A stretch of DNA of 64,000 bases from Nitrospinae bacterium CG11_big_fil_rev_8_21_14_0_20_45_15 (lineage in GTDB: Bacteria; Nitrospinota; Nitrospinia; Nitrospinales; VA-1), in the NCBI GenBank assembly GCA_002787235.1, contig PCWG01000042.1, positions 274,110 through 338,109 of the forward strand, written 5' to 3'. Shown piece after piece: positions 1-64,000 of this stretch. The notes under the pieces are model-generated. The model was not told where the DNA came from. It did no database searches and saw only the letters and a list, made by a program, of their open reading frames with translations. The position numbers and the translations under genes are program-made. Each line of letters opens with the position of its first letter. Within the stretch, counting starts at the first letter, position 1.

Positions 1-560
1 CGCCTCTCCAATAATAGAATTTCCAGAGCATTGCTCAGCTTTGGAAAATTTTCAGGGATACACTTGAAAGAGGGGGCGTGAAATATAATTTCCAGTGATT
101 GCGAAGACATTTCTGTAAGAAACTGCATTCCTGCCGAAATTTGATCTGCCGCTGTGGATTCATTGTCTGAGTGGATCAGTTGAAACCGTGGATCTTTGAA
201 CACCTCGGACAAATCATTTAACATAAACGCCGCTGACAATAGATTGGGGTTCAGTTCGATGACGAGTAAAGAGCCTTCGGGACCGATTCTTTCCAGCAGA
301 GGGCCAAGGTGATAGCCCAGTCCCATCCCATACAGGCAAACCTGAGACCCGGGTTGAATTTTCTGAGCAAACTTTTCGCCTTCCTTTTTTGGATCATACG
401 CACTGTGGATCAAGATACCGTTGCATCGGAGAGTGGTTTGACCGTTTTGAGCGACGAAAGTTTCTATTTCGTCAGAGAAATGGCGCGGTGAAACCGTGTT
501 CCGGTGCTGTGGGTTCTGTGCGAGGGCAGATAGATTTTTGTGTAAATAGTCGGGTTTCAA
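1..560 (-). CDS. Maf / DUF115 (MptE-like) motility accessory protein, N-terminal part, truncated by window edge
   Basis: Not in the ORF track (TTG start, runs off edge). Reverse strand reads TTG-KPDYLHKNLSALAQNPQHRN...GSQVCLYGMGLGYHLGPLLERIGPEGSLLVIELNPNLL, with GGAG ribosome site 7 nt upstream of the TTG. The YGMGLGY motif matches the paralogue at 19990..21864 (IFYGMGLGYALLE). Confidence 0.7.
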   Translation of the reverse strand, partial: MKPDYLHKNLSALAQNPQHRNTVSPRHFSDEIETFVAQNGQTTLRCNGILIHSAYDPKKEGEKFAQKIQPGSQVCLYGMGLGYHLGPLLERIGPEGSLLVIELNPNLLSAAFMLNDLSEVFKDPRFQLIHSDNESTAADQISAGMQFLTEMSSQSLEIIFHAPSFKCIPENFPKLSNALEILLLER

Positions 561-609
561 GTAAGGTCTCCAAACGACTTGCAGGCCTTTATCATAACAT
601 CATATGAGT

Positions 610-3600
610 TTATTCATCGGATGAATTAAAGGATCTGTATAGAGCTGGAAGCACAATCAGAGTGAGGATGGTTGAAGAAATAATGCCACCGATCACCACC
701 GTTGCCAGTGGACGCTGAACTTCGGCACCGGTTCCCGTTGCCATGGCCATAGGGATGAATCCCAAAGATGCGACCAATGCGGTCATCAATACAGGTCGCA
801 GGCGGGTGACCGATCCCTTGCAAATGGCTTCGTCCAAAGCCATTCCTCTTTCCCGCAATTCTTCGATGAAGGAGATCATGACCATTCCATTCAAAACCGC
901 AATGCCGGACAGGGCGATGAAACCAATCGCGGCTGAAATTGAAAGTGGAATGCCACGGGCCCACAAAAAGAAAAACCCTCCGGTCAAGGCCAGCGGAATT
1001 CCTGAGAAGATGAGCAGTGAATTTTTCATACTGCCAAATGCGGCAAACAGCATGAGAAATATCAATGCAAGGGATATGGGGACAACGATCCATAATCTTT
1101 TAGATGCTGAAATCAAATGCTCGAACTGTCCACCCCAGGCAATCCAGTAACCGGGGTGAATCGTAACTTTTTCTTCAATGGCCTTTTCAGCTTCTTGCAC
1201 AAAGGAGCCGAGGTCGCGATCCCGGACGTTGGCGGTGACGACGATCCGGCGTTTTCCATTTTCCCGACTGATCTGGTTGGGGCCTTTTACCATTGAAAAT
1301 TTTGCTACAGTAGACAGTGGAATATGGTTCAGGTTATGACCGCTTCCAAGAATTGTTGCGGGGGCGAAATTATCCGGCAGGGTGATCGGGATTCTCTTCA
1401 AACTTTCAATATTTGTTCGTATATCTTCACTCAGACGGACCATTATTTGAAAACGACGATCCCCTTCAAATACCTCTCCGGCAGTTTCCCCGCCAATGGC
1501 AATGGATATGGCATCCTGGACGGTGGAAACGTTGATTCCCAGTCTAGCCATCAGTTCGCGGTCTAGCTCCAATGTCAGAACAGGAAGACCTGTGACTTGT
1601 TCGACATCTACGTCGGCGGCACCTGGTATTTGTGACAGAACCTGCTCGATTCTTTTGGCATGGGAAACCAGCATGTCCAGATCATCGCCAAAAACCTTCA
1701 CTGCTACGTCACTGCGCACACCAGCGATCAGCTCGTTGAATCGCATTTCAATCGGTTGGATGATCTCGTATTTGTTGCCGGGGACCTCGTTCATCTTATT
1801 TTCCAGTTCTGCTATAAAATCAGATTTGGGACGTTTGGGATCGGGCCATTCTGATCGGGGTTTGATCATGGCATACACGTCTGCAACGCTGGGCGGCATG
1901 GGGTCTGTTGCAATATCACCTGTGCCGATTTTGGCGAATACATAATCGACTTCAGGTAATTCCATGATTTTCTTTTCCAGAAGATCTTGCATGGACACCG
2001 CCTGGGAAAGACTGGTGCCCGGAACTCGCAAAGCATGGATGGCTAAATCCCTCTCATCGAGAGTGGGCAGGAATTCGCTTCCCATGCGTGTGGAAAGGAG
2101 AAGGCTCAAGATTACAAGCACACCGGCAAGGGTAATGATTGTGGGTCGATTGTTTAGCGACATTCCCAGCAAGGGTTCATACACCTTGCGCGATAGCTTT
2201 ACCAAAAGATTTTCCTGTTCGGAAATGTTCCCAGACGAAAATTGTGCGACCATGGCTGGAACAAAGGTAACGGATAAGAGCATGGCTCCGGTCAAGGCCG
2301 CGAGAACGGTGAATGCCATGGGTTGGAACATTTTCCCTTCAATTCCTGTCAGAGTCAGGATCGGTAAATACACGATCATGATGATGAACCCACCAAAAAT
2401 ACTCGGACGCGAGACCTCTTTTGTGGCGTAGGCGACGATACCAAAGCGTTCATCTCGATCGAGTGTGCGCCCCAGTTTTTTATGTTCTTCTGCCAATCGA
2501 CGGATACAATTTTCTACAATGATAACGGCTCCATCAATGATGATGCCGAAATCGATGGCTCCCAGACTCAAAAGATTTCCGCTGACATTATTTTTAACCA
2601 TCCCGGTGATTGCAAACAGCATGGACAATGGGATGACAAGGGCGGTGATGATGGCGGCCCGAAAATTCCCCAGAAGTAAAAAGAGGACGACGATGACGAG
2701 CAATGCACCTTCTAAAAGATTGGTTTTCATCGTATCGAGAGTGGCGTTGACCAGGTTCGTTCGATCGTAAACCGTTTTCGCCTTCACACCTTCAGGCAAA
2801 CTGCGATTGATTTCTTTTAGTTTGTCTGCAACTTTAATGGAAACTGTACGGCTATTTTCACCTTTCAACATGAAGACCGTTCCCAGAACGACTTCTTGTC
2901 CGTTTTCTGTAGCCGCTCCCGTGCGCAACTCTTTTCCCAGCGTGACTTCGGCAATGTCCTTGATGTAAATGGGGATTCCGTTACGAGAACCGGCAATGAT
3001 TCTTTCTATATCTCTTATCCCTGAAACCTGACCGGGTGTTCGAATGAGGTATTGCGAGCCACTGTGTTCGATGTAACCCGCCCCGACGTTATCATTATTT
3101 TTCATCAAAGCGTCCACCACATCCCGGAAGCTTATTTTATAGGCCCTGAGTTTTTCTGGATCGGGAGCGACCTGATATTGCTTGGTGTATCCGCCAATGC
3201 TGTTGACATCGGCAACGCCGGGAATATTGCGCAGTTGCGGGCGAATGATCCAGTCTTGAATGGTTCTCAGCTCAGTGAGTGAATAAGGTTGGGTGGATTT
3301 GATTTTTTCATCAGGCCCAACCGTCCACAAAAATATTTCTCCCAGACCTGTGGCAATGGGACCCATGACAGGCTGGGTATTGGGAGGAAGTTTCCCGATC
3401 ATTTCCTGCAAACGGGTATTGATCAATTGTCGTGCAAAGTAAATATCTGTATCGTCATCAAAAACCACGGTGACCTGGGACATTCCGTATCGGGAAATGG
3501 AACGGGTATGAGACAATTTGGGAGTCCCGGCCAGAGCGGTTTCTATAGGGAACGTGATGCGGTTTTCAACTTCCAGCGGGGTATAGCCACGGGCTTTGGT

Positions 3601-3750
3601 ATTGATCTGAATCTGGACATTGGTGATATCGGGGACCGCATCAATCGGCAAAATCTGGAAATTGTAGATACCCGGAATGGCCAATGCCAATGTACCCAAA
3701 ATCACAAAAATGCGGTATTTGACGGAGAATTTTAATAGAGCAGAAAGCAT
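610..3750 (-). CDS. czcA: CzcA/CusA-type heavy-metal efflux RND permease
   Basis: 1046 aa, typical HME-RND N-terminus (KFSVKYRIFVILGTLALAIPGIYNFQILPIDAVPDITNVQVQI-like) and RND core motifs; followed by adaptor and TolC-like genes. Confidence 0.93.
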   Translation of the reverse strand: MLSALLKFSVKYRIFVILGTLALAIPGIYNFQILPIDAVPDITNVQIQINTKARGYTPLEVENRITFPIETALAGTPKLSHTRSISRYGMSQVTVVFDDDTDIYFARQLINTRLQEMIGKLPPNTQPVMGPIATGLGEIFLWTVGPDEKIKSTQPYSLTELRTIQDWIIRPQLRNIPGVADVNSIGGYTKQYQVAPDPEKLRAYKISFRDVVDALMKNNDNVGAGYIEHSGSQYLIRTPGQVSGIRDIERIIAGSRNGIPIYIKDIAEVTLGKELRTGAATENGQEVVLGTVFMLKGENSRTVSIKVADKLKEINRSLPEGVKAKTVYDRTNLVNATLDTMKTNLLEGALLVIVVLFLLLGNFRAAIITALVIPLSMLFAITGMVKNNVSGNLLSLGAIDFGIIIDGAVIIVENCIRRLAEEHKKLGRTLDRDERFGIVAYATKEVSRPSIFGGFIIMIVYLPILTLTGIEGKMFQPMAFTVLAALTGAMLLSVTFVPAMVAQFSSGNISEQENLLVKLSRKVYEPLLGMSLNNRPTIITLAGVLVILSLLLSTRMGSEFLPTLDERDLAIHALRVPGTSLSQAVSMQDLLEKKIMELPEVDYVFAKIGTGDIATDPMPPSVADVYAMIKPRSEWPDPKRPKSDFIAELENKMNEVPGNKYEIIQPIEMRFNELIAGVRSDVAVKVFGDDLDMLVSHAKRIEQVLSQIPGAADVDVEQVTGLPVLTLELDRELMARLGINVSTVQDAISIAIGGETAGEVFEGDRRFQIMVRLSEDIRTNIESLKRIPITLPDNFAPATILGSGHNLNHIPLSTVAKFSMVKGPNQISRENGKRRIVVTANVRDRDLGSFVQEAEKAIEEKVTIHPGYWIAWGGQFEHLISASKRLWIVVPISLALIFLMLFAAFGSMKNSLLIFSGIPLALTGGFFFLWARGIPLSISAAIGFIALSGIAVLNGMVMISFIEELRERGMALDEAICKGSVTRLRPVLMTALVASLGFIPMAMATGTGAEVQRPLATVVIGGIISSTILTLIVLPALYRSFNSSDE

Positions 3751-3834
3751 GTCAATCCTTTATGAGTCGTCTGAATGAATGGGATTGCAATCCCTTCAAA
3801 TTGATCACTGGAATTTGGGGGGATGTGCTGTCGG

Positions 3835-5589
3835 TCAATGCGCATGCACGGCGGATGATTTTTCTATTTCCGCTTTCACCACGTAACTGTTTTCGGTCAC
3901 AAAACTTTCTCCTGCTTTCAAACCGTGTAAAACCTCTGTCCAGTTGCCATCGCTTTCCCCCAGTTCGAGAGGGCGTGCTTCAAAAAAGTTACCGTATTTG
4001 ACAAACACAACAGACCAGTCCCGAATGCTTTGTATGGCCTGATTAGGAACTGCGAGAGCCACTTTGCGTTTGTCAAGGAGCAGTTGCAACGTGACAAAAG
4101 TACCCGGTCGCCATTTTGATTTTGGATTCTGGATCACCACTCTTCCTGTAACGGTGCGATTTTTATCATCTATTATGGATGAGAGATAGGTCAGTTGGCC
4201 TTCGACTTTCATTCCAAGGTTTTCATCGATGACGGTGACCGATTGTCCCAATTTCACATATTTGATATCGCGGGCAGGAATGGAAATGTTGACCCACACT
4301 TCCGACAAATCCGCGAGAAGCAATACGCGATCATCATTTTTCACCGCTTCACCTGTGGAGATGTGTTTTTGAATCACCGTCCCTCCCAGGGGCGACTTGA
4401 GTTCGTATTGAGTCAATATGGGGTCATTATTTTGGGAAAGTTTCTCCACTTCCTCAGGGGTCAATCCCAGTGCGAACAGTTTTTGACGGGTGGTTTGCAG
4501 TTTGAGATTTTCCATCTCATAGGTTCTGGTTTTTTGTTGCACCTGCCATTGACCGTCGTAAACAATTTTTTCACGTAAAGCACGATACCGGGCTTCTGAA
4601 CTATTTAAGTTTTCTTCAGCCTGCAAGTATTCAGATTGTGAAGAAATTCCCTTTTCAAATAGATTTTTCTCACGCAAGTAAACAGATTTGGCCAGTTCCA
4701 GCTTTGAATAGGCAGGGATCAGTAACTCCCGACTTTTCCCAATAGGAAGGGCCTTCAACTCACGATCGATCTCTTCCAGACGCGTTTCCTTTTGCAGTAG
4801 CTCTAACATGCGCGTGGTGTTTTTGTAGAGCAGGATTTCTCTGTCCATATCGGCTTTTACCAGATCGGTTTGTTTGACGGCTGAAAGGTAATCGATTTTT
4901 GTGTTCGCCAATTCACGACTTTCAATGATTGCCAATACTTCACCAGGCACGACCTGATCTCCCAAATCTTTGAAAACCTGTTTGACGATGCCATTGAGAC
5001 GGGGCACGACGTGCACAACTTTTTCTTCGTTCAGACCGATTTCCCCGGTCAATTTAAGGATATTTTTCAGTCGGGCCGACCCTACTTTTTTGATCACGAT
5101 GTCTGCATTTTTGATTGCGGATTCCAGTAGCTCAACGCGGGCTTCGATTTGGGATAATTCCCAGTCATACGTTTGCTCTTTCCACTGGGCCTGAATTTTC
5201 ATATTGAAAGAATGAGGCTCTTCAACGGTCTTGTCTCCCAGCAGATAGTCTCCCACTGGATTGAAATGAATTTCGTCTATTCGATCCAATCGATGCAGAG
5301 CAATGGTCAGTTTCACTTCATTGAGAGGGATAGGGAGACCTTTGGCTGTGGTGAAATAGGCCCTGAACTGAGGAGGCACACCGGTTTCAAAAATTTTAAG
5401 TTCCAGCGTTAAGTCATTTTTAGCGAACAACCAGCCACCATGTGGTCCTCTGGGAGAAGAAATCGTTTTTTCGGGCATGGAGCCATGCTCTTTGGAAACA
5501 CTGACGGGTTGCATCTTTAGAATTTTCCAGGCCGCGAAGGTTCCCAAAACCAGTATGACTATTATCGGAACTATAAATCGTTTTTTCAT
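3835..5589 (-). CDS. czcB: CzcB-type efflux RND periplasmic adaptor with extra N-terminal domain
   Basis: 584 aa, N-terminal membrane anchor, HlyD/biotinyl-lipoyl-like segments, overlaps next gene by 4 bp. Confidence 0.88.
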   Translation of the reverse strand: MKKRFIVPIIVILVLGTFAAWKILKMQPVSVSKEHGSMPEKTISSPRGPHGGWLFAKNDLTLELKIFETGVPPQFRAYFTTAKGLPIPLNEVKLTIALHRLDRIDEIHFNPVGDYLLGDKTVEEPHSFNMKIQAQWKEQTYDWELSQIEARVELLESAIKNADIVIKKVGSARLKNILKLTGEIGLNEEKVVHVVPRLNGIVKQVFKDLGDQVVPGEVLAIIESRELANTKIDYLSAVKQTDLVKADMDREILLYKNTTRMLELLQKETRLEEIDRELKALPIGKSRELLIPAYSKLELAKSVYLREKNLFEKGISSQSEYLQAEENLNSSEARYRALREKIVYDGQWQVQQKTRTYEMENLKLQTTRQKLFALGLTPEEVEKLSQNNDPILTQYELKSPLGGTVIQKHISTGEAVKNDDRVLLLADLSEVWVNISIPARDIKYVKLGQSVTVIDENLGMKVEGQLTYLSSIIDDKNRTVTGRVVIQNPKSKWRPGTFVTLQLLLDKRKVALAVPNQAIQSIRDWSVVFVKYGNFFEARPLELGESDGNWTEVLHGLKAGESFVTENSYVVKAEIEKSSAVHAH

Positions 5590-6911
5590 TGTTGGGGTTT
5601 TTCTCCGTTTGGCATGGGTTTGGGCTCGGCAAACACAAGAGGTTCCCCGATCAAGCTCTCAACATCAGCAACGGCAAAGTGATAATTCGCGAGCGATTCA
5701 AGATATTGTTGTTTTGCGGTGAAATATGTTTTTTGGCTATCGAGAAATTCCAAAAATCCGAATTTGCCAAAACGATAGCCTTCGCTGACTCCATCAAAAA
5801 CTTGTTGGGCAGAAGGTAATATTTCAGTTTGCAGGGTTTGTGCCCGAGAATGAGCGAGAACAAGTGTTTGGTAAGCGTTCAAAAAGGTTTGTGTCATTTC
5901 AATTTCAGCAGAGCGTTTCTCCTCCTGAATCCGTGATAGATTGTGTTGGGCTTCTGCGATGGCACCTTGATTCCGGTTAAAAAACTGAAGTGGAATGGAC
6001 AATCCGAAAGTCACCGCATTGTCATCGCTTTGCTCCAATCGGCGATACCCCCCGGATAGAGTGATATTTGGAATTCTTTTAGAACGTTCCCGTTTGACTT
6101 CCGCCTGACGCTGTTTCATTGCGCTTTCCCAGAGCTTGAAAGAGGGGGTTTGGAGAATTTTGGGCTGTAGTGTTTCGATAGGAGGTGCGGGAGAAATTTT
6201 AAACAGGTTGCCAAGGACCTTTTCAAATCCAGGGTTGGCATCTCCCCAAGTGCGAGAAAGTTGCCTTTTTGCTTGCTTCAGGTCTTGTTTTGTCTTTTCC
6301 AGAGCAATTTTAAAGTTAGAAAGAGCTACCTTTGCCTTGATCTGTTCAATGGAGGCAATTTTGCCTGCTTTGACCCTTTGGGAGACCGCCTCAAAAAAAT
6401 TGTTTCCCAGTTCGATCATGTCTTCCGCTAAAGAGACGCTATGTTGCATCTTTAAAACATTGACAAAGGCTTTGTGTACGTTCATCAGTACTTCCAGACG
6501 CTTGCTATCGTAGTCCCAACCGGCCAGTTCTTCAGCGGCTTTACCGACATTTATTCTGGCAGATCGTTTGCCTCCAAGTTCTATCAATTGTCCAACTTGT
6601 ACGTTTGTTTCGGCACCACGAAATCCACCGAAAGATCCAGAACCAAAGGCATTCCCGACTTGAATGCTTAGAGTGGGATTGGGAAGCAGACTCGATTGCA
6701 AGGTTCGGGCTGACCGAGCTTGTACTTCCTGGGAAAAGGCTGAAAGTATCGGGTTCTTCAGCAGGGCCTTTGCAGAGGCTTGCTGAAGGCTGATATTATT
6801 GGGGCTGTTGTTTTCTATATGGAGTGTCCCATCGGGCTCGGCAAATGCAGGAGAAAACGATGCCATAGCTAAGACAGATACGAAGCTCCATAAAATCAAA
6901 AGGCATTTCAT
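5586..6911 (-). CDS. czcC: CzcC/TolC-family outer membrane efflux protein
   Basis: 441 aa, signal peptide, two OEP-type coiled repeats, operonic with czcB. Confidence 0.88.
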   Translation of the reverse strand: MKCLLILWSFVSVLAMASFSPAFAEPDGTLHIENNSPNNISLQQASAKALLKNPILSAFSQEVQARSARTLQSSLLPNPTLSIQVGNAFGSGSFGGFRGAETNVQVGQLIELGGKRSARINVGKAAEELAGWDYDSKRLEVLMNVHKAFVNVLKMQHSVSLAEDMIELGNNFFEAVSQRVKAGKIASIEQIKAKVALSNFKIALEKTKQDLKQAKRQLSRTWGDANPGFEKVLGNLFKISPAPPIETLQPKILQTPSFKLWESAMKQRQAEVKRERSKRIPNITLSGGYRRLEQSDDNAVTFGLSIPLQFFNRNQGAIAEAQHNLSRIQEEKRSAEIEMTQTFLNAYQTLVLAHSRAQTLQTEILPSAQQVFDGVSEGYRFGKFGFLEFLDSQKTYFTAKQQYLESLANYHFAVADVESLIGEPLVFAEPKPMPNGEKPQQ

Positions 6912-7021
6912 GGTTTTGCCACTTTATAAAAAGATGGTCCGGCCATTCGCTTGTGGAATAACCACAGTTTCCTGTGAGGGATTTCAAGCGAAATTCGACT
7001 GCTGGTAAATGCTACCGGAAA

Positions 7022-7489
7022 TTATATGGAGAGAGTGCTGACAGGAGGGGATCGTTCCCGTATTTTTAGCCAATAACCAGAAACAGGGTCGTCTTGTGAG
7101 TGGTCACTGAACAAGAAGGTTTCGGGAGTGTGCTGAAAATTGGGTGTTGAAAAATAGGCGGAAACTTTTACAACCGTATTGGACTTTAGCGGTTTTGTGA
7201 TTGTGTTGTTGAGTTCGACATCCAGTTGATCTTCATCTGGAACTGCATGGGGGTGCGTGTGGTTATGGTCAAAATTTGCACCTTCACTGTGAACCAGGGG
7301 CTTATGGGCAATATTCTCCAATGCCAGTGAGTGGAAATGCCCTTCATGTTCGTGTGCGAATGGCTTGTCGGCGTGTGCGTGTACATTTTCGGGGTGATAG
7401 TGGTAATAAGGCAACAGTAGGAACTGTATCCCTATCACAAGGGTCATAATGACCCAACTCACACTGAAATTTTGGATGTATTTACGCAT
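7022..7489 (-). CDS. His-rich exported/membrane-anchored protein, putative metal-binding accessory of the czc operon
   Basis: 155 aa; N-terminal TM then YYHYHPENVHAHADKPFAHEHEGHFHS...HNHTHPHA; first gene of the efflux operon. Confidence 0.7.
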   Translation of the reverse strand: MRKYIQNFSVSWVIMTLVIGIQFLLLPYYHYHPENVHAHADKPFAHEHEGHFHSLALENIAHKPLVHSEGANFDHNHTHPHAVPDEDQLDVELNNTITKPLKSNTVVKVSAYFSTPNFQHTPETFLFSDHSQDDPVSGYWLKIRERSPPVSTLSI

Positions 7490-7767
7490 AGTCCCGTTTT
7501 TATAATTAATATCTACTTACTCTATCGGCGAGCAATATAAATAATATAGCAAAATTTCACGCTGTTAGGCAATTCTTTACGACAGAGTAGTTCTTCGGGT
7601 AAGGTATTCCATAATACCCAATTGAGGTGATTGTGAAACTAACTTGAACTGTTGATGCTAGTGCTTGTTTTGCTTATTGATCTGGATGCCTAGGGGAGGG
7701 GGAAGATGATGGTTCACCCGATCAGGGTGATAAACTCTGTTTTGAACGATTGGCGTTACAAAACGTC

Positions 7768-7806
7768 ACTTGGCACGCTATCTCATAAATGGATAGCATG
7801 CCAAGT
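7768..7806 (-). terminator. 15-bp stem hairpin downstream of the 61-aa ORF
   Basis: ACTTGGCACGCTATC-9 nt-GATAGCATGCCAAGT; the single mismatch is a G-U wobble only when transcribed from the minus strand, the direction of the gene ending at 7845. Followed on that strand by GACGTTTTG. Confidence 0.55.
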
Positions 7807-7844
7807 AGTAGATCGATGGTTTTCCAAATTTGAAGGGTGCAACC

Positions 7845-8030
7845 TTACACCAAGGTATTGACGTTGGTTCCTTTGCCTTGATCGTCGCTATCGCCGTCAT
7901 TTTGACCTGCTTGCACATTTTGAACTTCTTGTGCTTTTACTTCGTTGGCTTTGGCATTTTTGTTGGAACTGTTATTTGATTGCACCGATGCCGTATACTG
8001 GCCGGAACTGCCTACACTTGATACGTCCAT
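7845..8030 (-). CDS. 61-aa small protein beginning MDVSS, possibly motility-related
   Basis: ORF with GGGAGA ribosome site, near-consensus sigma28 promoter upstream and hairpin downstream. Confidence 0.7.
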   Translation of the reverse strand: MDVSSVGSSGQYTASVQSNNSSNKNAKANEVKAQEVQNVQAGQNDGDSDDQGKGTNVNTLV

Positions 8031-8072
8031 GACGTGTCTCCCAATTAGAAAAGATAAACTTCCTCGTTTTTC

Positions 8073-8099
8073 TTATCGGCAGAGATTTTAAAGACATTA
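8073..8099 (-). promoter_or_regulatory. sigma28 (FliA)-type promoter
   Basis: Minus strand TAAT-N15-GCCGATAA; 11 of 12 positions match TAAA-N15-GCCGATAA. Confidence 0.7.
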
Positions 8100-8210
8100 G
8101 TGAAAATTTTATGTGGATCGCAAAAAAAAATAGAATTTTTTACTTTGAGACCCGATTTTCTAGAAAAGGGGTTTAAATCTTGTAATTGAGCGGGATTTGA
8201 TTTACAAATT

Positions 8211-10109
8211 ATGGAGATGCCTCCCTCCTTCAATGAATGTGTTGAAATCATGAACGATCCCCAAATTTTAACGACTTCTACCGACACCGGCTCCAAAATC
8301 AAAGTTTTACCCGACAATTTGTCCAATCAGATTGCCGCTGGCGAGGTGGTGGAACGTCCTGCTTCGGTGGTTAAGGAATTGATCGAAAATTCGATCGATG
8401 CCGGTGCGAAGAAAATCATCATTGAAATTGAAAAAGGTGGCAAAGACCTGATTCGTGTGGACGATGATGGTTGCGGTATGTCCTGGGAAGATGCGGAACT
8501 GGCCTTTTCAAGACATGCAACAAGCAAGATTTCCAGTCAGGAAGATTTGGAACGGATCAATACCTTTGGTTTTCGTGGCGAGGCACTGCCGAGTATCGGC
8601 TCCGTTGCCAAGGTTCGACTCACCAGTTCCATGGACGAAAATCGTGGTGGCAAGCTGGTCGCTATTGAAGCGGGGAAATTAGAACTCACCCGGCAAATCG
8701 GGCGACCCAAAGGGACGATGGTTGAAGTGCGCCACTTGTTTTTCAACACTCCGGCCCGCAGAAAATTTCTGAAAGGTGACAGCACTGAATTTTCGCACAT
8801 TGCGCAGGGGGTGACGCAACAGGCTCTGGCTTGCCCGGCCATTCATTTCAGTTTGATACACAATGGGCGCAGTGTCATCAACACCGCCCCGACGGAACAA
8901 CTGCTCTATCGCATTGCCGAGTTGTTTGGTTCCGAGCTTGCCGGTGAGCTGGTTCAGGTCAAGGCATCTGCCGGGGATTATCATTTGAGTGGCTTCGTTT
9001 CCAATCCGGTTTACACACGTTCAAACCGAACGAATCAATACGTCTATGTGAACGGTCGTCTGGTACGCGACAAAGTCATCCAGCACGCAACTCAGTTGGG
9101 ATACAGTCATCTACTTCCCAAAGGCCAGCATCCGGTGATCTTTCTTTTCCTGAAAATGGACCCGGCTCTGGTGGACGTTAACGTGCATCCCTCCAAGGCA
9201 GAAGTGCGTTTTGCCTTTCAAAACGAAGTGCATCGTTTTGTCAGTCAATCCATCCGTTCGGCTTTGTCCGATAGTGAAAAACTCCCTTTTGTGAATCCCG
9301 AAAGGGAAGAAACGCAAGTTGAGAGGCAAAGCGAGCCTTTGGGCAATGCGCAAGAGACAATCCGTTACGACAGCCGTCCCGAAACTCTGGTTCCCTATGC
9401 GCGCGAAAAATTCGGCGACATGCAAAAGTCGTTATCCGCTCTTTATGGCGGACTCGGCTCCCCGCCGCAACCCTCGAATCCTTCGGGACTGGATTCGGTG
9501 CATATTTTCGAGCAGAAGGGCACACCCATTTCAGAATTGATGTATTCCGAGTTTGAGCCTATCGGTCAGTTGGAAAATTCTTTCATCATCATGCAGGGCA
9601 AGCGTGGAATCTTATTGGTTGATCAACACATTGCACACGAGAGGGTGTTGTACGAACGTTTTCGCGAAGCGGCAAAAGATAAAAAGGTCGATGTTCAGCA
9701 GTTGCTGTTTCCTGAATCGTTGGAGTTCTCGCCGAGCGAAGCGCAGATTTTGGGCGATCAACTCGAACTTTTAAAGGGATTGGGACTTGAGCTGGAACCA
9801 TTCGGAGAAAATGGATTCCTCCTGCGTTCGGTCCCCGCGATTTTGAAGAACGTGGATTACAGTCAGGTGATTCGTGAAATTCTGGAAATGACAGACGGCA
9901 CCGCCCTGCAGAAGAAGTACGACGAAGTGCTCATCATGATGGCTTGCAAGAGCGCGATCAAGATCAACCATCCCATGGATTTCAACCAGATGCGCAAGCT
10001 GATTTCAGATCTGGAAGAAACAGAAATGCCCTACACCTGCCCGCATGGCCGACCGATTTCCCTGCTGTTTGACATGAATGATATTCTCAAGCGTTTCTTG
10101 AGAAAGTAA
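8211..10109 (+). CDS. mutL: DNA mismatch repair protein MutL
   Basis: IKVLPDNLSNQIAAGEVVERPASVVKELIENSIDAGA, GFRGEALPSI; C-terminal dimerisation domain. The true start may be the ATG at 8250. Confidence 0.97.
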   Translation: MEMPPSFNECVEIMNDPQILTTSTDTGSKIKVLPDNLSNQIAAGEVVERPASVVKELIENSIDAGAKKIIIEIEKGGKDLIRVDDDGCGMSWEDAELAFSRHATSKISSQEDLERINTFGFRGEALPSIGSVAKVRLTSSMDENRGGKLVAIEAGKLELTRQIGRPKGTMVEVRHLFFNTPARRKFLKGDSTEFSHIAQGVTQQALACPAIHFSLIHNGRSVINTAPTEQLLYRIAELFGSELAGELVQVKASAGDYHLSGFVSNPVYTRSNRTNQYVYVNGRLVRDKVIQHATQLGYSHLLPKGQHPVIFLFLKMDPALVDVNVHPSKAEVRFAFQNEVHRFVSQSIRSALSDSEKLPFVNPEREETQVERQSEPLGNAQETIRYDSRPETLVPYAREKFGDMQKSLSALYGGLGSPPQPSNPSGLDSVHIFEQKGTPISELMYSEFEPIGQLENSFIIMQGKRGILLVDQHIAHERVLYERFREAAKDKKVDVQQLLFPESLEFSPSEAQILGDQLELLKGLGLELEPFGENGFLLRSVPAILKNVDYSQVIREILEMTDGTALQKKYDEVLIMMACKSAIKINHPMDFNQMRKLISDLEETEMPYTCPHGRPISLLFDMNDILKRFLRK

Positions 10110-10127
10110 CTTAAAAAAATAGAAAAA

Positions 10128-10424
10128 TTACTTCGACCGCAAGGCTTTCCAAGTGAGGGACACATCGCCTTTTTTGATGCGCATTTGACAACCGAGTCGC
10201 ATCCCGGCTTCGAAGTCTTCAGGGAAAAGGTAGTCGCGTTCTTCTTCGGTGGGACGGGAACAATTTTTCATGCCTTCCAAAACGGTCAGTTCGCAGACGC
10301 CGCAGGTTCCCTCTGTGCATCCAAAGGGCAGGTTCACCGCCAGTTCCTCGCAGGCTTCTATCAATTGGGTGCCGTCTTCTATTTCATGCGTCACGTTGTC
10401 GGGTTTAAAAAATACCTTGGCCAT
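10128..10424 (-). CDS. [2Fe-2S] ferredoxin
   Basis: 98 aa with LPFGCTEGTCGVCELTV and LGCQMRI. Confidence 0.9.
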   Translation of the reverse strand: MAKVFFKPDNVTHEIEDGTQLIEACEELAVNLPFGCTEGTCGVCELTVLEGMKNCSRPTEEERDYLFPEDFEAGMRLGCQMRIKKGDVSLTWKALRSK

Positions 10425-10510
10425 GTTTCTTGATATCCTTGATGAATAGTAAAATTTTAGATATTAGGGTTTCTCTAATCACTCAATATTTTACCCTAAG
10501 GCTACTTGCG

Positions 10511-10531
10511 GACCCTTATTTTATAAGGGTC
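10511..10531. promoter_or_regulatory. perfect 9-bp inverted repeat, 3-nt loop, between dnaJ-like and ferredoxin genes
   Basis: GACCCTTAT-TTT-ATAAGGGTC; no adjacent T tract. Confidence 0.4.
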
Positions 10532-10572
10532 GCTCATGGCCAAAAGAAATTTTATAGGTTCTCTTTAGTGAA

Positions 10573-11457
10573 TCAGAGTCCGCTCGCCTTCAGTTGCTTG
10601 ACCAGTTCGGTTTGCTGTTCGGTCAGCTCTTTGGGTATTTTGACGTTGATTTGCACGAATTGGTCGCCATAAGTATTTGCCACGGTTTTAGGAAGCCCCT
10701 TGTCTTTCAAGCGTAACCTGGAGTGGCTTTGAGTTCCCGCAGGAATTTTCATCATGATTTCGCCGTAAAGGGTCGGTATTGCGACAGATGTTCCGAGCAG
10801 GGCTTCGATCAGGCTGATCTCTTTTTCCATGACAATGTTTTTCCCGTCGCGTTTGAAAATGGGGTGCGGCTGGATATGTACCCTAAGTTTCAAATCGCCT
10901 TGTTGCCCGCCTTGTACCGGGCTGGGAATGCCCTTGCCGCTGAGACGTATCGATTTACCGTTTTCAATACCGGGTGGGATTCGGAAGCTGATTTCTTCGC
11001 GATTGCCCTGTCGATTGATGGCGACGACTTTTTTAGCTCCCAGTGCGGCTTCTTCAAAGCTGATACTGAGATCTTGTGTGAGATCCCTGCCGCGAGGGGG
11101 ACGAAAGCCTCCGCCGCGTCTGGAAAAATAGTCTTCCATGCCGGAAAAGGGATTGTTTCCGCTGAATCCCCCTCCAAATTGATGAAAAACTGAGGCAAAA
11201 TCGAAATCCCGGAACACATCTTCCTGGGAAAATTTCTGGCTGAAACCTTCTTCACCGTATTGGTCGTATTCGCGACGTTTCTTCTCATCGCTCAAAACAG
11301 CGTATGCTTCACTCAGACTTTTGAACTTTTCTTCGACCTCGGGCTTATCTTTATTGCGATCGGGGTGATATTTCAGCGCAAGTTGTCGATAAGCTTTCTT
11401 AATATCGTCTGGTGAAGCTTTGCGGTCTACGCCTAAAGTTGCATAATAATCGGTCAT
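10573..11457 (-). CDS. DnaJ/CbpA-type co-chaperone
   Basis: [39 protein letters not shown] domain, G/F region, DnaJ C-terminal domain, no zinc finger. Confidence 0.93.
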
Positions 11458-11540
11458 ATTTATAAACTATTGAAAAATAAGGGTTTTTATTTTAATATGG
11501 CTGAAATAAGGTTTCTTGCTCTATATATGGAATCGCAAAT

Positions 11541-12380
11541 ATGAAAAATCTACCTGTAAGTCTGATTTTTTTACTGATTTTCGTTTTTTGTGCCTGTACG
11601 AAGGTGCAAAGCAGTTCATTGACGTCCAAGTCGGAGGTCGCAAAGGGATATGAGCCCACTGCTGAGGAAGTTTATAACTGGTTTCCTCCAAGTCAAGAAA
11701 AGTTGAAGGCTCGTAAAATTCGTCAGAAACAATTGGATGCGATTGAGGGGGAAATTTCAAAATTGTATCTCAATCATGAAAATAATTTGCAGTTGGTTGA
11801 TGGTTTTAAAAATGAGCTGGATCCCTGGAGCCCTGCGGTTTCTAATTGGGAAGGCCGTTTTCAACAACAAATTGTTTTAGAAGAAAAGCGGGACAAGGCA
11901 TTGGCTGAGAGTCTGGACAGTGTGAAGAAAGAAAAAGCGGCGGTTGATAAAAAGTTTGCCGCCTGGCAGACGGTGAAAACAGAAACGGTTTTTTCATACG
12001 ATGAATATAAAGTGGCTGTGGGTCTGTTTCGAGATGGCAAATACGATGATAGCATCAATACCTTTAAAAAGGTTTTGTTGAAAAATCCACCACTGCCTTT
12101 AATGGACAATATCCATTTTGCGATCAGCTCTTCTTATTTTCATCTCAAGAAGTATAAAGAAGCCATCACTCATCTTGATCTGATCATCAACAAGTATCCT
12201 GAGGGTGACAAATGGCATATGTCCTATATTATGCTGGGTTTGATATACAATACTCTGGGCCAGAAAAGTCAGGCTGTTTACGGGTTAGAGGAAGTTTTAA
12301 AGAAGAACCCGCCGACAGATATTATCAGACTTGTTAACCGTTTGAGGAAATTGATAGATGTCGTACCCGCTGAGAGTTAA
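11541..12380 (+). CDS. TPR-repeat lipoprotein
   Basis: Lipobox FVFCAC near N-terminus; TPR-like YKVAVGLFRDGKYDDSINTFKKVL and following repeats. Confidence 0.75.
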   Translation: MKNLPVSLIFLLIFVFCACTKVQSSSLTSKSEVAKGYEPTAEEVYNWFPPSQEKLKARKIRQKQLDAIEGEISKLYLNHENNLQLVDGFKNELDPWSPAVSNWEGRFQQQIVLEEKRDKALAESLDSVKKEKAAVDKKFAAWQTVKTETVFSYDEYKVAVGLFRDGKYDDSINTFKKVLLKNPPLPLMDNIHFAISSSYFHLKKYKEAITHLDLIINKYPEGDKWHMSYIMLGLIYNTLGQKSQAVYGLEEVLKKNPPTDIIRLVNRLRKLIDVVPAES

Positions 12381-13023
12381 TCATCCCGCACCCGAATTGC
12401 AGATCGACTGCTGGGTGCAGGGAGAGGGAGGATCGCTGGCAGAGGAGAAGGGCCGTGTGGTGCTGATCGAGGTGTTTCAGGTCAATTGTCCAGGATGCTT
12501 TATTGGGGGATTGCCTGAGGTGATCGCGATTTACGAGAAGTTTCAGTCTGCGCCTTTAACGGTTTGGGGACTTGCCACTGCGTTTGAAGATCACGACAAA
12601 AATTCTCTGGAGAATCTGAAAAAACTTCTGACGAGGGGGGAAGTGGTCGGGGATACTTTGGCAGAGCTTGGAAGAAGGAATCTTTTGAATTTCGACCGCC
12701 TGATTTATCCCATTGCTTTTCCTGTAGCCTGGGATAAAGTCGTAAGAGCTGAGGTGAAAATTGACGATGCGGCGGTGAAAAAAATCATCGATCGAGACAT
12801 CCCTCAGTTTGATAAATTAGAACCGCAAATGAAGAAATCGGTGGTGGAACAGGTAGAAGCCTATCTGCTTAAAAAGACCCACACCGCACATACTTTTGAA
12901 ACTTATGAACTGCGCGGTACCCCTTCGACGATATTGATCGATAAAAAAGGCAATTTGAGAGAATGCCTGTTCGGTTCCAGCCTTGAATTGGAAGAAAAGG
13001 TGCGTCGCTTGCTGGAGGAGTGA
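12358..13023 (+). CDS. thioredoxin-fold TlpA/peroxiredoxin-like protein with CPGC motif
   Basis: VNCPGCFIGGLPEVIAIYEKF and C-terminal ELRGTPSTILIDKKGNLRE (cis-Pro). Confidence 0.75.
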   Translation: MSYPLRVNHPAPELQIDCWVQGEGGSLAEEKGRVVLIEVFQVNCPGCFIGGLPEVIAIYEKFQSAPLTVWGLATAFEDHDKNSLENLKKLLTRGEVVGDTLAELGRRNLLNFDRLIYPIAFPVAWDKVVRAEVKIDDAAVKKIIDRDIPQFDKLEPQMKKSVVEQVEAYLLKKTHTAHTFETYELRGTPSTILIDKKGNLRECLFGSSLELEEKVRRLLEE

Positions 13024-13087
13024 GGGGGCGGTACGATTTCTTGTCATTCAGGTCTTTGCTCTATTCAAATAATTAAAGATAAATCGT

Positions 13088-13957
13088 ATGAATGATAATT
13101 CGATTGTTTTCCTCAATTCCGAATTTGTTCCCTTGAATGAAGCCAAAATTTCGGTGATGGATCGTGGGTTTCTTTACGGAGATGGAATTTTTGAAACTTT
13201 ACGTGCCTATGACGGGAAAATCTTCAAGTTGCAGGAGCATCTCGAACGGATGAGACGCACCGCCAGCGCGCTTCAGTTGCCCTTTCCCCAAACGCAAATG
13301 GAATTGGCAAATATCATTGCAATCCTGCTCGAAAAAAATGATCTTCAAGATGCCATTGTCCGCATCACTTTGACCCGGGGTGTCAGCGATCACGGTATTT
13401 TGATTGGAGACAATCCTCCCACACTGGTTCTATTTGCCCGCCCGGTTAGTGAAATCGCGTTCCATGAGACGGGTGTTTCTGTCGTTCTTGTGGCAGACGG
13501 GATTTCGGCATTGCCTGGAATGACGCAGGGCATCAAATCCTGTAATTTTCTATCAAATATTATTCTGCGTGAATATGCGCGTCAAAGAGGGGCTTTTGAA
13601 GGCATTGGTTTGGATGCTAAAGAACGCTTGACCGAGGGAAGCATCAGCAATGTTTTTTTGGTCAAAGAGGGCATTCTGAAAACGCCCGGGTTGAACGCTT
13701 TTATCCTGCCCGGTATTACACGGCAAACGGTTCTTGAAATCGCAGAGGGTCTGGATATAGAAACGATGGAAACTGAATTGACTGCAGAATTGTTGTACGA
13801 TGCGGATGAAGTTTTCATCGTCAATACGGGCTGGGAAATAATGCCTGTTGTGGAAGCCGATGGCAAGCGCATCGGGTCAGGAGCGCAGGGCCCATTGACG
13901 AGGGGCATCCGTGAGGGCTATCGTAAAATCATTGAAGGTTTAAACAATCCATGTTAG
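13088..13957 (+). CDS. class IV aminotransferase (BCAT / PabC / D-amino-acid aminotransferase family)
   Basis: DRGFLYGDGIFETLRAYDGKIFKLQEHLERM; LTEGSISNVF; GITRQTVLE. Confidence 0.88.
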   Translation: MNDNSIVFLNSEFVPLNEAKISVMDRGFLYGDGIFETLRAYDGKIFKLQEHLERMRRTASALQLPFPQTQMELANIIAILLEKNDLQDAIVRITLTRGVSDHGILIGDNPPTLVLFARPVSEIAFHETGVSVVLVADGISALPGMTQGIKSCNFLSNIILREYARQRGAFEGIGLDAKERLTEGSISNVFLVKEGILKTPGLNAFILPGITRQTVLEIAEGLDIETMETELTAELLYDADEVFIVNTGWEIMPVVEADGKRIGSGAQGPLTRGIREGYRKIIEGLNNPC

Positions 13958-14006
13958 TTTTTCAAAAAGAGGGCTTTCTGCAATCGTAGAAGGCATATCC
14001 TGGTAA

Positions 14007-14024
14007 GTACTTTTTGAAAAGTAC
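14007..14024. repeat. 8-bp arm palindrome
   Basis: GTACTTTT-TG-AAAAGTAC in the intergenic gap 13958..14091. Confidence 0.4.
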
Positions 14025-14091
14025 CTGGAGAAAAGGTCATTCATAAAAGTCCAGCTTCAGGAGTCAATAATTTCCCGAGAGAATTGAAATA

Positions 14092-14520
14092 ATGACAGAT
14101 TCTATAAGATATATTGAAGAACCCAGTGGCTCGATCACTGACAAGAAGACGGGTTTGCAATGGCTACCCAAAGACTCCAAGCAAGATCTGGGAGGATGGA
14201 AAAATATTCAGGAAGTGCTTGCCTATATAAGAATTATGAATCAGGTTTATGCTGGAGGGTGTAGCGACTGGCGTTTGCCAAACGAAAAGGAAGCACTTTC
14301 TTTATTCAATCCTGAGGTGGTTCAAAAAGATTTTGAAGGAAAGGATATACACATTTCTCCTTTTTTTGTTGTCAGTTGTGCCTACAGGATTTGGACCAGT
14401 GATGTCAACGATGAAGGCAAACATTGCTGTCTGAACCTGCGAACGGGAGAAAAAATGTATTTGGATAAAAGTGAGAGGGAAAACAATTCAACCCGGTTGG
14501 TCCGGGGAAAGACTTTGTGA
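14092..14520 (+). CDS. DUF1566-domain protein
   Basis: TGLQWLPKDS...WRLPNEKEALSLF...YRIWTSDVNDEG...RLVRG. Confidence 0.8.
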   Translation: MTDSIRYIEEPSGSITDKKTGLQWLPKDSKQDLGGWKNIQEVLAYIRIMNQVYAGGCSDWRLPNEKEALSLFNPEVVQKDFEGKDIHISPFFVVSCAYRIWTSDVNDEGKHCCLNLRTGEKMYLDKSERENNSTRLVRGKTL

Positions 14521-14528
14521 AAAGCGTT

Positions 14529-14942
14529 TCAGGGATTTTTTGAGGGGAGTTGCATTCCCAGATAGGTCTGCAAAAAATCATCAGTCCCCATGGATTCCAA
14601 ATCCTTTTCATGAAAAGCGTTGTCTTTAAATATTTTTTCTATAACACCTTCACCTGAAGGGTTTACCGCCAGGACATCGGCATGTTTTGTATTATCAAAA
14701 CCGTTGAAAAGCGTTCCCTTAATTTCAGCTGGAGCCGATAAAGCGATACATCGTCCCAAACGAAGCGATTTAGACCGGTCTTTCCAGTCCACATAAAGGT
14801 GGTGGTCGTCAACCCGTACTTCGGGTTCATCATCCATTTCCGAACCCAGAAGAAAAATTTTTTGATCGATACGAACGGCGTAGACAGGCCGGAATTCACC
14901 TTTGACCCACACTTTTCCCTTGTCTGCAACCAATTGAGTCAC
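14529..14942 (-). CDS. hypothetical protein (137 aa)
   Basis: Longest plausible ORF in the gap, convergent with the DUF1566 gene. Confidence 0.5.
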   Translation of the reverse strand: MTQLVADKGKVWVKGEFRPVYAVRIDQKIFLLGSEMDDEPEVRVDDHHLYVDWKDRSKSLRLGRCIALSAPAEIKGTLFNGFDNTKHADVLAVNPSGEGVIEKIFKDNAFHEKDLESMGTDDFLQTYLGMQLPSKNP

Positions 14943-15094
14943 CGTTGAATAAAAAGAGTTAAATTGTTTTTAAATTCACACTATATTATCTTTTCGCATG
15001 CAGACTTTGCAATTGAACTTCATCATAAAGTGCAATTCCCAATTTGTCACCGCTTAGTTACGGTGTCTTGCCACTATGAATTGACCGAACAGTT

Positions 15095-16240
15095 TTGAAG
15101 AATCAAGAACTATTTTATAGCAGATTGCGCAAGGATTTATCCAGTCGCCGGGAAAATAATTTATACCGTGAGACCCGTACGGTATCTGAGAGTTTGATTG
15201 ACCTCTCTTCGAATGACTACCTGCAACTCCGCACTCATCCCGCTGTTATTGAAGGAGCCCGAATTGCAACTGAGAGTTATGGTGCAGGCAGTGGGGCATC
15301 TCCACTTTTAACGGGTTTCAAGCCTTGTCACGAAGCCCTCCTGAACAAAATTCTGGTCTGGAAGAATAAGAAATTTGGCATGTTGTTCAATACCGGTTTC
15401 ATGGCCAATCAGGCGATATTTACTCATCTGCCGCAAAAAAATGATTTGATCCTTGCCGATCGGCTGATCCACCATTCGATCGCGCAAACACTTGCGCGTT
15501 CGCCCGTGCGTTTTAAAAGATACCCTCATCTGGATCTGCATCACCTTGAGCGTGAATTGGGGAAGGCGCAGTACGATACCGTATTTGTTGTTACGGAAAG
15601 CATTTTTAGCATGGATGGAGATTATCCCGACCTGAAACACCTCGCAAGCCTGAAAGAAAAATACAATTTTATATGGATTTTGGACGAAGCACACGGCGTG
15701 GGTGTTTATGGTGAAACTGGGGCAGGGTTGGCAGAAGAAATGGGCGTGGGGTCGATGGTGGATGTGGTGGTTGGGACACTGGGAAAAGCACTCGGTAGTA
15801 TGGGGGCGTATGTCATTTCTGACCATCAGGAGATCATTGAATATTTGACCAATACATCGGGAGAGTATATATTTTCGACGTTTTTATGTCCTTCTGCAGT
15901 GGGTGCGGCACATTCTGCGATTGATTGTGTGATTGAAGATAAAGAAAAACGTCATCTTTTGCGTGAAAACGCCATAGTTTTGAGGCAAGAACTTACCAGA
16001 ATGGGCTATAATCTAATAGATTCGGATTCTCAAATTGTTCCTATCATTCTGGGGGATGCCGGGCTGGCTTTGAAAATGAGTGATTATTTTTATCAAGAAG
16101 GGATACGAATCGGAGCCATTCGCTTTCCGACTGTACCCAAGGGCAAAGAACGGTTACGATTGTCGTTGCATTCAGGTATTTCCGCAGAACAGATATCAAT
16201 AATTTTAAAATTGTTCCAACAATGGAAATCAAAAATATAA
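15095..16240 (+). CDS. bioF: 8-amino-7-oxononanoate synthase
   Basis: SNDYLQLRTHPAVIEGA, YGAGSGASPLLTGF, DEAHGVGVYGETGAG, GTLGKALGSMGAYV. Confidence 0.93.
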   Translation: MKNQELFYSRLRKDLSSRRENNLYRETRTVSESLIDLSSNDYLQLRTHPAVIEGARIATESYGAGSGASPLLTGFKPCHEALLNKILVWKNKKFGMLFNTGFMANQAIFTHLPQKNDLILADRLIHHSIAQTLARSPVRFKRYPHLDLHHLERELGKAQYDTVFVVTESIFSMDGDYPDLKHLASLKEKYNFIWILDEAHGVGVYGETGAGLAEEMGVGSMVDVVVGTLGKALGSMGAYVISDHQEIIEYLTNTSGEYIFSTFLCPSAVGAAHSAIDCVIEDKEKRHLLRENAIVLRQELTRMGYNLIDSDSQIVPIILGDAGLALKMSDYFYQEGIRIGAIRFPTVPKGKERLRLSLHSGISAEQISIILKLFQQWKSKI

Positions 16241-16881
16241 CAGCGATATGCGGATGGGCTTTGCCACCGAGTTGGTTCAGTGAACAAATTCAACAGGCAT
16301 TTCCTGGCAGTCGGGTGAAAACTCTCTATCCGATCAACCCCTTTTGTGCCGAGTCGGCTCGGAAAGCGTTGCGCGAAAATCCTGCGGACTTGTATATAGG
16401 CTATTCACTGGGAAGCTTGTGGCTATTCATGCATCGGCAATACTTACCTTCATCAGCACTGAAAGCGGCACTTGCGCCGATCCTTTCTTTCACGCATGAA
16501 GGTAAAAGAGGCGGTAAAACTCCCAAAACAAAATTAAAATATTTTCTCCGATTGCTAGAGCGCGGTTTAGAAACCGGGCAGGCCGCCTTGAAGGATTTTT
16601 ATTCGGTCTGTTCCGCGCCTTTTCCAGATGACCGATTGATTGAAGTCCCGCAAAGAGGTGTCCTGATAAAGGGACTTGAATTTTTAGAGTCTGCTTTGGC
16701 TCCACCCTCGTCTACAAAGGATTTCATTACGGTTTCTGGTGAGAAGGACATATTTTTAGATTCCGAAATTCTGCGTCGTTATATTCCCGGTCTGCTCATT
16801 GAGAAGGCGGTTGGACATTCACCGGGTCCTCTGCTCATGCGCTTGGCAAAAGAGTTGAAGCGGAGGAATGATTTGTTATGA
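16222..16881 (+). CDS. alpha/beta hydrolase-like protein, candidate pimeloyl-ACP esterase (BioH/BioG role)
   Basis: Small hydrolase with GYSLGS nucleophile elbow, overlapping bioF by 19 bp and upstream of bioC. Confidence 0.65.
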
Positions 16882-19148
16882 AGATTGTTGGTATTGACTT
16901 CACCTCCATTCCCAGCCCCGAAAAGCCTCTGCCATGCATACATAGCACTTTCAAAAAGAACCAGGGGCTCGTCCTTGAACGTATGGACTTGTTTACGGAT
17001 TTTCATCAGTTTGAAAGTTTCATCGGGCAAAATGACGCTTGGGTATTGGGTATAGATTGTCCTTTAGGACTGCCTGCTACGTTTCTTTCCAAATTCTCCG
17101 ATTCGCAGGAATGGAGTGATTATGTTGCCACCATTGGGAAGATGGGATGGAAGAAATTTGAATCGGCGATAAAAAAATATAAGTCCAAACAGCCATCAAA
17201 ACTTAAAGACAGATTGCGTCTGACAGATGAGCTGGCGCGTGCTTTGAGTCCACTGAAACTTATAAATCCTCCCCTTGCTAAAATGTTTTATGAGCTGACG
17301 CCGCGTTTGTTAGCCGCCGGAGTTTCCGTCTTGCCTTGTCATCCAACCGATGACAAGCGCGTTGTATTGGAAACCTATCCGGCATTATTGGCTCGACGCT
17401 TTGCAGGCAAGTATAAGGGAACTTCCAGAACCTTTACGCATTCAGAAATTCAAGATGCTCGTAAAGCTATTTTAAAAGGGATCGGTTCCGAAGAGTTTAT
17501 TACCGAATTTGGCTTTAAGGTCGATATTGGCGAAGAAATTACGATCAAGGCACTCGAAGATGAGAGAGGAGATGTTCTGGATTCCGTTTTATGTGCTGTG
17601 CAGGCAGGATGGGCCTATCATAGAAAGAACAAAGGCTATGGAATCCCCGGTGCGTCTCATTCAATCATTGCTTCAGAGGGTTGGATTGTTGATCCACGAT
17701 TGGTGACTGAAATGGTGGCCAGTTCGACTTCCTCAAACTATAATTTAACTCAGTTACTGAGTAAGCGTTCGGATCAATCGGATTATTATGCGATCAATTT
17801 GATGAGCCAGGTCAAAAAGCTATCCGATGTGGGTCGGGCTTTATCGGGCAAGCGCGACCTGAATGAGTTGTTGGAAAAAATAGTAACCGAGTCGCGCATC
17901 CTGACCAATGCCGATGGCGGAACTTTATATATTCTTGAAGACAATTCACTGGCCTTCAAAATCGTCCAGAACGAATCACTCAATATTTTTATGGGCGGTA
18001 CGACGGGCAAAGAAATCAGTTTTCCTCCTGTGCAGATGAAGGAATCCAATGTTTCAGCTTATTCCGCGATGAAGGGTATTTCTATCAACATCCCCGATGT
18101 TTACAATTACAAATCCTTCGATTTTACGGGTCCAAGAAAATTCGATGAGGCGACAAAGTATCGCACACAATCGATGTTGGTGGTGCCAATGAGAAACTAC
18201 GAGGAAGAGGTCATAGGCGTTTTGCAAATACTGAACGCACGTGATCCGGATGATAACAAACAGGTCATCCCCTTTTCTGAAAATCATGAAGGTTTGGTAG
18301 AGTCTTTGGCATCGCAAGCCGCAGTTGCACTCAGCAACGTTAATCTCATCAATCAACTGCAAAAAACCAATAGTGAATTGGTCACAACACGCGATCAGGC
18401 ACTGGAGGCCAATCGCGCCAAGAGCGCATTCCTGGCTAATATGAGTCACGAATTGAGGACGCCTATGAATGCTATCCTTGGTTACAGCGAAATCCTTTTG
18501 GAAGATGCGGAAGAGATGGGGCTGGACGATTTCAATGAAGATCTGAAAAAAATACTTTCCTCTGGAAACCATTTGCTTGGATTGATTGATGAAATTCTGG
18601 ATCTTTCAAAAATTGAAGCGGGTAAAATGGAAATATTCCTCTCCACATTTTCTATATTGGATCTGGTAACCAATGCGATGGACAATGTGAAAATCCTGGC
18701 CCAAAAAAACGGCAACCAGTTGGAATTAAATTGTCCTTCAAATATTGGGACGATGAATGCGGACCCTGTGCGTGTCAAGCAAATGCTGATCAATCTTTTG
18801 AGCAACGCCTGTAAATTTACTGAAAAAGGCAAGGTTTGTCTGAAAATTTATCGAGAGACAATAGACAATCAAAAGTGGTTATTTTTTAATGTGATTGATA
18901 ATGGAATTGGTATCGACAAAAGCCAAATCAAACGATTGTTTGAAGAGTTCACGCAAGTTGACGATACTTCGACACGCAAGGTGGGTGGCACGGGTTTGGG
19001 GTTAGCGATCAGTCGACGTTTTTGCCAAATGATGGGTGGGGACATCCATGTTACAAGTGAACTTGGAAAAGGTTCTACTTTCAGTATCAAATTACCCGTC
19101 AAAATTGCGGAAGCCACTCAACTCAAAAGAAGAGCGAGCGATCTTTAG
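16878..19148 (+). CDS. DUF429 (RNase H-like) - GAF - histidine kinase fusion protein
   Basis: Single 756-aa [14 protein letters not shown]...[12 protein letters not shown]...[12 protein letters not shown]...[14 protein letters not shown] (DUF429-like); GAF segment; [23 protein letters not shown] (HisKA); [13 protein letters not shown]...[19 protein letters not shown] (HATPase). Confidence 0.8.
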
Positions 19149-19215
19149 AGAACCGCCAATCGGTTTTTGATTCAGATATTTTCCCATCCGCATCAGCTTC
19201 AAAATATTCTTCTCT

Positions 19216-19974
19216 ATGAAACCATCCGTATCAGATCCAAGCATCGCCATTGCGAGAAGTTTTTCAAAGCACGCGGATAGTTACGAACGCCATGCTTTGT
19301 TGCAAAAAGACATGGCCGAACAATTGGCTCGATACCTTCCATGCCCACTGCCTGATCGTATTTTAGAGGTGGGTTGTGGTACGGGTTTGTTCACTCAAAA
19401 TCTAATTCAAAAAAAATACACTCAGTTGCATTTGAACGACATCTCCTCAGATATGTTAGTGATGCTTCAAACTCATCTGAATATACCGGCAAATGCGCGA
19501 TTGATTTGTGGAGATGCGTGTCAGCTTGATTTTGAAGTCACTGACTTGATTACAGCAAATGCGGTGTTCCAGTGGTTTGAAAATCCTCAAATGGCAGTGG
19601 AACATTTGAGACAGTTTCTGGCCCCTGAGGGTCATCTCATTTTCAGTGTTTTTGGCCCAAATACACTGAAAAATTTTAGAAGTCTGGCCAAAATTGACGG
19701 CCCCGTTACTTTGTATCCGATGGATACGTGGAAGCACTGGCTAGAAAATTCTGGATTCGTTGTTCAGCAGAGTCAAACGGAACTCAAAGAAACATTTTGG
19801 CCTTCTGCCCGATCTCTCATGAAAAACTTACAACAAGTGGGTGCCGTGCCGATAAGAAAATTATCCTATCGCGAAGTGAAGCGATTGATTGCCGATTATG
19901 AAAGATCCTTTACTACTGTAAAGGGTGTTTCGGCAGAGTGGGAGATATTCTATATTTCTGCCGTATTAACGTAG
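19216..19974 (+). CDS. bioC: malonyl-ACP O-methyltransferase
   Basis: IARSFSKHADSYERHALLQKDMAEQLA, LEVGCGTGLFT, ANAVFQWFENP. Confidence 0.88.
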   Translation: MKPSVSDPSIAIARSFSKHADSYERHALLQKDMAEQLARYLPCPLPDRILEVGCGTGLFTQNLIQKKYTQLHLNDISSDMLVMLQTHLNIPANARLICGDACQLDFEVTDLITANAVFQWFENPQMAVEHLRQFLAPEGHLIFSVFGPNTLKNFRSLAKIDGPVTLYPMDTWKHWLENSGFVVQQSQTELKETFWPSARSLMKNLQQVGAVPIRKLSYREVKRLIADYERSFTTVKGVSAEWEIFYISAVLT

Positions 19975-19989
19975 TTTAAAAACCATCCT

Positions 19990-21864
19990 ATGTCTTTGGA
20001 AATCTGGGAAACAAATTTACAGGCTTTAAAAAAATTTCGCCCTCAGTTGGCGCAACGGCTTTCCCTCATTTCCAGCGCGGGAGCCTATAGCGTTCCTCTC
20101 TCCAAGTCGGGAGTCCCCACACTGGTATCTCAATCGACTTCAGGCAATCTAAAATATCTCAACAGTTCTTATGATCCGATCAAAGAAGCGCGTCGGTTGA
20201 TTGAGTCGCATTCAAATTCGGGGATTCCAAATCAAATATTCTATGGCATGGGTTTGGGATACGCTTTGCTCGAATGGAATCAATGTGCGGGCTCAAGGGG
20301 AAACGCCTTTGTTTTCGAGCGCGACCCGGAGTTGGTGAGGTTGGCAATGGAGACATTGAATTTTGAATCAGTGATCCAAAACCCGTCTGTAAATTTCTAT
20401 TTAGAAATTTCTCCAGAGCAATTGTCCGTAATTTTGGAGGATGAAGACTTGTTGGCTCTGGTCATGAATGGATGTCAGAAAATCACATCCCCTTCTGCCG
20501 ATAGTTCGCATTCCCTGTATTATGCCGAATTGGAATCGATGCTGAACCTTTTGATTCAGAGAAAAAGCATCGATATGAAAACGCGTAGTGGTTATTCCAA
20601 AAGGTTTTTTAGAAATACAGTCACCAACTGGCCGCATATTTTAAACAGTCCGGGGATTGACTCCTTAAAAAATACCTTTACGGGTCATACTGCCATCGTT
20701 GTGTCTGCGGGTCCTTCTCTGGATAAAAATATCTCCCTTTTAAAGGTTGCTCAAAAAAATGCGCTCTTACTTGTGGTGGGTACCGCTCTCAAACCTCTGC
20801 TTGAAAGAGGCATCGAACCCGACTTTATTTTTGCGGTAGATCCTGCGTCTTCGGCTTTCAATTGTTTTAAAGGTTTGGTCATTCCCAAGCGGTGTCATCT
20901 TGTTTTTGATCCCGGAACCTGTCCGCAAATTGTCGAAGCTTTTTCGGGAGCGAAGTTCAGTTTTGATTCCAATTTGGAATTGTCACGTTGGCTGGCACGG
21001 ATCAATCAATCCAAGGGTTCTTTGGGAGATATGTTTTCTGTGGCGCATACTGCATTTTTCTTTTCGCATTATCTGGGCTGTGATCCCGTTTTGCTTGTGG
21101 GGCAAGATCTCTGTTTCCAAAAACTCAGACTGCACTGTTCTTCAAGCTATTACAATACACTTCATAGCGATGCGATAACGGCAACTGAAACGGTATCTAA
21201 AAATGAGCAACGTACTTTTGGAAAATACAAAACTTCTGTTCTGCCCACCCTGGATATTTTTGCAAAGAATGCCGTCACCCTCAACAATCTCGAATCATAT
21301 AAAAATCAGTTCACCCAAAACTCTGATATTCCTTGTAAAAATTTCAATGCCAGTGAGGGGGGGATTCCTATCCCTGGAATCCCGAATCATACATTGAGAG
21401 AACTGCTGTGCAAGTATTGCCCATCACCCTTAAGACGAGATGAGAGTGAGTTATTGCGCAGTGCACCAATCAATCATCCGAGTGATCTCAAATCAAACAT
21501 GCTTTTTGTTATAGAAAAGCTGGAAACCTTGCAACAGACATTGTCTAAAATTTATTCGGAATATTTTCCAGATATGATTGATACGAAGAACAAACGATCC
21601 GAATTTGTTCACGCAATGGAATCCTTTTATGTTCAATTATTGCAAGATGAAACGACCATGCGTTTGTTGCAAGAGTATGCGTATGCTGATTTTATCGAGT
21701 GGAGGCGGGCGACAGGTTGTGTGACAAAAGATATGGATGAGGATGTGCAGATCGAAAAGAAATTTGAGCGCGATAGAATTTTCTTGCCGGAACTTCTTTC
21801 TGCAATGGAATACCTGAACGGAGCGATCCGTAACATGGCAGAACAAATTCCAGAAACTTTGTGA
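19990..21864 (+). CDS. Maf / DUF115 (MptE-like) motility accessory protein
   Basis: 624 aa; TAIVVSAGPSLDKNISLLK..ALLLVVGTALKPLLERGIEPDFIFAVDP; VGQDLCF. Confidence 0.85.
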   Translation: MSLEIWETNLQALKKFRPQLAQRLSLISSAGAYSVPLSKSGVPTLVSQSTSGNLKYLNSSYDPIKEARRLIESHSNSGIPNQIFYGMGLGYALLEWNQCAGSRGNAFVFERDPELVRLAMETLNFESVIQNPSVNFYLEISPEQLSVILEDEDLLALVMNGCQKITSPSADSSHSLYYAELESMLNLLIQRKSIDMKTRSGYSKRFFRNTVTNWPHILNSPGIDSLKNTFTGHTAIVVSAGPSLDKNISLLKVAQKNALLLVVGTALKPLLERGIEPDFIFAVDPASSAFNCFKGLVIPKRCHLVFDPGTCPQIVEAFSGAKFSFDSNLELSRWLARINQSKGSLGDMFSVAHTAFFFSHYLGCDPVLLVGQDLCFQKLRLHCSSSYYNTLHSDAITATETVSKNEQRTFGKYKTSVLPTLDIFAKNAVTLNNLESYKNQFTQNSDIPCKNFNASEGGIPIPGIPNHTLRELLCKYCPSPLRRDESELLRSAPINHPSDLKSNMLFVIEKLETLQQTLSKIYSEYFPDMIDTKNKRSEFVHAMESFYVQLLQDETTMRLLQEYAYADFIEWRRATGCVTKDMDEDVQIEKKFERDRIFLPELLSAMEYLNGAIRNMAEQIPETL

Positions 21865-21889
21865 ATGATTCGAAGTGTTTACGGATTGT

Positions 21890-22870
21890 CTATTTGCGTG
21901 AACACTCCAGAATGCTTGATCCATTTGACAGTGGGGAACGCTTGAACTTTCCGAACCCCGTCGCCGTCAATAATTTTTCCGTTTCTGAAAAAGTGTAGCT
22001 CTTTCCTGTTTTAGTGAACATCAGCATGGTCAGCGAAAAGAAAGCCGCATCGACAGGGGAAGTTTCATTTTCCTCTAAAAACAGATCGACCAAAATCAAT
22101 CGGCCAGAGGGTTTGAGGGCGCGATGTATTTTCTTTAAAAGTATTTTATTTTCCTTCGTCGAATATATATGCAAAATATTTGAGAAAAGGACCGTATCAA
22201 ACATTTGTTTGTGATCGAGTTCAAAAATGTCACCCTCTGACATTTCAATGCGATTTCCGGCTTTTTGTTGCGCTATGATTTCTCTAGCAGATTCAAGCGT
22301 TGCAGGGCGGTCCACGAGCATGGCACGGGCTTGTTTTTCATGCTTGAGAATTTCAGCGGAGTAAGAGCCGGGTCCACCGCCTAAATCGAGCAGGTAACCG
22401 ACGGGTTTTCTGGCAACGAATTCTGAAATTTGTGTGGCATACAGTTGGCTTCTTTCATGCATGGCGTAGGTGAATTCTCGCCGAAATTCGGGATCGTCTT
22501 CACCTTCGAACTCAGGAAAATTTCTACCCTCACGAATGACCTTCATCAAGCCACTCCATTCATCGCGATTGGTTTTCCTCAGCATGACATGACCACGTTT
22601 GTAATGTGGACTGTCTTCACAAAAATGTTTGTAGGTTTCGCTGGTGTTGAAATATTTTTTATTTTGTTTTTTTAAGGCTCCCATGCCCGCGAGCGCATTG
22701 AGTAATCGTTCCATCGGCTCAGCTTGTGCTTTTGCCTTGCGAGCCAGGACTGATGCGGTTAACCCGCCATTGCCCAAATGAGTGAATATTCGGAACTCCA
22801 GCGCGGCAAGCAGAATATTGGCTTCTTCCAGTTGATCGATTTTGTCGATGATTTCCTGAAATTTTAACAT
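21890..22870 (-). CDS. SAM-dependent O-methyltransferase (acetylserotonin-type)
   Basis: LLDLGGGPGSYSAEILK, N-terminal winged-helix-like dimerisation region, C-terminal MLMFTKTGKSYTFSETEKLL. Confidence 0.85.
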   Translation of the reverse strand: MLKFQEIIDKIDQLEEANILLAALEFRIFTHLGNGGLTASVLARKAKAQAEPMERLLNALAGMGALKKQNKKYFNTSETYKHFCEDSPHYKRGHVMLRKTNRDEWSGLMKVIREGRNFPEFEGEDDPEFRREFTYAMHERSQLYATQISEFVARKPVGYLLDLGGGPGSYSAEILKHEKQARAMLVDRPATLESAREIIAQQKAGNRIEMSEGDIFELDHKQMFDTVLFSNILHIYSTKENKILLKKIHRALKPSGRLILVDLFLEENETSPVDAAFFSLTMLMFTKTGKSYTFSETEKLLTATGFGKFKRSPLSNGSSILECSRK

Positions 22871-22890
22871 GATGTTCTAATCTCCCTTAT

Positions 22891-24366
22891 TTATTGCGAT
22901 GCAAGGGCCAGAGCCTCAAGTAGCGCCGCCGCCTTATGCAGTGTTTCATGATATTCCTTTTCGGGTTCAGAGTCGGCGACAATCCCCGCTCCGACATGGA
23001 AACTGGCATGGCCTTCCCGCATAACGAAAGTGCGAATGATGATGTTGAAATCAAGATGGCCTCCATTGCCAATGTATCCAAAAGACCCGGTGTAGGCACC
23101 GCGTGCGCCGGGTTCCAATTCGTTGATGATTTCCATGCACCGAATTTTTGGGCAACCCGTGATGGTTCCACCCGGAAAAACTGCTTGAAAAATATCTCGA
23201 ATTGTTGTGCCGGGTTTTAAGTCACCTTGGATATTTGAGACGATATGACTGACGTGTGAATATTGTTCGAGAAACATGAGGTCGGTCACTTTCACAGAGC
23301 CGGTTTCGCAGATTCTGCCCAGATCATTACGTTCCAGATCGACCAGCATCAAATGTTCTGCTTTTTCTTTTTCACTCAAAAAAAGTTCCGCTGAAAAAAT
23401 CTTGTCCTCTTCTTCTGTCTTGCCACGTGGGCGAGTGCCAGCAATGGGCCTTGTCTCAATACGGGAACCACTTATTTTGACCAACCGTTCCGGAGAAGAA
23501 CTGATGATGCTTGTGTCTTGCAGTTTTAACAGGCCTGCGAAGGGTGCCGGGTTCACCGATTTCAATTGTCGGTACATTACGAGAGAAGAGACATTGATTT
23601 TAGCGCGAAATTCTTGCGACAGGTTGACTTGGTAAATGTCTCCTTCCTCAATGTATTTCTTTGCGCGATGGACTTTTTCTATGTATTCCGATTGAGTTTG
23701 CAGAGACTGCAAATCGGTATCTTTTTTAGCATATCCTGTGGGATGCGGTGCAGGGGAGGGTGGCACCTCTTTAAAAATATCTTCGATGCGGCGTGCCATT
23801 TCGTCGATGTATTGCAGAGCTGTCTCATAGCTGGCATTGTTTTCTGCATCCACAGTATAAATAATTTTGATCTCTTTACTTTGATGGTCATAGATCAAGG
23901 GGCGATGTGTTTCCATAAAAATTGCATCGGGAAGAGAATTTCCCGCATGTTGTTTTCTTTCAGGAAGCGATTCAAAGAGTTCGTTGGCTTCATAGCTCAT
24001 GAGACCCACCCATCCGCTCCAAAAATGTGGAGCATAATCTATTTCCGTCAAGTCTGGTGGAAAATCGAGTAATTCAAAGGCCAATTCCAGCGGAATCTCA
24101 CGAGTGATTTCTGAATTGCACAGTTCAGCCCGACTCTGATGGATCGTCAAAATACAACCGTCGGCTTGTCCCATGATCGAATAACGTGCAACCGCTTCGG
24201 GGCCTTTACAACTTTCGAATAAAAATGAATAGGGGGCAGGGTAGAACAAACGCTCGAAGAGTTGAGTGATGTCCACACCGGGAACTTTGAGCTGGCCGAT
24301 GACCGGGAAACATGGAGAGGTGTTTTGTAAGCGTTCGAACTCGGCTTTATCAGGGAAAACTTGCAT
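22891..24366 (-). CDS. pabB: anthranilate/aminodeoxychorismate synthase component I (PabB-like)
   Basis: FAGLLKLQDTSIISSSPERLVKISG, RPIAGTRPRGKT, FPGGTITGCPKIRCMEIINELEP, GAGIVADSEPEKEYHETLHKAAAL. Confidence 0.8.
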   Translation of the reverse strand: MQVFPDKAEFERLQNTSPCFPVIGQLKVPGVDITQLFERLFYPAPYSFLFESCKGPEAVARYSIMGQADGCILTIHQSRAELCNSEITREIPLELAFELLDFPPDLTEIDYAPHFWSGWVGLMSYEANELFESLPERKQHAGNSLPDAIFMETHRPLIYDHQSKEIKIIYTVDAENNASYETALQYIDEMARRIEDIFKEVPPSPAPHPTGYAKKDTDLQSLQTQSEYIEKVHRAKKYIEEGDIYQVNLSQEFRAKINVSSLVMYRQLKSVNPAPFAGLLKLQDTSIISSSPERLVKISGSRIETRPIAGTRPRGKTEEEDKIFSAELFLSEKEKAEHLMLVDLERNDLGRICETGSVKVTDLMFLEQYSHVSHIVSNIQGDLKPGTTIRDIFQAVFPGGTITGCPKIRCMEIINELEPGARGAYTGSFGYIGNGGHLDFNIIIRTFVMREGHASFHVGAGIVADSEPEKEYHETLHKAAALLEALALASQ

Positions 24367-24385
24367 GGTATGAGGGAGTTTACTC

Positions 24386-25594
24386 TTATTCGTATCTCAG
24401 TGCTTCAATAGGATTCATTTTAGAGGCTTTGTTGGCGGGATAAAAACCAAAAAATATGCCAATGACGACAGAAAATCCAAAGGCCAATAAAATGGTATTG
24501 AGCGATACAGCGGTGTCCCATCCTCCCATGGTGGAAACCATTTTCGAGATTGCGATCCCAAACAGAACACCGACGGCACCGCCAAGAAAGCTGATGAGAA
24601 TGGATTCGATCAAAAACTGCTGGCGAATTTCGTTTCGTTTGGCTCCAACTGCCATACGAATTCCTATTTCACGCGTCCGTTCGGTAACAGAGACCAGCAT
24701 GATGTTCATGATGCCGATTCCACCGACCATCAGAGAAATGGCAGAAATGCCTCCCAGCAGATAGGTAAAAGATTGCGCCGCGTCACCCCAACCGGTCAAC
24801 CATTCGGCAGAGTTTTGAACATAAAAGTCATCTTCTTTACCGGCACTGACGCGATGACGTTTTCGCATTAAAATTTCAATGTCTTTGATAACGCGCTCAA
24901 TGTCTTCGATCTTTTCTACCTGCACGTCGATTGACTGGAGATAATCGATTCCAAACAAACGTTTCTGGGCCGTGGTTACAGGAATAAAAATCTGGTCATC
25001 AGGATCAAACCACCTCAAGGACCCTTTTGCGACCATGGTGCCTAAAACAAGGTAATTGTTCCCGTCAATTTTAATCGTTTCGCCCACGGGATTTTTATCT
25101 TCAAACAAGTTTTTGACGACGGTTGCCCCCAGAACAGCGACTTTGCGCGAAGTACGAACTTCACTTTCACCAAAAAATCTTCCGTTGTTCAATTGATAAT
25201 TTGCCAGCCAGGCATAGTCTTTCCCTGTCCCCCGCACTGTACTGCTGACATTTTTGTTGCGAAATTTCAACTGCGCACCCTGTTGTATTTGCGCGGCAAC
25301 ACCAGTGATACCTGCTATTTGAGATTCAATGGCGTCGGCGTCTTCCAGAACAAGCGTAGTGACTTTGTCGGTTGCAACGTGGCGGGTTTTTTTCTCACCC
25401 GGTCTTACGGTGATGATATTTGTTCCAAATTTTGAGATGGTGTCCAAAGTTTTTTGCTTGGAAGCTTCGCCAATGGAGATCATGGAAATAACAGACGCGA
25501 CGCCTATGATCATTCCCAGAGTGGTCAAGAAGGTTCGCATTTTGTTGGCCCAAAGCGCACGCAAGGCCATTTTGAGCAGTCCTAGAATCAACAT
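24386..25594 (-). CDS. MacB-type ABC transporter permease
   Basis: [47 protein letters not shown]-terminal FtsX domain. Confidence 0.93.
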
Positions 25595-26277
25595 GACTCA
25601 TTGTCCTTTGCCAGCGATTCGTCACTGATTATCTTGCCATCTCTCATGCGTATGATGCGTCTGGCCTCCTGCGCGATTTCTTTTTCATGGGTGACTAAAA
25701 TAATAGTGACACCTTCGTTGTTCAGATTGCGAAACAAGGTCATTATTTCTGTACCACTTTTGGTGTCCAGATTTCCTGTGGGCTCGTCTGCCAGTATCAA
25801 TGCGGGATTGTTGACGATGGCTCGAGCGATCGCGACGCGTTGTCTCTCACCACCGGACAATTCATTGGGCTTGTGTCCGGCTCGTCCAGCCAAGCCTACT
25901 TTTTCCAAGGCTGAGAGTGCAATTTTTTTAGAATCGGGGACACGCCCATAGAGTAAAGGAAGTTCTGTATTTTCTAAAGCCGTAGTGCGTGGCAACAGGT
26001 TGAAATTTTGGAAAACAAAGCCAATGTATTGATTACGGACACGGGCTAACTCATTCAGATCCAGATTTTGAATTTCTTGATTTTCCAAACGGTAAATGCC
26101 AGAAGTTGGCAAATCCAGACAACCCAGCAGGTTCATCAATGTGGATTTGCCACTTCCAGAAGGTCCCATTATGGCGACATACTCACCGTTTTCAATCGTG
26201 AAGCTGGCGTTCCTCAGAGCAGAGACCTCGCTCGGACCCATCCGGTAGGATTTGCTGAGATTTTCGATTTTAATCAA
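25588..26277 (-). CDS. ABC transporter ATP-binding protein (MacB/LolD type)
   Basis: [50 protein letters not shown]. Confidence 0.95.
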
Positions 26278-26289
26278 GGCAGGTGCCTC

Positions 26290-27624
26290 TCAACGAGAGC
26301 GTATGATCCAAAGTATTTTACTGATTGTGGAATTCTTTTCATCAGAGGCCATTGCCGCTTCTTTTTGGATTTTTCGCCAGTCGCCCAACACTACTTTTTG
26401 ACCGACCTGCAATCCCTTTTTGATCTGGACATCTATCAGATTGCCGATCCCGAGTTCAACTTCTACTTCTTCGGGTTCGCCTTGAGCGTTCAGGATGGCC
26501 GCAAAGGTTTTGTCGCCTGTAGTTGTAATGGCTTCTCGCGGAACATAAATTGCGTTGGCGACGCGTTTGATGATTATATCAACATTGGCCGACATTTTGG
26601 GTTTCAACAGAGTTTTACCTTGCCCCAGAATTTCGACTTTTACTTTGAAAATAGTGATACTGCTTTCGATTTCGCCTTGGGGAGCGATGCGCAAGACCTT
26701 TCCCCGCATCACCTTATTTTCAAAGGCATCTGCCGTGATGCGTACATTTTGACCCACCTTGATTCGACCGATATCGGTTTCATCCACATCTGTGATGATG
26801 AACATACGTGACAAATCTGCCAGTTGCGCCAGTGCCGTTCCTCCGCCTACATTGGAAATTCCTGATGCAATGATTTGTCCTTCCTCAACCAGCTTTTTGA
26901 TCACCACACCATCCATTGGCGCAAAAATTTCGGTTTCTATCAAACGTTCTTTTTTTTCTTCGAGCGCAATGCTTTTTCTTTGGACTTCAGCACGTGCCTG
27001 CTCCACTTCATTTTCTTTGATAGCAATGTCGTGGACTGCTTGTTCGGTTGCAGTCTTTTGTGTTCTGGCCTGATTGAGGTTTTCCTGGTTAACTTTAAAC
27101 TCTGTCTGCGCAGAGTCCAGGGCTTCTTGTGCGATGATTTTTTGCTGGAATAAATTCTTTTGACGCTCGAGTTTGTCGATCGAATCTTTTAGATTCGCCT
27201 CGGCCTCAATGACCTCAGACTGGTATCTTTCGAGATCGGTTTTGTAGCGAACTTTTGTCAGCAGGAGGGCAGACTCGGATTTATTGAGACTGGCATTAGC
27301 ACTGGCAAGATCGGCTTCTGCCAGTGACACACTGCGCTTTTCATCAGACTTGTCGAGCTGGATCAGAAGCTGACCTTTTTCAACCCGGTCGCCTTCATTG
27401 AAGGGAAATTCGAGGACTTCACCGCTGGCTTTGGATTTGATCTCGATCTGAAAATGAGGTTCCACCACTCCCTTGGCAGAAGTTTTTACCAGTAGTTCGC
27501 CTTGAGCTACTTCTGCTGTTTTGTATTCTATCTTGGGTTTGTCTTTATCAGTGGTCTGGGGATAATAGCGGATCCCGAGTGCCGTCAGGGCAACCAGTAA
27601 CAAAACGAATAACAACTTTTTCAT
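26290..27624 (-). CDS. HlyD/MacA-type membrane fusion protein
   Basis: N-terminal TM, biotinyl-lipoyl-like and coiled-coil regions, adjacent to MacB-like genes. Confidence 0.9.
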   Translation of the reverse strand: MKKLLFVLLLVALTALGIRYYPQTTDKDKPKIEYKTAEVAQGELLVKTSAKGVVEPHFQIEIKSKASGEVLEFPFNEGDRVEKGQLLIQLDKSDEKRSVSLAEADLASANASLNKSESALLLTKVRYKTDLERYQSEVIEAEANLKDSIDKLERQKNLFQQKIIAQEALDSAQTEFKVNQENLNQARTQKTATEQAVHDIAIKENEVEQARAEVQRKSIALEEKKERLIETEIFAPMDGVVIKKLVEEGQIIASGISNVGGGTALAQLADLSRMFIITDVDETDIGRIKVGQNVRITADAFENKVMRGKVLRIAPQGEIESSITIFKVKVEILGQGKTLLKPKMSANVDIIIKRVANAIYVPREAITTTGDKTFAAILNAQGEPEEVEVELGIGNLIDVQIKKGLQVGQKVVLGDWRKIQKEAAMASDEKNSTISKILWIIRSR

Positions 27625-27628
27625 AGGG

Positions 27629-29257
27629 TTAATCGTCTAGGTTGATGCTGTGATTTTCTAATGTCGTAGCCAGCGATTTCCTTAACTTGATGTTAGATAT
27701 GTTGTAATCGATGAGGGCTTGATTTTCGGTGCTCTGGCTTTGCGCCAGATCTTCCTGAAATGTAAGAACGTTGAAACTTGTGGACAGACCGACAGCAAAT
27801 TTCTTTTCTTCTGCAGAGAGTTTTTCTTCAGCGAGTCTACTGGCGACACGCGATGCCTGAACTCGCTTGATATCCGTCTTGATCTGACGTGCCGCCTCGC
27901 GTACTTCGACAAGAATTTTATTTTCAATATCCTTTAAGGACATCAGTAATTGTGCGGCTTCCAGTCGAGACGCTGTTAACTGACTTTCTGCACCCCGGTT
28001 CCCAAGGGGATAGCTGAGCTGAATTCCAAATTTCCACGAATAGTAATCAGTTGAAAACATATTGGATAAAGACTCTCCATACGGTCCTCCATAGGGGCTG
28101 GTAACGGTTCCGCCGCTAAATCGTGTGATGGGTGTGGCTTTACCGCTGATTCCGTTGAGTCCGAGACTGCCGACCAGATCGAGAGAGGGGTAGAGTTGAT
28201 TTTCGTTGTATTTAACATCAATTTTTTTATTTTCCAATTCCACTTTTTTCGCCAGATAATCGGGGCGGTTTTTTAAAGCAATGCTCAAAAGTGACTCCAC
28301 ATCCATGTCAAATTTTTCAGAGAACTGCGGCAAATCTACGGGCACCAGGTCTTCCAGGCCACTTTTACTGGAAAATGAAATATTCAAAGCATTTTTTAAT
28401 TTGTCCTGATTATCCTGAATCAAATCTTCGGCACTCAGCAGTGCTTCCTCTCTGGAAGCGACATCTGACTGTGCTTGGAGAATTTCAATCGGAGCAAGAG
28501 TTCCGACATCCACTTGCGCCTTAACGCGTCTCTCTAAATCACGGGCACGCTCCAAAGATGTTTGCTTTACTTTAAGATCTTTAATGCTGAAAACGAGATC
28601 CCAGTAAATTGTTTCGGCGGTGCTGATGATTTCGATGACTTTTTCTTTGAAACCGTTTTTAGAAATGTCGACATCGTTGCTGGCTATTATAATGTCTTTT
28701 CGGTTGATTTCTATTCCCGCATTTTTTAACAAGGGTTGGGTGACGTTTAGCTCTAACTCTGCATTATAGCTGGCATTGAGACCGGCATTGGGAGAGTTGG
28801 TTTTGTTTGTAGAATTATTGAAATTGACAGTGTATTCGGCACCGGTCAATAGTTTTTGCTTGAGACTGAGGTTCCAGTTGGTGTCCTGATCCCTGTTTTT
28901 ATTAACGGCGGCTACTGCAGAGGAGGTTTGATTAGTTTTTTCCTTTGTGGCTAATTCTATACCTACTGTAGGGTCAAATTTGGATTCCGAGTCCGCAATG
29001 GACTGTTTTTTAATTTTTGAGTTAAATTCCTCGACAGCAATAGAGAGGTTGTTTTTGAGAGCACCGAGGACGGTTTCTTGTAAAGTGATTGGTTCTGCCT
29101 GTGATTTTTCCGGTGCGATGCTTAAAAATGCCAGGGCAATAAGAATTGTGATGCAGGCATTGCTGTTTGAACCTGTTTTAGATCGGATCTTTTTATGATT
29201 AATTTTTTCTTTGCAGGATGGTTTAAATGACATTCTTGCATACTTTCTGCATTGCAT
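27629..29257 (-). CDS. TolC-family outer membrane efflux protein
   Basis: 542 aa, signal sequence, OEP repeats, completes tripartite exporter locus. Confidence 0.9.
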   Translation of the reverse strand: MQCRKYARMSFKPSCKEKINHKKIRSKTGSNSNACITILIALAFLSIAPEKSQAEPITLQETVLGALKNNLSIAVEEFNSKIKKQSIADSESKFDPTVGIELATKEKTNQTSSAVAAVNKNRDQDTNWNLSLKQKLLTGAEYTVNFNNSTNKTNSPNAGLNASYNAELELNVTQPLLKNAGIEINRKDIIIASNDVDISKNGFKEKVIEIISTAETIYWDLVFSIKDLKVKQTSLERARDLERRVKAQVDVGTLAPIEILQAQSDVASREEALLSAEDLIQDNQDKLKNALNISFSSKSGLEDLVPVDLPQFSEKFDMDVESLLSIALKNRPDYLAKKVELENKKIDVKYNENQLYPSLDLVGSLGLNGISGKATPITRFSGGTVTSPYGGPYGESLSNMFSTDYYSWKFGIQLSYPLGNRGAESQLTASRLEAAQLLMSLKDIENKILVEVREAARQIKTDIKRVQASRVASRLAEEKLSAEEKKFAVGLSTSFNVLTFQEDLAQSQSTENQALIDYNISNIKLRKSLATTLENHSINLDD

Positions 29258-29516
29258 TGTTGTTCAAATTGGGCTCGCCTCACGTTCGAGGGCAACCCCG
29301 CATGATTTATCAGTATTCCCTATTGTAACTCAAAAACGACCTTTGACAGGGAAATTTCGCATGATTTAGTCCTTATCAACATAATTAAATTTATCTCGAA
29401 GGAGCGACAAGATCATTGAATTTTATTACATTATCGGCAAGGGAGGATGAACCCTTGAGACAAATAGGATGAAAGTTGGGGAGATATGAGCTTTTCTGGG
29501 TGAGTGGGAGGAGATG

Positions 29517-30176
29517 CTATTCTGGGTTAAAAAAAAATCGAGCGTAAAGATATGCAATCGACTCATTGATGGTCTGACGTACCCCCGCGCTGTAAGCCCA
29601 CCACCGATCTGGATCGTAATGGTGGATGGTGGCCGAAACGGCTCCTACATTATAATTTTCTCCCAGCGCGAGTTGGTAGAGATACCAGGATCTTCGGCTA
29701 TGGACTCCTTCGGTAAAAACGTCAATCGCATTGATTTTTAAAGGGATTTCTAAAATTTTCTTTTTGACCGCCAAGGCTTCAGCGTAAGTTCTGTCCTTGA
29801 TTACTGTCAGCGTAGGTGCAACAAAAATCTTCTCTGTATTGAATCCCATTCTCTTTAAAGAATCGAAGCCAAGTTCTGCGAAGTTTTTGTATTTAGATGA
29901 AAATACGCCGCGGTCAATTTTCCCACCAGATACTATTAATACCTGGTAGTTTTTGCTTTTGTTAAAGATACCAATAGCTTCCTGTAGGTCTAAATCGGAT
30001 AGCCAGCCGCTGACAACAAGTGCCTGTCCTTTTGAAGGGTGGGATGCGGAAAGAAAAGGGTGGGTGGTGAGAATTGCGCTGATAAAGACAACAGCAGAAA
30101 CTAGAAACAACATGACCCAGCCATAAAGCGTCAGGGTTCTATGCGTTTTAATGACCGTGAACGCCGGCAAGGGCAT
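29517..30176 (-). CDS. YdcF/SanA/ElyC-like DUF218 membrane protein
   Basis: Single N-terminal TM followed by ALVVSGWLSD..., YQVLIVSGGKIDRG, and HSRRSWYLY. Confidence 0.6.
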   Translation of the reverse strand: MPLPAFTVIKTHRTLTLYGWVMLFLVSAVVFISAILTTHPFLSASHPSKGQALVVSGWLSDLDLQEAIGIFNKSKNYQVLIVSGGKIDRGVFSSKYKNFAELGFDSLKRMGFNTEKIFVAPTLTVIKDRTYAEALAVKKKILEIPLKINAIDVFTEGVHSRRSWYLYQLALGENYNVGAVSATIHHYDPDRWWAYSAGVRQTINESIAYLYARFFFNPE

Positions 30177-30205
30177 ATGAATGTGTTGCCTAGAGCACGG
30201 TTGCG

Positions 30206-30484
30206 TTATGCATCGTGTTTGTTTAAATATTCTTCATAGTGCTTATGATAGAGCACATCCCATTCTTGTGTGCCCTCACGCGCTTTATTTACGGTGTATG
30301 ATGACAGTATTTTTCGTGCGGCTTCATCAGCCATATCATCGATTTTCAGGTAATTCATCATTTCATCAGCAATTTCCAGACGAATGTCATTCAGATCGAC
30401 GGTGTAGTCGAGTTCGTCCCGCTTCTTGAAATCTTTGATGATTAAATTGCTGATATGGTTGACTTTCTCTCGGCTTAATTTCAT
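30206..30484 (-). CDS. DUF507 family protein (copy 2)
   Basis: 92 aa, MKLSREKVNHISNLIIKDF...; homologous to the adjacent upstream ORF. Confidence 0.8.
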   Translation of the reverse strand: MKLSREKVNHISNLIIKDFKKRDELDYTVDLNDIRLEIADEMMNYLKIDDMADEAARKILSSYTVNKAREGTQEWDVLYHKHYEEYLNKHDA

Positions 30485-30496
30485 GGTTTTATTTGA

Positions 30497-30778
30497 TTAT
30501 AAGATCAAACCGCGATCTCGTGCTAGTTTGGTTTTGACGAGTTGGAAAACGCGTCCATAGTCCATCATGCTTCGTTCATAATCCTCGGTGCGTGCTTCAA
30601 GAAGCATTTTAACTTCCTCATTGAGCTGATCTTCAACCATCAGGTCGTCGGTAATGATAGTTGAAATGATTCCCTGGAGCTTTTCTGGTGTATCGTCCCA
30701 GATGAGCATATCTGAATTGAGCAAGCGGCGTGTGATCCTTTTGGAAAGTTTGCCGATAGTTTCTTTTGTGAGTCTCAT
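30497..30778 (-). CDS. DUF507 family protein (copy 1)
   Basis: 93 aa, MRLTKETIGKLSKRITRRLL...; same length and layout as neighbour. Confidence 0.8.
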   Translation of the reverse strand: MRLTKETIGKLSKRITRRLLNSDMLIWDDTPEKLQGIISTIITDDLMVEDQLNEEVKMLLEARTEDYERSMMDYGRVFQLVKTKLARDRGLIL

Positions 30779-30836
30779 TTTATCTTATTCTTTCCTACGG
30801 ATATTAATCGTTTGCACTTTTAGTAATTAAAATTCA

Positions 30837-30912
30837 TGGAGCGGGAGACGGGGTTCGAACCCGCGACATTCAGCTTGGGAAGCTGACACTCTACCAACTG
30901 AGCTACTCCCGC
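30837..30912 (-). tRNA. tRNA-Gly (anticodon CCC)
   Basis: Minus strand GCGGGAGTAGCTCAGTTGGTAGAGTGTCAGCTTCCCAAGCTGAATGTCGCGGGTTCGAACCCCGTCTCCCGCTCCA: 7-bp acceptor, TTCCCAA loop, GGTTCGAACCCC T-arm, encoded CCA. Confidence 0.96.
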
Positions 30913-31097
30913 ACAAATTGCTGTTAGCAAATCTCTAACTTCATAGGCTTCACAAGTGAAAAGATACTGTATATCATGCTTGGTCAGCTAAAAGCGTTTT
31001 TTTAACACGATGTTTACATTGCCTAAAGAAAACCGGCATGGTTGCTAAACGTTGGTAGAGCTTTAAGAAACGACTCAAGTTTGCCCTGGCTCATTAT

Positions 31098-31169
31098 GAC
31101 TTTCGTATTACCCGTTAAATTGCTGTGCTGGAGCGATCCCTGCTAAATTTGACTGGTAATACGAAAGAC
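31098..31169. repeat. long imperfect inverted repeat in non-coding gap upstream of tatC
   Basis: GACTTTCGTATTACC (31098..31112) versus GGTAATACGAAAGAC (31155..31169), one mismatch in the 15-bp arms. Confidence 0.5.
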
Positions 31170-31500
31170 AGTCATTATCCATGATTTGAATACTTGAATC
31201 AAATAATTTTGTTTTTCAGTCAATTTGCAAATGCAAATCATATTGTATTTATGGAATGTATCCTTTAAGATAGGATCGTTTCCCTCTTCGCAGGATGATT
31301 CTAGCGGGTTATTCATTTTAATTTAATTAGTTTACGCGGAATCATACAGAAGTGGGATGCTTTTAAATAAGTGTGAATGGATGAATAGGCGGTATTTTTT
31401 AGCATCGTACTTATGATTGTATTATGCTGTTTTTCCTTACAACTTACTGTGAGGAAATTTTTGATTAATGCAAGAATTGAATTTAGGGAAGATATAATAC

Positions 31501-32373
31501 GTGGTTGCCCCTGTCCAGTTTACTGAAAAAGTTCCGATCAGCCAGCATTTAATAGAACTGAAAGACCGGTTGATTCGCGTCGCTATTGTCGTTGCTTTCT
31601 TTTTTGGCGTAAGTTTCTATTTTTTTGATATTTTTCGCTTGTGGTTGGTGGATCCGCTTCCTGAAAAATATGCAGAGTTGACTTTCATTACTCCGACAGA
31701 GCCATTTTTTACGGCTATGAAAGTCTCCTTCATGGCGTCTATTTTTATTTCCATGCCAGTGATCTTGCATCAGTTGTGGCTTTTCATTGCCCCGGGTTTA
31801 AAGGTGAAGGAAAAGAAAATCACCTTTATGTTTGTAAGTTTTGGGACCTTCTTTTTCCTCTTGGGTGGGATTTTTTGTTACTTTCTTGTATTGCCTCTAG
31901 GCCTCAAGTTTCTTCTGAATTACGGGGTTCAATATTGGAAAATGCAAGTCACCATTGCATTTTATTTTTCCTTCGTCGTCAAGTTGATGATGGCCTTTGC
32001 ATTTGCCTTTCAAACTCCCTTGCTGATGGTATTGCTGACGAAGTTTGGAGTGGTCAACACTGTGAAAATGCGGTTGTATCGCAAATGGGCCTTTCTGGGA
32101 GCATTTACTATTTCTGCCGTTCTGACTCCGCCTGATATTATCACTCAGGTTTTATTGGCAATTCCTCTCTATGGATTGTATGAGTTTGGAGCGGTTGTTT
32201 CACGTTGGTTTGAAGACCCCAAAGAGCGTGAAAGGGTGGAGAAGGAAATCATACTGGCGGCGCAAATGAGGAAAGCCAAGAGAGCGTCGTACAGCCCTCC
32301 GCCAAAAGCAAAAAGTAAGAAACCTGCGCCAAAGGTAGTTGTAAAGAAACCGCAGAGTAAAAAACCGTCTTAA
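31501..32373 (+). CDS. tatC: Sec-independent protein translocase TatC
   Basis: ISQHLIELKDRLIR...FITPTEPFFTAMKVSF; six hydrophobic segments; GTG start with GGAAG upstream; Lys/Pro/Ala-rich C-terminal tail. Confidence 0.92.
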   Translation: MVAPVQFTEKVPISQHLIELKDRLIRVAIVVAFFFGVSFYFFDIFRLWLVDPLPEKYAELTFITPTEPFFTAMKVSFMASIFISMPVILHQLWLFIAPGLKVKEKKITFMFVSFGTFFFLLGGIFCYFLVLPLGLKFLLNYGVQYWKMQVTIAFYFSFVVKLMMAFAFAFQTPLLMVLLTKFGVVNTVKMRLYRKWAFLGAFTISAVLTPPDIITQVLLAIPLYGLYEFGAVVSRWFEDPKERERVEKEIILAAQMRKAKRASYSPPPKAKSKKPAPKVVVKKPQSKKPS

Positions 32374-32504
32374 CAAAATGCCTGCTCTTTGGGCTTGGTT
32401 TTATGGTGATTGGAGTGAGTCCACGATCTTATTTTTAACTTGGTGGACTGCGATTGTATCGGGGTTTGTTAAATGGAGGCTGGGGGAGGAAAAGGATGCA
32501 GTAG

Positions 32505-33125
32505 TCAGCGCGTGATAGTGGAAAATGTTTTAAAGGCTCGAAGCCCCAGCTTTTCCCAATCCAAATCGGCAAATGCTTCTGCTGAAACTGGATAAATACG
32601 AATCAGTTTCAAAACTCCCACTTCCTCAATTTGTGAAAGAATTATTTGTGGATCTGTTTTCGATACAGATTTGAAGTTTTCGTCGTTCATTTCCCATTCC
32701 CAGGGAGATGTTGAGTAGTACACAGAACTCCATTCCTCTTCATTTTGAATTTCTGCCAGGCGTTTTGCAAATTGCGGAAGCCTTTCCCCTTTCAGTATCA
32801 GAGAAAAGCCCAGATAGTGTCCCCACCAAAAAAGCGCACGGAAAGTATAAAACTCAGTTTTTGAAAATTTTTGAGGCAGGTCAAAGGATACAAAGGGGAA
32901 ACAGTTGTGGTTTTCACCCCGTGCAATCTGCCCCTTTACTAAATCGGTTCCCTCAGGGAACACGATGCCGGATTCTTCACAATAGCGAGACAGTGAAGTT
33001 CTCATCGAGTCGAAGCGGGCTTCGGCTTTTTTCAAAATGTGAGGTTTGAGGCGGAACAATTCCACCGTATTGATCAGAGAAATTTCCTGAACTGTCCAGG
33101 AAGACAGTTCAGTTTCCGAGGTCAT
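32505..33125 (-). CDS. hypothetical protein (206 aa) downstream of PilZ gene
   Basis: Intact ORF co-directional with the stator operon, 30 bp gap. Confidence 0.6.
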   Translation of the reverse strand: MTSETELSSWTVQEISLINTVELFRLKPHILKKAEARFDSMRTSLSRYCEESGIVFPEGTDLVKGQIARGENHNCFPFVSFDLPQKFSKTEFYTFRALFWWGHYLGFSLILKGERLPQFAKRLAEIQNEEEWSSVYYSTSPWEWEMNDENFKSVSKTDPQIILSQIEEVGVLKLIRIYPVSAEAFADLDWEKLGLRAFKTFSTITR

Positions 33126-33155
33126 TTTTTTAAGGGGAGAGCGGTAGAATGCGAG

Positions 33156-33554
33156 TTACTTGTATTTCTTCTCGTCAAGTTCTTCTTTTTGACGAGTCAA
33201 AATATAATGGTGAATATCGTCTTCTTCCTGAGGTGATAAACCAACAATTTTTGCCCGACAAACATCGCCGTCATCAATTTTAAGAATTTCGACTTTTACT
33301 TCGATGGAATGTGAAAGATGAGGAAGGTGAATACTCAAAGGTAAAGCGATATTCTTTTGGAATGACCTATTTGCAAACGAAATTCCGCCCGCACTCAAAT
33401 CCAGAGCGGGCAAACTCACACCGTTGATTTTAAGGTTGACGGGGTTTTCTTTCGACGGATAGACGCGAAAAGCACCACGGGTTTCAACGGGCATTTTGAA
33501 CAGCAGTTTTTCTTCTTTCCCCGCCTCGTTATTTTTTTTCTTTTTCCAGAACAA
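33156..33554 (-). CDS. PilZ-domain protein
   Basis: RGAFR (RxxxR) and DLSAGG ([D/N]xSxxG) c-di-GMP-binding motifs; overlaps 3' end of motB by 26 bp. Confidence 0.82.
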   Translation of the reverse strand: MFWKKKKNNEAGKEEKLLFKMPVETRGAFRVYPSKENPVNLKINGVSLPALDLSAGGISFANRSFQKNIALPLSIHLPHLSHSIEVKVEILKIDDGDVCRAKIVGLSPQEEDDIHHYILTRQKEELDEKKYK

Positions 33555-34953
33555 ATTCTACCCTCCTATTTTTTCTTCGACCGAGCTCGGTATCGTTTGA
33601 CGCGAGAGGAAATGTATCAGCATAACCCGTCGCGGTTAATTTTTCGGGACGGATCCCTTTGTCTATAAAATATCTTAATACTGCAGTAGCTCGTGCGGCA
33701 GACAACTCCCAGTTCGTTGGAAACCGGTCTGTAGAAATAGATTCGTCGTCCGTATGTCCCTGAATATGAACTTTGTAGTTATCATATTTCTTTACGATTC
33801 TGATGACTTCATCGAGTGCTGGCAAACCTGTTTTTTGCAAGTCTGCTGAAGCCGATGGGAAAAGAGAATTTCCAGGAACACGAACCACTATTTTAGCCTG
33901 ACTGGTATCTAAATCTAATTCAGTGTCTTCAACAACCTGATTGATATCAGTCAATATATCGTTTGATTTCATTCCTGTCAAATTCTGAATTGAATCTTTT
34001 ATTTGCGCACTATCAAGCATTTCCAATAACCCTATACTAGCACTTTCTTCTCCAAGAATGGCTTCTTTAAACTGTTGCATATTGACAGCAGCTATAGAGT
34101 AATAAAGGATGAAAAATGTTAATAAGAGCGTGACCATATCTGCGTAGGTAATCATCCAGGATTCGCCACTTTCTTCCTGAAGGTCCGAGACCATTTTGGC
34201 TTTTTTATTGCGCAGTTTTTTTAATTTTTCGCTCCACTCTTCTTCCAGTTGGCGTATCTTTCCTGTCAGCCTTTTATCAAACGTTTTTTTTGCTTCAGCC
34301 AGTTCTATTTCAAGATTTATCTTATCATTTTTAAGATGAGCAAGATCGTTTTTCAGTTCTTGGATGAGGTCGGAAGGTTTTTTTGCCCTGTTGGCCGCAG
34401 AATCCTCTGTTGCGCTGTATAAAACGGCTTCATAAGATTGAATGAGTTGGTTTTTTTCCTCAATCAGGCGAGAAAATTCTTCCTGATTGTTCTTGGCCTT
34501 CTCTTCCATCAATTTGACTTTTTCTTTAACTTGTTTGATTAAGTCAGGATTTTTTCGTACCTTTCGTACTTCCTTGATCAATAACTGTTTTTGTTTTTCG
34601 AGTTGTTGATTTTCATCTTTATGTAAGATGAGTTCTTGAGAAAGAGTTGTATTTTTTTTTCTAAGCTTGTTGAGGGCCTTGACTAATTTGGGATCTTGAA
34701 CGAAGACTTCTTTTTCAATCACTTCCGGTTCTTCGTCATCCGAAGAACCATGTTCCTCCCGCCCTTTTTGGAGAAGCAGTTCCTTTTCTCTGGCTTCCAG
34801 TTTGATCTTTAGCTCTTCAATCCTGTTTTTCCCAATTTCAAACAGAGCTTTGTACTTCTCATCTTCTTTTTGTTGAAGGGCGGCTTTCTTTTTGAAGTCG
34901 AGGGACTGGGCTCGGAGTTGCTCTTTAAGTGTCTGGATATTGTCCCTGGCCAT
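33529..34953 (-). CDS. motB: MotB/OmpA-family stator protein with ~260-aa N-terminal coiled-coil extension
   Basis: SWMITYADMVTLLLTFFILYYSI TM with conserved Asp, C-terminal OmpA domain VHIQGHTDDESISTDRFPTNWELSAARATAVLRYF. Confidence 0.88.
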   Translation of the reverse strand: MARDNIQTLKEQLRAQSLDFKKKAALQQKEDEKYKALFEIGKNRIEELKIKLEAREKELLLQKGREEHGSSDDEEPEVIEKEVFVQDPKLVKALNKLRKKNTTLSQELILHKDENQQLEKQKQLLIKEVRKVRKNPDLIKQVKEKVKLMEEKAKNNQEEFSRLIEEKNQLIQSYEAVLYSATEDSAANRAKKPSDLIQELKNDLAHLKNDKINLEIELAEAKKTFDKRLTGKIRQLEEEWSEKLKKLRNKKAKMVSDLQEESGESWMITYADMVTLLLTFFILYYSIAAVNMQQFKEAILGEESASIGLLEMLDSAQIKDSIQNLTGMKSNDILTDINQVVEDTELDLDTSQAKIVVRVPGNSLFPSASADLQKTGLPALDEVIRIVKKYDNYKVHIQGHTDDESISTDRFPTNWELSAARATAVLRYFIDKGIRPEKLTATGYADTFPLASNDTELGRRKNRRVEFVLEKEKK

Positions 34954-34989
34954 TGGTCTGTAGAGGTATTGAGGTTGGAGATCTAAGCT

Positions 34990-35763
34990 CTAACGCTTCA
35001 TCACTTTTTTCTGCATGGGTTTACGCAGTTTCGCCGGTATGTAAGAGGATAACTTTTCATACACAAGCATGGGATTATTATCCGACAGAATTGAAATAGC
35101 CCCTTCAAAGATAATCTCCAGATTGATCACTTCCAGCATGGTTCTTGCGCGAAGTTTTCCTCCAATCGGAGTGAATATCAAGGTGGCCAATAAACTTCCG
35201 TAAAAAGTGGTCAATAGGGCGACGGCCATATTGGGTCCAACCGATTCAGGGTCGGACAAGCGGGTTAACATCTGAATCAAGCCGATCAGGGTTCCGATCA
35301 TGCCGAACGCCGGGGCATAGGTCGCCATCTTTTTAAATACATCCTGAATGATGAAATGTCGCTGTTTCATTGAGTCGATTTCAATGGTCAACGTATCCCG
35401 CATCATGTCCTCTTTGGTGCCATCGGCAATCAGGTTGCATGCTTTTTTTAGAAAGTCTTCATCAAACTCCAATTTGCTAAGAGCTACGATTCCCTGCCTG
35501 CGACTCAGGGTACAAAGTTCCACCATCGTCGATACCATGACGTTGGGGTCTTTTTTATCTTCACGAAATACAATTGCCGCCGCTCTCCAGGCAGACATAA
35601 CGTCCGTTATTTGGAAGGTAAGAAGTGTGGCCGCAATGGTTCCACCAAATACAATCATGATGCCTGGAATATTTAAAAAACTTCCCATATCCCCACCCAT
35701 GAACATGGCGGCCAATATGAGTGAGATTCCTGAAATGATTCCAGCGAAAGATGCTAAATCCAT
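34990..35763 (-). CDS. motA: MotA/PomA-family stator protein
   Basis: FGGTIAATLLTF, ATYAPAFGMIGTLIGLIQML, GPNMAVALLTTFYGSLLATLIFTPIGGKL. Confidence 0.93.
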   Translation of the reverse strand: MDLASFAGIISGISLILAAMFMGGDMGSFLNIPGIMIVFGGTIAATLLTFQITDVMSAWRAAAIVFREDKKDPNVMVSTMVELCTLSRRQGIVALSKLEFDEDFLKKACNLIADGTKEDMMRDTLTIEIDSMKQRHFIIQDVFKKMATYAPAFGMIGTLIGLIQMLTRLSDPESVGPNMAVALLTTFYGSLLATLIFTPIGGKLRARTMLEVINLEIIFEGAISILSDNNPMLVYEKLSSYIPAKLRKPMQKKVMKR

Positions 35764-36240
35764 ATTAAAGGGACTTCCTGTAGACGACCGTTGAAAAATT
35801 ACACTCTCTCATATTTTCAAAATGAGAGATCGGCCTGTTGATTTAAAGGTTATCGTATAAATCTAGCGCTTTGCATTTATTGATGCAATTAAATCCGTAA
35901 GTTAGAAGCCTGTACCTGGCACCGTAACCTAAAGATTTTTTTTAAAAAAATAATTTCGTAGTTTTACCTAACGGCAAGTTCTAGCGATTTAATTAGTTTG
36001 AAATCAAAAATTTAAGGCATTTTAGGGTTCTATGACTCAAATGACGATTTTTCTCTAAAAATGAGGAATGAATTCTGTCGGTGCCTGATTGCCAAGGGTC
36101 TGGAAGCAAGTGGGTTTTATTTGTACCGGAACATCTGAAATGTGAAAGTAATTTTTCTTTCTCATTGAAAATAAACGCATTCAGACGATACAGGTCAAAA
36201 CAAATCGATATTGGTGGTTTTTCTTGAGTTTGAGCTTTGT

Positions 36241-37122
36241 TCAGCCCAACCATACCAGCATCAAAGGAATCAATATGATAGACAAAATGGTGGTGAGGAG
36301 TACGATGGAGGCGGCCAGTGATCCGTCCTTATCGTATTTTTGTGCGATCAAAAAGCCGATGACGGCACTCGGCATGATGGAATTGAACAGGACAACCTTG
36401 CGTGCCAATCCTTGCAAACCAAATCCATAAACACAGGCCCATCCCAAAGCCAATCCCCCCGCAAATCTGCAAATGGTTCCAAACATTGCCAGTTTGAATT
36501 CGGAGATTCTGACTTGTGACAATTGCATGCCCAGTGCAAGCAGGACCATGGGGATGGTGGCACTTTCCAGCATTTTCAAGGGTGCCAAAACGTAATCCGA
36601 TACATGGAGTCCGTTGTATTTGATGTAGAGCCCGAGAACCAGAACATAGATAACGGGTTCCTTGAATATTTGGATTCCTGCATCCCTTGGGGAGACGATG
36701 AGGATTCCCACCGTAAACGCTCCAATCAAACTTGCGAAGTAGAACATGATGCTCAGTGAAATGGCCTGTTCTCCATAGGCAGAAACAAGGATGGGGAAGG
36801 GCAGGTTGACGGTGTTCATGAACATCACGGGCAAAAGGAGTCCCGGTCGATTGATTTTGAAACTGCGCATGAGAAAAAGTGTCAACGCTCCGTTTCCTAA
36901 TATGATGATCCAGGCAGAGATGAACATGGAACTCATCATGGTGGCGGGTACTTTCATCACAAGGATGTGATAAAAAGCAAAGGCGGGAACAAGCAGGCCC
37001 ATACAGGCACGAACGATGATCCCGATATCCGCCTTGGCGATCCTGTTGTAAAGGTAGCCCAGGGCGATCAATACGAAAGCGGGGGATACAATGTGGAGGA
37101 CACGATAGAAATTATCAATCAT
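36241..37122 (-). CDS. auxin efflux carrier (AEC)-family transporter
   Basis: About ten hydrophobic helices, VMFMNTVNLPFPILVSAYGEQA, C-terminal LNSIMPSAVIGFLIAQKYDKDGSLAASIVLLTTILSI. Confidence 0.85.
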   Translation of the reverse strand: MIDNFYRVLHIVSPAFVLIALGYLYNRIAKADIGIIVRACMGLLVPAFAFYHILVMKVPATMMSSMFISAWIIILGNGALTLFLMRSFKINRPGLLLPVMFMNTVNLPFPILVSAYGEQAISLSIMFYFASLIGAFTVGILIVSPRDAGIQIFKEPVIYVLVLGLYIKYNGLHVSDYVLAPLKMLESATIPMVLLALGMQLSQVRISEFKLAMFGTICRFAGGLALGWACVYGFGLQGLARKVVLFNSIMPSAVIGFLIAQKYDKDGSLAASIVLLTTILSIILIPLMLVWLG

Positions 37123-38110
37123 AGAGGTGACAACGTACCAGATGATGGGGTTCGACTTCTAATAGCGCAGGGGATTCTCTTCGGCAACGCTCCATTGCTT
37201 CGGGGCATCGTGGGTGAAAAGAACAGCCTGCAGGAGGGGACAGGGGCGACGGTGCCTCCCCGATATTGGGCAAGGCTTTGGTTTTCTCTCGCGGATTGAT
37301 AGATGGTTTGGCAGAAAGCAACAATTGAGTGTAAGGGTGGGCCCCTTTGAGACTCAGTTGATGCGTGGGGCCGATTTCCACAATCTGTCCCAGATACATG
37401 ATCGCTGTTCGATGTGACAAATGATTCACCACATTCAAATCGTGGGAAATGAACAGCAGGGTCAATTGGTTTTTCTCCTGCAGAGATTTTAGAAGATTCA
37501 AAATTTGAGCCTGGATTGAAACATCCAGTGCCGAGACGGGTTCATCGCAGACAATGTATTCTGGTTTCAAACCCAGAGCGCGGGCAATGCCGATGCGCTG
37601 TCTTTGTCCGCCGGAAAATTCGTGTGGGAAGCGTTTGGCGTATTCTGCGGGCAGTCCGACTTGATCCAGAAGCTCGCGTACCTTACTGCCCAGATTTCTT
37701 TTATCAGCCAGTTTGTGGATGAGCAAGGCCTCGCCGATGATCTGTTCGACCGTGAATCGAGGATTGAGGGAACTGTAGGGATCTTGAAAAATGATTTGCA
37801 TTCGCGGCCGCAAACGTTCCAGAGCTTTCGCTTGTAATTGAAATATGTCCTCACCGTCGAAATAGATTTGTCCTGCGGTCGCTTCGAGCAAACGCAAGGT
37901 CAAACGTCCAAGCGTTGTTTTCCCGCAACCCGACTCGCCGACCAGTCCCAGTGTTTCGCCCTTGTAGATATCCAGAGAAACATCGTTAACGGCGATGACT
38001 CCTGCACCTTTGCTGGCAAGTATCCCTTTTTGAGACGGAAATACTTTTTGCACGGAACGGATTTTAAGGAGTGGCGTCTCATCTCCTGTTTTGACAGTGC
38101 TAGATATCAT
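37115..38110 (-). CDS. oppF: oligopeptide ABC transporter ATP-binding protein OppF-type
   Basis: GESGCGKTTLGRL, FQDPYSSLNPR, FSGGQRQRIGIARAL, C-terminal CSFHPRCPEAMERCR. Confidence 0.92.
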   Translation of the reverse strand: MISSTVKTGDETPLLKIRSVQKVFPSQKGILASKGAGVIAVNDVSLDIYKGETLGLVGESGCGKTTLGRLTLRLLEATAGQIYFDGEDIFQLQAKALERLRPRMQIIFQDPYSSLNPRFTVEQIIGEALLIHKLADKRNLGSKVRELLDQVGLPAEYAKRFPHEFSGGQRQRIGIARALGLKPEYIVCDEPVSALDVSIQAQILNLLKSLQEKNQLTLLFISHDLNVVNHLSHRTAIMYLGQIVEIGPTHQLSLKGAHPYTQLLLSAKPSINPREKTKALPNIGEAPSPLSPPAGCSFHPRCPEAMERCRRESPALLEVEPHHLVRCHLYD

Positions 38111-39078
38111 CGGTCAAATAGCCAGCAGTCAGCTTGATGTTTTCCCCCGAAATTCAATTCGAAAGAGGGGGGCATCGATGTTTTGCATTGGGTCATGACT
38201 TCGGGGCAACGTGGATGAAAAGCACAACCCGACGGTAAAAAAGCAGGATGCGGTACCGTTCCCATGATGGGTTCAAGCGATTCTCCCGGCTTGCCTTTGG
38301 GCAGTGAGTTGAGGAGACCTTTGGTGTAAGGGTGGGAGGGGTGGTCGTAAAGCTCCAGCACCTCCGCGGTTTCTACGATTTTTCCCGCATACATGACCGC
38401 GACTCGATCCGCGTGCTGAGCCACAATTCCCAGATTGTGTGTGATGAGTAAGAGCGATGCGCCCATTTCGTTTTTCAAATCCTGCAAAAGTTGCATGATT
38501 TGGGCCTGGATCGTGACATCCAATGCTGTGGTAGGTTCGTCGGCAATGATCAATCGGGGTTTGCAGGCAATGGCCATAGCAATTCCCACGCGTTGCTTCA
38601 TTCCACCCGAAATTTCGTGTGGGTATTGATCGATTCTTTGTTCCGGCGCGGGGATGGACACCTGTTGCAGGAGCTTGAGAGTTTCCTTTCGAGCCTGATC
38701 GGTATTGAGATTTTTATGGCGGCGAAGGGGTTCTGCAATTTGATCGCCAATTGTGAAAATCGGATTGAGCGATGTCATTGGCTCCTGAAAAATCATCCCG
38801 ATCTGGTCGCCCCGAATATCCTGTAATTCAGATTCGTGCAGATGCAATATATCCCGGCCTTCAAAAATAATGCTTCCCGAATCGTATCGTGCCGGTGGCT
38901 CTTGAAGCAGACGCAGGATACTCAAAGCAGTGACAGACTTGCCACATCCCGATTCACCCACCAGAGCAAGAGTTTCACCCTTACGAATTTGAAAGCTGAT
39001 ATTTTGTGTTGCCCGTACAGTTCCTTCATCTGTATCGAAACAAATGCTGAGATTCTGGATATCAAGTAAGAGCGTCAT
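38107..39078 (-). CDS. oppD: oligopeptide ABC transporter ATP-binding protein OppD-type
   Basis: GESGCGKSVTALSILRLL, FQEPMTSLNPIFTIGDQI, ISGGMKQRVGIAMAI, CAFHPRCPEVMTQCK. Confidence 0.92.
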   Translation of the reverse strand: MTLLLDIQNLSICFDTDEGTVRATQNISFQIRKGETLALVGESGCGKSVTALSILRLLQEPPARYDSGSIIFEGRDILHLHESELQDIRGDQIGMIFQEPMTSLNPIFTIGDQIAEPLRRHKNLNTDQARKETLKLLQQVSIPAPEQRIDQYPHEISGGMKQRVGIAMAIACKPRLIIADEPTTALDVTIQAQIMQLLQDLKNEMGASLLLITHNLGIVAQHADRVAVMYAGKIVETAEVLELYDHPSHPYTKGLLNSLPKGKPGESLEPIMGTVPHPAFLPSGCAFHPRCPEVMTQCKTSMPPSFELNFGGKHQADCWLFDR

Positions 39079-39094
39079 TCAGAGCTACGCAGTC

Positions 39095-39991
39095 TCAATG
39101 ATCGTGATGATCGTGGTCATCGCCGACATCTTCCGCAAGAATATCTTCATAGCGGTAACCATCGTCCTCGTCAATTTCATAACGAGCAAGCTTGGTGTCG
39201 ATTTTGTCGGACCAGGCGTCGATGCCGCCTTCCAAAGCCCTTACGTTTGTGAATCCTTTATTCGCCAGCCATTTTTGGAAATGTGCGCTTCTGTCCTGGT
39301 TCCAGTCGATTAAAATTATTTCCCGATCCTGGGACAAGCCAGCCAGAATTTCATTATTATTGTGTTGCGTGATATGGAGGGAGTTTTCAATACATGCAAT
39401 GTCGCGTTCCCATTTTTCACGGATATCGAGAAGGGTGACATTTCCAGACTTGGAATCGAGCAATGCCTTCAATTCCTGAGGAGTGATTGTGGGAATCGAT
39501 TTTTCTGCCACTTTTGCATTCACTGCATGCAACACTTCGGACAACTGCTTGCCATGTGCTTTGCAAACATCAGCCAGTGTTTCATCTTTGTTGTAGCCTT
39601 CGAGAGGCAGTCCGATATGAAATTCCTTGAAAAGTAGCGTGTGAATATCCGGGAACAATTTATTGAGTTCACTCATGAGAGTCTCTGCCGAAACGCCACC
39701 CTCCATTTGTTCCTTCTCCAATTCGGTGATTTTCAATATATGGTAACCGTATTGAGAGTGGATGGGACCGAGAATCTCCCCGCATTGGGTCTGATCGATT
39801 TCCTTGCCGAGCAATTCACTAGCGTTGCCTTCGGGCATCCAGCCCAGATCGCCCCCTTGAGATTTGGAAGGGCAGGAACTGAACTGCTGTACGATTTCTT
39901 CAAAAGCTCCACCCGTATCCAGAGCTTTTTTAGCGGCTACCACATCCTCCATGGAATGTGAAAAAATCTGACTGATTCTTACTTTTAGCAT
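39095..39991 (-). CDS. PpiC parvulin - rhodanese-like fusion with Asp/His-rich tail
   Basis: ISQIFSHSMEDVVAAKKAL...FSSCPSKSQGGDLGWMPEG (PpiC); VTLLDIREKWERDIACI...NVRALEGGIDAWS (rhodanese fold); DDHDHHDH C-terminus. Confidence 0.82.
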   Translation of the reverse strand: MLKVRISQIFSHSMEDVVAAKKALDTGGAFEEIVQQFSSCPSKSQGGDLGWMPEGNASELLGKEIDQTQCGEILGPIHSQYGYHILKITELEKEQMEGGVSAETLMSELNKLFPDIHTLLFKEFHIGLPLEGYNKDETLADVCKAHGKQLSEVLHAVNAKVAEKSIPTITPQELKALLDSKSGNVTLLDIREKWERDIACIENSLHITQHNNNEILAGLSQDREIILIDWNQDRSAHFQKWLANKGFTNVRALEGGIDAWSDKIDTKLARYEIDEDDGYRYEDILAEDVGDDHDHHDH

Positions 39992-40318
39992 TGTATAGCA
40001 ACCTCTAATTAGGGAGTTGATAGTTATTGAAGAACATTCTATCGAAATAATAATGGATTGACTAACAATAGTCTGTTGAATCGAAGAGATGTTAATAAAT
40101 TCTGATCGTGGTTAATAATAATATCTCGTGCGACTCAAGTCAAAGTGCCATGTCATTTCTTGTCTATAATTTCCTGTCCATTGAGATGCAATTCAAAATA
40201 AAAAGATTAACTTTGTTACTATCAGGTATTCTGAATAAAACTTATAAAAATTATCTCTATAGAATAGTGAGAAAAGTTTCAGGTTGGTATTTTCAAAAAT
40301 ATCGCTTTGGAGGCGGAT

Positions 40319-41521
40319 ATGATCTCTCAGGATTTTATCGATATGGAAAACGAATTCGGCGCAAATAATTACAAGCCGCTGGACGTTGTCCTCTGTCGTG
40401 GCGAAGGTCTTTGGGTATGGGATGTAGAAGGAAATAAATACCTGGATTGTTTGTCGTCCTATTCAGCAATCAATCAAGGGCATTGTCATCCCCGAATCCT
40501 CAAAGCCATGATGGCGCAGGCGAAAAAACTGACTCTTGTATCGCGTGCATTTCGCACGGATCAGTTGGGTCCATTTTATAAAGAAATCTGTGAACTGACC
40601 CATTCTCATAGTGTCCTTCCCATGAACAGTGGGGCCGAAGTGGTGGAAACGGCGATCAAGGCAATCCGTAAATGGGGGTACACAGAAAAACGTGTCCCTG
40701 ACGGAAAAGCGGAAATCATCGTTTGCGACAACAATTTCCATGGTCGTACGTTGACCATCGTTGGATTCAGCACCGAGAAACAATACCGGGAGGGTTTCGG
40801 CCCTTTCACACCCGGTTTCATCAGCATTCCCTTTGGCGATTCTGAAGCTTTTGAAAGAGCCATCACACCGAATACGGTAGGGTTCCTTGTTGAGCCCATT
40901 CAAGGGGAGGGCGGTGTGATCGTGCCCCCGGCGGGTTATTTGAAATCGATTCGTGAAATCTGTGATCGTAATAACGTCATGCTGGTGCTTGATGAAATTC
41001 AGACGGGATTGGGCAGGACTGGAAAACTGTTCGCAGAAGAACATGAAGGTATTCAATCCGACCTGACTCTCGTTGGCAAGGCTTTGAGTGGTGGTTTCTA
41101 TCCCATCTCAGCCGTACTTTCCAACAAAGAAGTGTTGAGTGTGTTCAAGCCTGGCGATCATGGAAGCACTTTTGGTGGCAACCCACTGGGATGTGCCGTC
41201 GCAAGAGAAGCTCTAAAAGTATTGGTCGAGGAGAATATGATTGGCAATGCCGCCACGATGGGTGAATATTTTATGAAACAACTGAATGAGATCGATTCTT
41301 CACATATCAAAGAAATTCGCGGCAAAGGATTATTGATAGGCATCGAACTCAAACACGAATCAGGCGGTGCCCGTCGTTTCTGTGAAGCCTTGCAGAAAGA
41401 AGGGATTCTTTGTAAAGAAACCCATCAGCATATTCTGCGACTGGCACCTCCACTTCTCATCCAAAAGGAAACTATTGATTGGGCTCTGGAGCGCATTGAG
41501 CGAGTGCTGGCAATTCCATAG
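40319..41521 (+). CDS. rocD: ornithine--oxo-acid aminotransferase
   Basis: [65 protein letters not shown]; start moved to ATG with GGAGG 6 nt upstream (track start 40307 is TTG). Confidence 0.92.
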
Positions 41522-41626
41522 AGTGATATGGCGGAGGAATTCAAATCAATGGAGTGTATTGTGTTTCCTCGTTAGAATAAAAGTTAGTGGGCTTTATCAT
41601 CCTTAACATCAGGGGCTTAATGTCCA

Positions 41627-44600
41627 ATGGAAAATATCCCTTCAAATACGATTCTTACGGCGGACGAAGTAATGGAACTGAAAGTTACGGTTCCCCAACT
41701 GGCTGAAGAAATTCAAAATGAAGCCAACCGTCAGTTACGCCCGATCGAAAAAAATCAGGCTGCAGAATTTTCCCGCATGGTGCAAGATCCTCGTAGCCGT
41801 GCGGTGTTTATGACCCTTACAGACCAAGTCTTCCGACTGAGCGAAGACACATCCATCCTGCAAAAATTCGTTCATATTTTGGAACAATATGGAATCCCCG
41901 CATTCTTTGGTTTTCGCGATCGAGCCCTGCTCAGTGTTTTTAAAACAATTGGGCCATTGATTCCCAGCTTTTTGGCACCTCCCATAGTTTGGATCATTTT
42001 GGAAGTGATGCGCTACAAAACCCGCAGTGTCATCATTCAGGGGGAGGAAAAATCGCTGGAACGTTATTTTCAAATCTGTAAACAAGAGGGGCTGAAAATA
42101 AATATGAACCACCTTGGGGATAGAGTGCTGGGTGAAAAAGAAGCTCATAAACATCTGGACGATTATTTGCATGGCATTCGCAATCCTAATGTTTCTTGTA
42201 TTTCGGTGAAGATATCGACTCTTTATTCACAAGCCGACAGGGTTGCGCGTGAACACACCGTTTCAGTCGTATTGGAAAGTTTGGTGAAATTGGTTCGCGC
42301 TGGAAAGGAGGAAGAGGAAAAGACCGGGTTAGATAAATTGATTTATCTTGATATGGAGGAATACAAGGATCTAGGTATCACGATAGATGTTTTCAAACGA
42401 TTTCTGAAAGATCCTGATATGCACCGATATTCTTTGGGAATCGCACTTCAAGCATACATACCCGATTCATACGCTTACCAGCAAGAGTTGACTCAGTTGG
42501 CCAAACGGAGATTTGCTGAGGGCGGAGTTCCTATTCGTATTCGCATTGTGAAGGGTGCCAATTTGGAGATGGAAAAATGCATCGCTTCCTTGAATGTCTG
42601 GCAACAGGCACCTTATACGGCCAAAATTGAAACGGATGCTAATTTCAAGCGTATGGTGGCATACGCATTCCAAAAGGAAAATTTGCAAGCAGTAAAAATC
42701 GGGATTGGAAGTCATAATATTTTTGAAATTGCATTTGCGAAAAGGCTCCAGTCAGTTCGAGGACTCGACCCTTCGTGTTTTGAATATGAAATGTTAGAGG
42801 GCATCGCCAACCACACACGCCGAAGTATTCAAAAACTGTTGGGTCCGATTCTTACCTATTCTCCCGTCGCCAATAAAGAAGAATTCTTGAATGCCATCGC
42901 TTATCTCGTTCGACGTTTGATGGAGAATACCGACAAGGAAAACTTTCTGAGTCATTCATTTAATTTGACGGTGGGCTCTCAGGCATGGAATGAAGAAAAG
43001 GAAAAATTCTTATCCGCGCTCGATCATATGAATCATTTAGAACCTTCTTCGCCCCGATTCAAGCAAGATAGAAATAAGAATTCTGATTTGTTGCCTGAAG
43101 GAGCACGTGACATTGAAGATTTTCTTCCAGACAGTCCGACTCACTTTTCCTTGCCCTCGAATCAGCATTGGTTTCAAAATAATATTTTCAATACCCGTGA
43201 AGACGAAGAATTAATAGTTCCACTTGAAATTGGCGGGCAGGTAGTTCGGGAAGAGCGGGAGCACCTACTGTGTCATGATTTGTCTCATCCCGAACGCATT
43301 GTGGCTAAATTTTCAGCGGCCAATTCAAAAGATATAGAAGAGGCCCTCCTGTTTGTATCCAGTGCAGAAAACACTCAATGGGATGAGGACGCGAGTTTTC
43401 GTGAAAAAGTTTTGCAGAATGTTGCCGTGGAAATTGAAAAAAATCGTGCTTCGTTGATTGAATATGCGATGAAGAATATTGCTAAAGGCGTCGCCGAGTT
43501 GGACGCTGAGGTGTGTGAGGCCATTGATTTTGTAAAATACTATCCCGCTACTTTGCAATATTTTAGAGATCAATATCCCCGAGTAAATTTTAAGAAGAAG
43601 GGCGTGGTGCTGGTGATTTCGCCCTGGAATTTTCCGATTGCGATCCCTACAGGAGGAATCGTTGCCTCTCTGGTTACAGGAAATCGAGTTGTCATCAAAC
43701 CTTCTCCGCATTCATTATTGGCAACCTGGAAAGTTGTGACACTGTTTTGGAAAGCAGGCGTTCCCGCATCGGCCTTGCAATTCATTCCTTGTCAGGATAG
43801 TACGGCATCTGCCCTCACGCTCAGTCCACAGATCAATCAAGTTCTCTTTACAGGTAGTGCACGTACCGCCGATATGATTTTAAAAGGGAGACTGGGTCTT
43901 GACTTTACCGGTGAAACCAGTGGTAAAAATATTCTTATCGTTACGGACTCTGCGGATAAGGAACTTGCAATTGAGCATCTTGTTGATTCTGCATTTGGTT
44001 ACAACGGACAAAAGTGCTCCGCGACCTCAATCGCTATTCTGACTAAAGAAGTATACAACGATCCGAAATTCAAACTTCAACTGAAGGACGCGGTTGAAAG
44101 CCTGCCTGTTGGTGGATTGAGTCCGACTCGCCAAAGTAAGATCACGCCCTTGATCATGCCGCCAAAACAAGAGTTGTTGCGGGCATTTACAAAACTGGAG
44201 CCGAGAGAAGAATGGCTGGTTCGACCAGAAAAATATGCTTTGGAAAATTTGTGGAGTCCCGGGGTGAAGTGGAATGTTCAGCCGGGTAGCTACACACATC
44301 TGACCGAATTTTTTGGACCTATGCTGGGCATCATGCAAGCCGATGATTTGAATCATGCCTGTCAGTTGGCAAACCAGACAAAATACGGATTGACATCGGG
44401 TCTTCATAGTCTGGACGATGAGGAAATAAAATATTTTCTTGAGGTCATGCAAGCAGGGAATTTGTATGTAAATAATAAAACAACCGGTGCCATTGTCGGT
44501 CGGCAACCTTTTGGTGGTATCAAAAATTCTCGTCGTGGTGCGGGTGGCAAGGCGGGTGGTATCAATTATATTCTGCAATTCATGCAAGCCAATGAGGAAG

Positions 44601-45286
44601 AGAGTTTTGTACAGTATGAAAATTCCGGAAATTATTCTCCTTTAAGCTCAATGGTTGAGGCATGGGAGAGAAAGGACTGGTCTCAGGATGATGCTTTCTC
44701 TGAACTGGCATTGGATATCAATCGGGTCATACTGGGAACAAGAAGTTGCTTGAAAGAATACGCAGAGTATTTTTCAAAAGAACATTCACGTGCAAAATCA
44801 CAAGTTGTAGTAGGTCAGACAAACAGTTTTCGTTATCGCAGGGTAGGGAATTACACCCTTAGAGTTCAGCCGAAAGATTCATTAGCCGATGTTCTTTTGC
44901 GTCTGTTTGCGGGAGTGATTGCGGGGAACAAGGTTTTTGTCAGCATTGCTGAGAATCAACCGGGAAATACAATCATGGAATTTTTGGAATCTCAATTTTT
45001 GGATTCCTTACGAAATCGTTTCTCATTAAAAGTTCAAAATGATGCAACTTTGTTGTCACATATTCTGGGCAATCGTATCGATCGTCTTGCATACACGCAC
45101 CCGGATAAAGTTCCGTCAAGTATTTACGAGGCGGCAATTGAAGTCAACCTTCCCATCATTCGTCAACGACCTTTGACCGAAGGCAGGTTTCTGATGCTGG
45201 AGCAATTCAATGAGCAAACGATCACTCACAGCTATCATCGTTATGGCAACCTGGGATTGAAGGGCTTAAATATGGAGAATTTTTAA
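41627..45286 (+). CDS. putA: bifunctional proline dehydrogenase / delta1-pyrroline-5-carboxylate dehydrogenase
   Basis: PRODH region (YIPDSYAYQQELTQLAKRR, RIVKGANLEMEK) followed by ALDH region (SPWNFPIAIPTGGIVASLVTGN, GQKCSATS); no obvious N-terminal ribbon-helix-helix. Confidence 0.93.
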   Translation: MENIPSNTILTADEVMELKVTVPQLAEEIQNEANRQLRPIEKNQAAEFSRMVQDPRSRAVFMTLTDQVFRLSEDTSILQKFVHILEQYGIPAFFGFRDRALLSVFKTIGPLIPSFLAPPIVWIILEVMRYKTRSVIIQGEEKSLERYFQICKQEGLKINMNHLGDRVLGEKEAHKHLDDYLHGIRNPNVSCISVKISTLYSQADRVAREHTVSVVLESLVKLVRAGKEEEEKTGLDKLIYLDMEEYKDLGITIDVFKRFLKDPDMHRYSLGIALQAYIPDSYAYQQELTQLAKRRFAEGGVPIRIRIVKGANLEMEKCIASLNVWQQAPYTAKIETDANFKRMVAYAFQKENLQAVKIGIGSHNIFEIAFAKRLQSVRGLDPSCFEYEMLEGIANHTRRSIQKLLGPILTYSPVANKEEFLNAIAYLVRRLMENTDKENFLSHSFNLTVGSQAWNEEKEKFLSALDHMNHLEPSSPRFKQDRNKNSDLLPEGARDIEDFLPDSPTHFSLPSNQHWFQNNIFNTREDEELIVPLEIGGQVVREEREHLLCHDLSHPERIVAKFSAANSKDIEEALLFVSSAENTQWDEDASFREKVLQNVAVEIEKNRASLIEYAMKNIAKGVAELDAEVCEAIDFVKYYPATLQYFRDQYPRVNFKKKGVVLVISPWNFPIAIPTGGIVASLVTGNRVVIKPSPHSLLATWKVVTLFWKAGVPASALQFIPCQDSTASALTLSPQINQVLFTGSARTADMILKGRLGLDFTGETSGKNILIVTDSADKELAIEHLVDSAFGYNGQKCSATSIAILTKEVYNDPKFKLQLKDAVESLPVGGLSPTRQSKITPLIMPPKQELLRAFTKLEPREEWLVRPEKYALENLWSPGVKWNVQPGSYTHLTEFFGPMLGIMQADDLNHACQLANQTKYGLTSGLHSLDDEEIKYFLEVMQAGNLYVNNKTTGAIVGRQPFGGIKNSRRGAGGKAGGINYILQFMQANEEESFVQYENSGNYSPLSSMVEAWERKDWSQDDAFSELALDINRVILGTRSCLKEYAEYFSKEHSRAKSQVVVGQTNSFRYRRVGNYTLRVQPKDSLADVLLRLFAGVIAGNKVFVSIAENQPGNTIMEFLESQFLDSLRNRFSLKVQNDATLLSHILGNRIDRLAYTHPDKVPSSIYEAAIEVNLPIIRQRPLTEGRFLMLEQFNEQTITHSYHRYGNLGLKGLNMENF

Positions 45287-45335
45287 AGTGCCTGACTTGC
45301 AATGGATGGGCTTGAGGTTTTTATGATATTCAGTT

Positions 45336-46484
45336 TCATTGCAGTTTTTCAAAATCATCGTCTTTTGGGGTGCGCCAGAATTGATTGACGGCGTAATGCG
45401 TTCCTGTCCAGATGGAGTGATCGGGTCCGAATTCAAGGCTGAAGATGTAGTTGCCACTCAAGCCGTTCAGTTTGGAAAAATTGGTGAAGGTTTCGCCGTC
45501 AAATCGGCTCAGTCCCTTGTTGGTGCCGATCCACAGGTTGCCGTCAGGTCCTTCTTTCAAGGCCAGTATGTAGTTCCCCGGCAAACCGTCTTTAACGGTG
45601 TAGACACGTGTTGTATTGTTCACCGTGTCCAGTTGAGTGAGCCCGCCACCCCATGTCCCGACCCAGAGTCGCTGTTTTTGGTCCATCCGCATTGATACGA
45701 CGTAATCAGGTCGATAGTTTTGCGAAGGTGACGATGCGGAGTTGTGCCCGCTATGATGTTCGCCCTGAAGATAATCGACGCTGCCAATGTTATCCTGTTC
45801 GACGCGAGAGTAGTCGGCACTCAAACCATTTTTGTGGTTCCAGGACTGCCATTGTTTTCCATTATAAGAGGAAACGCCCGATTCGGTTCCGAACCAGATG
45901 CTGCCATTTTTACCCAATTCAATGGCATAGACCCAATTGTCGATGAGCCCTCCATTGGTATTTTCTTTAGTAAAAGCTTGCCAGGAAGAACGGTCAAAGA
46001 GATCGCCGCGTACGCGGTTGGCTCCACTCCAGGTTGCTATCCATGTATCTTGACCTGAAAATTTGATGTCATAAACAAAAGCGTCGCACAAACCCTGAGG
46101 GGTGTTTACATTTGTCCATTTCCCATCTTTTAGAAAACTGACACCGCCGCCATAAGTTCCAATCCAGGGGGATCCTTGGGGATCCGTGACAATATTGAAA
46201 ATACCATTGCTGAGCAGGCCGGATTGATTGTCAAAGATGGCGTAGTCTTCATGGCTGTCGGTGGCGTATCGTATCGCGCCCATGGAGGTTCCTATCCATA
46301 GATTATTTTTGATTTGTTTGAGGGCCTTGACATTTCGGGTGTTGAGCTCAAACACATTGGTTTTGAGAATATGCGGGTAGTGCGAACCTGTTGTTTCAGG
46401 TGAGAGTGGTTTATCGAAGGCACAAGCAAAGGAATGGGGGATCAGTAGTGTAAGGAACAATAGGAAGGCTGAAATTGTTTTCAT
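45336..46484 (-). CDS. secreted two-component-regulator-type beta-propeller protein (no kinase domain)
   Basis: Signal peptide then repeated NLWIGTSMGAI, SPWIGTYGGGVSFL, IWFGTESGVS, LWVGTWGGGLTQL, LWIGTNKGLSRF, IWTGTHYAV. Confidence 0.8.
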   Translation of the reverse strand: MKTISAFLLFLTLLIPHSFACAFDKPLSPETTGSHYPHILKTNVFELNTRNVKALKQIKNNLWIGTSMGAIRYATDSHEDYAIFDNQSGLLSNGIFNIVTDPQGSPWIGTYGGGVSFLKDGKWTNVNTPQGLCDAFVYDIKFSGQDTWIATWSGANRVRGDLFDRSSWQAFTKENTNGGLIDNWVYAIELGKNGSIWFGTESGVSSYNGKQWQSWNHKNGLSADYSRVEQDNIGSVDYLQGEHHSGHNSASSPSQNYRPDYVVSMRMDQKQRLWVGTWGGGLTQLDTVNNTTRVYTVKDGLPGNYILALKEGPDGNLWIGTNKGLSRFDGETFTNFSKLNGLSGNYIFSLEFGPDHSIWTGTHYAVNQFWRTPKDDDFEKLQ

Positions 46485-46574
46485 GAGTGTATAGTTGTTG
46501 GTATTCTATTTTATTTTTTTAAGATTGTTGGGATATAGCGTATATTGTTTTTAAATATTTTTGAAGGGGTTACT

Positions 46575-47453
46575 GTGCGAAAGAATAAATTTTTTATTGT
46601 ACTTTTATTTGGGATAGCGTTGCTTTCGGCTTGTGTTCCGGGCGATGAAGATGCGTCGAATGTGGTGGCCAGTTTGGATCATATTGAAATTTCTCCTATT
46701 GATGGAAGGGAAATGGTTTTTATCCCTGCTGGCGAGTTTGTCATGGGAACCGATCGGGTGGATGAGGAGAAAATGCATCTGAAAATAGGTGCTGTAAAAC
46801 CCTTGTTTTTAGATCAGCATCCTGAACGAACCGTTCAACTGGATGCGTTTTATATAGATCGTTATGAAGTGACGAATGCAGAGTACAAGCGATTCATTGA
46901 TGACAGTGGCTACAATGACCTGCCTGCGAATTGGGTGGATGGAGTTTTCCCGGAAGGAAAAGAAAATTATCCCGTCACACATATCACCTGGGACGAAGCA
47001 TTGACCTATGCACTTTGGGCGGGGAAACGCTTGCCTTCAGAAGCGCAGTGGGAAAAAGCGGCACGGGGAGACAAGGGAGGACTTTATCCCTGGGGAAATG
47101 AATATGTCAAGGGCTATGCAAATGTTAATCTTGACGGTAGCAGGGAGCTGGCTCCAATCGGTAGCTATCCAAAAGATAAAAGTCCCTATGGTGTGTTTGA
47201 TATGGGTGGCAATGTGATGGAATGGACACGCAACTGGTACAAGGCGTATCCAGGAAACACTCGTAAAGATAATCGTTTTGGAGAGAAATTCAAGGCACTG
47301 CGGGGGGGAGCCTTTCAAAGGGCAGGGCATTACTTTTTAGACGCCTACCTGTTCTCTTTTGCACGTACTGAAGCCGATCCTGATGGTTACTATGAAAATG
47401 TGGGATTTCGTTGTGTGAAGGAACTTCCGGAAAAGATCAAAAAAGAGTCTTGA
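46575..47453 (+). CDS. SUMF1/formylglycine-generating-enzyme-like lipoprotein
   Basis: Lipobox LLSAC; FIPAGEFVMGTDR, YEVTNAEYKRF, PVTHITWDEALTYALWAGKRLPSEAQWEKAARG, GGNVMEWTRNWY, LRGGAF. GTG start with AAGGGG upstream. Confidence 0.88.
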   Translation: MRKNKFFIVLLFGIALLSACVPGDEDASNVVASLDHIEISPIDGREMVFIPAGEFVMGTDRVDEEKMHLKIGAVKPLFLDQHPERTVQLDAFYIDRYEVTNAEYKRFIDDSGYNDLPANWVDGVFPEGKENYPVTHITWDEALTYALWAGKRLPSEAQWEKAARGDKGGLYPWGNEYVKGYANVNLDGSRELAPIGSYPKDKSPYGVFDMGGNVMEWTRNWYKAYPGNTRKDNRFGEKFKALRGGAFQRAGHYFLDAYLFSFARTEADPDGYYENVGFRCVKELPEKIKKES

Positions 47454-47462
47454 AATCGGGCA

Positions 47463-48314
47463 TCATTGCAATATGGTGTTTTCAAGTTTGGCGCGGGTGG
47501 TGATGGCTTTGGATATATTGGCATCGATCAGATAAGAATCGTTTAAATTTGCATTCGTAAAATTGGTTCCGTGCAAATTGGCTTCCAGAAAAAATGCGTT
47601 TTGGAGATTGGATTCTTCAAAATTTGCATAGGTCATGTCAGAACCTTCGAAATTAGTTTCCTCTCCCTTAATGCCCACACAGTGCGCATCTTTCAGCTCC
47701 GTTCCCATCAGATTCGACTTGCTGATATCGACATTTGTGAAGTTGCAGGTATTGAGATCGCCATATTTTAGAGTCACCCCTGTCATATTCACTCCCGTCA
47801 CTTTTGAATAACTGAGGTCAACCCCTCTCATATTTGCACTGTTTAATTTGCAATTTGTGAGCTCTATTTGCTTGAGGTAACCGTACATCAAGCGGGAGAA
47901 GGAGAGGTCGCAGTCATTCAACTTGGCAGAGTACATGTTTGCATAATTCATGTTGGCCCCTTTGAAATTGCAGTGTTTCCCAGAGGTTGTCATGAATTCG
48001 CTGTGTTCAAGAATCGCATTTGTGAAAATACAGTTCGTCAGTTCGGCTTCTTCAAAGTTGACCTCACTGAGGTTTGCTCCTGAAAAATTCACGTTTTTAA
48101 GCTTCGCTCCTTTAAAAGAGGCTTGCGTCAATGTTGCATGCGAAAAATTGATGTCTTCCAGTTCGCTTTTCCCAAAGTTGGTCTCCATAAGGGTGGCGTA
48201 CATAAAGCTGGCCTTTTGAAGATGAATTTCTTTGAGATTTTGCCCACTGAACTCGGCCCCATCCTGTTTGGGTTCTTTCGCGATGAGTAATTGAAGATCG
48301 TCAGCGTCTGACAT
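47463..48314 (-). CDS. pentapeptide-repeat protein
   Basis: Continuous A(D/N)LXX-type repeats: ANLSEVNFEEAELTNCIFTNAILEHS..., through C-terminus. Confidence 0.9.
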   Translation of the reverse strand: MSDADDLQLLIAKEPKQDGAEFSGQNLKEIHLQKASFMYATLMETNFGKSELEDINFSHATLTQASFKGAKLKNVNFSGANLSEVNFEEAELTNCIFTNAILEHSEFMTTSGKHCNFKGANMNYANMYSAKLNDCDLSFSRLMYGYLKQIELTNCKLNSANMRGVDLSYSKVTGVNMTGVTLKYGDLNTCNFTNVDISKSNLMGTELKDAHCVGIKGEETNFEGSDMTYANFEESNLQNAFFLEANLHGTNFTNANLNDSYLIDANISKAITTRAKLENTILQ

Positions 48315-48322
48315 AGTTTATT

Positions 48323-49153
48323 TTATTTCCTTAAATTTGGAGGAAGCATGGAGTTCATACTGCGTTGAATTTTTTGCGGGTTGTTGCGGTCATGTATGCC
48401 CAAAACTCCTACGCGCACTATTTTGAAAATCACTGCCTCAGATTCGGTTTTAGATGCTAATTTGGCGACAACGGGAGTGATGAGTAAATTTGCCAGAATG
48501 ATTCCGTAAAATGTCGTGATCAACGCTGTGGCCAATGCAGGACCAATGGTAGAAGGATCGTCAATGTGCATGAGCATCTGAATGAGACCGATCAAGGTTC
48601 CCGCCATCCCGAATACGGGTGCCTGAACACCAATGAAACGTAGTATTTTTTGCCCCGAGTTATGCCTTTCCATCATGGATGAGAGTTCCCGTTCTAAAAT
48701 TTCATGGATTTCTCGACCATTGTACCCATCGACAATCATTGCAATTCCATTTTTCAGGAATGCATTTTCAATTTTGGCTTCTTCATTTTCAAGTTGTTTC
48801 ATTCCCCCCGAACGGTATTTCGTTGCCAATTTCATGATGGTCTCTACATAATTGGCAGGGCTGGCGTTTTCGGGTCGGTATGCTTTATATATGACAGGTA
48901 ACATCGTCGTGATTTTTTTAGAAGGGAAAGCGATAAAAGCTGTTGCTACCGTTCCTCCTAAAACAATCAAAACCCCGTTTATATTGACAAATACCCCGGG
49001 ATCACCGCCTCGAATGATAGCACCGACGATCAGAAATATACCGAAAAAAGTCCCAAGAAGGGTTCCTGTGTCCAGTCCGGTTCCTTCTTGTTCCTCTTGG
49101 TCCCTGGCTCTTGCGCCAGTGAGGTCTGGAATATCTTTAGTTGCTGTAGCCAT
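48323..49153 (-). CDS. motA: MotA/PomA-family stator protein (second paralogue)
   Basis: LGGTVATAFIAFPSK, GVQAPVFGMAGTLIGLIQML, GPALATALITTFYGIILANLLITPV. Confidence 0.92.
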   Translation of the reverse strand: MATATKDIPDLTGARARDQEEQEGTGLDTGTLLGTFFGIFLIVGAIIRGGDPGVFVNINGVLIVLGGTVATAFIAFPSKKITTMLPVIYKAYRPENASPANYVETIMKLATKYRSGGMKQLENEEAKIENAFLKNGIAMIVDGYNGREIHEILERELSSMMERHNSGQKILRFIGVQAPVFGMAGTLIGLIQMLMHIDDPSTIGPALATALITTFYGIILANLLITPVVAKLASKTESEAVIFKIVRVGVLGIHDRNNPQKIQRSMNSMLPPNLRK

Positions 49154-49165
49154 TATCTATGGGGG

Positions 49166-51253
49166 TTAACTGGCGACTTTTTCTGCCTTCGCCTGTATTT
49201 TTACTTTGAAAACTTTAAGGATATAGTTTTTTATCCAAGGTAATTTGAATTCATCTTTACGGCCAGAATGAATAAAAACCTTAAGGAATTCGGGGTCTTC
49301 AAGAGTTTTAAGTGCGACTTGAGGGCTTAGTTCTGTGAACATTCGGCCCATACAATTAACACCGGAATAGGTTTTACAAAATAATTCACCCCAGGATGTC
49401 ATATACGTAGCACTTACATGCCGAATCTGCTCGATTTGCTTGTTGATGAATCTGTTCAACTCCTTATTATTCAGGCAGGCTTTGATATTCCCATTTTCTA
49501 CATTGGGTGGTAAGGGAGTGCCAAAGTCAATGTCCAAAAAAAGTTGCCCGATTCGCGCATCTGACATCAGTGCTTCGTTGGAAATTGAAGCGATGTTAAC
49601 GGAGTTAATGGCACTTGAAAGCTTGCTCATCAGGTGACGAACGTCTTCTTCTTTTACAGGCTGACTTTCGGCCCGTAGCAAAAAATCGGTTTCGTTTTCA
49701 ACAAAAAGCTTATTAAACGCAATGAATGCAAGCATGGACTGATAGGATGCGAAGTTTTTAATGACGTCATCTTTTGGAACATGTTCGATAAAGGCCAAGG
49801 TTCTGCCTCGAACCAAATACCATTGGGGCCGTTCTTTAGCGGAAGATTGTTCGCATAGAAGTGTTAATTTCTTTTCGGTGGTTTTCCCGTCTACCATAGC
49901 GGTGAGGTTTTCAACCTTGTTAGGGGCTTTTCGGAAAAAACTGAAAAGTTTTCGGCCTAATAAATGAGTGTCTTTTTCGGTGATGAGACTTTCTGAGGGA
50001 TCGAGATTCTTATTTTCTTCGGAGATATTTTTGTAACAAGCCATCAGTATCTTGTTGACGCGATTGCCCAATGCCACTTTCTGCATGATCTGCCAATCGG
50101 TGTACTGATTCAATTGTTCTACTTTAAATGGCGTCCACTGCCATTTATTCATCATTTGGATCAGAATATTTTTTTTCCAGAAGGTGGGCGTTTCTTCGAA
50201 ATCCTCAGGCTCTATTTTAGTCCCGACTTTTAAGTAAAATGCGGAGCGTAAGGCATCTACCTCGTTATCGTTCTTCGCCTCAGAAAAAAACTTTTCCACC
50301 CTGTCAAACATCAGGAGATAGGCGTCAATCTTTTCGTAAGGTACTTTGTCAAAAACCTTTTGTTTGACTTCGTGGCAGAGTAAATTGGAGGCCGTGTCAT
50401 TAAACATGTACTCTTCCAGCAAACCCATTTTCATGAGTGTTTTGAAAGGGGATTTGAACGATTTGATCAAGGCCCAAATAGAGCCCCCGAAAAACTCTCC
50501 GGGTGATATATCATGTACATTTCCCATATCTATAAATTCACCCTTGTCCAGCAAGGTTTTCCCTGACTGGAGAAGTTTGTACAGTTGCTCATAGCGTTCG
50601 TCATCGGTTTTGACGGGGACAATCCACCAAAAAGGGACGCGACCGTTTACGGTGATAATGGTTCGGAACATTTCCTCCTTCAATAGAATGGCCAGGGCCG
50701 AACCCGTGCTTTCACTGTCACTTTCACCAAAAATATTGTTTTTAACTTCATTGTAGTCGTTGGTGAAAAAATGCGTCTCCAAGTGGTAATTGTCCCAGGT
50801 CCATTTTTCTATCAATTGTAGTTTTTTCTGGAATAGAGCCAGACTTTTCTCGTTGAACTGTGTTTTATCTATCAGAAGAGTGTAGTCGAGGTCGGACTTT
50901 TTGGTTTGCGCGATGGAGCCCACGCTACCCATGAGCAGTACGCTATGGATGACGGGGTCTAAATGTTCGTTTCTTCTTAAAACAGCGTTGGGAAACAACT
51001 TTTCACAGGCGACTTCAGACTCTTTGTCGATTTTAAAATTATAGATTCCGCAGGGAACGGGCTCATCACTTTCAAAATAACCCGGCAAGTCGGGTTGATG
51101 AATATGCAGTAGACGGGGAATAGCGGCAAAGATCAATCGATCCACTTCGGAAAGAGTTTTTAGAGTTCTGTCGATTTTGTAACGATTGAACTTTAAGAAA
51201 TCTTTTCGGTTTTGGAATAAGGCTTGAGAATCTATTTGATTTTCACTTTCCAT
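49166..51253 (-). CDS. class I adenylate cyclase (CyaA)-like nucleotidyltransferase
   Basis: IPRLLHIHQPDLPGYFESDEPVPCGIYNF and LLMGSVGSIAQTKKSDLDYTLLID parallel enterobacterial CyaA [27 protein letters not shown] and [22 protein letters not shown], as recalled. Confidence 0.8.
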   Translation of the reverse strand: MESENQIDSQALFQNRKDFLKFNRYKIDRTLKTLSEVDRLIFAAIPRLLHIHQPDLPGYFESDEPVPCGIYNFKIDKESEVACEKLFPNAVLRRNEHLDPVIHSVLLMGSVGSIAQTKKSDLDYTLLIDKTQFNEKSLALFQKKLQLIEKWTWDNYHLETHFFTNDYNEVKNNIFGESDSESTGSALAILLKEEMFRTIITVNGRVPFWWIVPVKTDDERYEQLYKLLQSGKTLLDKGEFIDMGNVHDISPGEFFGGSIWALIKSFKSPFKTLMKMGLLEEYMFNDTASNLLCHEVKQKVFDKVPYEKIDAYLLMFDRVEKFFSEAKNDNEVDALRSAFYLKVGTKIEPEDFEETPTFWKKNILIQMMNKWQWTPFKVEQLNQYTDWQIMQKVALGNRVNKILMACYKNISEENKNLDPSESLITEKDTHLLGRKLFSFFRKAPNKVENLTAMVDGKTTEKKLTLLCEQSSAKERPQWYLVRGRTLAFIEHVPKDDVIKNFASYQSMLAFIAFNKLFVENETDFLLRAESQPVKEEDVRHLMSKLSSAINSVNIASISNEALMSDARIGQLFLDIDFGTPLPPNVENGNIKACLNNKELNRFINKQIEQIRHVSATYMTSWGELFCKTYSGVNCMGRMFTELSPQVALKTLEDPEFLKVFIHSGRKDEFKLPWIKNYILKVFKVKIQAKAEKVAS

Positions 51254-51334
51254 TTTAGTTTACGCAGTGGATTGGTTGATTTTTAATAATTTTTCCCATT
51301 ATAAAAAAATGTTGTTGTTTTGAATAGACTATTT

Positions 51335-52921
51335 TTATTTATTAACATTGGTGTCCGCCAATTTCTCATCGGGTTTGGCGGGTTCCGTTTTATTTGTACT
51401 TGATGGATTTTCTTTTTGATCTTTTTCATTGGCTTGTTTTTTTCGCTCCGCTTCACGATCTGCAACCCGGATATCTTTCAAAATTTTAATCTCGACTCTG
51501 CGATTGATAGCCCGGAACTCATCACTGGTATTACTTTTTAGAGGGCGGTATTCTCCATAGCCGGTGACAACAATTCTTTCAGGTGGGAAACGCATTTCGT
51601 CAATAATATATCGTGCGACGGTTGAAGCACGAGCTGAGGAAAGTTCCCAATTGGATGGAAATTTGTCCGAATGTGTGGGTACGTTGTCAGTATGGCCATC
51701 TACGAGAATCTGTTTCACACCTTCTTTTGTGTCTTCGCTGATAGCGTCTTTGATCAGTTTTTTCGCACCTTCCAGCAAGTCGGCACTGCCCGGTCCAAAC
51801 AGATCGGATGTGGGGAGTCGTTTTAATATGGTTCGTGTGTCGCTTCTTACCAGAGTTTCTGCGTCCACGTTGTCTTTGACCAATTCCCTGACATGTTCCA
51901 GCATTGTCATTTCCTGTGGTGTCAGTCTAACGTTGACATGCTCAATTTTCATCCGCTGTTCCTGAAAGGCAGAAAGCGCGTCTGCGAATTTTTCCTCATC
52001 CATTTTGGATACGGTAAACATCAACACAAAAATAACGAGCAGAAGCGTCATCATGTCGGAATAGGTGACGAGAAAATTTTCAAGTCCGGCTGAGAATTCT
52101 GCTGTAGAGTCGGCGCGGCTATCGGAACTTCGGTAAGAACCTTTATCACCACCGCCACCGGAGCCTTCTTTTTTCTCTTCCAGCAGGGTTAGCTTCATCT
52201 CTATTTCAGCATTGTCCTCGCGCAACATTTCCAGTTCAACGATCATATTTCGACGTTCTTTTTCTAAGTCTTCGATTTCTTCTTTCAATTCGGCGATAAC
52301 CTCAGCCGGGAGCATGCCCTCTTCTTCGGGGTCCAAACCACCGTAAAGCATTTTTTCGTATTTCTCTATGATTTCATCTTTTTCTCTTAATATTTGCGGA
52401 CTGAGGCTGGGATTTAAGCCAGAAGAAGAGGATTCTTTTGTTTTTTTTAACTCGTCTTTTAAAGCCCGGATATTGCCCTTGAGGTTGTCGATGCTGTTGC
52501 TGTCTTCTCGCAATCGTTTGAGCTCTTTTAGAAGAACATCCTTTTCTTTTTGAGATTTGAGGATTCTCTCTTCCCGCTCTTTAATGCGTTCACGCAATTT
52601 TTCACTACGTTTGTTTAACTCTTCGATTTTTTTTTCTAAAATCGGATTAGCGTTGGCGGGTGTTTCGTCTGCGCGGCTTTCTTCCGTTTTCCCAGAATGT
52701 TTGGACAGTCTGGCCGCCAGTGCGATGTCTTTTTGTTCTTTGATCTCTTCGTCTTTTTTTACAAGGGTTTCCTTGAGTTTTTTGATCTCATTTTGATTGT
52801 GACTGGAAATATCCTTGATTTTGAGCGTGATTTGAGTTTTTTCTTCCTTGATTTTGCGCAACTCGGCTGCCTGTATTTTGAGTTGCTCTTTGAACATTTG
52901 CACGGATTCGAATTTACGCAT
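51335..52921 (-). CDS. motB: MotB/OmpA-family stator protein with ~280-aa N-terminal coiled-coil extension (second paralogue)
   Basis: FLVTYSDMMTLLLVIFVLMFTVSKMD TM with conserved Asp, OmpA domain ILVDGHTDNVPTHSDKFPSNWELSSARASTVARYI. Confidence 0.88.
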   Translation of the reverse strand: MRKFESVQMFKEQLKIQAAELRKIKEEKTQITLKIKDISSHNQNEIKKLKETLVKKDEEIKEQKDIALAARLSKHSGKTEESRADETPANANPILEKKIEELNKRSEKLRERIKEREERILKSQKEKDVLLKELKRLREDSNSIDNLKGNIRALKDELKKTKESSSSGLNPSLSPQILREKDEIIEKYEKMLYGGLDPEEEGMLPAEVIAELKEEIEDLEKERRNMIVELEMLREDNAEIEMKLTLLEEKKEGSGGGGDKGSYRSSDSRADSTAEFSAGLENFLVTYSDMMTLLLVIFVLMFTVSKMDEEKFADALSAFQEQRMKIEHVNVRLTPQEMTMLEHVRELVKDNVDAETLVRSDTRTILKRLPTSDLFGPGSADLLEGAKKLIKDAISEDTKEGVKQILVDGHTDNVPTHSDKFPSNWELSSARASTVARYIIDEMRFPPERIVVTGYGEYRPLKSNTSDEFRAINRRVEIKILKDIRVADREAERKKQANEKDQKENPSSTNKTEPAKPDEKLADTNVNK

Positions 52922-52940
52922 AAATTAGCCTGTGCATTTT

Positions 52941-52968
52941 TTATCGGTAACTTTTAAAAAAATAATTA
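52941..52968 (-). promoter_or_regulatory. weak sigma28-like promoter upstream of the motB-cyaA-motA operon
   Basis: Minus strand TAAT-N16-ACCGATAA, 20 bp upstream of the start codon. Confidence 0.35.
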
Positions 52969-53252
52969 ATGAAAACAATGGTTTAATCAAGGAAGTTCTG
53001 TTTTATATCGAATAGATCAATTCAGGCAAATTCACTCGATTTCCCTGAATACAGTGGTCAATGCCCAAATATATGATAGTTTGGCATATCACAGGTTCTA
53101 TTGAATAATGGGTTGGTTTAGTGCAATTATCGGATTTAAAGATAATTACATTAAGAAAACCTCTGAAATATTAGGGCTCTATTAAATTTTAGGGGAGGCG
53201 TCCTGCACTTGTCAATGGGGCAAATATTTTTTAATTTTGTTAAATGTGAAAT

Positions 53253-54530
53253 ATGATTTCATTAGACGGCTTTATTTCTTCACTGAAAAATCTGGCAAAC
53301 CGTAGAATTGGAGTGGTGCTTGCGTTGGGAGTCGCATCGGGTTTGCCTCTGGCATTGACCGGAGGGACTTTGCAGGCATGGATGACAGTTGAAGGTGTTG
53401 ATTTGACGACCATAGGATTCTTCACTTTGGTGGGGCTACCTTACACGATAAAGTTCTTATGGGCTCCTTTGATGGATCGTTTTGTGCCCCCTTTTTTAGG
53501 CAGAAGGAGAGGCTGGATGCTTTTGTGTCAAATGGCATTGGCTATTTGTATATTCTCTACGAGCCTGTTTTCCCCTAAAGAAACACCCTGGTTGATTGCA
53601 GGTTTGGCTTTGATGATCGCGTTCTTTTCAGCTTCTCACGATATTGTGGTGGATGCTTACAGGGCGGATGTTCTTCCCGCTCATGAACGAGGCATGGGAG
53701 CGGCTGTATTTGTTTCAGGTTATCGCTTTGCCATGTTGATTTCTGGAGCCGTTGCTTTGATGCTTTCGGAATACCTGGGATGGCGTGTGACTTATGTGTT
53801 GATTTCGGTTTTGATGCTGACGGGAATGTTGGCTGTTTTATGGGGGCCGGAACCAATGCATGACTCCAAGCCTCCAGCAACCCTTGGGGAAGCCGTTGTG
53901 GGTCCTTTGAAGGATTTTTTTAAGCGCAACGGTGCGGTGTCCTTTTTGATTTTAATCATCCTTTATAAGTTGGGTGATGCTTTTGCGGGTAGCTTGACCA
54001 CCGCGTTCTTAATCCGCGGGCCAGGGTTTTCTCTGACAGAAGTCGGTGCATTGAATAAAGGTTTGGGTTTGGCGGCCACCTTGCTGGGTGCCTTGTTTGG
54101 AGGTGCTCTCATGGTTCGTCTGGGACTGTATGGCTCATTGATGTTATTTGGAATATTGCAGGCAGTTTCAAACCTTTCGTTCATGATACTGGCCTATGTT
54201 GGCAAGAGTTATCTCATGTTGGTTACAGCTGTGGGTTTTGAAAATCTTGCAGGGGGTATGGGAACAGCCGCTTTTGTGGCTTTATTGATGGCACTTTGCC
54301 ACGCACGCTATTCGGCGGCTCAATTTGCTCTTTTATCGGCATTGGCGGCTTTAGGCAGGGTGTATGTGGGACCCGCATCAGGATTTTTGGCTGAAGATTT
54401 TGGATGGGTAATATTTTTTCTTTTTACATTTTTCATTGCATTACCGGGCTTGTTTCTACTTTGGCGTATGAAAAAAAATATTGAATCCATTGATGTGCCA
54501 TGGGATGAAAAGACACAACTGGATGAGTGA
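53253..54530 (+). CDS. AmpG-like MFS transporter (muropeptide permease family)
   Basis: RIGVVLALGVASGLPLALTGGTLQAWMTVEGVDLTTIGFFTLVGLPYTIKFLWAPLMDRF; DIVVDAYRADVL. Confidence 0.87.
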   Translation: MISLDGFISSLKNLANRRIGVVLALGVASGLPLALTGGTLQAWMTVEGVDLTTIGFFTLVGLPYTIKFLWAPLMDRFVPPFLGRRRGWMLLCQMALAICIFSTSLFSPKETPWLIAGLALMIAFFSASHDIVVDAYRADVLPAHERGMGAAVFVSGYRFAMLISGAVALMLSEYLGWRVTYVLISVLMLTGMLAVLWGPEPMHDSKPPATLGEAVVGPLKDFFKRNGAVSFLILIILYKLGDAFAGSLTTAFLIRGPGFSLTEVGALNKGLGLAATLLGALFGGALMVRLGLYGSLMLFGILQAVSNLSFMILAYVGKSYLMLVTAVGFENLAGGMGTAAFVALLMALCHARYSAAQFALLSALAALGRVYVGPASGFLAEDFGWVIFFLFTFFIALPGLFLLWRMKKNIESIDVPWDEKTQLDE

Positions 54531-54586
54531 ATCATTAATATTAAATATAATTGACACAGCTTAAACTTTGCAGGATGCCTCGATAG

Positions 54587-55246
54587 ATGACTAAATTTCT
54601 TTACTTGCACGGTTTTGCTTCCAGCCCGGATTCAAATAAAGCCAGGGCTTTTAAGCAAAAATTTTCAGATTTGAGCGTTCCATTGGAAATTGCTTCTCTG
54701 GATGGGGGCGATTTCAGAAACCTGACTCTTTCCAGCCAAATGAATATCGTGAATCAATATCTGGATCAATTCCCTGATGATCATTTTGCAGTGATAGGGA
54801 GCAGTATGGGTGGATATCTGGCGGCATTGGCGGCAAATTTAAGACCGGAAATTAAGGCCATTTACCTCATGGCACCCGGATTCAATTTCTTACAACGCTG
54901 GAAGACAAAATGGAAAGAGGGGGATGAGAACAATCCTCCTTGTGCAAAAGAGATAAAGGTTTTTCATTATGGTGTGAATGAATGGACTATCTTAAACTCA
55001 GGTATATTTGATGATGCCGAAAAGTGGGGGAAGGCTTCTTTGACAAGGGAGCTTCCTACTCGTATCGTGCATGGCATTCATGATGACACAGTTCCGATAG
55101 AAGTGTCTCGCCAGCATATCAGCCGTTTGAAGTCAGGAAGTTTGGTCGAATTGGATAGTGACCATGGTCTTTTATCTCATATCCAGTGGATAGTTGATGA
55201 CTGTGCTGATTTTTTTTTCAATAAACGGGATTGGCTTACAGTTTGA
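54587..55246 (+). CDS. YqiA/YcfP-like alpha/beta esterase
   Basis: FLYLHGFASSPDSNKARAF, VIGSSMGGYLAALAA, RIVHGIHDDTVPIE, SDHGL. Confidence 0.8.
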   Translation: MTKFLYLHGFASSPDSNKARAFKQKFSDLSVPLEIASLDGGDFRNLTLSSQMNIVNQYLDQFPDDHFAVIGSSMGGYLAALAANLRPEIKAIYLMAPGFNFLQRWKTKWKEGDENNPPCAKEIKVFHYGVNEWTILNSGIFDDAEKWGKASLTRELPTRIVHGIHDDTVPIEVSRQHISRLKSGSLVELDSDHGLLSHIQWIVDDCADFFFNKRDWLTV

Positions 55247-55367
55247 TTTCGGCTAGAATGTGCCTTCCTTGGCTATGTTTCAGGTAAGGTTAATGAGGAG
55301 AGTTTTTTGTGGGAAGAGGATGATTTTCTTTTTAAACCCACTATCGAGGGTTCGAATTTCGGATTAG

Positions 55368-56060
55368 TTGACGATGAAAGCAAGCATCCTATTGGTGGAC
55401 GATGATCGAGAGCTTCTTTCTTTACTTGAGAGAAAACTGTCGGAAGAGGGATTTCGGGTTTCAACTGAAGAAAATGGCTCTCAGGCTTTGGACAGGATCA
55501 GGCGAAAGATGCCAGACCTGGTCATTCTGGATGTTAACATGCCAGATCTTAATGGTATGGAAATTTGCAAAGCGTTGAGGTCGGACGCGACAACTCAAAA
55601 TTTGCCTGTTATCATGCTGACGGCTCGTGACGATCAAATCGACCGGGTTCTTGGACTGGAATTTGGTGCGGATGATTACATCACCAAGCCCTTCAATGCA
55701 CGTGAACTTGTACTGCGTATAAAAAATGCATTGAGAAGGACTCCCGAAGCGATTCATCAAAAAGAAATTTACAAGCTTGGGAATTTACAGATAAATTTCA
55801 GCACTCATGAAGTCACCATCAAAAAAGAAAAGATTCCCCTCACTTTGACTGAATTCAAATTGCTTGAGAAGCTCATCGAGACTCCGGGCAAGGTTCAGTC
55901 CCGTTCCGTGTTACTGGATGAAATTTGGGAATATGGAGATGATGTATTGTCCCGGACTGTTGATACCCATGTGCAAAGACTGCGTTCCAAGTTGAAGGAT
56001 GCCGGCAAACACATCCAGACAGTTCGCGGCGTGGGGTATCATTTTGTAGAAAAGCAGTGA
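55368..56060 (+). CDS. OmpR/PhoB-family response regulator
   Basis: ILLVDDDRELLSLLERKL, LVILDVNMPDLNGME, GADDYITKPFNARELVLRI, C-terminal winged helix VDTHVQRLRSKL...VRGVGYHF. Confidence 0.95.
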   Translation: MTMKASILLVDDDRELLSLLERKLSEEGFRVSTEENGSQALDRIRRKMPDLVILDVNMPDLNGMEICKALRSDATTQNLPVIMLTARDDQIDRVLGLEFGADDYITKPFNARELVLRIKNALRRTPEAIHQKEIYKLGNLQINFSTHEVTIKKEKIPLTLTEFKLLEKLIETPGKVQSRSVLLDEIWEYGDDVLSRTVDTHVQRLRSKLKDAGKHIQTVRGVGYHFVEKQ

Positions 56061-56151
56061 TCGAATTATTTCAAAATATCTTCGCAACACTTTCCCCGCC
56101 TGAAACTAGCATCCCCCTTTTATTTCAAAATTTCACATCACGATATTGCTC

Positions 56152-56574
56152 TCATGATTCTCTCAATGGGATACTCAGAGAGGGTTCATCTAAAATGGTT
56201 CGTATGGTTGAACTCTTCAAAGTATCCTCCATCAGTTTCATGGAAAGGTTGATTTTCTTATGCAGTGCGCAAAGATTCGTTTTATGCGCACAAAGTTTCA
56301 GAGGACAACTTTCTATTTGTTTGAGGGGATCGACTGCATTGACAATCGTCCATAATGACAATTGGTCAACCGCATGGTTTAACAGGTAGCCGCCATGCAG
56401 ACCCCTTTGCGAGCGTACTACCGTTCCCTTGACCAAGGCATGTAAGACTTTTGATAAATAATGTTCTGGCACTTTTGTGATGACAGCGATTTGTGCTGTC
56501 GTCAAGGGCTTCCCTTCATTTTGAGCCAGGCACACGGCGGCCCTCAAGGCGTATTCTGCGGTTTGAGAAATCAT
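56152..56574 (-). CDS. Rrf2-family transcriptional regulator
   Basis: MISQTAEYALRAAVCLAQNEGKPLTTAQIAVITKVPEHYLSKVLHALV; C-terminal CPLKLCAHKTNLCALH (three-Cys arrangement). Confidence 0.9.
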   Translation of the reverse strand: MISQTAEYALRAAVCLAQNEGKPLTTAQIAVITKVPEHYLSKVLHALVKGTVVRSQRGLHGGYLLNHAVDQLSLWTIVNAVDPLKQIESCPLKLCAHKTNLCALHKKINLSMKLMEDTLKSSTIRTILDEPSLSIPLRES

Positions 56575-56641
56575 AATCGTATAACCCGATAAAAAGATAT
56601 TGACATCTATAATAGCAGGTTGTATCTTTAAATCAATTAAA

Positions 56642-56655
56642 AGATAAGTTTATCT
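56642..56655. promoter_or_regulatory. dyad AGATAA-GT-TTATCT in the Rrf2/globin divergent intergenic region, candidate operator
   Basis: Perfect 6-bp arms; the same region also has AAAGATA (56593..56599) opposed to TATCTTT (56623..56629). Confidence 0.4.
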
Positions 56656-56692
56656 GTTTGTCTCTTTATTGGATTTATGGGAAAGGCGAATC

Positions 56693-57124
56693 ATGCGAGA
56701 TGCGGAAGTGTTGGCAAGGCAGAAAGGCGATATCCGATCAGAAGAAAACATTCGTTGGATGGTCGACTCATTTTACAGTAAGGCGAGGGACGATGATTTG
56801 ATCGGTCCCATTTTTGATGAGGCGATCAGCGATTGGGAGAAACATCTGCCAACGATGTATCGGTTTTGGGGAAGACTTCTTTTAGGTGTAGAAAACTATT
56901 ATGGGAATCCACTGCAGAAACATTTTCCTTTGCCTCTGGATCAAACTCATTTTAGCAGATGGATTGAATTGTTTGTTTCGACCATTGACGAAAATTTCTC
57001 AGGACCCAAAGCGGAAGCCGCCAAAAAGTTGGCTCAAAATATAGCGGGAACCTTTCAGTTGCGGTTGGGGATTTGCACTGAAAGTGATGAATGGATCAAA
57101 CCTGGAAGAATATTGGAGAAATAA
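56693..57124 (+). CDS. group III truncated hemoglobin
   Basis: IRWMVDSFYSKARDDDLIGPIFDEAISDWEKHLPTMYRFWGRLLLG...PLQKHFPLPLDQTHFSRWIELF; start moved to ATG from the TTG track start 56669. Confidence 0.87.
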   Translation: MRDAEVLARQKGDIRSEENIRWMVDSFYSKARDDDLIGPIFDEAISDWEKHLPTMYRFWGRLLLGVENYYGNPLQKHFPLPLDQTHFSRWIELFVSTIDENFSGPKAEAAKKLAQNIAGTFQLRLGICTESDEWIKPGRILEK

Positions 57125-57125
57125 A

Positions 57126-57845
57126 ATGAACACATCGAAACTGACTACAGGAAGTAAAGTTTGTGAATTTGTAAATAATAATCCCGATCATGTGATTCAA
57201 ATTCTAAACGAACTGGACATTGATTTTTGTTGTGGTGGGTTTAAGACCTTGGAACGGGCCTGTACTGAGAAGGGGTTGAATCCCGAACTGGTACTCAAAA
57301 AACTCTGTGCGGATACGACTGAGCAAAATCATTTAGTAGATTGGGCTCAATTGAGTCTTTCTGAACTTGTTGAACACATAGTCAGTTTGCATCATGAATA
57401 TTTGAATAAGACACTTCCTCAATTGAACGGTTTGATGGATAAGGTGATTCAAGCGCATGAAAAAAATCATCCAGAGTTGATAGAACTCAAAAAACTGGTT
57501 CTGGCTTTGAAGGTGGATTTGGAACCTCATATGCTCAAAGAGGAAAGAATTTTATTTCCAATGATTAAAAATATGGATGCAAGTCTGGAGTCGGAGACAG
57601 CCATGTGCAGTTCGGTGACAGGCCCGATACGCGTCATGATGGCAGACCACGAAAATGTGGGCATGCTTCTCGAAAAAATTAAAATGCTGACGAATGGCTA
57701 CACGCCTCCCGAAGATGCCTGCGAGACCTATAAGTTTCTTTTTAAAACTTTGAAAGAAATCGAATCCGACACGCATTTGCATGTTTATAAAGAAAATAAT
57801 CTTCTTTTCCCTGAGGCTTTGAATCAAGGCACACAGGCTATATGA
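57126..57845 (+). CDS. iron-sulfur cluster repair di-iron protein (RIC/ScdA/YtfE)
   Basis: DUF542-type LNELDIDFCCGGFKTLERAC; hemerythrin-like His pattern SLHHEYL, EPHMLKEERILFPMI, ADHENVGML, DTHLHVYKENNLLFPEAL. Confidence 0.93.
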   Translation: MNTSKLTTGSKVCEFVNNNPDHVIQILNELDIDFCCGGFKTLERACTEKGLNPELVLKKLCADTTEQNHLVDWAQLSLSELVEHIVSLHHEYLNKTLPQLNGLMDKVIQAHEKNHPELIELKKLVLALKVDLEPHMLKEERILFPMIKNMDASLESETAMCSSVTGPIRVMMADHENVGMLLEKIKMLTNGYTPPEDACETYKFLFKTLKEIESDTHLHVYKENNLLFPEALNQGTQAI

Positions 57846-57852
57846 GCCAATA

Positions 57853-58650
57853 CTAAACTTGGAGACACTGCGCCTTAGCCGCGATCTGTAGCCAGGCATC
57901 CGCCAGTTGTGTTGTCCAACCTGCGGCCGCTGATGCTGTTCCGATTTGGTCCTGGCGGATTTCGATCATGACGCTGGGCAAGCGGTGCACCTCACCATGG
58001 AACGGAATCGTGTAGTCGATTTGGTCATCAATTGCGTAGGGTTGATTGTCACCCACCTCAGCATCCACTCTCTCAGCGAGAGCTCTGAGCATGAGCCGGG
58101 CAAGCCGCGGGTCACGTCCGTAGCATACACCGACTGGCCAAGGTCGAAGCAGGCCATTGAGAACGGGTGTAAAGCTGTGAATGCTGAGCAATAGTGTGCT
58201 GGATTGGGAACGGTTTTCAAGAAGTTTGCTGATGGCAAGATGATAAGGTTCAAACAGTTCTTTGCGGCGACGGGCTTTTTGTTCCTGCCCAAGTCCCTGG
58301 TTACCCGGGATCGATATCCCCGCACTTTGTTCTGGAATGGATTCCGCGCTTGATGGTGACCTGTTGCAGTCGATAACCAGACGCGAATAGCCACACAATA
58401 CCAGCGGCGCATCGAGACGGGCTGAAAGGCCACGTGCCACTACTGCTGCACCCGGATCCCAGGCAATATGTTCTGCCAACTGTATCGGATCCAAGCCTAG
58501 ATTGCCAAGCCGGCGTGGCACAAGGTTGGAAGCGTGATCGCAGAGAAGGATCGTATTGTTACGTCCTCCCGCATTTATTATTTCAACTGGAGGAGGCTCT
58601 TCAGGGTCCAGTAGTAACTTTGACGCATTGGTGACATTGGAACCTGTCAT
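57853..58650 (-). CDS. N-formylglutamate amidohydrolase family protein
   Basis: LLCDHASNLVPRRLGNLGL, HIAWDPGAAVVARGLS, LVIDCNRS, SIHSFTPVLNG. Confidence 0.88.
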   Translation of the reverse strand: MTGSNVTNASKLLLDPEEPPPVEIINAGGRNNTILLCDHASNLVPRRLGNLGLDPIQLAEHIAWDPGAAVVARGLSARLDAPLVLCGYSRLVIDCNRSPSSAESIPEQSAGISIPGNQGLGQEQKARRRKELFEPYHLAISKLLENRSQSSTLLLSIHSFTPVLNGLLRPWPVGVCYGRDPRLARLMLRALAERVDAEVGDNQPYAIDDQIDYTIPFHGEVHRLPSVMIEIRQDQIGTASAAAGWTTQLADAWLQIAAKAQCLQV

Positions 58651-58699
58651 CTCGAATCGCTCCGGGCTGGATGACGATTGTGAATTACTTGCCTTGTCA

Positions 58700-59515
58700 T
58701 CAGTATTGCTCCTTTATCTCATCTGTACGCACCATAAAGCTCTTGAGTATATTAAGACCAAAGGCGTTGCTGATAGAGACATCGGCCGCATCACGACCGC
58801 GGGCAATCAGCACACGACCTATGCGCCTCTCATTATTCCGGGGATCAAAGATGTGCCAGCGTCCCCCAAGGTAGACCTCAAACCAGGCCACGAAATCCAT
58901 CGGCGCATCAGGAGGAGGAATATTGATGTCGCCCAAGTAACCCGTGCAGTAACGTGCTGGAATGTTCATGCATCGGCAGAATGTAATGGCAAGATGGGCG
59001 TAATCACGACAAACACCGGATCGATCATTGAAGGCTTCCCATGCCGACTTCGTGGAGCGGGCGTGCTCATAACCAAAAACAATGTGTTGATTAACAAAAT
59101 CACAGATAGCCTGGACGCGTCCCCATCCTGTGGGCGAATTTTGGAACAGGTCCCAGGCCACCTCGGACAGCAGGTCGGTTTCGCAATACCGGCTTCCCAG
59201 GAGGAATACCAGAGTCTCCTCGGGAAGTTCTTGCACCAAGTGCTGATGCGCCTCGGGGGTAACCATATCGATTTCGCCGCTATCGTTTATGACTGCGTCG
59301 GTGGAGATTCGGATGTCACCCTGTGGGGCAACGATCCGGCTACACCAGTTGCCGAAACCATCGCGGTAGCCCTTAATCGGTGTGGACGGGCTGGTGATAA
59401 TGTGATCTGGAATAACCAGATCGGATACGCGGGAGTAATGGACGTTCAACGTCAGAATCATGGGTGTTGGCTGTGGGCAGGTGTAAATTAACTCGTATCC
59501 GATACGGATCTGCAT
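58700..59515 (-). CDS. transglutaminase-like protein
   Basis: DRSGVCRDYAHLAITFCRCMNIPARYCTGYLGDI, DFVAWFEVYLGGRWHIFDPRNNERRIGRVLIARGRDAADV. Confidence 0.9.
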   Translation of the reverse strand: MQIRIGYELIYTCPQPTPMILTLNVHYSRVSDLVIPDHIITSPSTPIKGYRDGFGNWCSRIVAPQGDIRISTDAVINDSGEIDMVTPEAHQHLVQELPEETLVFLLGSRYCETDLLSEVAWDLFQNSPTGWGRVQAICDFVNQHIVFGYEHARSTKSAWEAFNDRSGVCRDYAHLAITFCRCMNIPARYCTGYLGDINIPPPDAPMDFVAWFEVYLGGRWHIFDPRNNERRIGRVLIARGRDAADVSISNAFGLNILKSFMVRTDEIKEQY

Positions 59516-59940
59516 TTGGGTCTCTTTTTAGATACACGATGAAAAGGTAACCGTAGTGACACTTGTTAATCACGGCGGGTGATAGTTTGCAGGCAGATGA
59601 ATCAAGTTTTCGGTTCGGGGATCCAAACATCCTTAATCAGACAGCCACTCAATTCGAATTGTTGCTTATTTCAGAATATAGAATATTTTATATGATAACC
59701 CGAGATTGCCCATATAACTATAAAATTCATAGAAAGTTATCTTACATAAGGCAAACCTTAATCTGTCTTTATTAGACGAACCTCACCAGTCATGAACCAG
59801 ATATTTTATGATGAAATATTCTGTCAGGAATGAGCGAAGTTATTGCTAAGATCCCAAGTTTATGGGATCATTCTAAAAATTTAGGAGATAGAAAACTCTA
59901 AAGCGTAAATTTTTCTTATGTGCAAAAGGGGAGGTGTAAA

Positions 59941-60336
59941 GTGAATAAAGTTGGTGAACATATGTGTACACGTATTTACTCAATAAAACATGACGGGTAC
60001 GCTTATGAAGCTGTCGATGAAATGTATAAAAACAAGGTCAGTGCTCTTTTAGTCGAGAAAGATGGTGAGTATGTTGGAATCATCACCAAAACGGACTGGA
60101 TGCATCTCAATTTAAAAGGCGAATGCGATCCCAGAGCCGTAACAATCGCCTCTTTGATGACTAAAATTTCCAATACCATTGATGAGAAGCAAACCGTTGC
60201 CGAAGCGGGTGCCATTGTAGAGAAACATGGGATCAGGCATATTCCTGTGACACGGAATGGAAAAATAGTAGGTATGTTTTCAGTAAAAGATTTGGAAAAT
60301 TACTATTTAAAATTGCACAATAAAACGAATTTCTAA
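59941..60336 (+). CDS. CBS-domain protein
   Basis: Two CBS repeats: YEAVDEMYKNKVSALLVEKDGEYVGIITKTD and VAEAGAIVEKHGIRHIPVTRNGKIVGMFSVKDL; GTG with GGGGAGG upstream (track start 59920). Confidence 0.88.
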   Translation: MNKVGEHMCTRIYSIKHDGYAYEAVDEMYKNKVSALLVEKDGEYVGIITKTDWMHLNLKGECDPRAVTIASLMTKISNTIDEKQTVAEAGAIVEKHGIRHIPVTRNGKIVGMFSVKDLENYYLKLHNKTNF

Positions 60337-60365
60337 TAAGCAAATCACCAAGTAAAGGCGTTTCT

Positions 60366-61304
60366 ATGGATTCATCGAGTGAAAATGATTATTCGGCGTT
60401 AAAGGCACACTATCATTTTACAGAGGAAGATGAAGAACGCTTGCTTGCTTTGAAGCCCTTTCTTGAAGCTTCTGTTGAAGATTTTTTAACAGGATTCTAT
60501 GAATTTATCTGGGGATTCGGCAAGACGGCAGAATTTCTTAAAGATGAAGAAGTGGTCAGTCGGCACCGTGGAAAGATTCGCGAATGGTATTTGGATCTCT
60601 TCAATGGGACCTACAAACTCACCTATTTTCGAAAACTTTACAAGATAGGTGAGTTGCATGTTCGGTTGGGTCTGCCAACGCATTATGTCAATGCGGCGTT
60701 CAACTACGTTCGTGTTTTCACCTTGGGACGTATTCATAGAAGTTACACCGGAAAAGGTGATTTGACAGATGATCTCAAATCAGTTGAGAGAATTCTCGAT
60801 ATCAATCTGGACGTCTTGACCAGCTCCTACCGTCAGGAAGAAGTGGGCCGTTTCCTATCCCTTTCCAGTATTGAAAAGACATTATTGGGCCTGCTTAAAA
60901 GGGCCAGCTCCTATTTTAATTACTTGTTGGCGAGTGCTCTGGTAATGGTAGCGGTATTTGCGGTAGGCTTGTTTGGTTACGATGTGTATTTACTGACTTC
61001 TGGAAAAAACTCTGTGGAAGAGGGGATACTGACCATCCTGGGTAGTTTGCTTATTTTGTGGGCCGCGATCGAGCTGATTCATCAAGAGATCAGCCATCTG
61101 CGGGGAGGAGGGTTTGCTCTTGAAGTATTTATTACCCTTGCCATTGCCGCTTTGATTCGAAAAATATTGATATTTTCTCTTTCCCCGGCGAAGTCAGTGG
61201 ATGTTTTAATGTACGGGGTTTTGGTACTTTGTTTGAGTGTTTCTTATTGGTTGATCACTCAAAAATCTAAAAAGAAGATAAAAGAAGACTCGATTATTCT
61301 TTGA
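60366..61304 (+). CDS. globin-sensor (protoglobin-like) domain fused to PsiE-like membrane domain
   Basis: Sensor-globin motif KLYKIGELHVRLGLPTHYVNAAFNYVR; C-terminal four-helix membrane region SALVMVAVFAVGLFGYDVYLLTSG...LGSLLILWAAIELIHQEISHLRGGGFALEVFITLAIAALIRKILIF. Confidence 0.78.
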   Translation: MDSSSENDYSALKAHYHFTEEDEERLLALKPFLEASVEDFLTGFYEFIWGFGKTAEFLKDEEVVSRHRGKIREWYLDLFNGTYKLTYFRKLYKIGELHVRLGLPTHYVNAAFNYVRVFTLGRIHRSYTGKGDLTDDLKSVERILDINLDVLTSSYRQEEVGRFLSLSSIEKTLLGLLKRASSYFNYLLASALVMVAVFAVGLFGYDVYLLTSGKNSVEEGILTILGSLLILWAAIELIHQEISHLRGGGFALEVFITLAIAALIRKILIFSLSPAKSVDVLMYGVLVLCLSVSYWLITQKSKKKIKEDSIIL

Positions 61305-61342
61305 AAGTTGTCAGTGGCAATAACCGGATAAAGTCATTTTTC

Positions 61343-62317
61343 TCAGGAGTGGCCAACACAGGCAAGATATTCCATGATTTTTTGCAAATGTGCCGGTGTG
61401 TTTTCATAGACCGTTTCAAAATCTTCCACACTCAAGGCGACTCGGTTGCCCTGCTTGATAAGACCATAAGTCAGCGAAGCGGCAGTGCTTATCGCGTGTT
61501 CCAGGGCAGGGCCGGCTAAATCCAGACCTGTCACAGGGTCATTCAAGTTCAACGCTATTTTAAAGGTTTGTGTTTTTTCCTCACAAAATACCTTCACCCT
61601 CAAGTCCCCCGTTTTTGCTGAAGATTTCCAATGGATTTGTGCAAGAGAATCTCCTTCTCTGAATTCCCGTATCGACAGCAATTCACCCTCTGTAGAAATT
61701 GAGATTCCTTCAGTCTTCTCCAAGTCACCCAGACGAGGCAAAGGAATTTCCTTGATTTCCGGATAGACCAGGGCCGTCAAATGCAGAGGAATTTCCTGAG
61801 ATTTGATGAAAAAACCAAAAGGAAAGCTTGTGGCGATTCGACAGTGGTCGATTTCCAGAGGACCTCTTTGTGAGGCTTTGAGAAAAACAGATTTTGTGTG
61901 TGTCGATTGAGGTGGCAGGTAAAACAGATTGATATCCTGTTCCAGATTTACTGCATTCTCAACGAAAAAAAAACGCAAGGCATAGGAACCCATTTTTTTC
62001 TTTTTGTTCGAAATTTTTAAATTCAGTGCCACGGAACCGTTGGCGTAAAATGAGGGGGGAAGTTGGCCTGTTACTTCGATTTTTCTTAAAGTCCATTCAG
62101 AAAGTATTCCAGAAACAGCGATAAAACTGCAACACATTGCAAGAATCAAGTACAGCAGATTGTTTCCTGTATTGATTGCTCCGAAGCCAACGCCCAACAT
62201 GAGAAGAACGAAACCGCCGCCCTCCCGCGTATGTTGCAGGGTCTTGCCAAAAAGACTTATGGTGAAGATTGTTTTATAGGGAGCATTCGGGCGGTTATTC
62301 ATGGCGGATGACTGCAA
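61343..62317 (-). CDS. DUF58-domain membrane protein
   Basis: Two N-terminal TM helices, REFREGDSLAQIHWKSSAKTGDLRVKVF signature. Confidence 0.88.
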   Translation of the reverse strand: MQSSAMNNRPNAPYKTIFTISLFGKTLQHTREGGGFVLLMLGVGFGAINTGNNLLYLILAMCCSFIAVSGILSEWTLRKIEVTGQLPPSFYANGSVALNLKISNKKKKMGSYALRFFFVENAVNLEQDINLFYLPPQSTHTKSVFLKASQRGPLEIDHCRIATSFPFGFFIKSQEIPLHLTALVYPEIKEIPLPRLGDLEKTEGISISTEGELLSIREFREGDSLAQIHWKSSAKTGDLRVKVFCEEKTQTFKIALNLNDPVTGLDLAGPALEHAISTAASLTYGLIKQGNRVALSVEDFETVYENTPAHLQKIMEYLACVGHS

Positions 62318-62366
62318 CGGCTTACATTAGGGAGAATGGAGTATTCTATATATAGACTAGCAGAAA

Positions 62367-62404
62367 GCTCCGGCAAGAAACTCAAAAAAATTTATTGCCG
62401 GAGC
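62367..62404 (-). terminator. 10-bp perfect stem hairpin between transglutaminase and DUF58 genes
   Basis: GCTCCGGCAA-18 nt-TTGCCGGAGC, followed on the minus strand by TTTCTG. Confidence 0.55.
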
Positions 62405-62450
62405 CTATCTATAAATGTGCGGGGAACCCGATTAGACGTGATACGTCAAT

Positions 62451-64000
62451 TCATTGAGGTGAATTCTCAACTTCCTTGACTTTGACTTCAACTCTGAGTT
62501 TTTCATTGCCGCCGCCTTTAAAAATAGTTCCGCTGATAGGAGTCGCGTCTCTGTAGTTTCGTCCACAGGCGGTGCGTATGTGATCTTGCGAAACTATGCA
62601 ACCATTGGTTGGGTCAAATCCACGCCACCCTAAATAGGGGAGGTAGACTTCTGCCCAGGCATGAGAGGCATCGGACTGTATTTTATTTTCATAATTTCCG
62701 CCCGTATAAATATAGCCCACCCGATAGCGAGCGGGTATGTTTAACAAACGGCAGAGACAAATGAACAAATTGGCAAAATCCTGACAAACACCTTTTCGTG
62801 TAGAGAAAACATCGAAAGGTGTTGTTTCAAGATAGGTGCTTCCTGTCACATAAGAAAAGTCTTCAAAAATTTTCTTATTGATATCCAGTAGTGTGTCAAT
62901 CAGATGCATGTCGTTTCTCTTGACAAAACTCATTGCGTAATCCGTCAACTGTCGGAGTTGCGTTTCAGGCAATTCAGGTGGAAGCAAATAAGGAAGCATC
63001 ATCTGACGTTGCCATGGCATCCATGTGAGAGGAATCTGGGAGCGACGCATGACTGGATTGTGATCGTCTTGTGGACGGGCATAAACCTTGACCCGGCTTT
63101 TCATTTGGATCATCAGCTTGGTATAAGTACTGGTGATATCGTAGTAGAGTGCATGATTTGCAAATACATCTTCAAACGACAACATCTCTCCATCGACTGA
63201 AATTTCCAGTGTCGCACGTTCCACCTCCTGCACAGCATCTTCTACAGGTTGCAAACGAAAAAAATGCGAGCTGTGTTCTACAGGAACAGAATAATTGTAT
63301 TCTGTAATGTGTGAAATATTGTAGAACCGGTAGCTCAGGGGAGCCCCTTCCATATCGTGGGTCAGGGATTTGATGTTGATGGTATTTGAAAAGCTTTCTA
63401 CGCTTGGAATTGATTCTTCAAAGACCGCATTTACAATGGTTTGAGATTGTTCTTGTTGTTGAATGGCAGAAAATTCTTTGTCAATTATTTGGCTTTCGTC
63501 TGGTGTAACCGGTTCTTTAGTCTCCTTAGAAATATAGCTTTCAGGAGAAACATAGGTTGCAGGTGGCTCAAGAGTTGCAGGTGACTCAAGAGTTTCAGAT
63601 GACTCAAGAGTTTCAGATGACTCAAGAGTTTCAGATGACCCAAGAGCTTCAGAGGCTTCCGTAGCCAGTGGGTCTTCAGAGAAAGCCTTGATTTTCTCTT
63701 TTTCTGGAAAGCTGTCCCAGTAAATGGCACCTTTACGAATGATGATCAATCTTCCTTGTTCCATTAAGTCGAAGGGTGTCTCTTTGAACTGGAAGGAGGT
63801 GATCATGAAAACAGTGCGCAATGAATCGCGAGGAGTTTCCAGATCGAGCGAAACTATATCGGACTCAAACACAGGAGGTTTTTCGGAAGGCAAAACTCTA
63901 TGTGTATACAGGATAGACTTTGAATTTTTTCCATGATAAATGGCCATGCTCCTGCCATCACAGATAACAAAGTCGGCACTTCCCATGGCATCGAGTTGCT
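62451..64000 (-). CDS. class II glutamine amidotransferase-like (C-terminal half) - transglutaminase fusion, truncated at window end
   Basis: Frame stays open past the 63986 ATG (reads QLDA-MGSADFVICDGRSMAIYH). TGase core TRKGVCQDFANLFICLCRLLNIPARYRVGYIYTGG..ASHAWAEVYLPYLGWRGFDPTNG; N-terminus GSADFVICDGRSMAIYHGKNSKSILYTHR...TVFMITSFQFKETPFDLMEQGRLIIIRKGAI resembles the C-terminal half of YafJ-type GATase II. Confidence 0.75.
   Translation of the reverse strand, partial: QLDAMGSADFVICDGRSMAIYHGKNSKSILYTHRVLPSEKPPVFESDIVSLDLETPRDSLRTVFMITSFQFKETPFDLMEQGRLIIIRKGAIYWDSFPEKEKIKAFSEDPLATEASEALGSSETLESSETLESSETLESPATLEPPATYVSPESYISKETKEPVTPDESQIIDKEFSAIQQQEQSQTIVNAVFEESIPSVESFSNTINIKSLTHDMEGAPLSYRFYNISHITEYNYSVPVEHSSHFFRLQPVEDAVQEVERATLEISVDGEMLSFEDVFANHALYYDITSTYTKLMIQMKSRVKVYARPQDDHNPVMRRSQIPLTWMPWQRQMMLPYLLPPELPETQLRQLTDYAMSFVKRNDMHLIDTLLDINKKIFEDFSYVTGSTYLETTPFDVFSTRKGVCQDFANLFICLCRLLNIPARYRVGYIYTGGNYENKIQSDASHAWAEVYLPYLGWRGFDPTNGCIVSQDHIRTACGRNYRDATPISGTIFKGGGNEKLRVEVKVKEVENSPQ
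63557..63654 (-). repeat. 18-bp in-frame tandem repeat, five units plus partial
   Basis: Units TTGCAGGTGGCTCAAGAG, TTGCAGGTGACTCAAGAG, 2x TTTCAGATGACTCAAGAG, TTTCAGATGACCCAAGAG; encodes SSETLE/SPATLE linker repeats. Confidence 0.9.

Follow-up and report, generated by a model that had tools for sequence, protein, structure and literature searches.

Two MotB paralogues of the Nitrospinaceae and sister families share a conserved N-terminal arm, one of them in an operon with a predicted class-I adenylate cyclase

The closest described relatives of the motor proteins reported here are the four-helix flagellar stators of the PomAB/MotAB type (TGI4; PomA structures 8BRI and 8BRD). According to a 2025 survey, flagellar stators vary little in structure; neither 'Nitrospin' nor 'coiled' occurs in the survey's text (PMC12505986). 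A precedent for coupling a stator to a cyclase comes from P. aeruginosa, in which MotC binds the diguanylate cyclase SadC; MotCD-SadC is the best-known case of load or surface contact being passed to a second messenger, with missing links still named (PMC12288467). A long cytoplasmic helical element is known from the defence system Zorya, a 5:2 motor bearing a rod that is formed by the C-termini of its A subunit, ZorA (PMC11890865).

We compared with these systems a 64,000-nucleotide stretch of Nitrospinae DNA (the window; Table 1), which encodes two stators whose B subunits, MotB1 and MotB2, carry a long N-terminal extension that we call the arm. As in the PomAB/MotAB stators, a plug, a linker, an OmpA domain, an invariant aspartate and the R88 residue are present, and almost all of MotA1 and of MotA2 can be aligned with PomA. 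The other B subunits examined, however, mostly have 10-50 residues before the plug, whereas MotB2 has ~280, and motB2 is separated from motA2 by the cyclase gene. The proposed combination of stator, second-messenger cyclase and c-di-GMP-binding protein acting on the stator recalls MotCD-SadC/FlgZ, although there the messenger is c-di-GMP, the cyclase is SadC and the stator component is the A subunit MotC, while MotAB2 would involve cAMP, a co-encoded class-I cyclase and a B subunit that bears the arm. With ZorAB the system would share its 5:2 make-up and a long helical element in the cytoplasm, but MotA2 ends like PomA and has no ZorA-like tail. The cyclase shares with the E. coli CyaA type both Pfam domains and the GSxGS...DxD motif; it differs in lacking the C-terminal part and in its place in an operon with a motor. 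Finally, the candidate PilZ protein of the first paralogue resembles YcgR/FlgZ in its RxxxR and DxSxxG motifs beside a stator gene pair, but is a single-domain protein whose gene overlaps that of the armed MotB.

Table 1. Features of the two armed stator loci in the window
Feature	Coordinates	Strand	Description
206-aa ORF	32505..33125	minus	behind motB1-PilZ; syntenic in most MotB1 loci
PilZ protein	33156..33554	minus	132 aa, single domain; overlaps the end of motB1
motB1 (paralogue 1)	33529..34953	minus	474 aa; extension homologous to the MotB2 arm
motA1	34990..35763	minus	PF01618 2.7e-26
Pentapeptide-repeat protein	47463..48314	minus	last gene of the operon; PF00805 1.3e-50
motA2	48323..49153	minus	276 aa, PomA-like A subunit; PF01618 1.3e-27
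Class-I adenylate cyclase (predicted)	49166..51253	minus	695 aa; PF12633 8.6e-49, PF01295 4.4e-69
motB2	51335..52921	minus	528 aa, ATG start; MotB-type B subunit with ~280-aa N-terminal extension (arm)
motB2 OmpA-like peptidoglycan-binding domain	51500..51802	minus	periplasmic; residues 374-474, PF00691 2.3e-17
motB2 TM helix and plug	51959..52081	minus	residues 281-321, PF13677 4.2e-14; follows the ~280-aa extension
MotB2 extension	52082..52921	minus	residues 1-280; AF2 helices 2-75, 93-166, 174-193, 205-251
Gly/Ser-rich linker, arm to TM helix	52121..52168	minus	residues 252-267; pLDDT <50, no secondary structure
Helix-loop-helix motif, conserved	52277..52384	minus	residues 180-215: EKDxxIxxYExMLYG, loop, GMLPxEIIxxL
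Promoter-like site	53186..53215	minus	TTGACA-18-TAAAAT, upstream of motB2; consensus matches 11/12

The original prediction had described motB2 as a MotB gene with a giant N-terminal extension, and we recovered exactly that open reading frame. The membrane helix it had placed near residue 284 of 528 (the string it quoted begins at F283) lies within the MotB_plug match, and its motif strings and N-terminal strings, both pairs, are present in the translations of the two paralogues. Beyond the arm, MotB2 carries the traits of a stator B subunit set out in the survey, namely a plug plus linker and an OmpA-like domain, as judged from Pfam matches (PMC12505986). Residue D289 in the membrane helix is invariant in an alignment of 19 orthologues and is presumed to be the ion-binding aspartate. 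Orthologues that match motB2 from end to end were found in the class, in about 30 genomes. As for the promoter-like site upstream, the count of such sites in the region is not above that in shuffled sequence.

All full-length relatives that we found belong to the Nitrospinaceae, which are marine nitrite oxidisers, and their sister families; MotB2 orthologues that span the full length, with 43-75% identity, come from the window's own family and three sister families, all within one order. MotBs from outside that order, in the rest of the class and in many other phyla, match MotB2 from about the plug onward only. In a non-exhaustive set of 75 such loci, including one (L120) from the same class, the length before the plug could be called in 73 and was 10-50 residues in 70 of the 73. 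The three outliers have 66 residues (L119, at a contig edge), 97 (L120) and 198 (L135, apparently a mis-called start). In a contig scan keyed to TM and OmpA patterns, no arm from another phylum was found among the best 80 loci listed. A third, short MotAB pair without an arm (MotA0-MotB0, 270+270 aa) is present in the same genome and throughout the order. Two genes upstream of motA0-motB0 in genome G000, a NACHT-like NTPase is fused to an FGE-sulfatase domain (L087:1210-3591, contig C37).

Profiles were built for the arms of the two families (23 and 20 aligned extensions, with the motor part left out) and compared with each other, giving a match of 249 bits over 248 columns (Prob 99.9, E 1.2e-36). 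Reversing either alignment reduced this to 18-24 bits, and 20 shuffles of seven-column (heptad) blocks, which preserve both composition and heptads, gave 51 bits at most. These controls, together with an unrelated coil of the HlyD type taken from the window, rule out generic coiled-coil similarity as the source of the match; that had been named beforehand as the refuting outcome and was looked for. The claim of a non-random motif common to the two extensions is thus borne out. Searched separately against the MotB1 family, three blocks of the MotB2 arm gave significant matches: residues 1-65 (E 3.5e-15), residues 90-160 (E 6e-12) and the motif block 175-235 (E 8e-14). The last stretch before the membrane, residues 225-278, gave no significant match between the families.

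The centre of the motif, YExxLYG-x(n)-LPxEIIxxLK, is kept in most aligned members of both MotB families. In most MotB2 orthologues GMLPSEII comes after EKDxxIxxYExMLYG; genera g6 and g7 have altered forms. Many MotB1 orthologues read EKxxLIxSYExxx and then LPSEIIKxLK. Throughout the order, MotB1 and MotB2 orthologues of full length carry the arm; its length and middle part vary, down to ~140-170 aa in family 1 members of g2 and g6. A full-text literature search for MotB proteins extended in this way, or for operons that join a cyclase and a stator, returned no paper. We conclude that the arm is a real domain, apparently undescribed as far as searched, and that the earlier observation of it is both confirmed and understated: it missed the order-wide cyclase operon, the flagellar genes of the organism and a receiver domain fused to the arm of one relative.

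AF2 models give a segmented, largely helical arm. In MotB2 the mean pLDDT of the arm is 70.7, with helical blocks mostly at 75-90 and about 215 helical residues in total; the motif loop corresponds to residues 194-204, and the disordered Gly-rich linker before the membrane helix is accompanied by two further breaks between helices. The MotB1 model has helices at 2-65, 88-132, 137-187 and 195-259, followed by the membrane helix at 265-301. Its layout is similar, and its break at 188-194 falls at the corresponding motif, but the break before the membrane is short. These are models of single chains from 19-row alignments, with pTM values of 0.32-0.33. From the topology of MotB proteins, the MotB2 arm should be cytoplasmic, and it is presumably dimeric.

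The extension had been read as an inherited domain, possibly of an undescribed family; homology and apparent novelty stand, but descent by recent duplication of one long MotB runs against the trees. In trees of MotA, of the MotB head without its extension and of both concatenated, families 1 and 2 are not joined. In the MotA tree, MotA2 groups with stators that have a short MotB and come from other families in the class (97/90); for MotA1 the grouping is rather with MotA0, the plain form (94/74). A single clade of families 1 and 2 was rejected on the MotA+MotB concatenation (p-AU 0.0035) and on MotA alone (p-AU 0.028), but not on MotB alone (p-AU 0.46, or 0.20 without locus L153). A simple sister-paralogue origin of MotAB1 and MotAB2 is therefore rejected on MotA and the concatenation, not on MotB alone, with long branches present. 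Homologous arms on non-sister motor cores mean that the arm was either shuffled between stators or repeatedly lost; it is likely, rather than proven, that it moved between motB genes, or that it is of old date and the plain stators lost it. Locus L153 itself (7102-8684) is labelled Desulfotignum, and its MotA nests in the Nitrospinia MotA1 family beside a short MotB, which points to a transfer or a binning error.

The motB2 operon runs motB2, cyclase, motA2, pentapeptide gene. In the window these genes are 81, 12 and 8 bp apart, and a divergent MFS gene stands at the head of the operon. Among 20 MotB2 loci compared, the cyclase adjoins motB2 in all 20, motA2 is present in 19 and the pentapeptide gene in 18; L047, which ends at a contig border, is without the last two, and L045 is without a recognisable pentapeptide gene. 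In every intact locus the cyclase gene intervenes between motB2 and motA2 and so breaks up the customary motA-motB order. Across the class, 35 of the 36 genomes with MotB2 have the cyclase, and in the exception (G005) the contig ends just behind motB2. Presence of MotB2 and of the cyclase is associated over 78 genomes of the class (Fisher 5e-6, kinship and incompleteness ignored). At the syntenic place in the g14 and g16 genomes and G023, the cyclase and the pentapeptide gene are present and motB2 and motA2 are absent; g2 has only the cyclase there. The stator genes on either side of the cyclase are thus gained or lost jointly, which supports MotA2 and MotB2 as a pair. Since the cyclase persists at the locus without them, it must be useful without the stator and does not need it.

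The cyclase has the nucleotidyltransferase motif GSVGSIAQTKKSDLD at residue 109 of the window protein, and the pattern GSxGS...DxD is kept, with small variants, in 38 aligned relatives. With this motif and a class-I catalytic domain, the enzyme is predicted to produce cAMP. Its match to PF01295 stops at position 445 of 601, which means that the C-terminal part is missing. Genome G000 encodes some 18 cyclic-nucleotide-binding domains, many of them in ORFs of 120-170 aa, and would therefore offer many possible receivers of cAMP. Elsewhere in the window (60366-61304), a protoglobin sensor domain is fused to a PsiE-type membrane domain.

At the first paralogue the gene order is motA1, motB1, PilZ gene, 206-aa ORF. 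The PilZ protein scores 22.3 bits against PF07238, just under the cut-off of 22.5; by pattern match, it and 15 of 24 relatives have both RxxxR and DxSxxG (D/NxSxxG). The 206-aa ORF has no Pfam or NCBIfam match. The check proposed with the original prediction, whether the arm motif occurs together with linked signalling genes, came out in its favour, with the cyclase beside paralogue 2 and PilZ beside paralogue 1. A third combination is found in genome G016 (L056:1922-3745, contig C188), where a MotB relative of 607 aa has an N-terminal REC domain (PF00072, 1.2e-20), then the arm, the plug and the OmpA domain. Its arm is homologous to those of both families (E 3.6e-8 and 1.3e-6), and its gene adjoins an HD-domain gene and a MotA2 relative. 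This fusion supports both a cytoplasmic side for the arm and a role as a place of signal input. Other long MotBs have a similar layout: in G023 fliG has a divergent long MotAB pair as its neighbour (L076, contig C20), and in G060 (L190) two different long MotBs, related to the L076 pair, stand in tandem before MotA and the cyclase. Homology to the arm was not detectable in the long N-termini of these proteins, nor in a 97-aa N-terminus from G059 (L086).

Judged by its sequence, MotAB2 appears to be a PomA-type flagellar stator (TGI4; PMC12505986), because MotA2 keeps both FliG-contact residues and fliG lies in a flagellar operon of the same genome. PomA is the best PDB match of MotA2, with residues 27-269 aligning to PomA 1-241 (7e-47) with a single two-residue gap, and the match covers the entire large torque-generating cytoplasmic domain of such stators (FIT, TGI4; PMC12505986). 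Taking R88 and E96 of PomA as the equivalents of the E. coli FliG contacts R90 and E98 named in that survey, we found both in 24 of 24 MotA2 sequences, whereas MotA1 has the R88 equivalent in 28 of 28 but Ser or Gly for E96 in all 28. MotAB1 can thus be called a flagellar stator less surely than MotAB2, and the glutamate lost from MotA1 may mean an altered rotor contact. The threonines T158, T185 and T186 are kept (T185 in 23 of 24 MotA2), as in Na+ stators. The fliG gene of G000 lies inside a run of flagellar-type ORFs (L193), of which those other than fliG were named by eye from their N-termini. With kinship and incompleteness again ignored, FliG presence over the 78 genomes is associated with the cyclase (Fisher 2e-7) and with MotB2 (Fisher 0.006).

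In the reading that we prefer, and to which we give a probability of about 0.45, the MotB2 arm is a signal-input element that ties the state of a PomA-type flagellar stator to cAMP. MotA2 and MotB2 would form the stator, presumably 5:2, and the segmented helical arm, presumably dimeric, would hang below the opening of the MotA ring, held by its flexible Gly-rich linker, serving for docking and signal input and not as a rigid drive shaft. Its partner would be the co-encoded adenylate cyclase, such that cAMP synthesis and the state of the stator (its engagement, or the flow of ions) influence one another, as with MotC and SadC in P. aeruginosa; we infer the contact between arm and cyclase, and likewise the direction of signalling. 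The long MotAB pair next to fliG in G023 and the association of the cyclase with FliG speak for this reading. The persistence of the cyclase where the stator genes are absent, the FliG-negative MAGs with MotB2, the lost E98 equivalent of MotA1 and the lack of detectable arm homology in the L076 N-terminus speak against it. MotAB1, with the same arm, would answer to c-di-GMP via its PilZ protein, and an arm of the L056 type would take its input from REC. The more general proposition, that one transferable arm on two non-sister stators links ion-driven motors to cAMP, c-di-GMP (PilZ) or a phosphorelay (REC), is put forward tentatively.

Another way to view MotAB1 and MotAB2 is as non-flagellar 5:2 ion-driven motors, with the arm acting on a cytoplasmic or envelope target and MotA0-MotB0 alone driving the flagellum. 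Zorya, ExbBD and the gliding motors would be the models, the armless pair is at hand in the same genome and order, the genes of both armed stators lie outside the main flagellar operon, and the E98 equivalent is lost from MotA1. MotB2 also occurs in three FliG-negative MAGs, but these are 61-84% complete, and all five FliG-negative genomes above 90% completeness are without it; MotB1, however, is present in G042, which is 97% complete and FliG-less. Set against this are R88 and E96, kept throughout MotA2, and a full A subunit of PomA type together with a plug plus linker and an OmpA domain, which are flagellar-stator traits (PMC12505986), and we regard non-flagellar motors as unlikely, if well worth considering. 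A Zorya or other defence motor is rejected, as PADLOC reports generic ZorB similarity in the B subunit only and matches neither MotA1 nor MotA2, which have no tail.

Accepting a flagellar stator still leaves other roles for the arm. It could be a structural spacer or assembly element without signalling, concerned with pole targeting, clustering or keeping unassembled stators closed, the cyclase being merely an old neighbour in the transcription unit. Such a neighbour could hold its place without the stator genes, as the cyclase and pentapeptide gene do, and a spacer could vary in its middle and in its length, as this coiled coil does. It is harder to square with a specific loop motif strongly conserved beyond the heptads, with a cyclase that always splits the intact gene pair, or with REC fused to the arm in L056 and a PilZ gene adjoining the paralogue with the same arm; we consider it improbable. 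The long helices, and Zorya as a rod-bearing 5:2 motor (PMC11890865), might instead suggest a rigid shaft, a coiled coil by which rotation between the MotA ring and the MotB dimer would be passed on to a load in the cytoplasm. This is very improbable, because the Zorya rod belongs to the A subunit, presumed to rotate, while the MotB2 arm sits on the B subunit, for which anchorage to peptidoglycan is expected, and because the Gly linker between arm and membrane is of low confidence and apparently disordered, with two more breaks in the model.

With its arm, MotAB2 is a variant of a flagellar-type stator, the stator type itself being already known. How flagellar load or surface contact becomes a second-messenger signal is a question on which the locus bears. 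MotAB2 offers a conserved, separable cytoplasmic domain with a cyclase in the same operon, and its natural variants (PilZ, REC and loss of the stator pair) are ready comparisons. If true, a transferable arm would make the stator a hub that joins motor load and second messengers.
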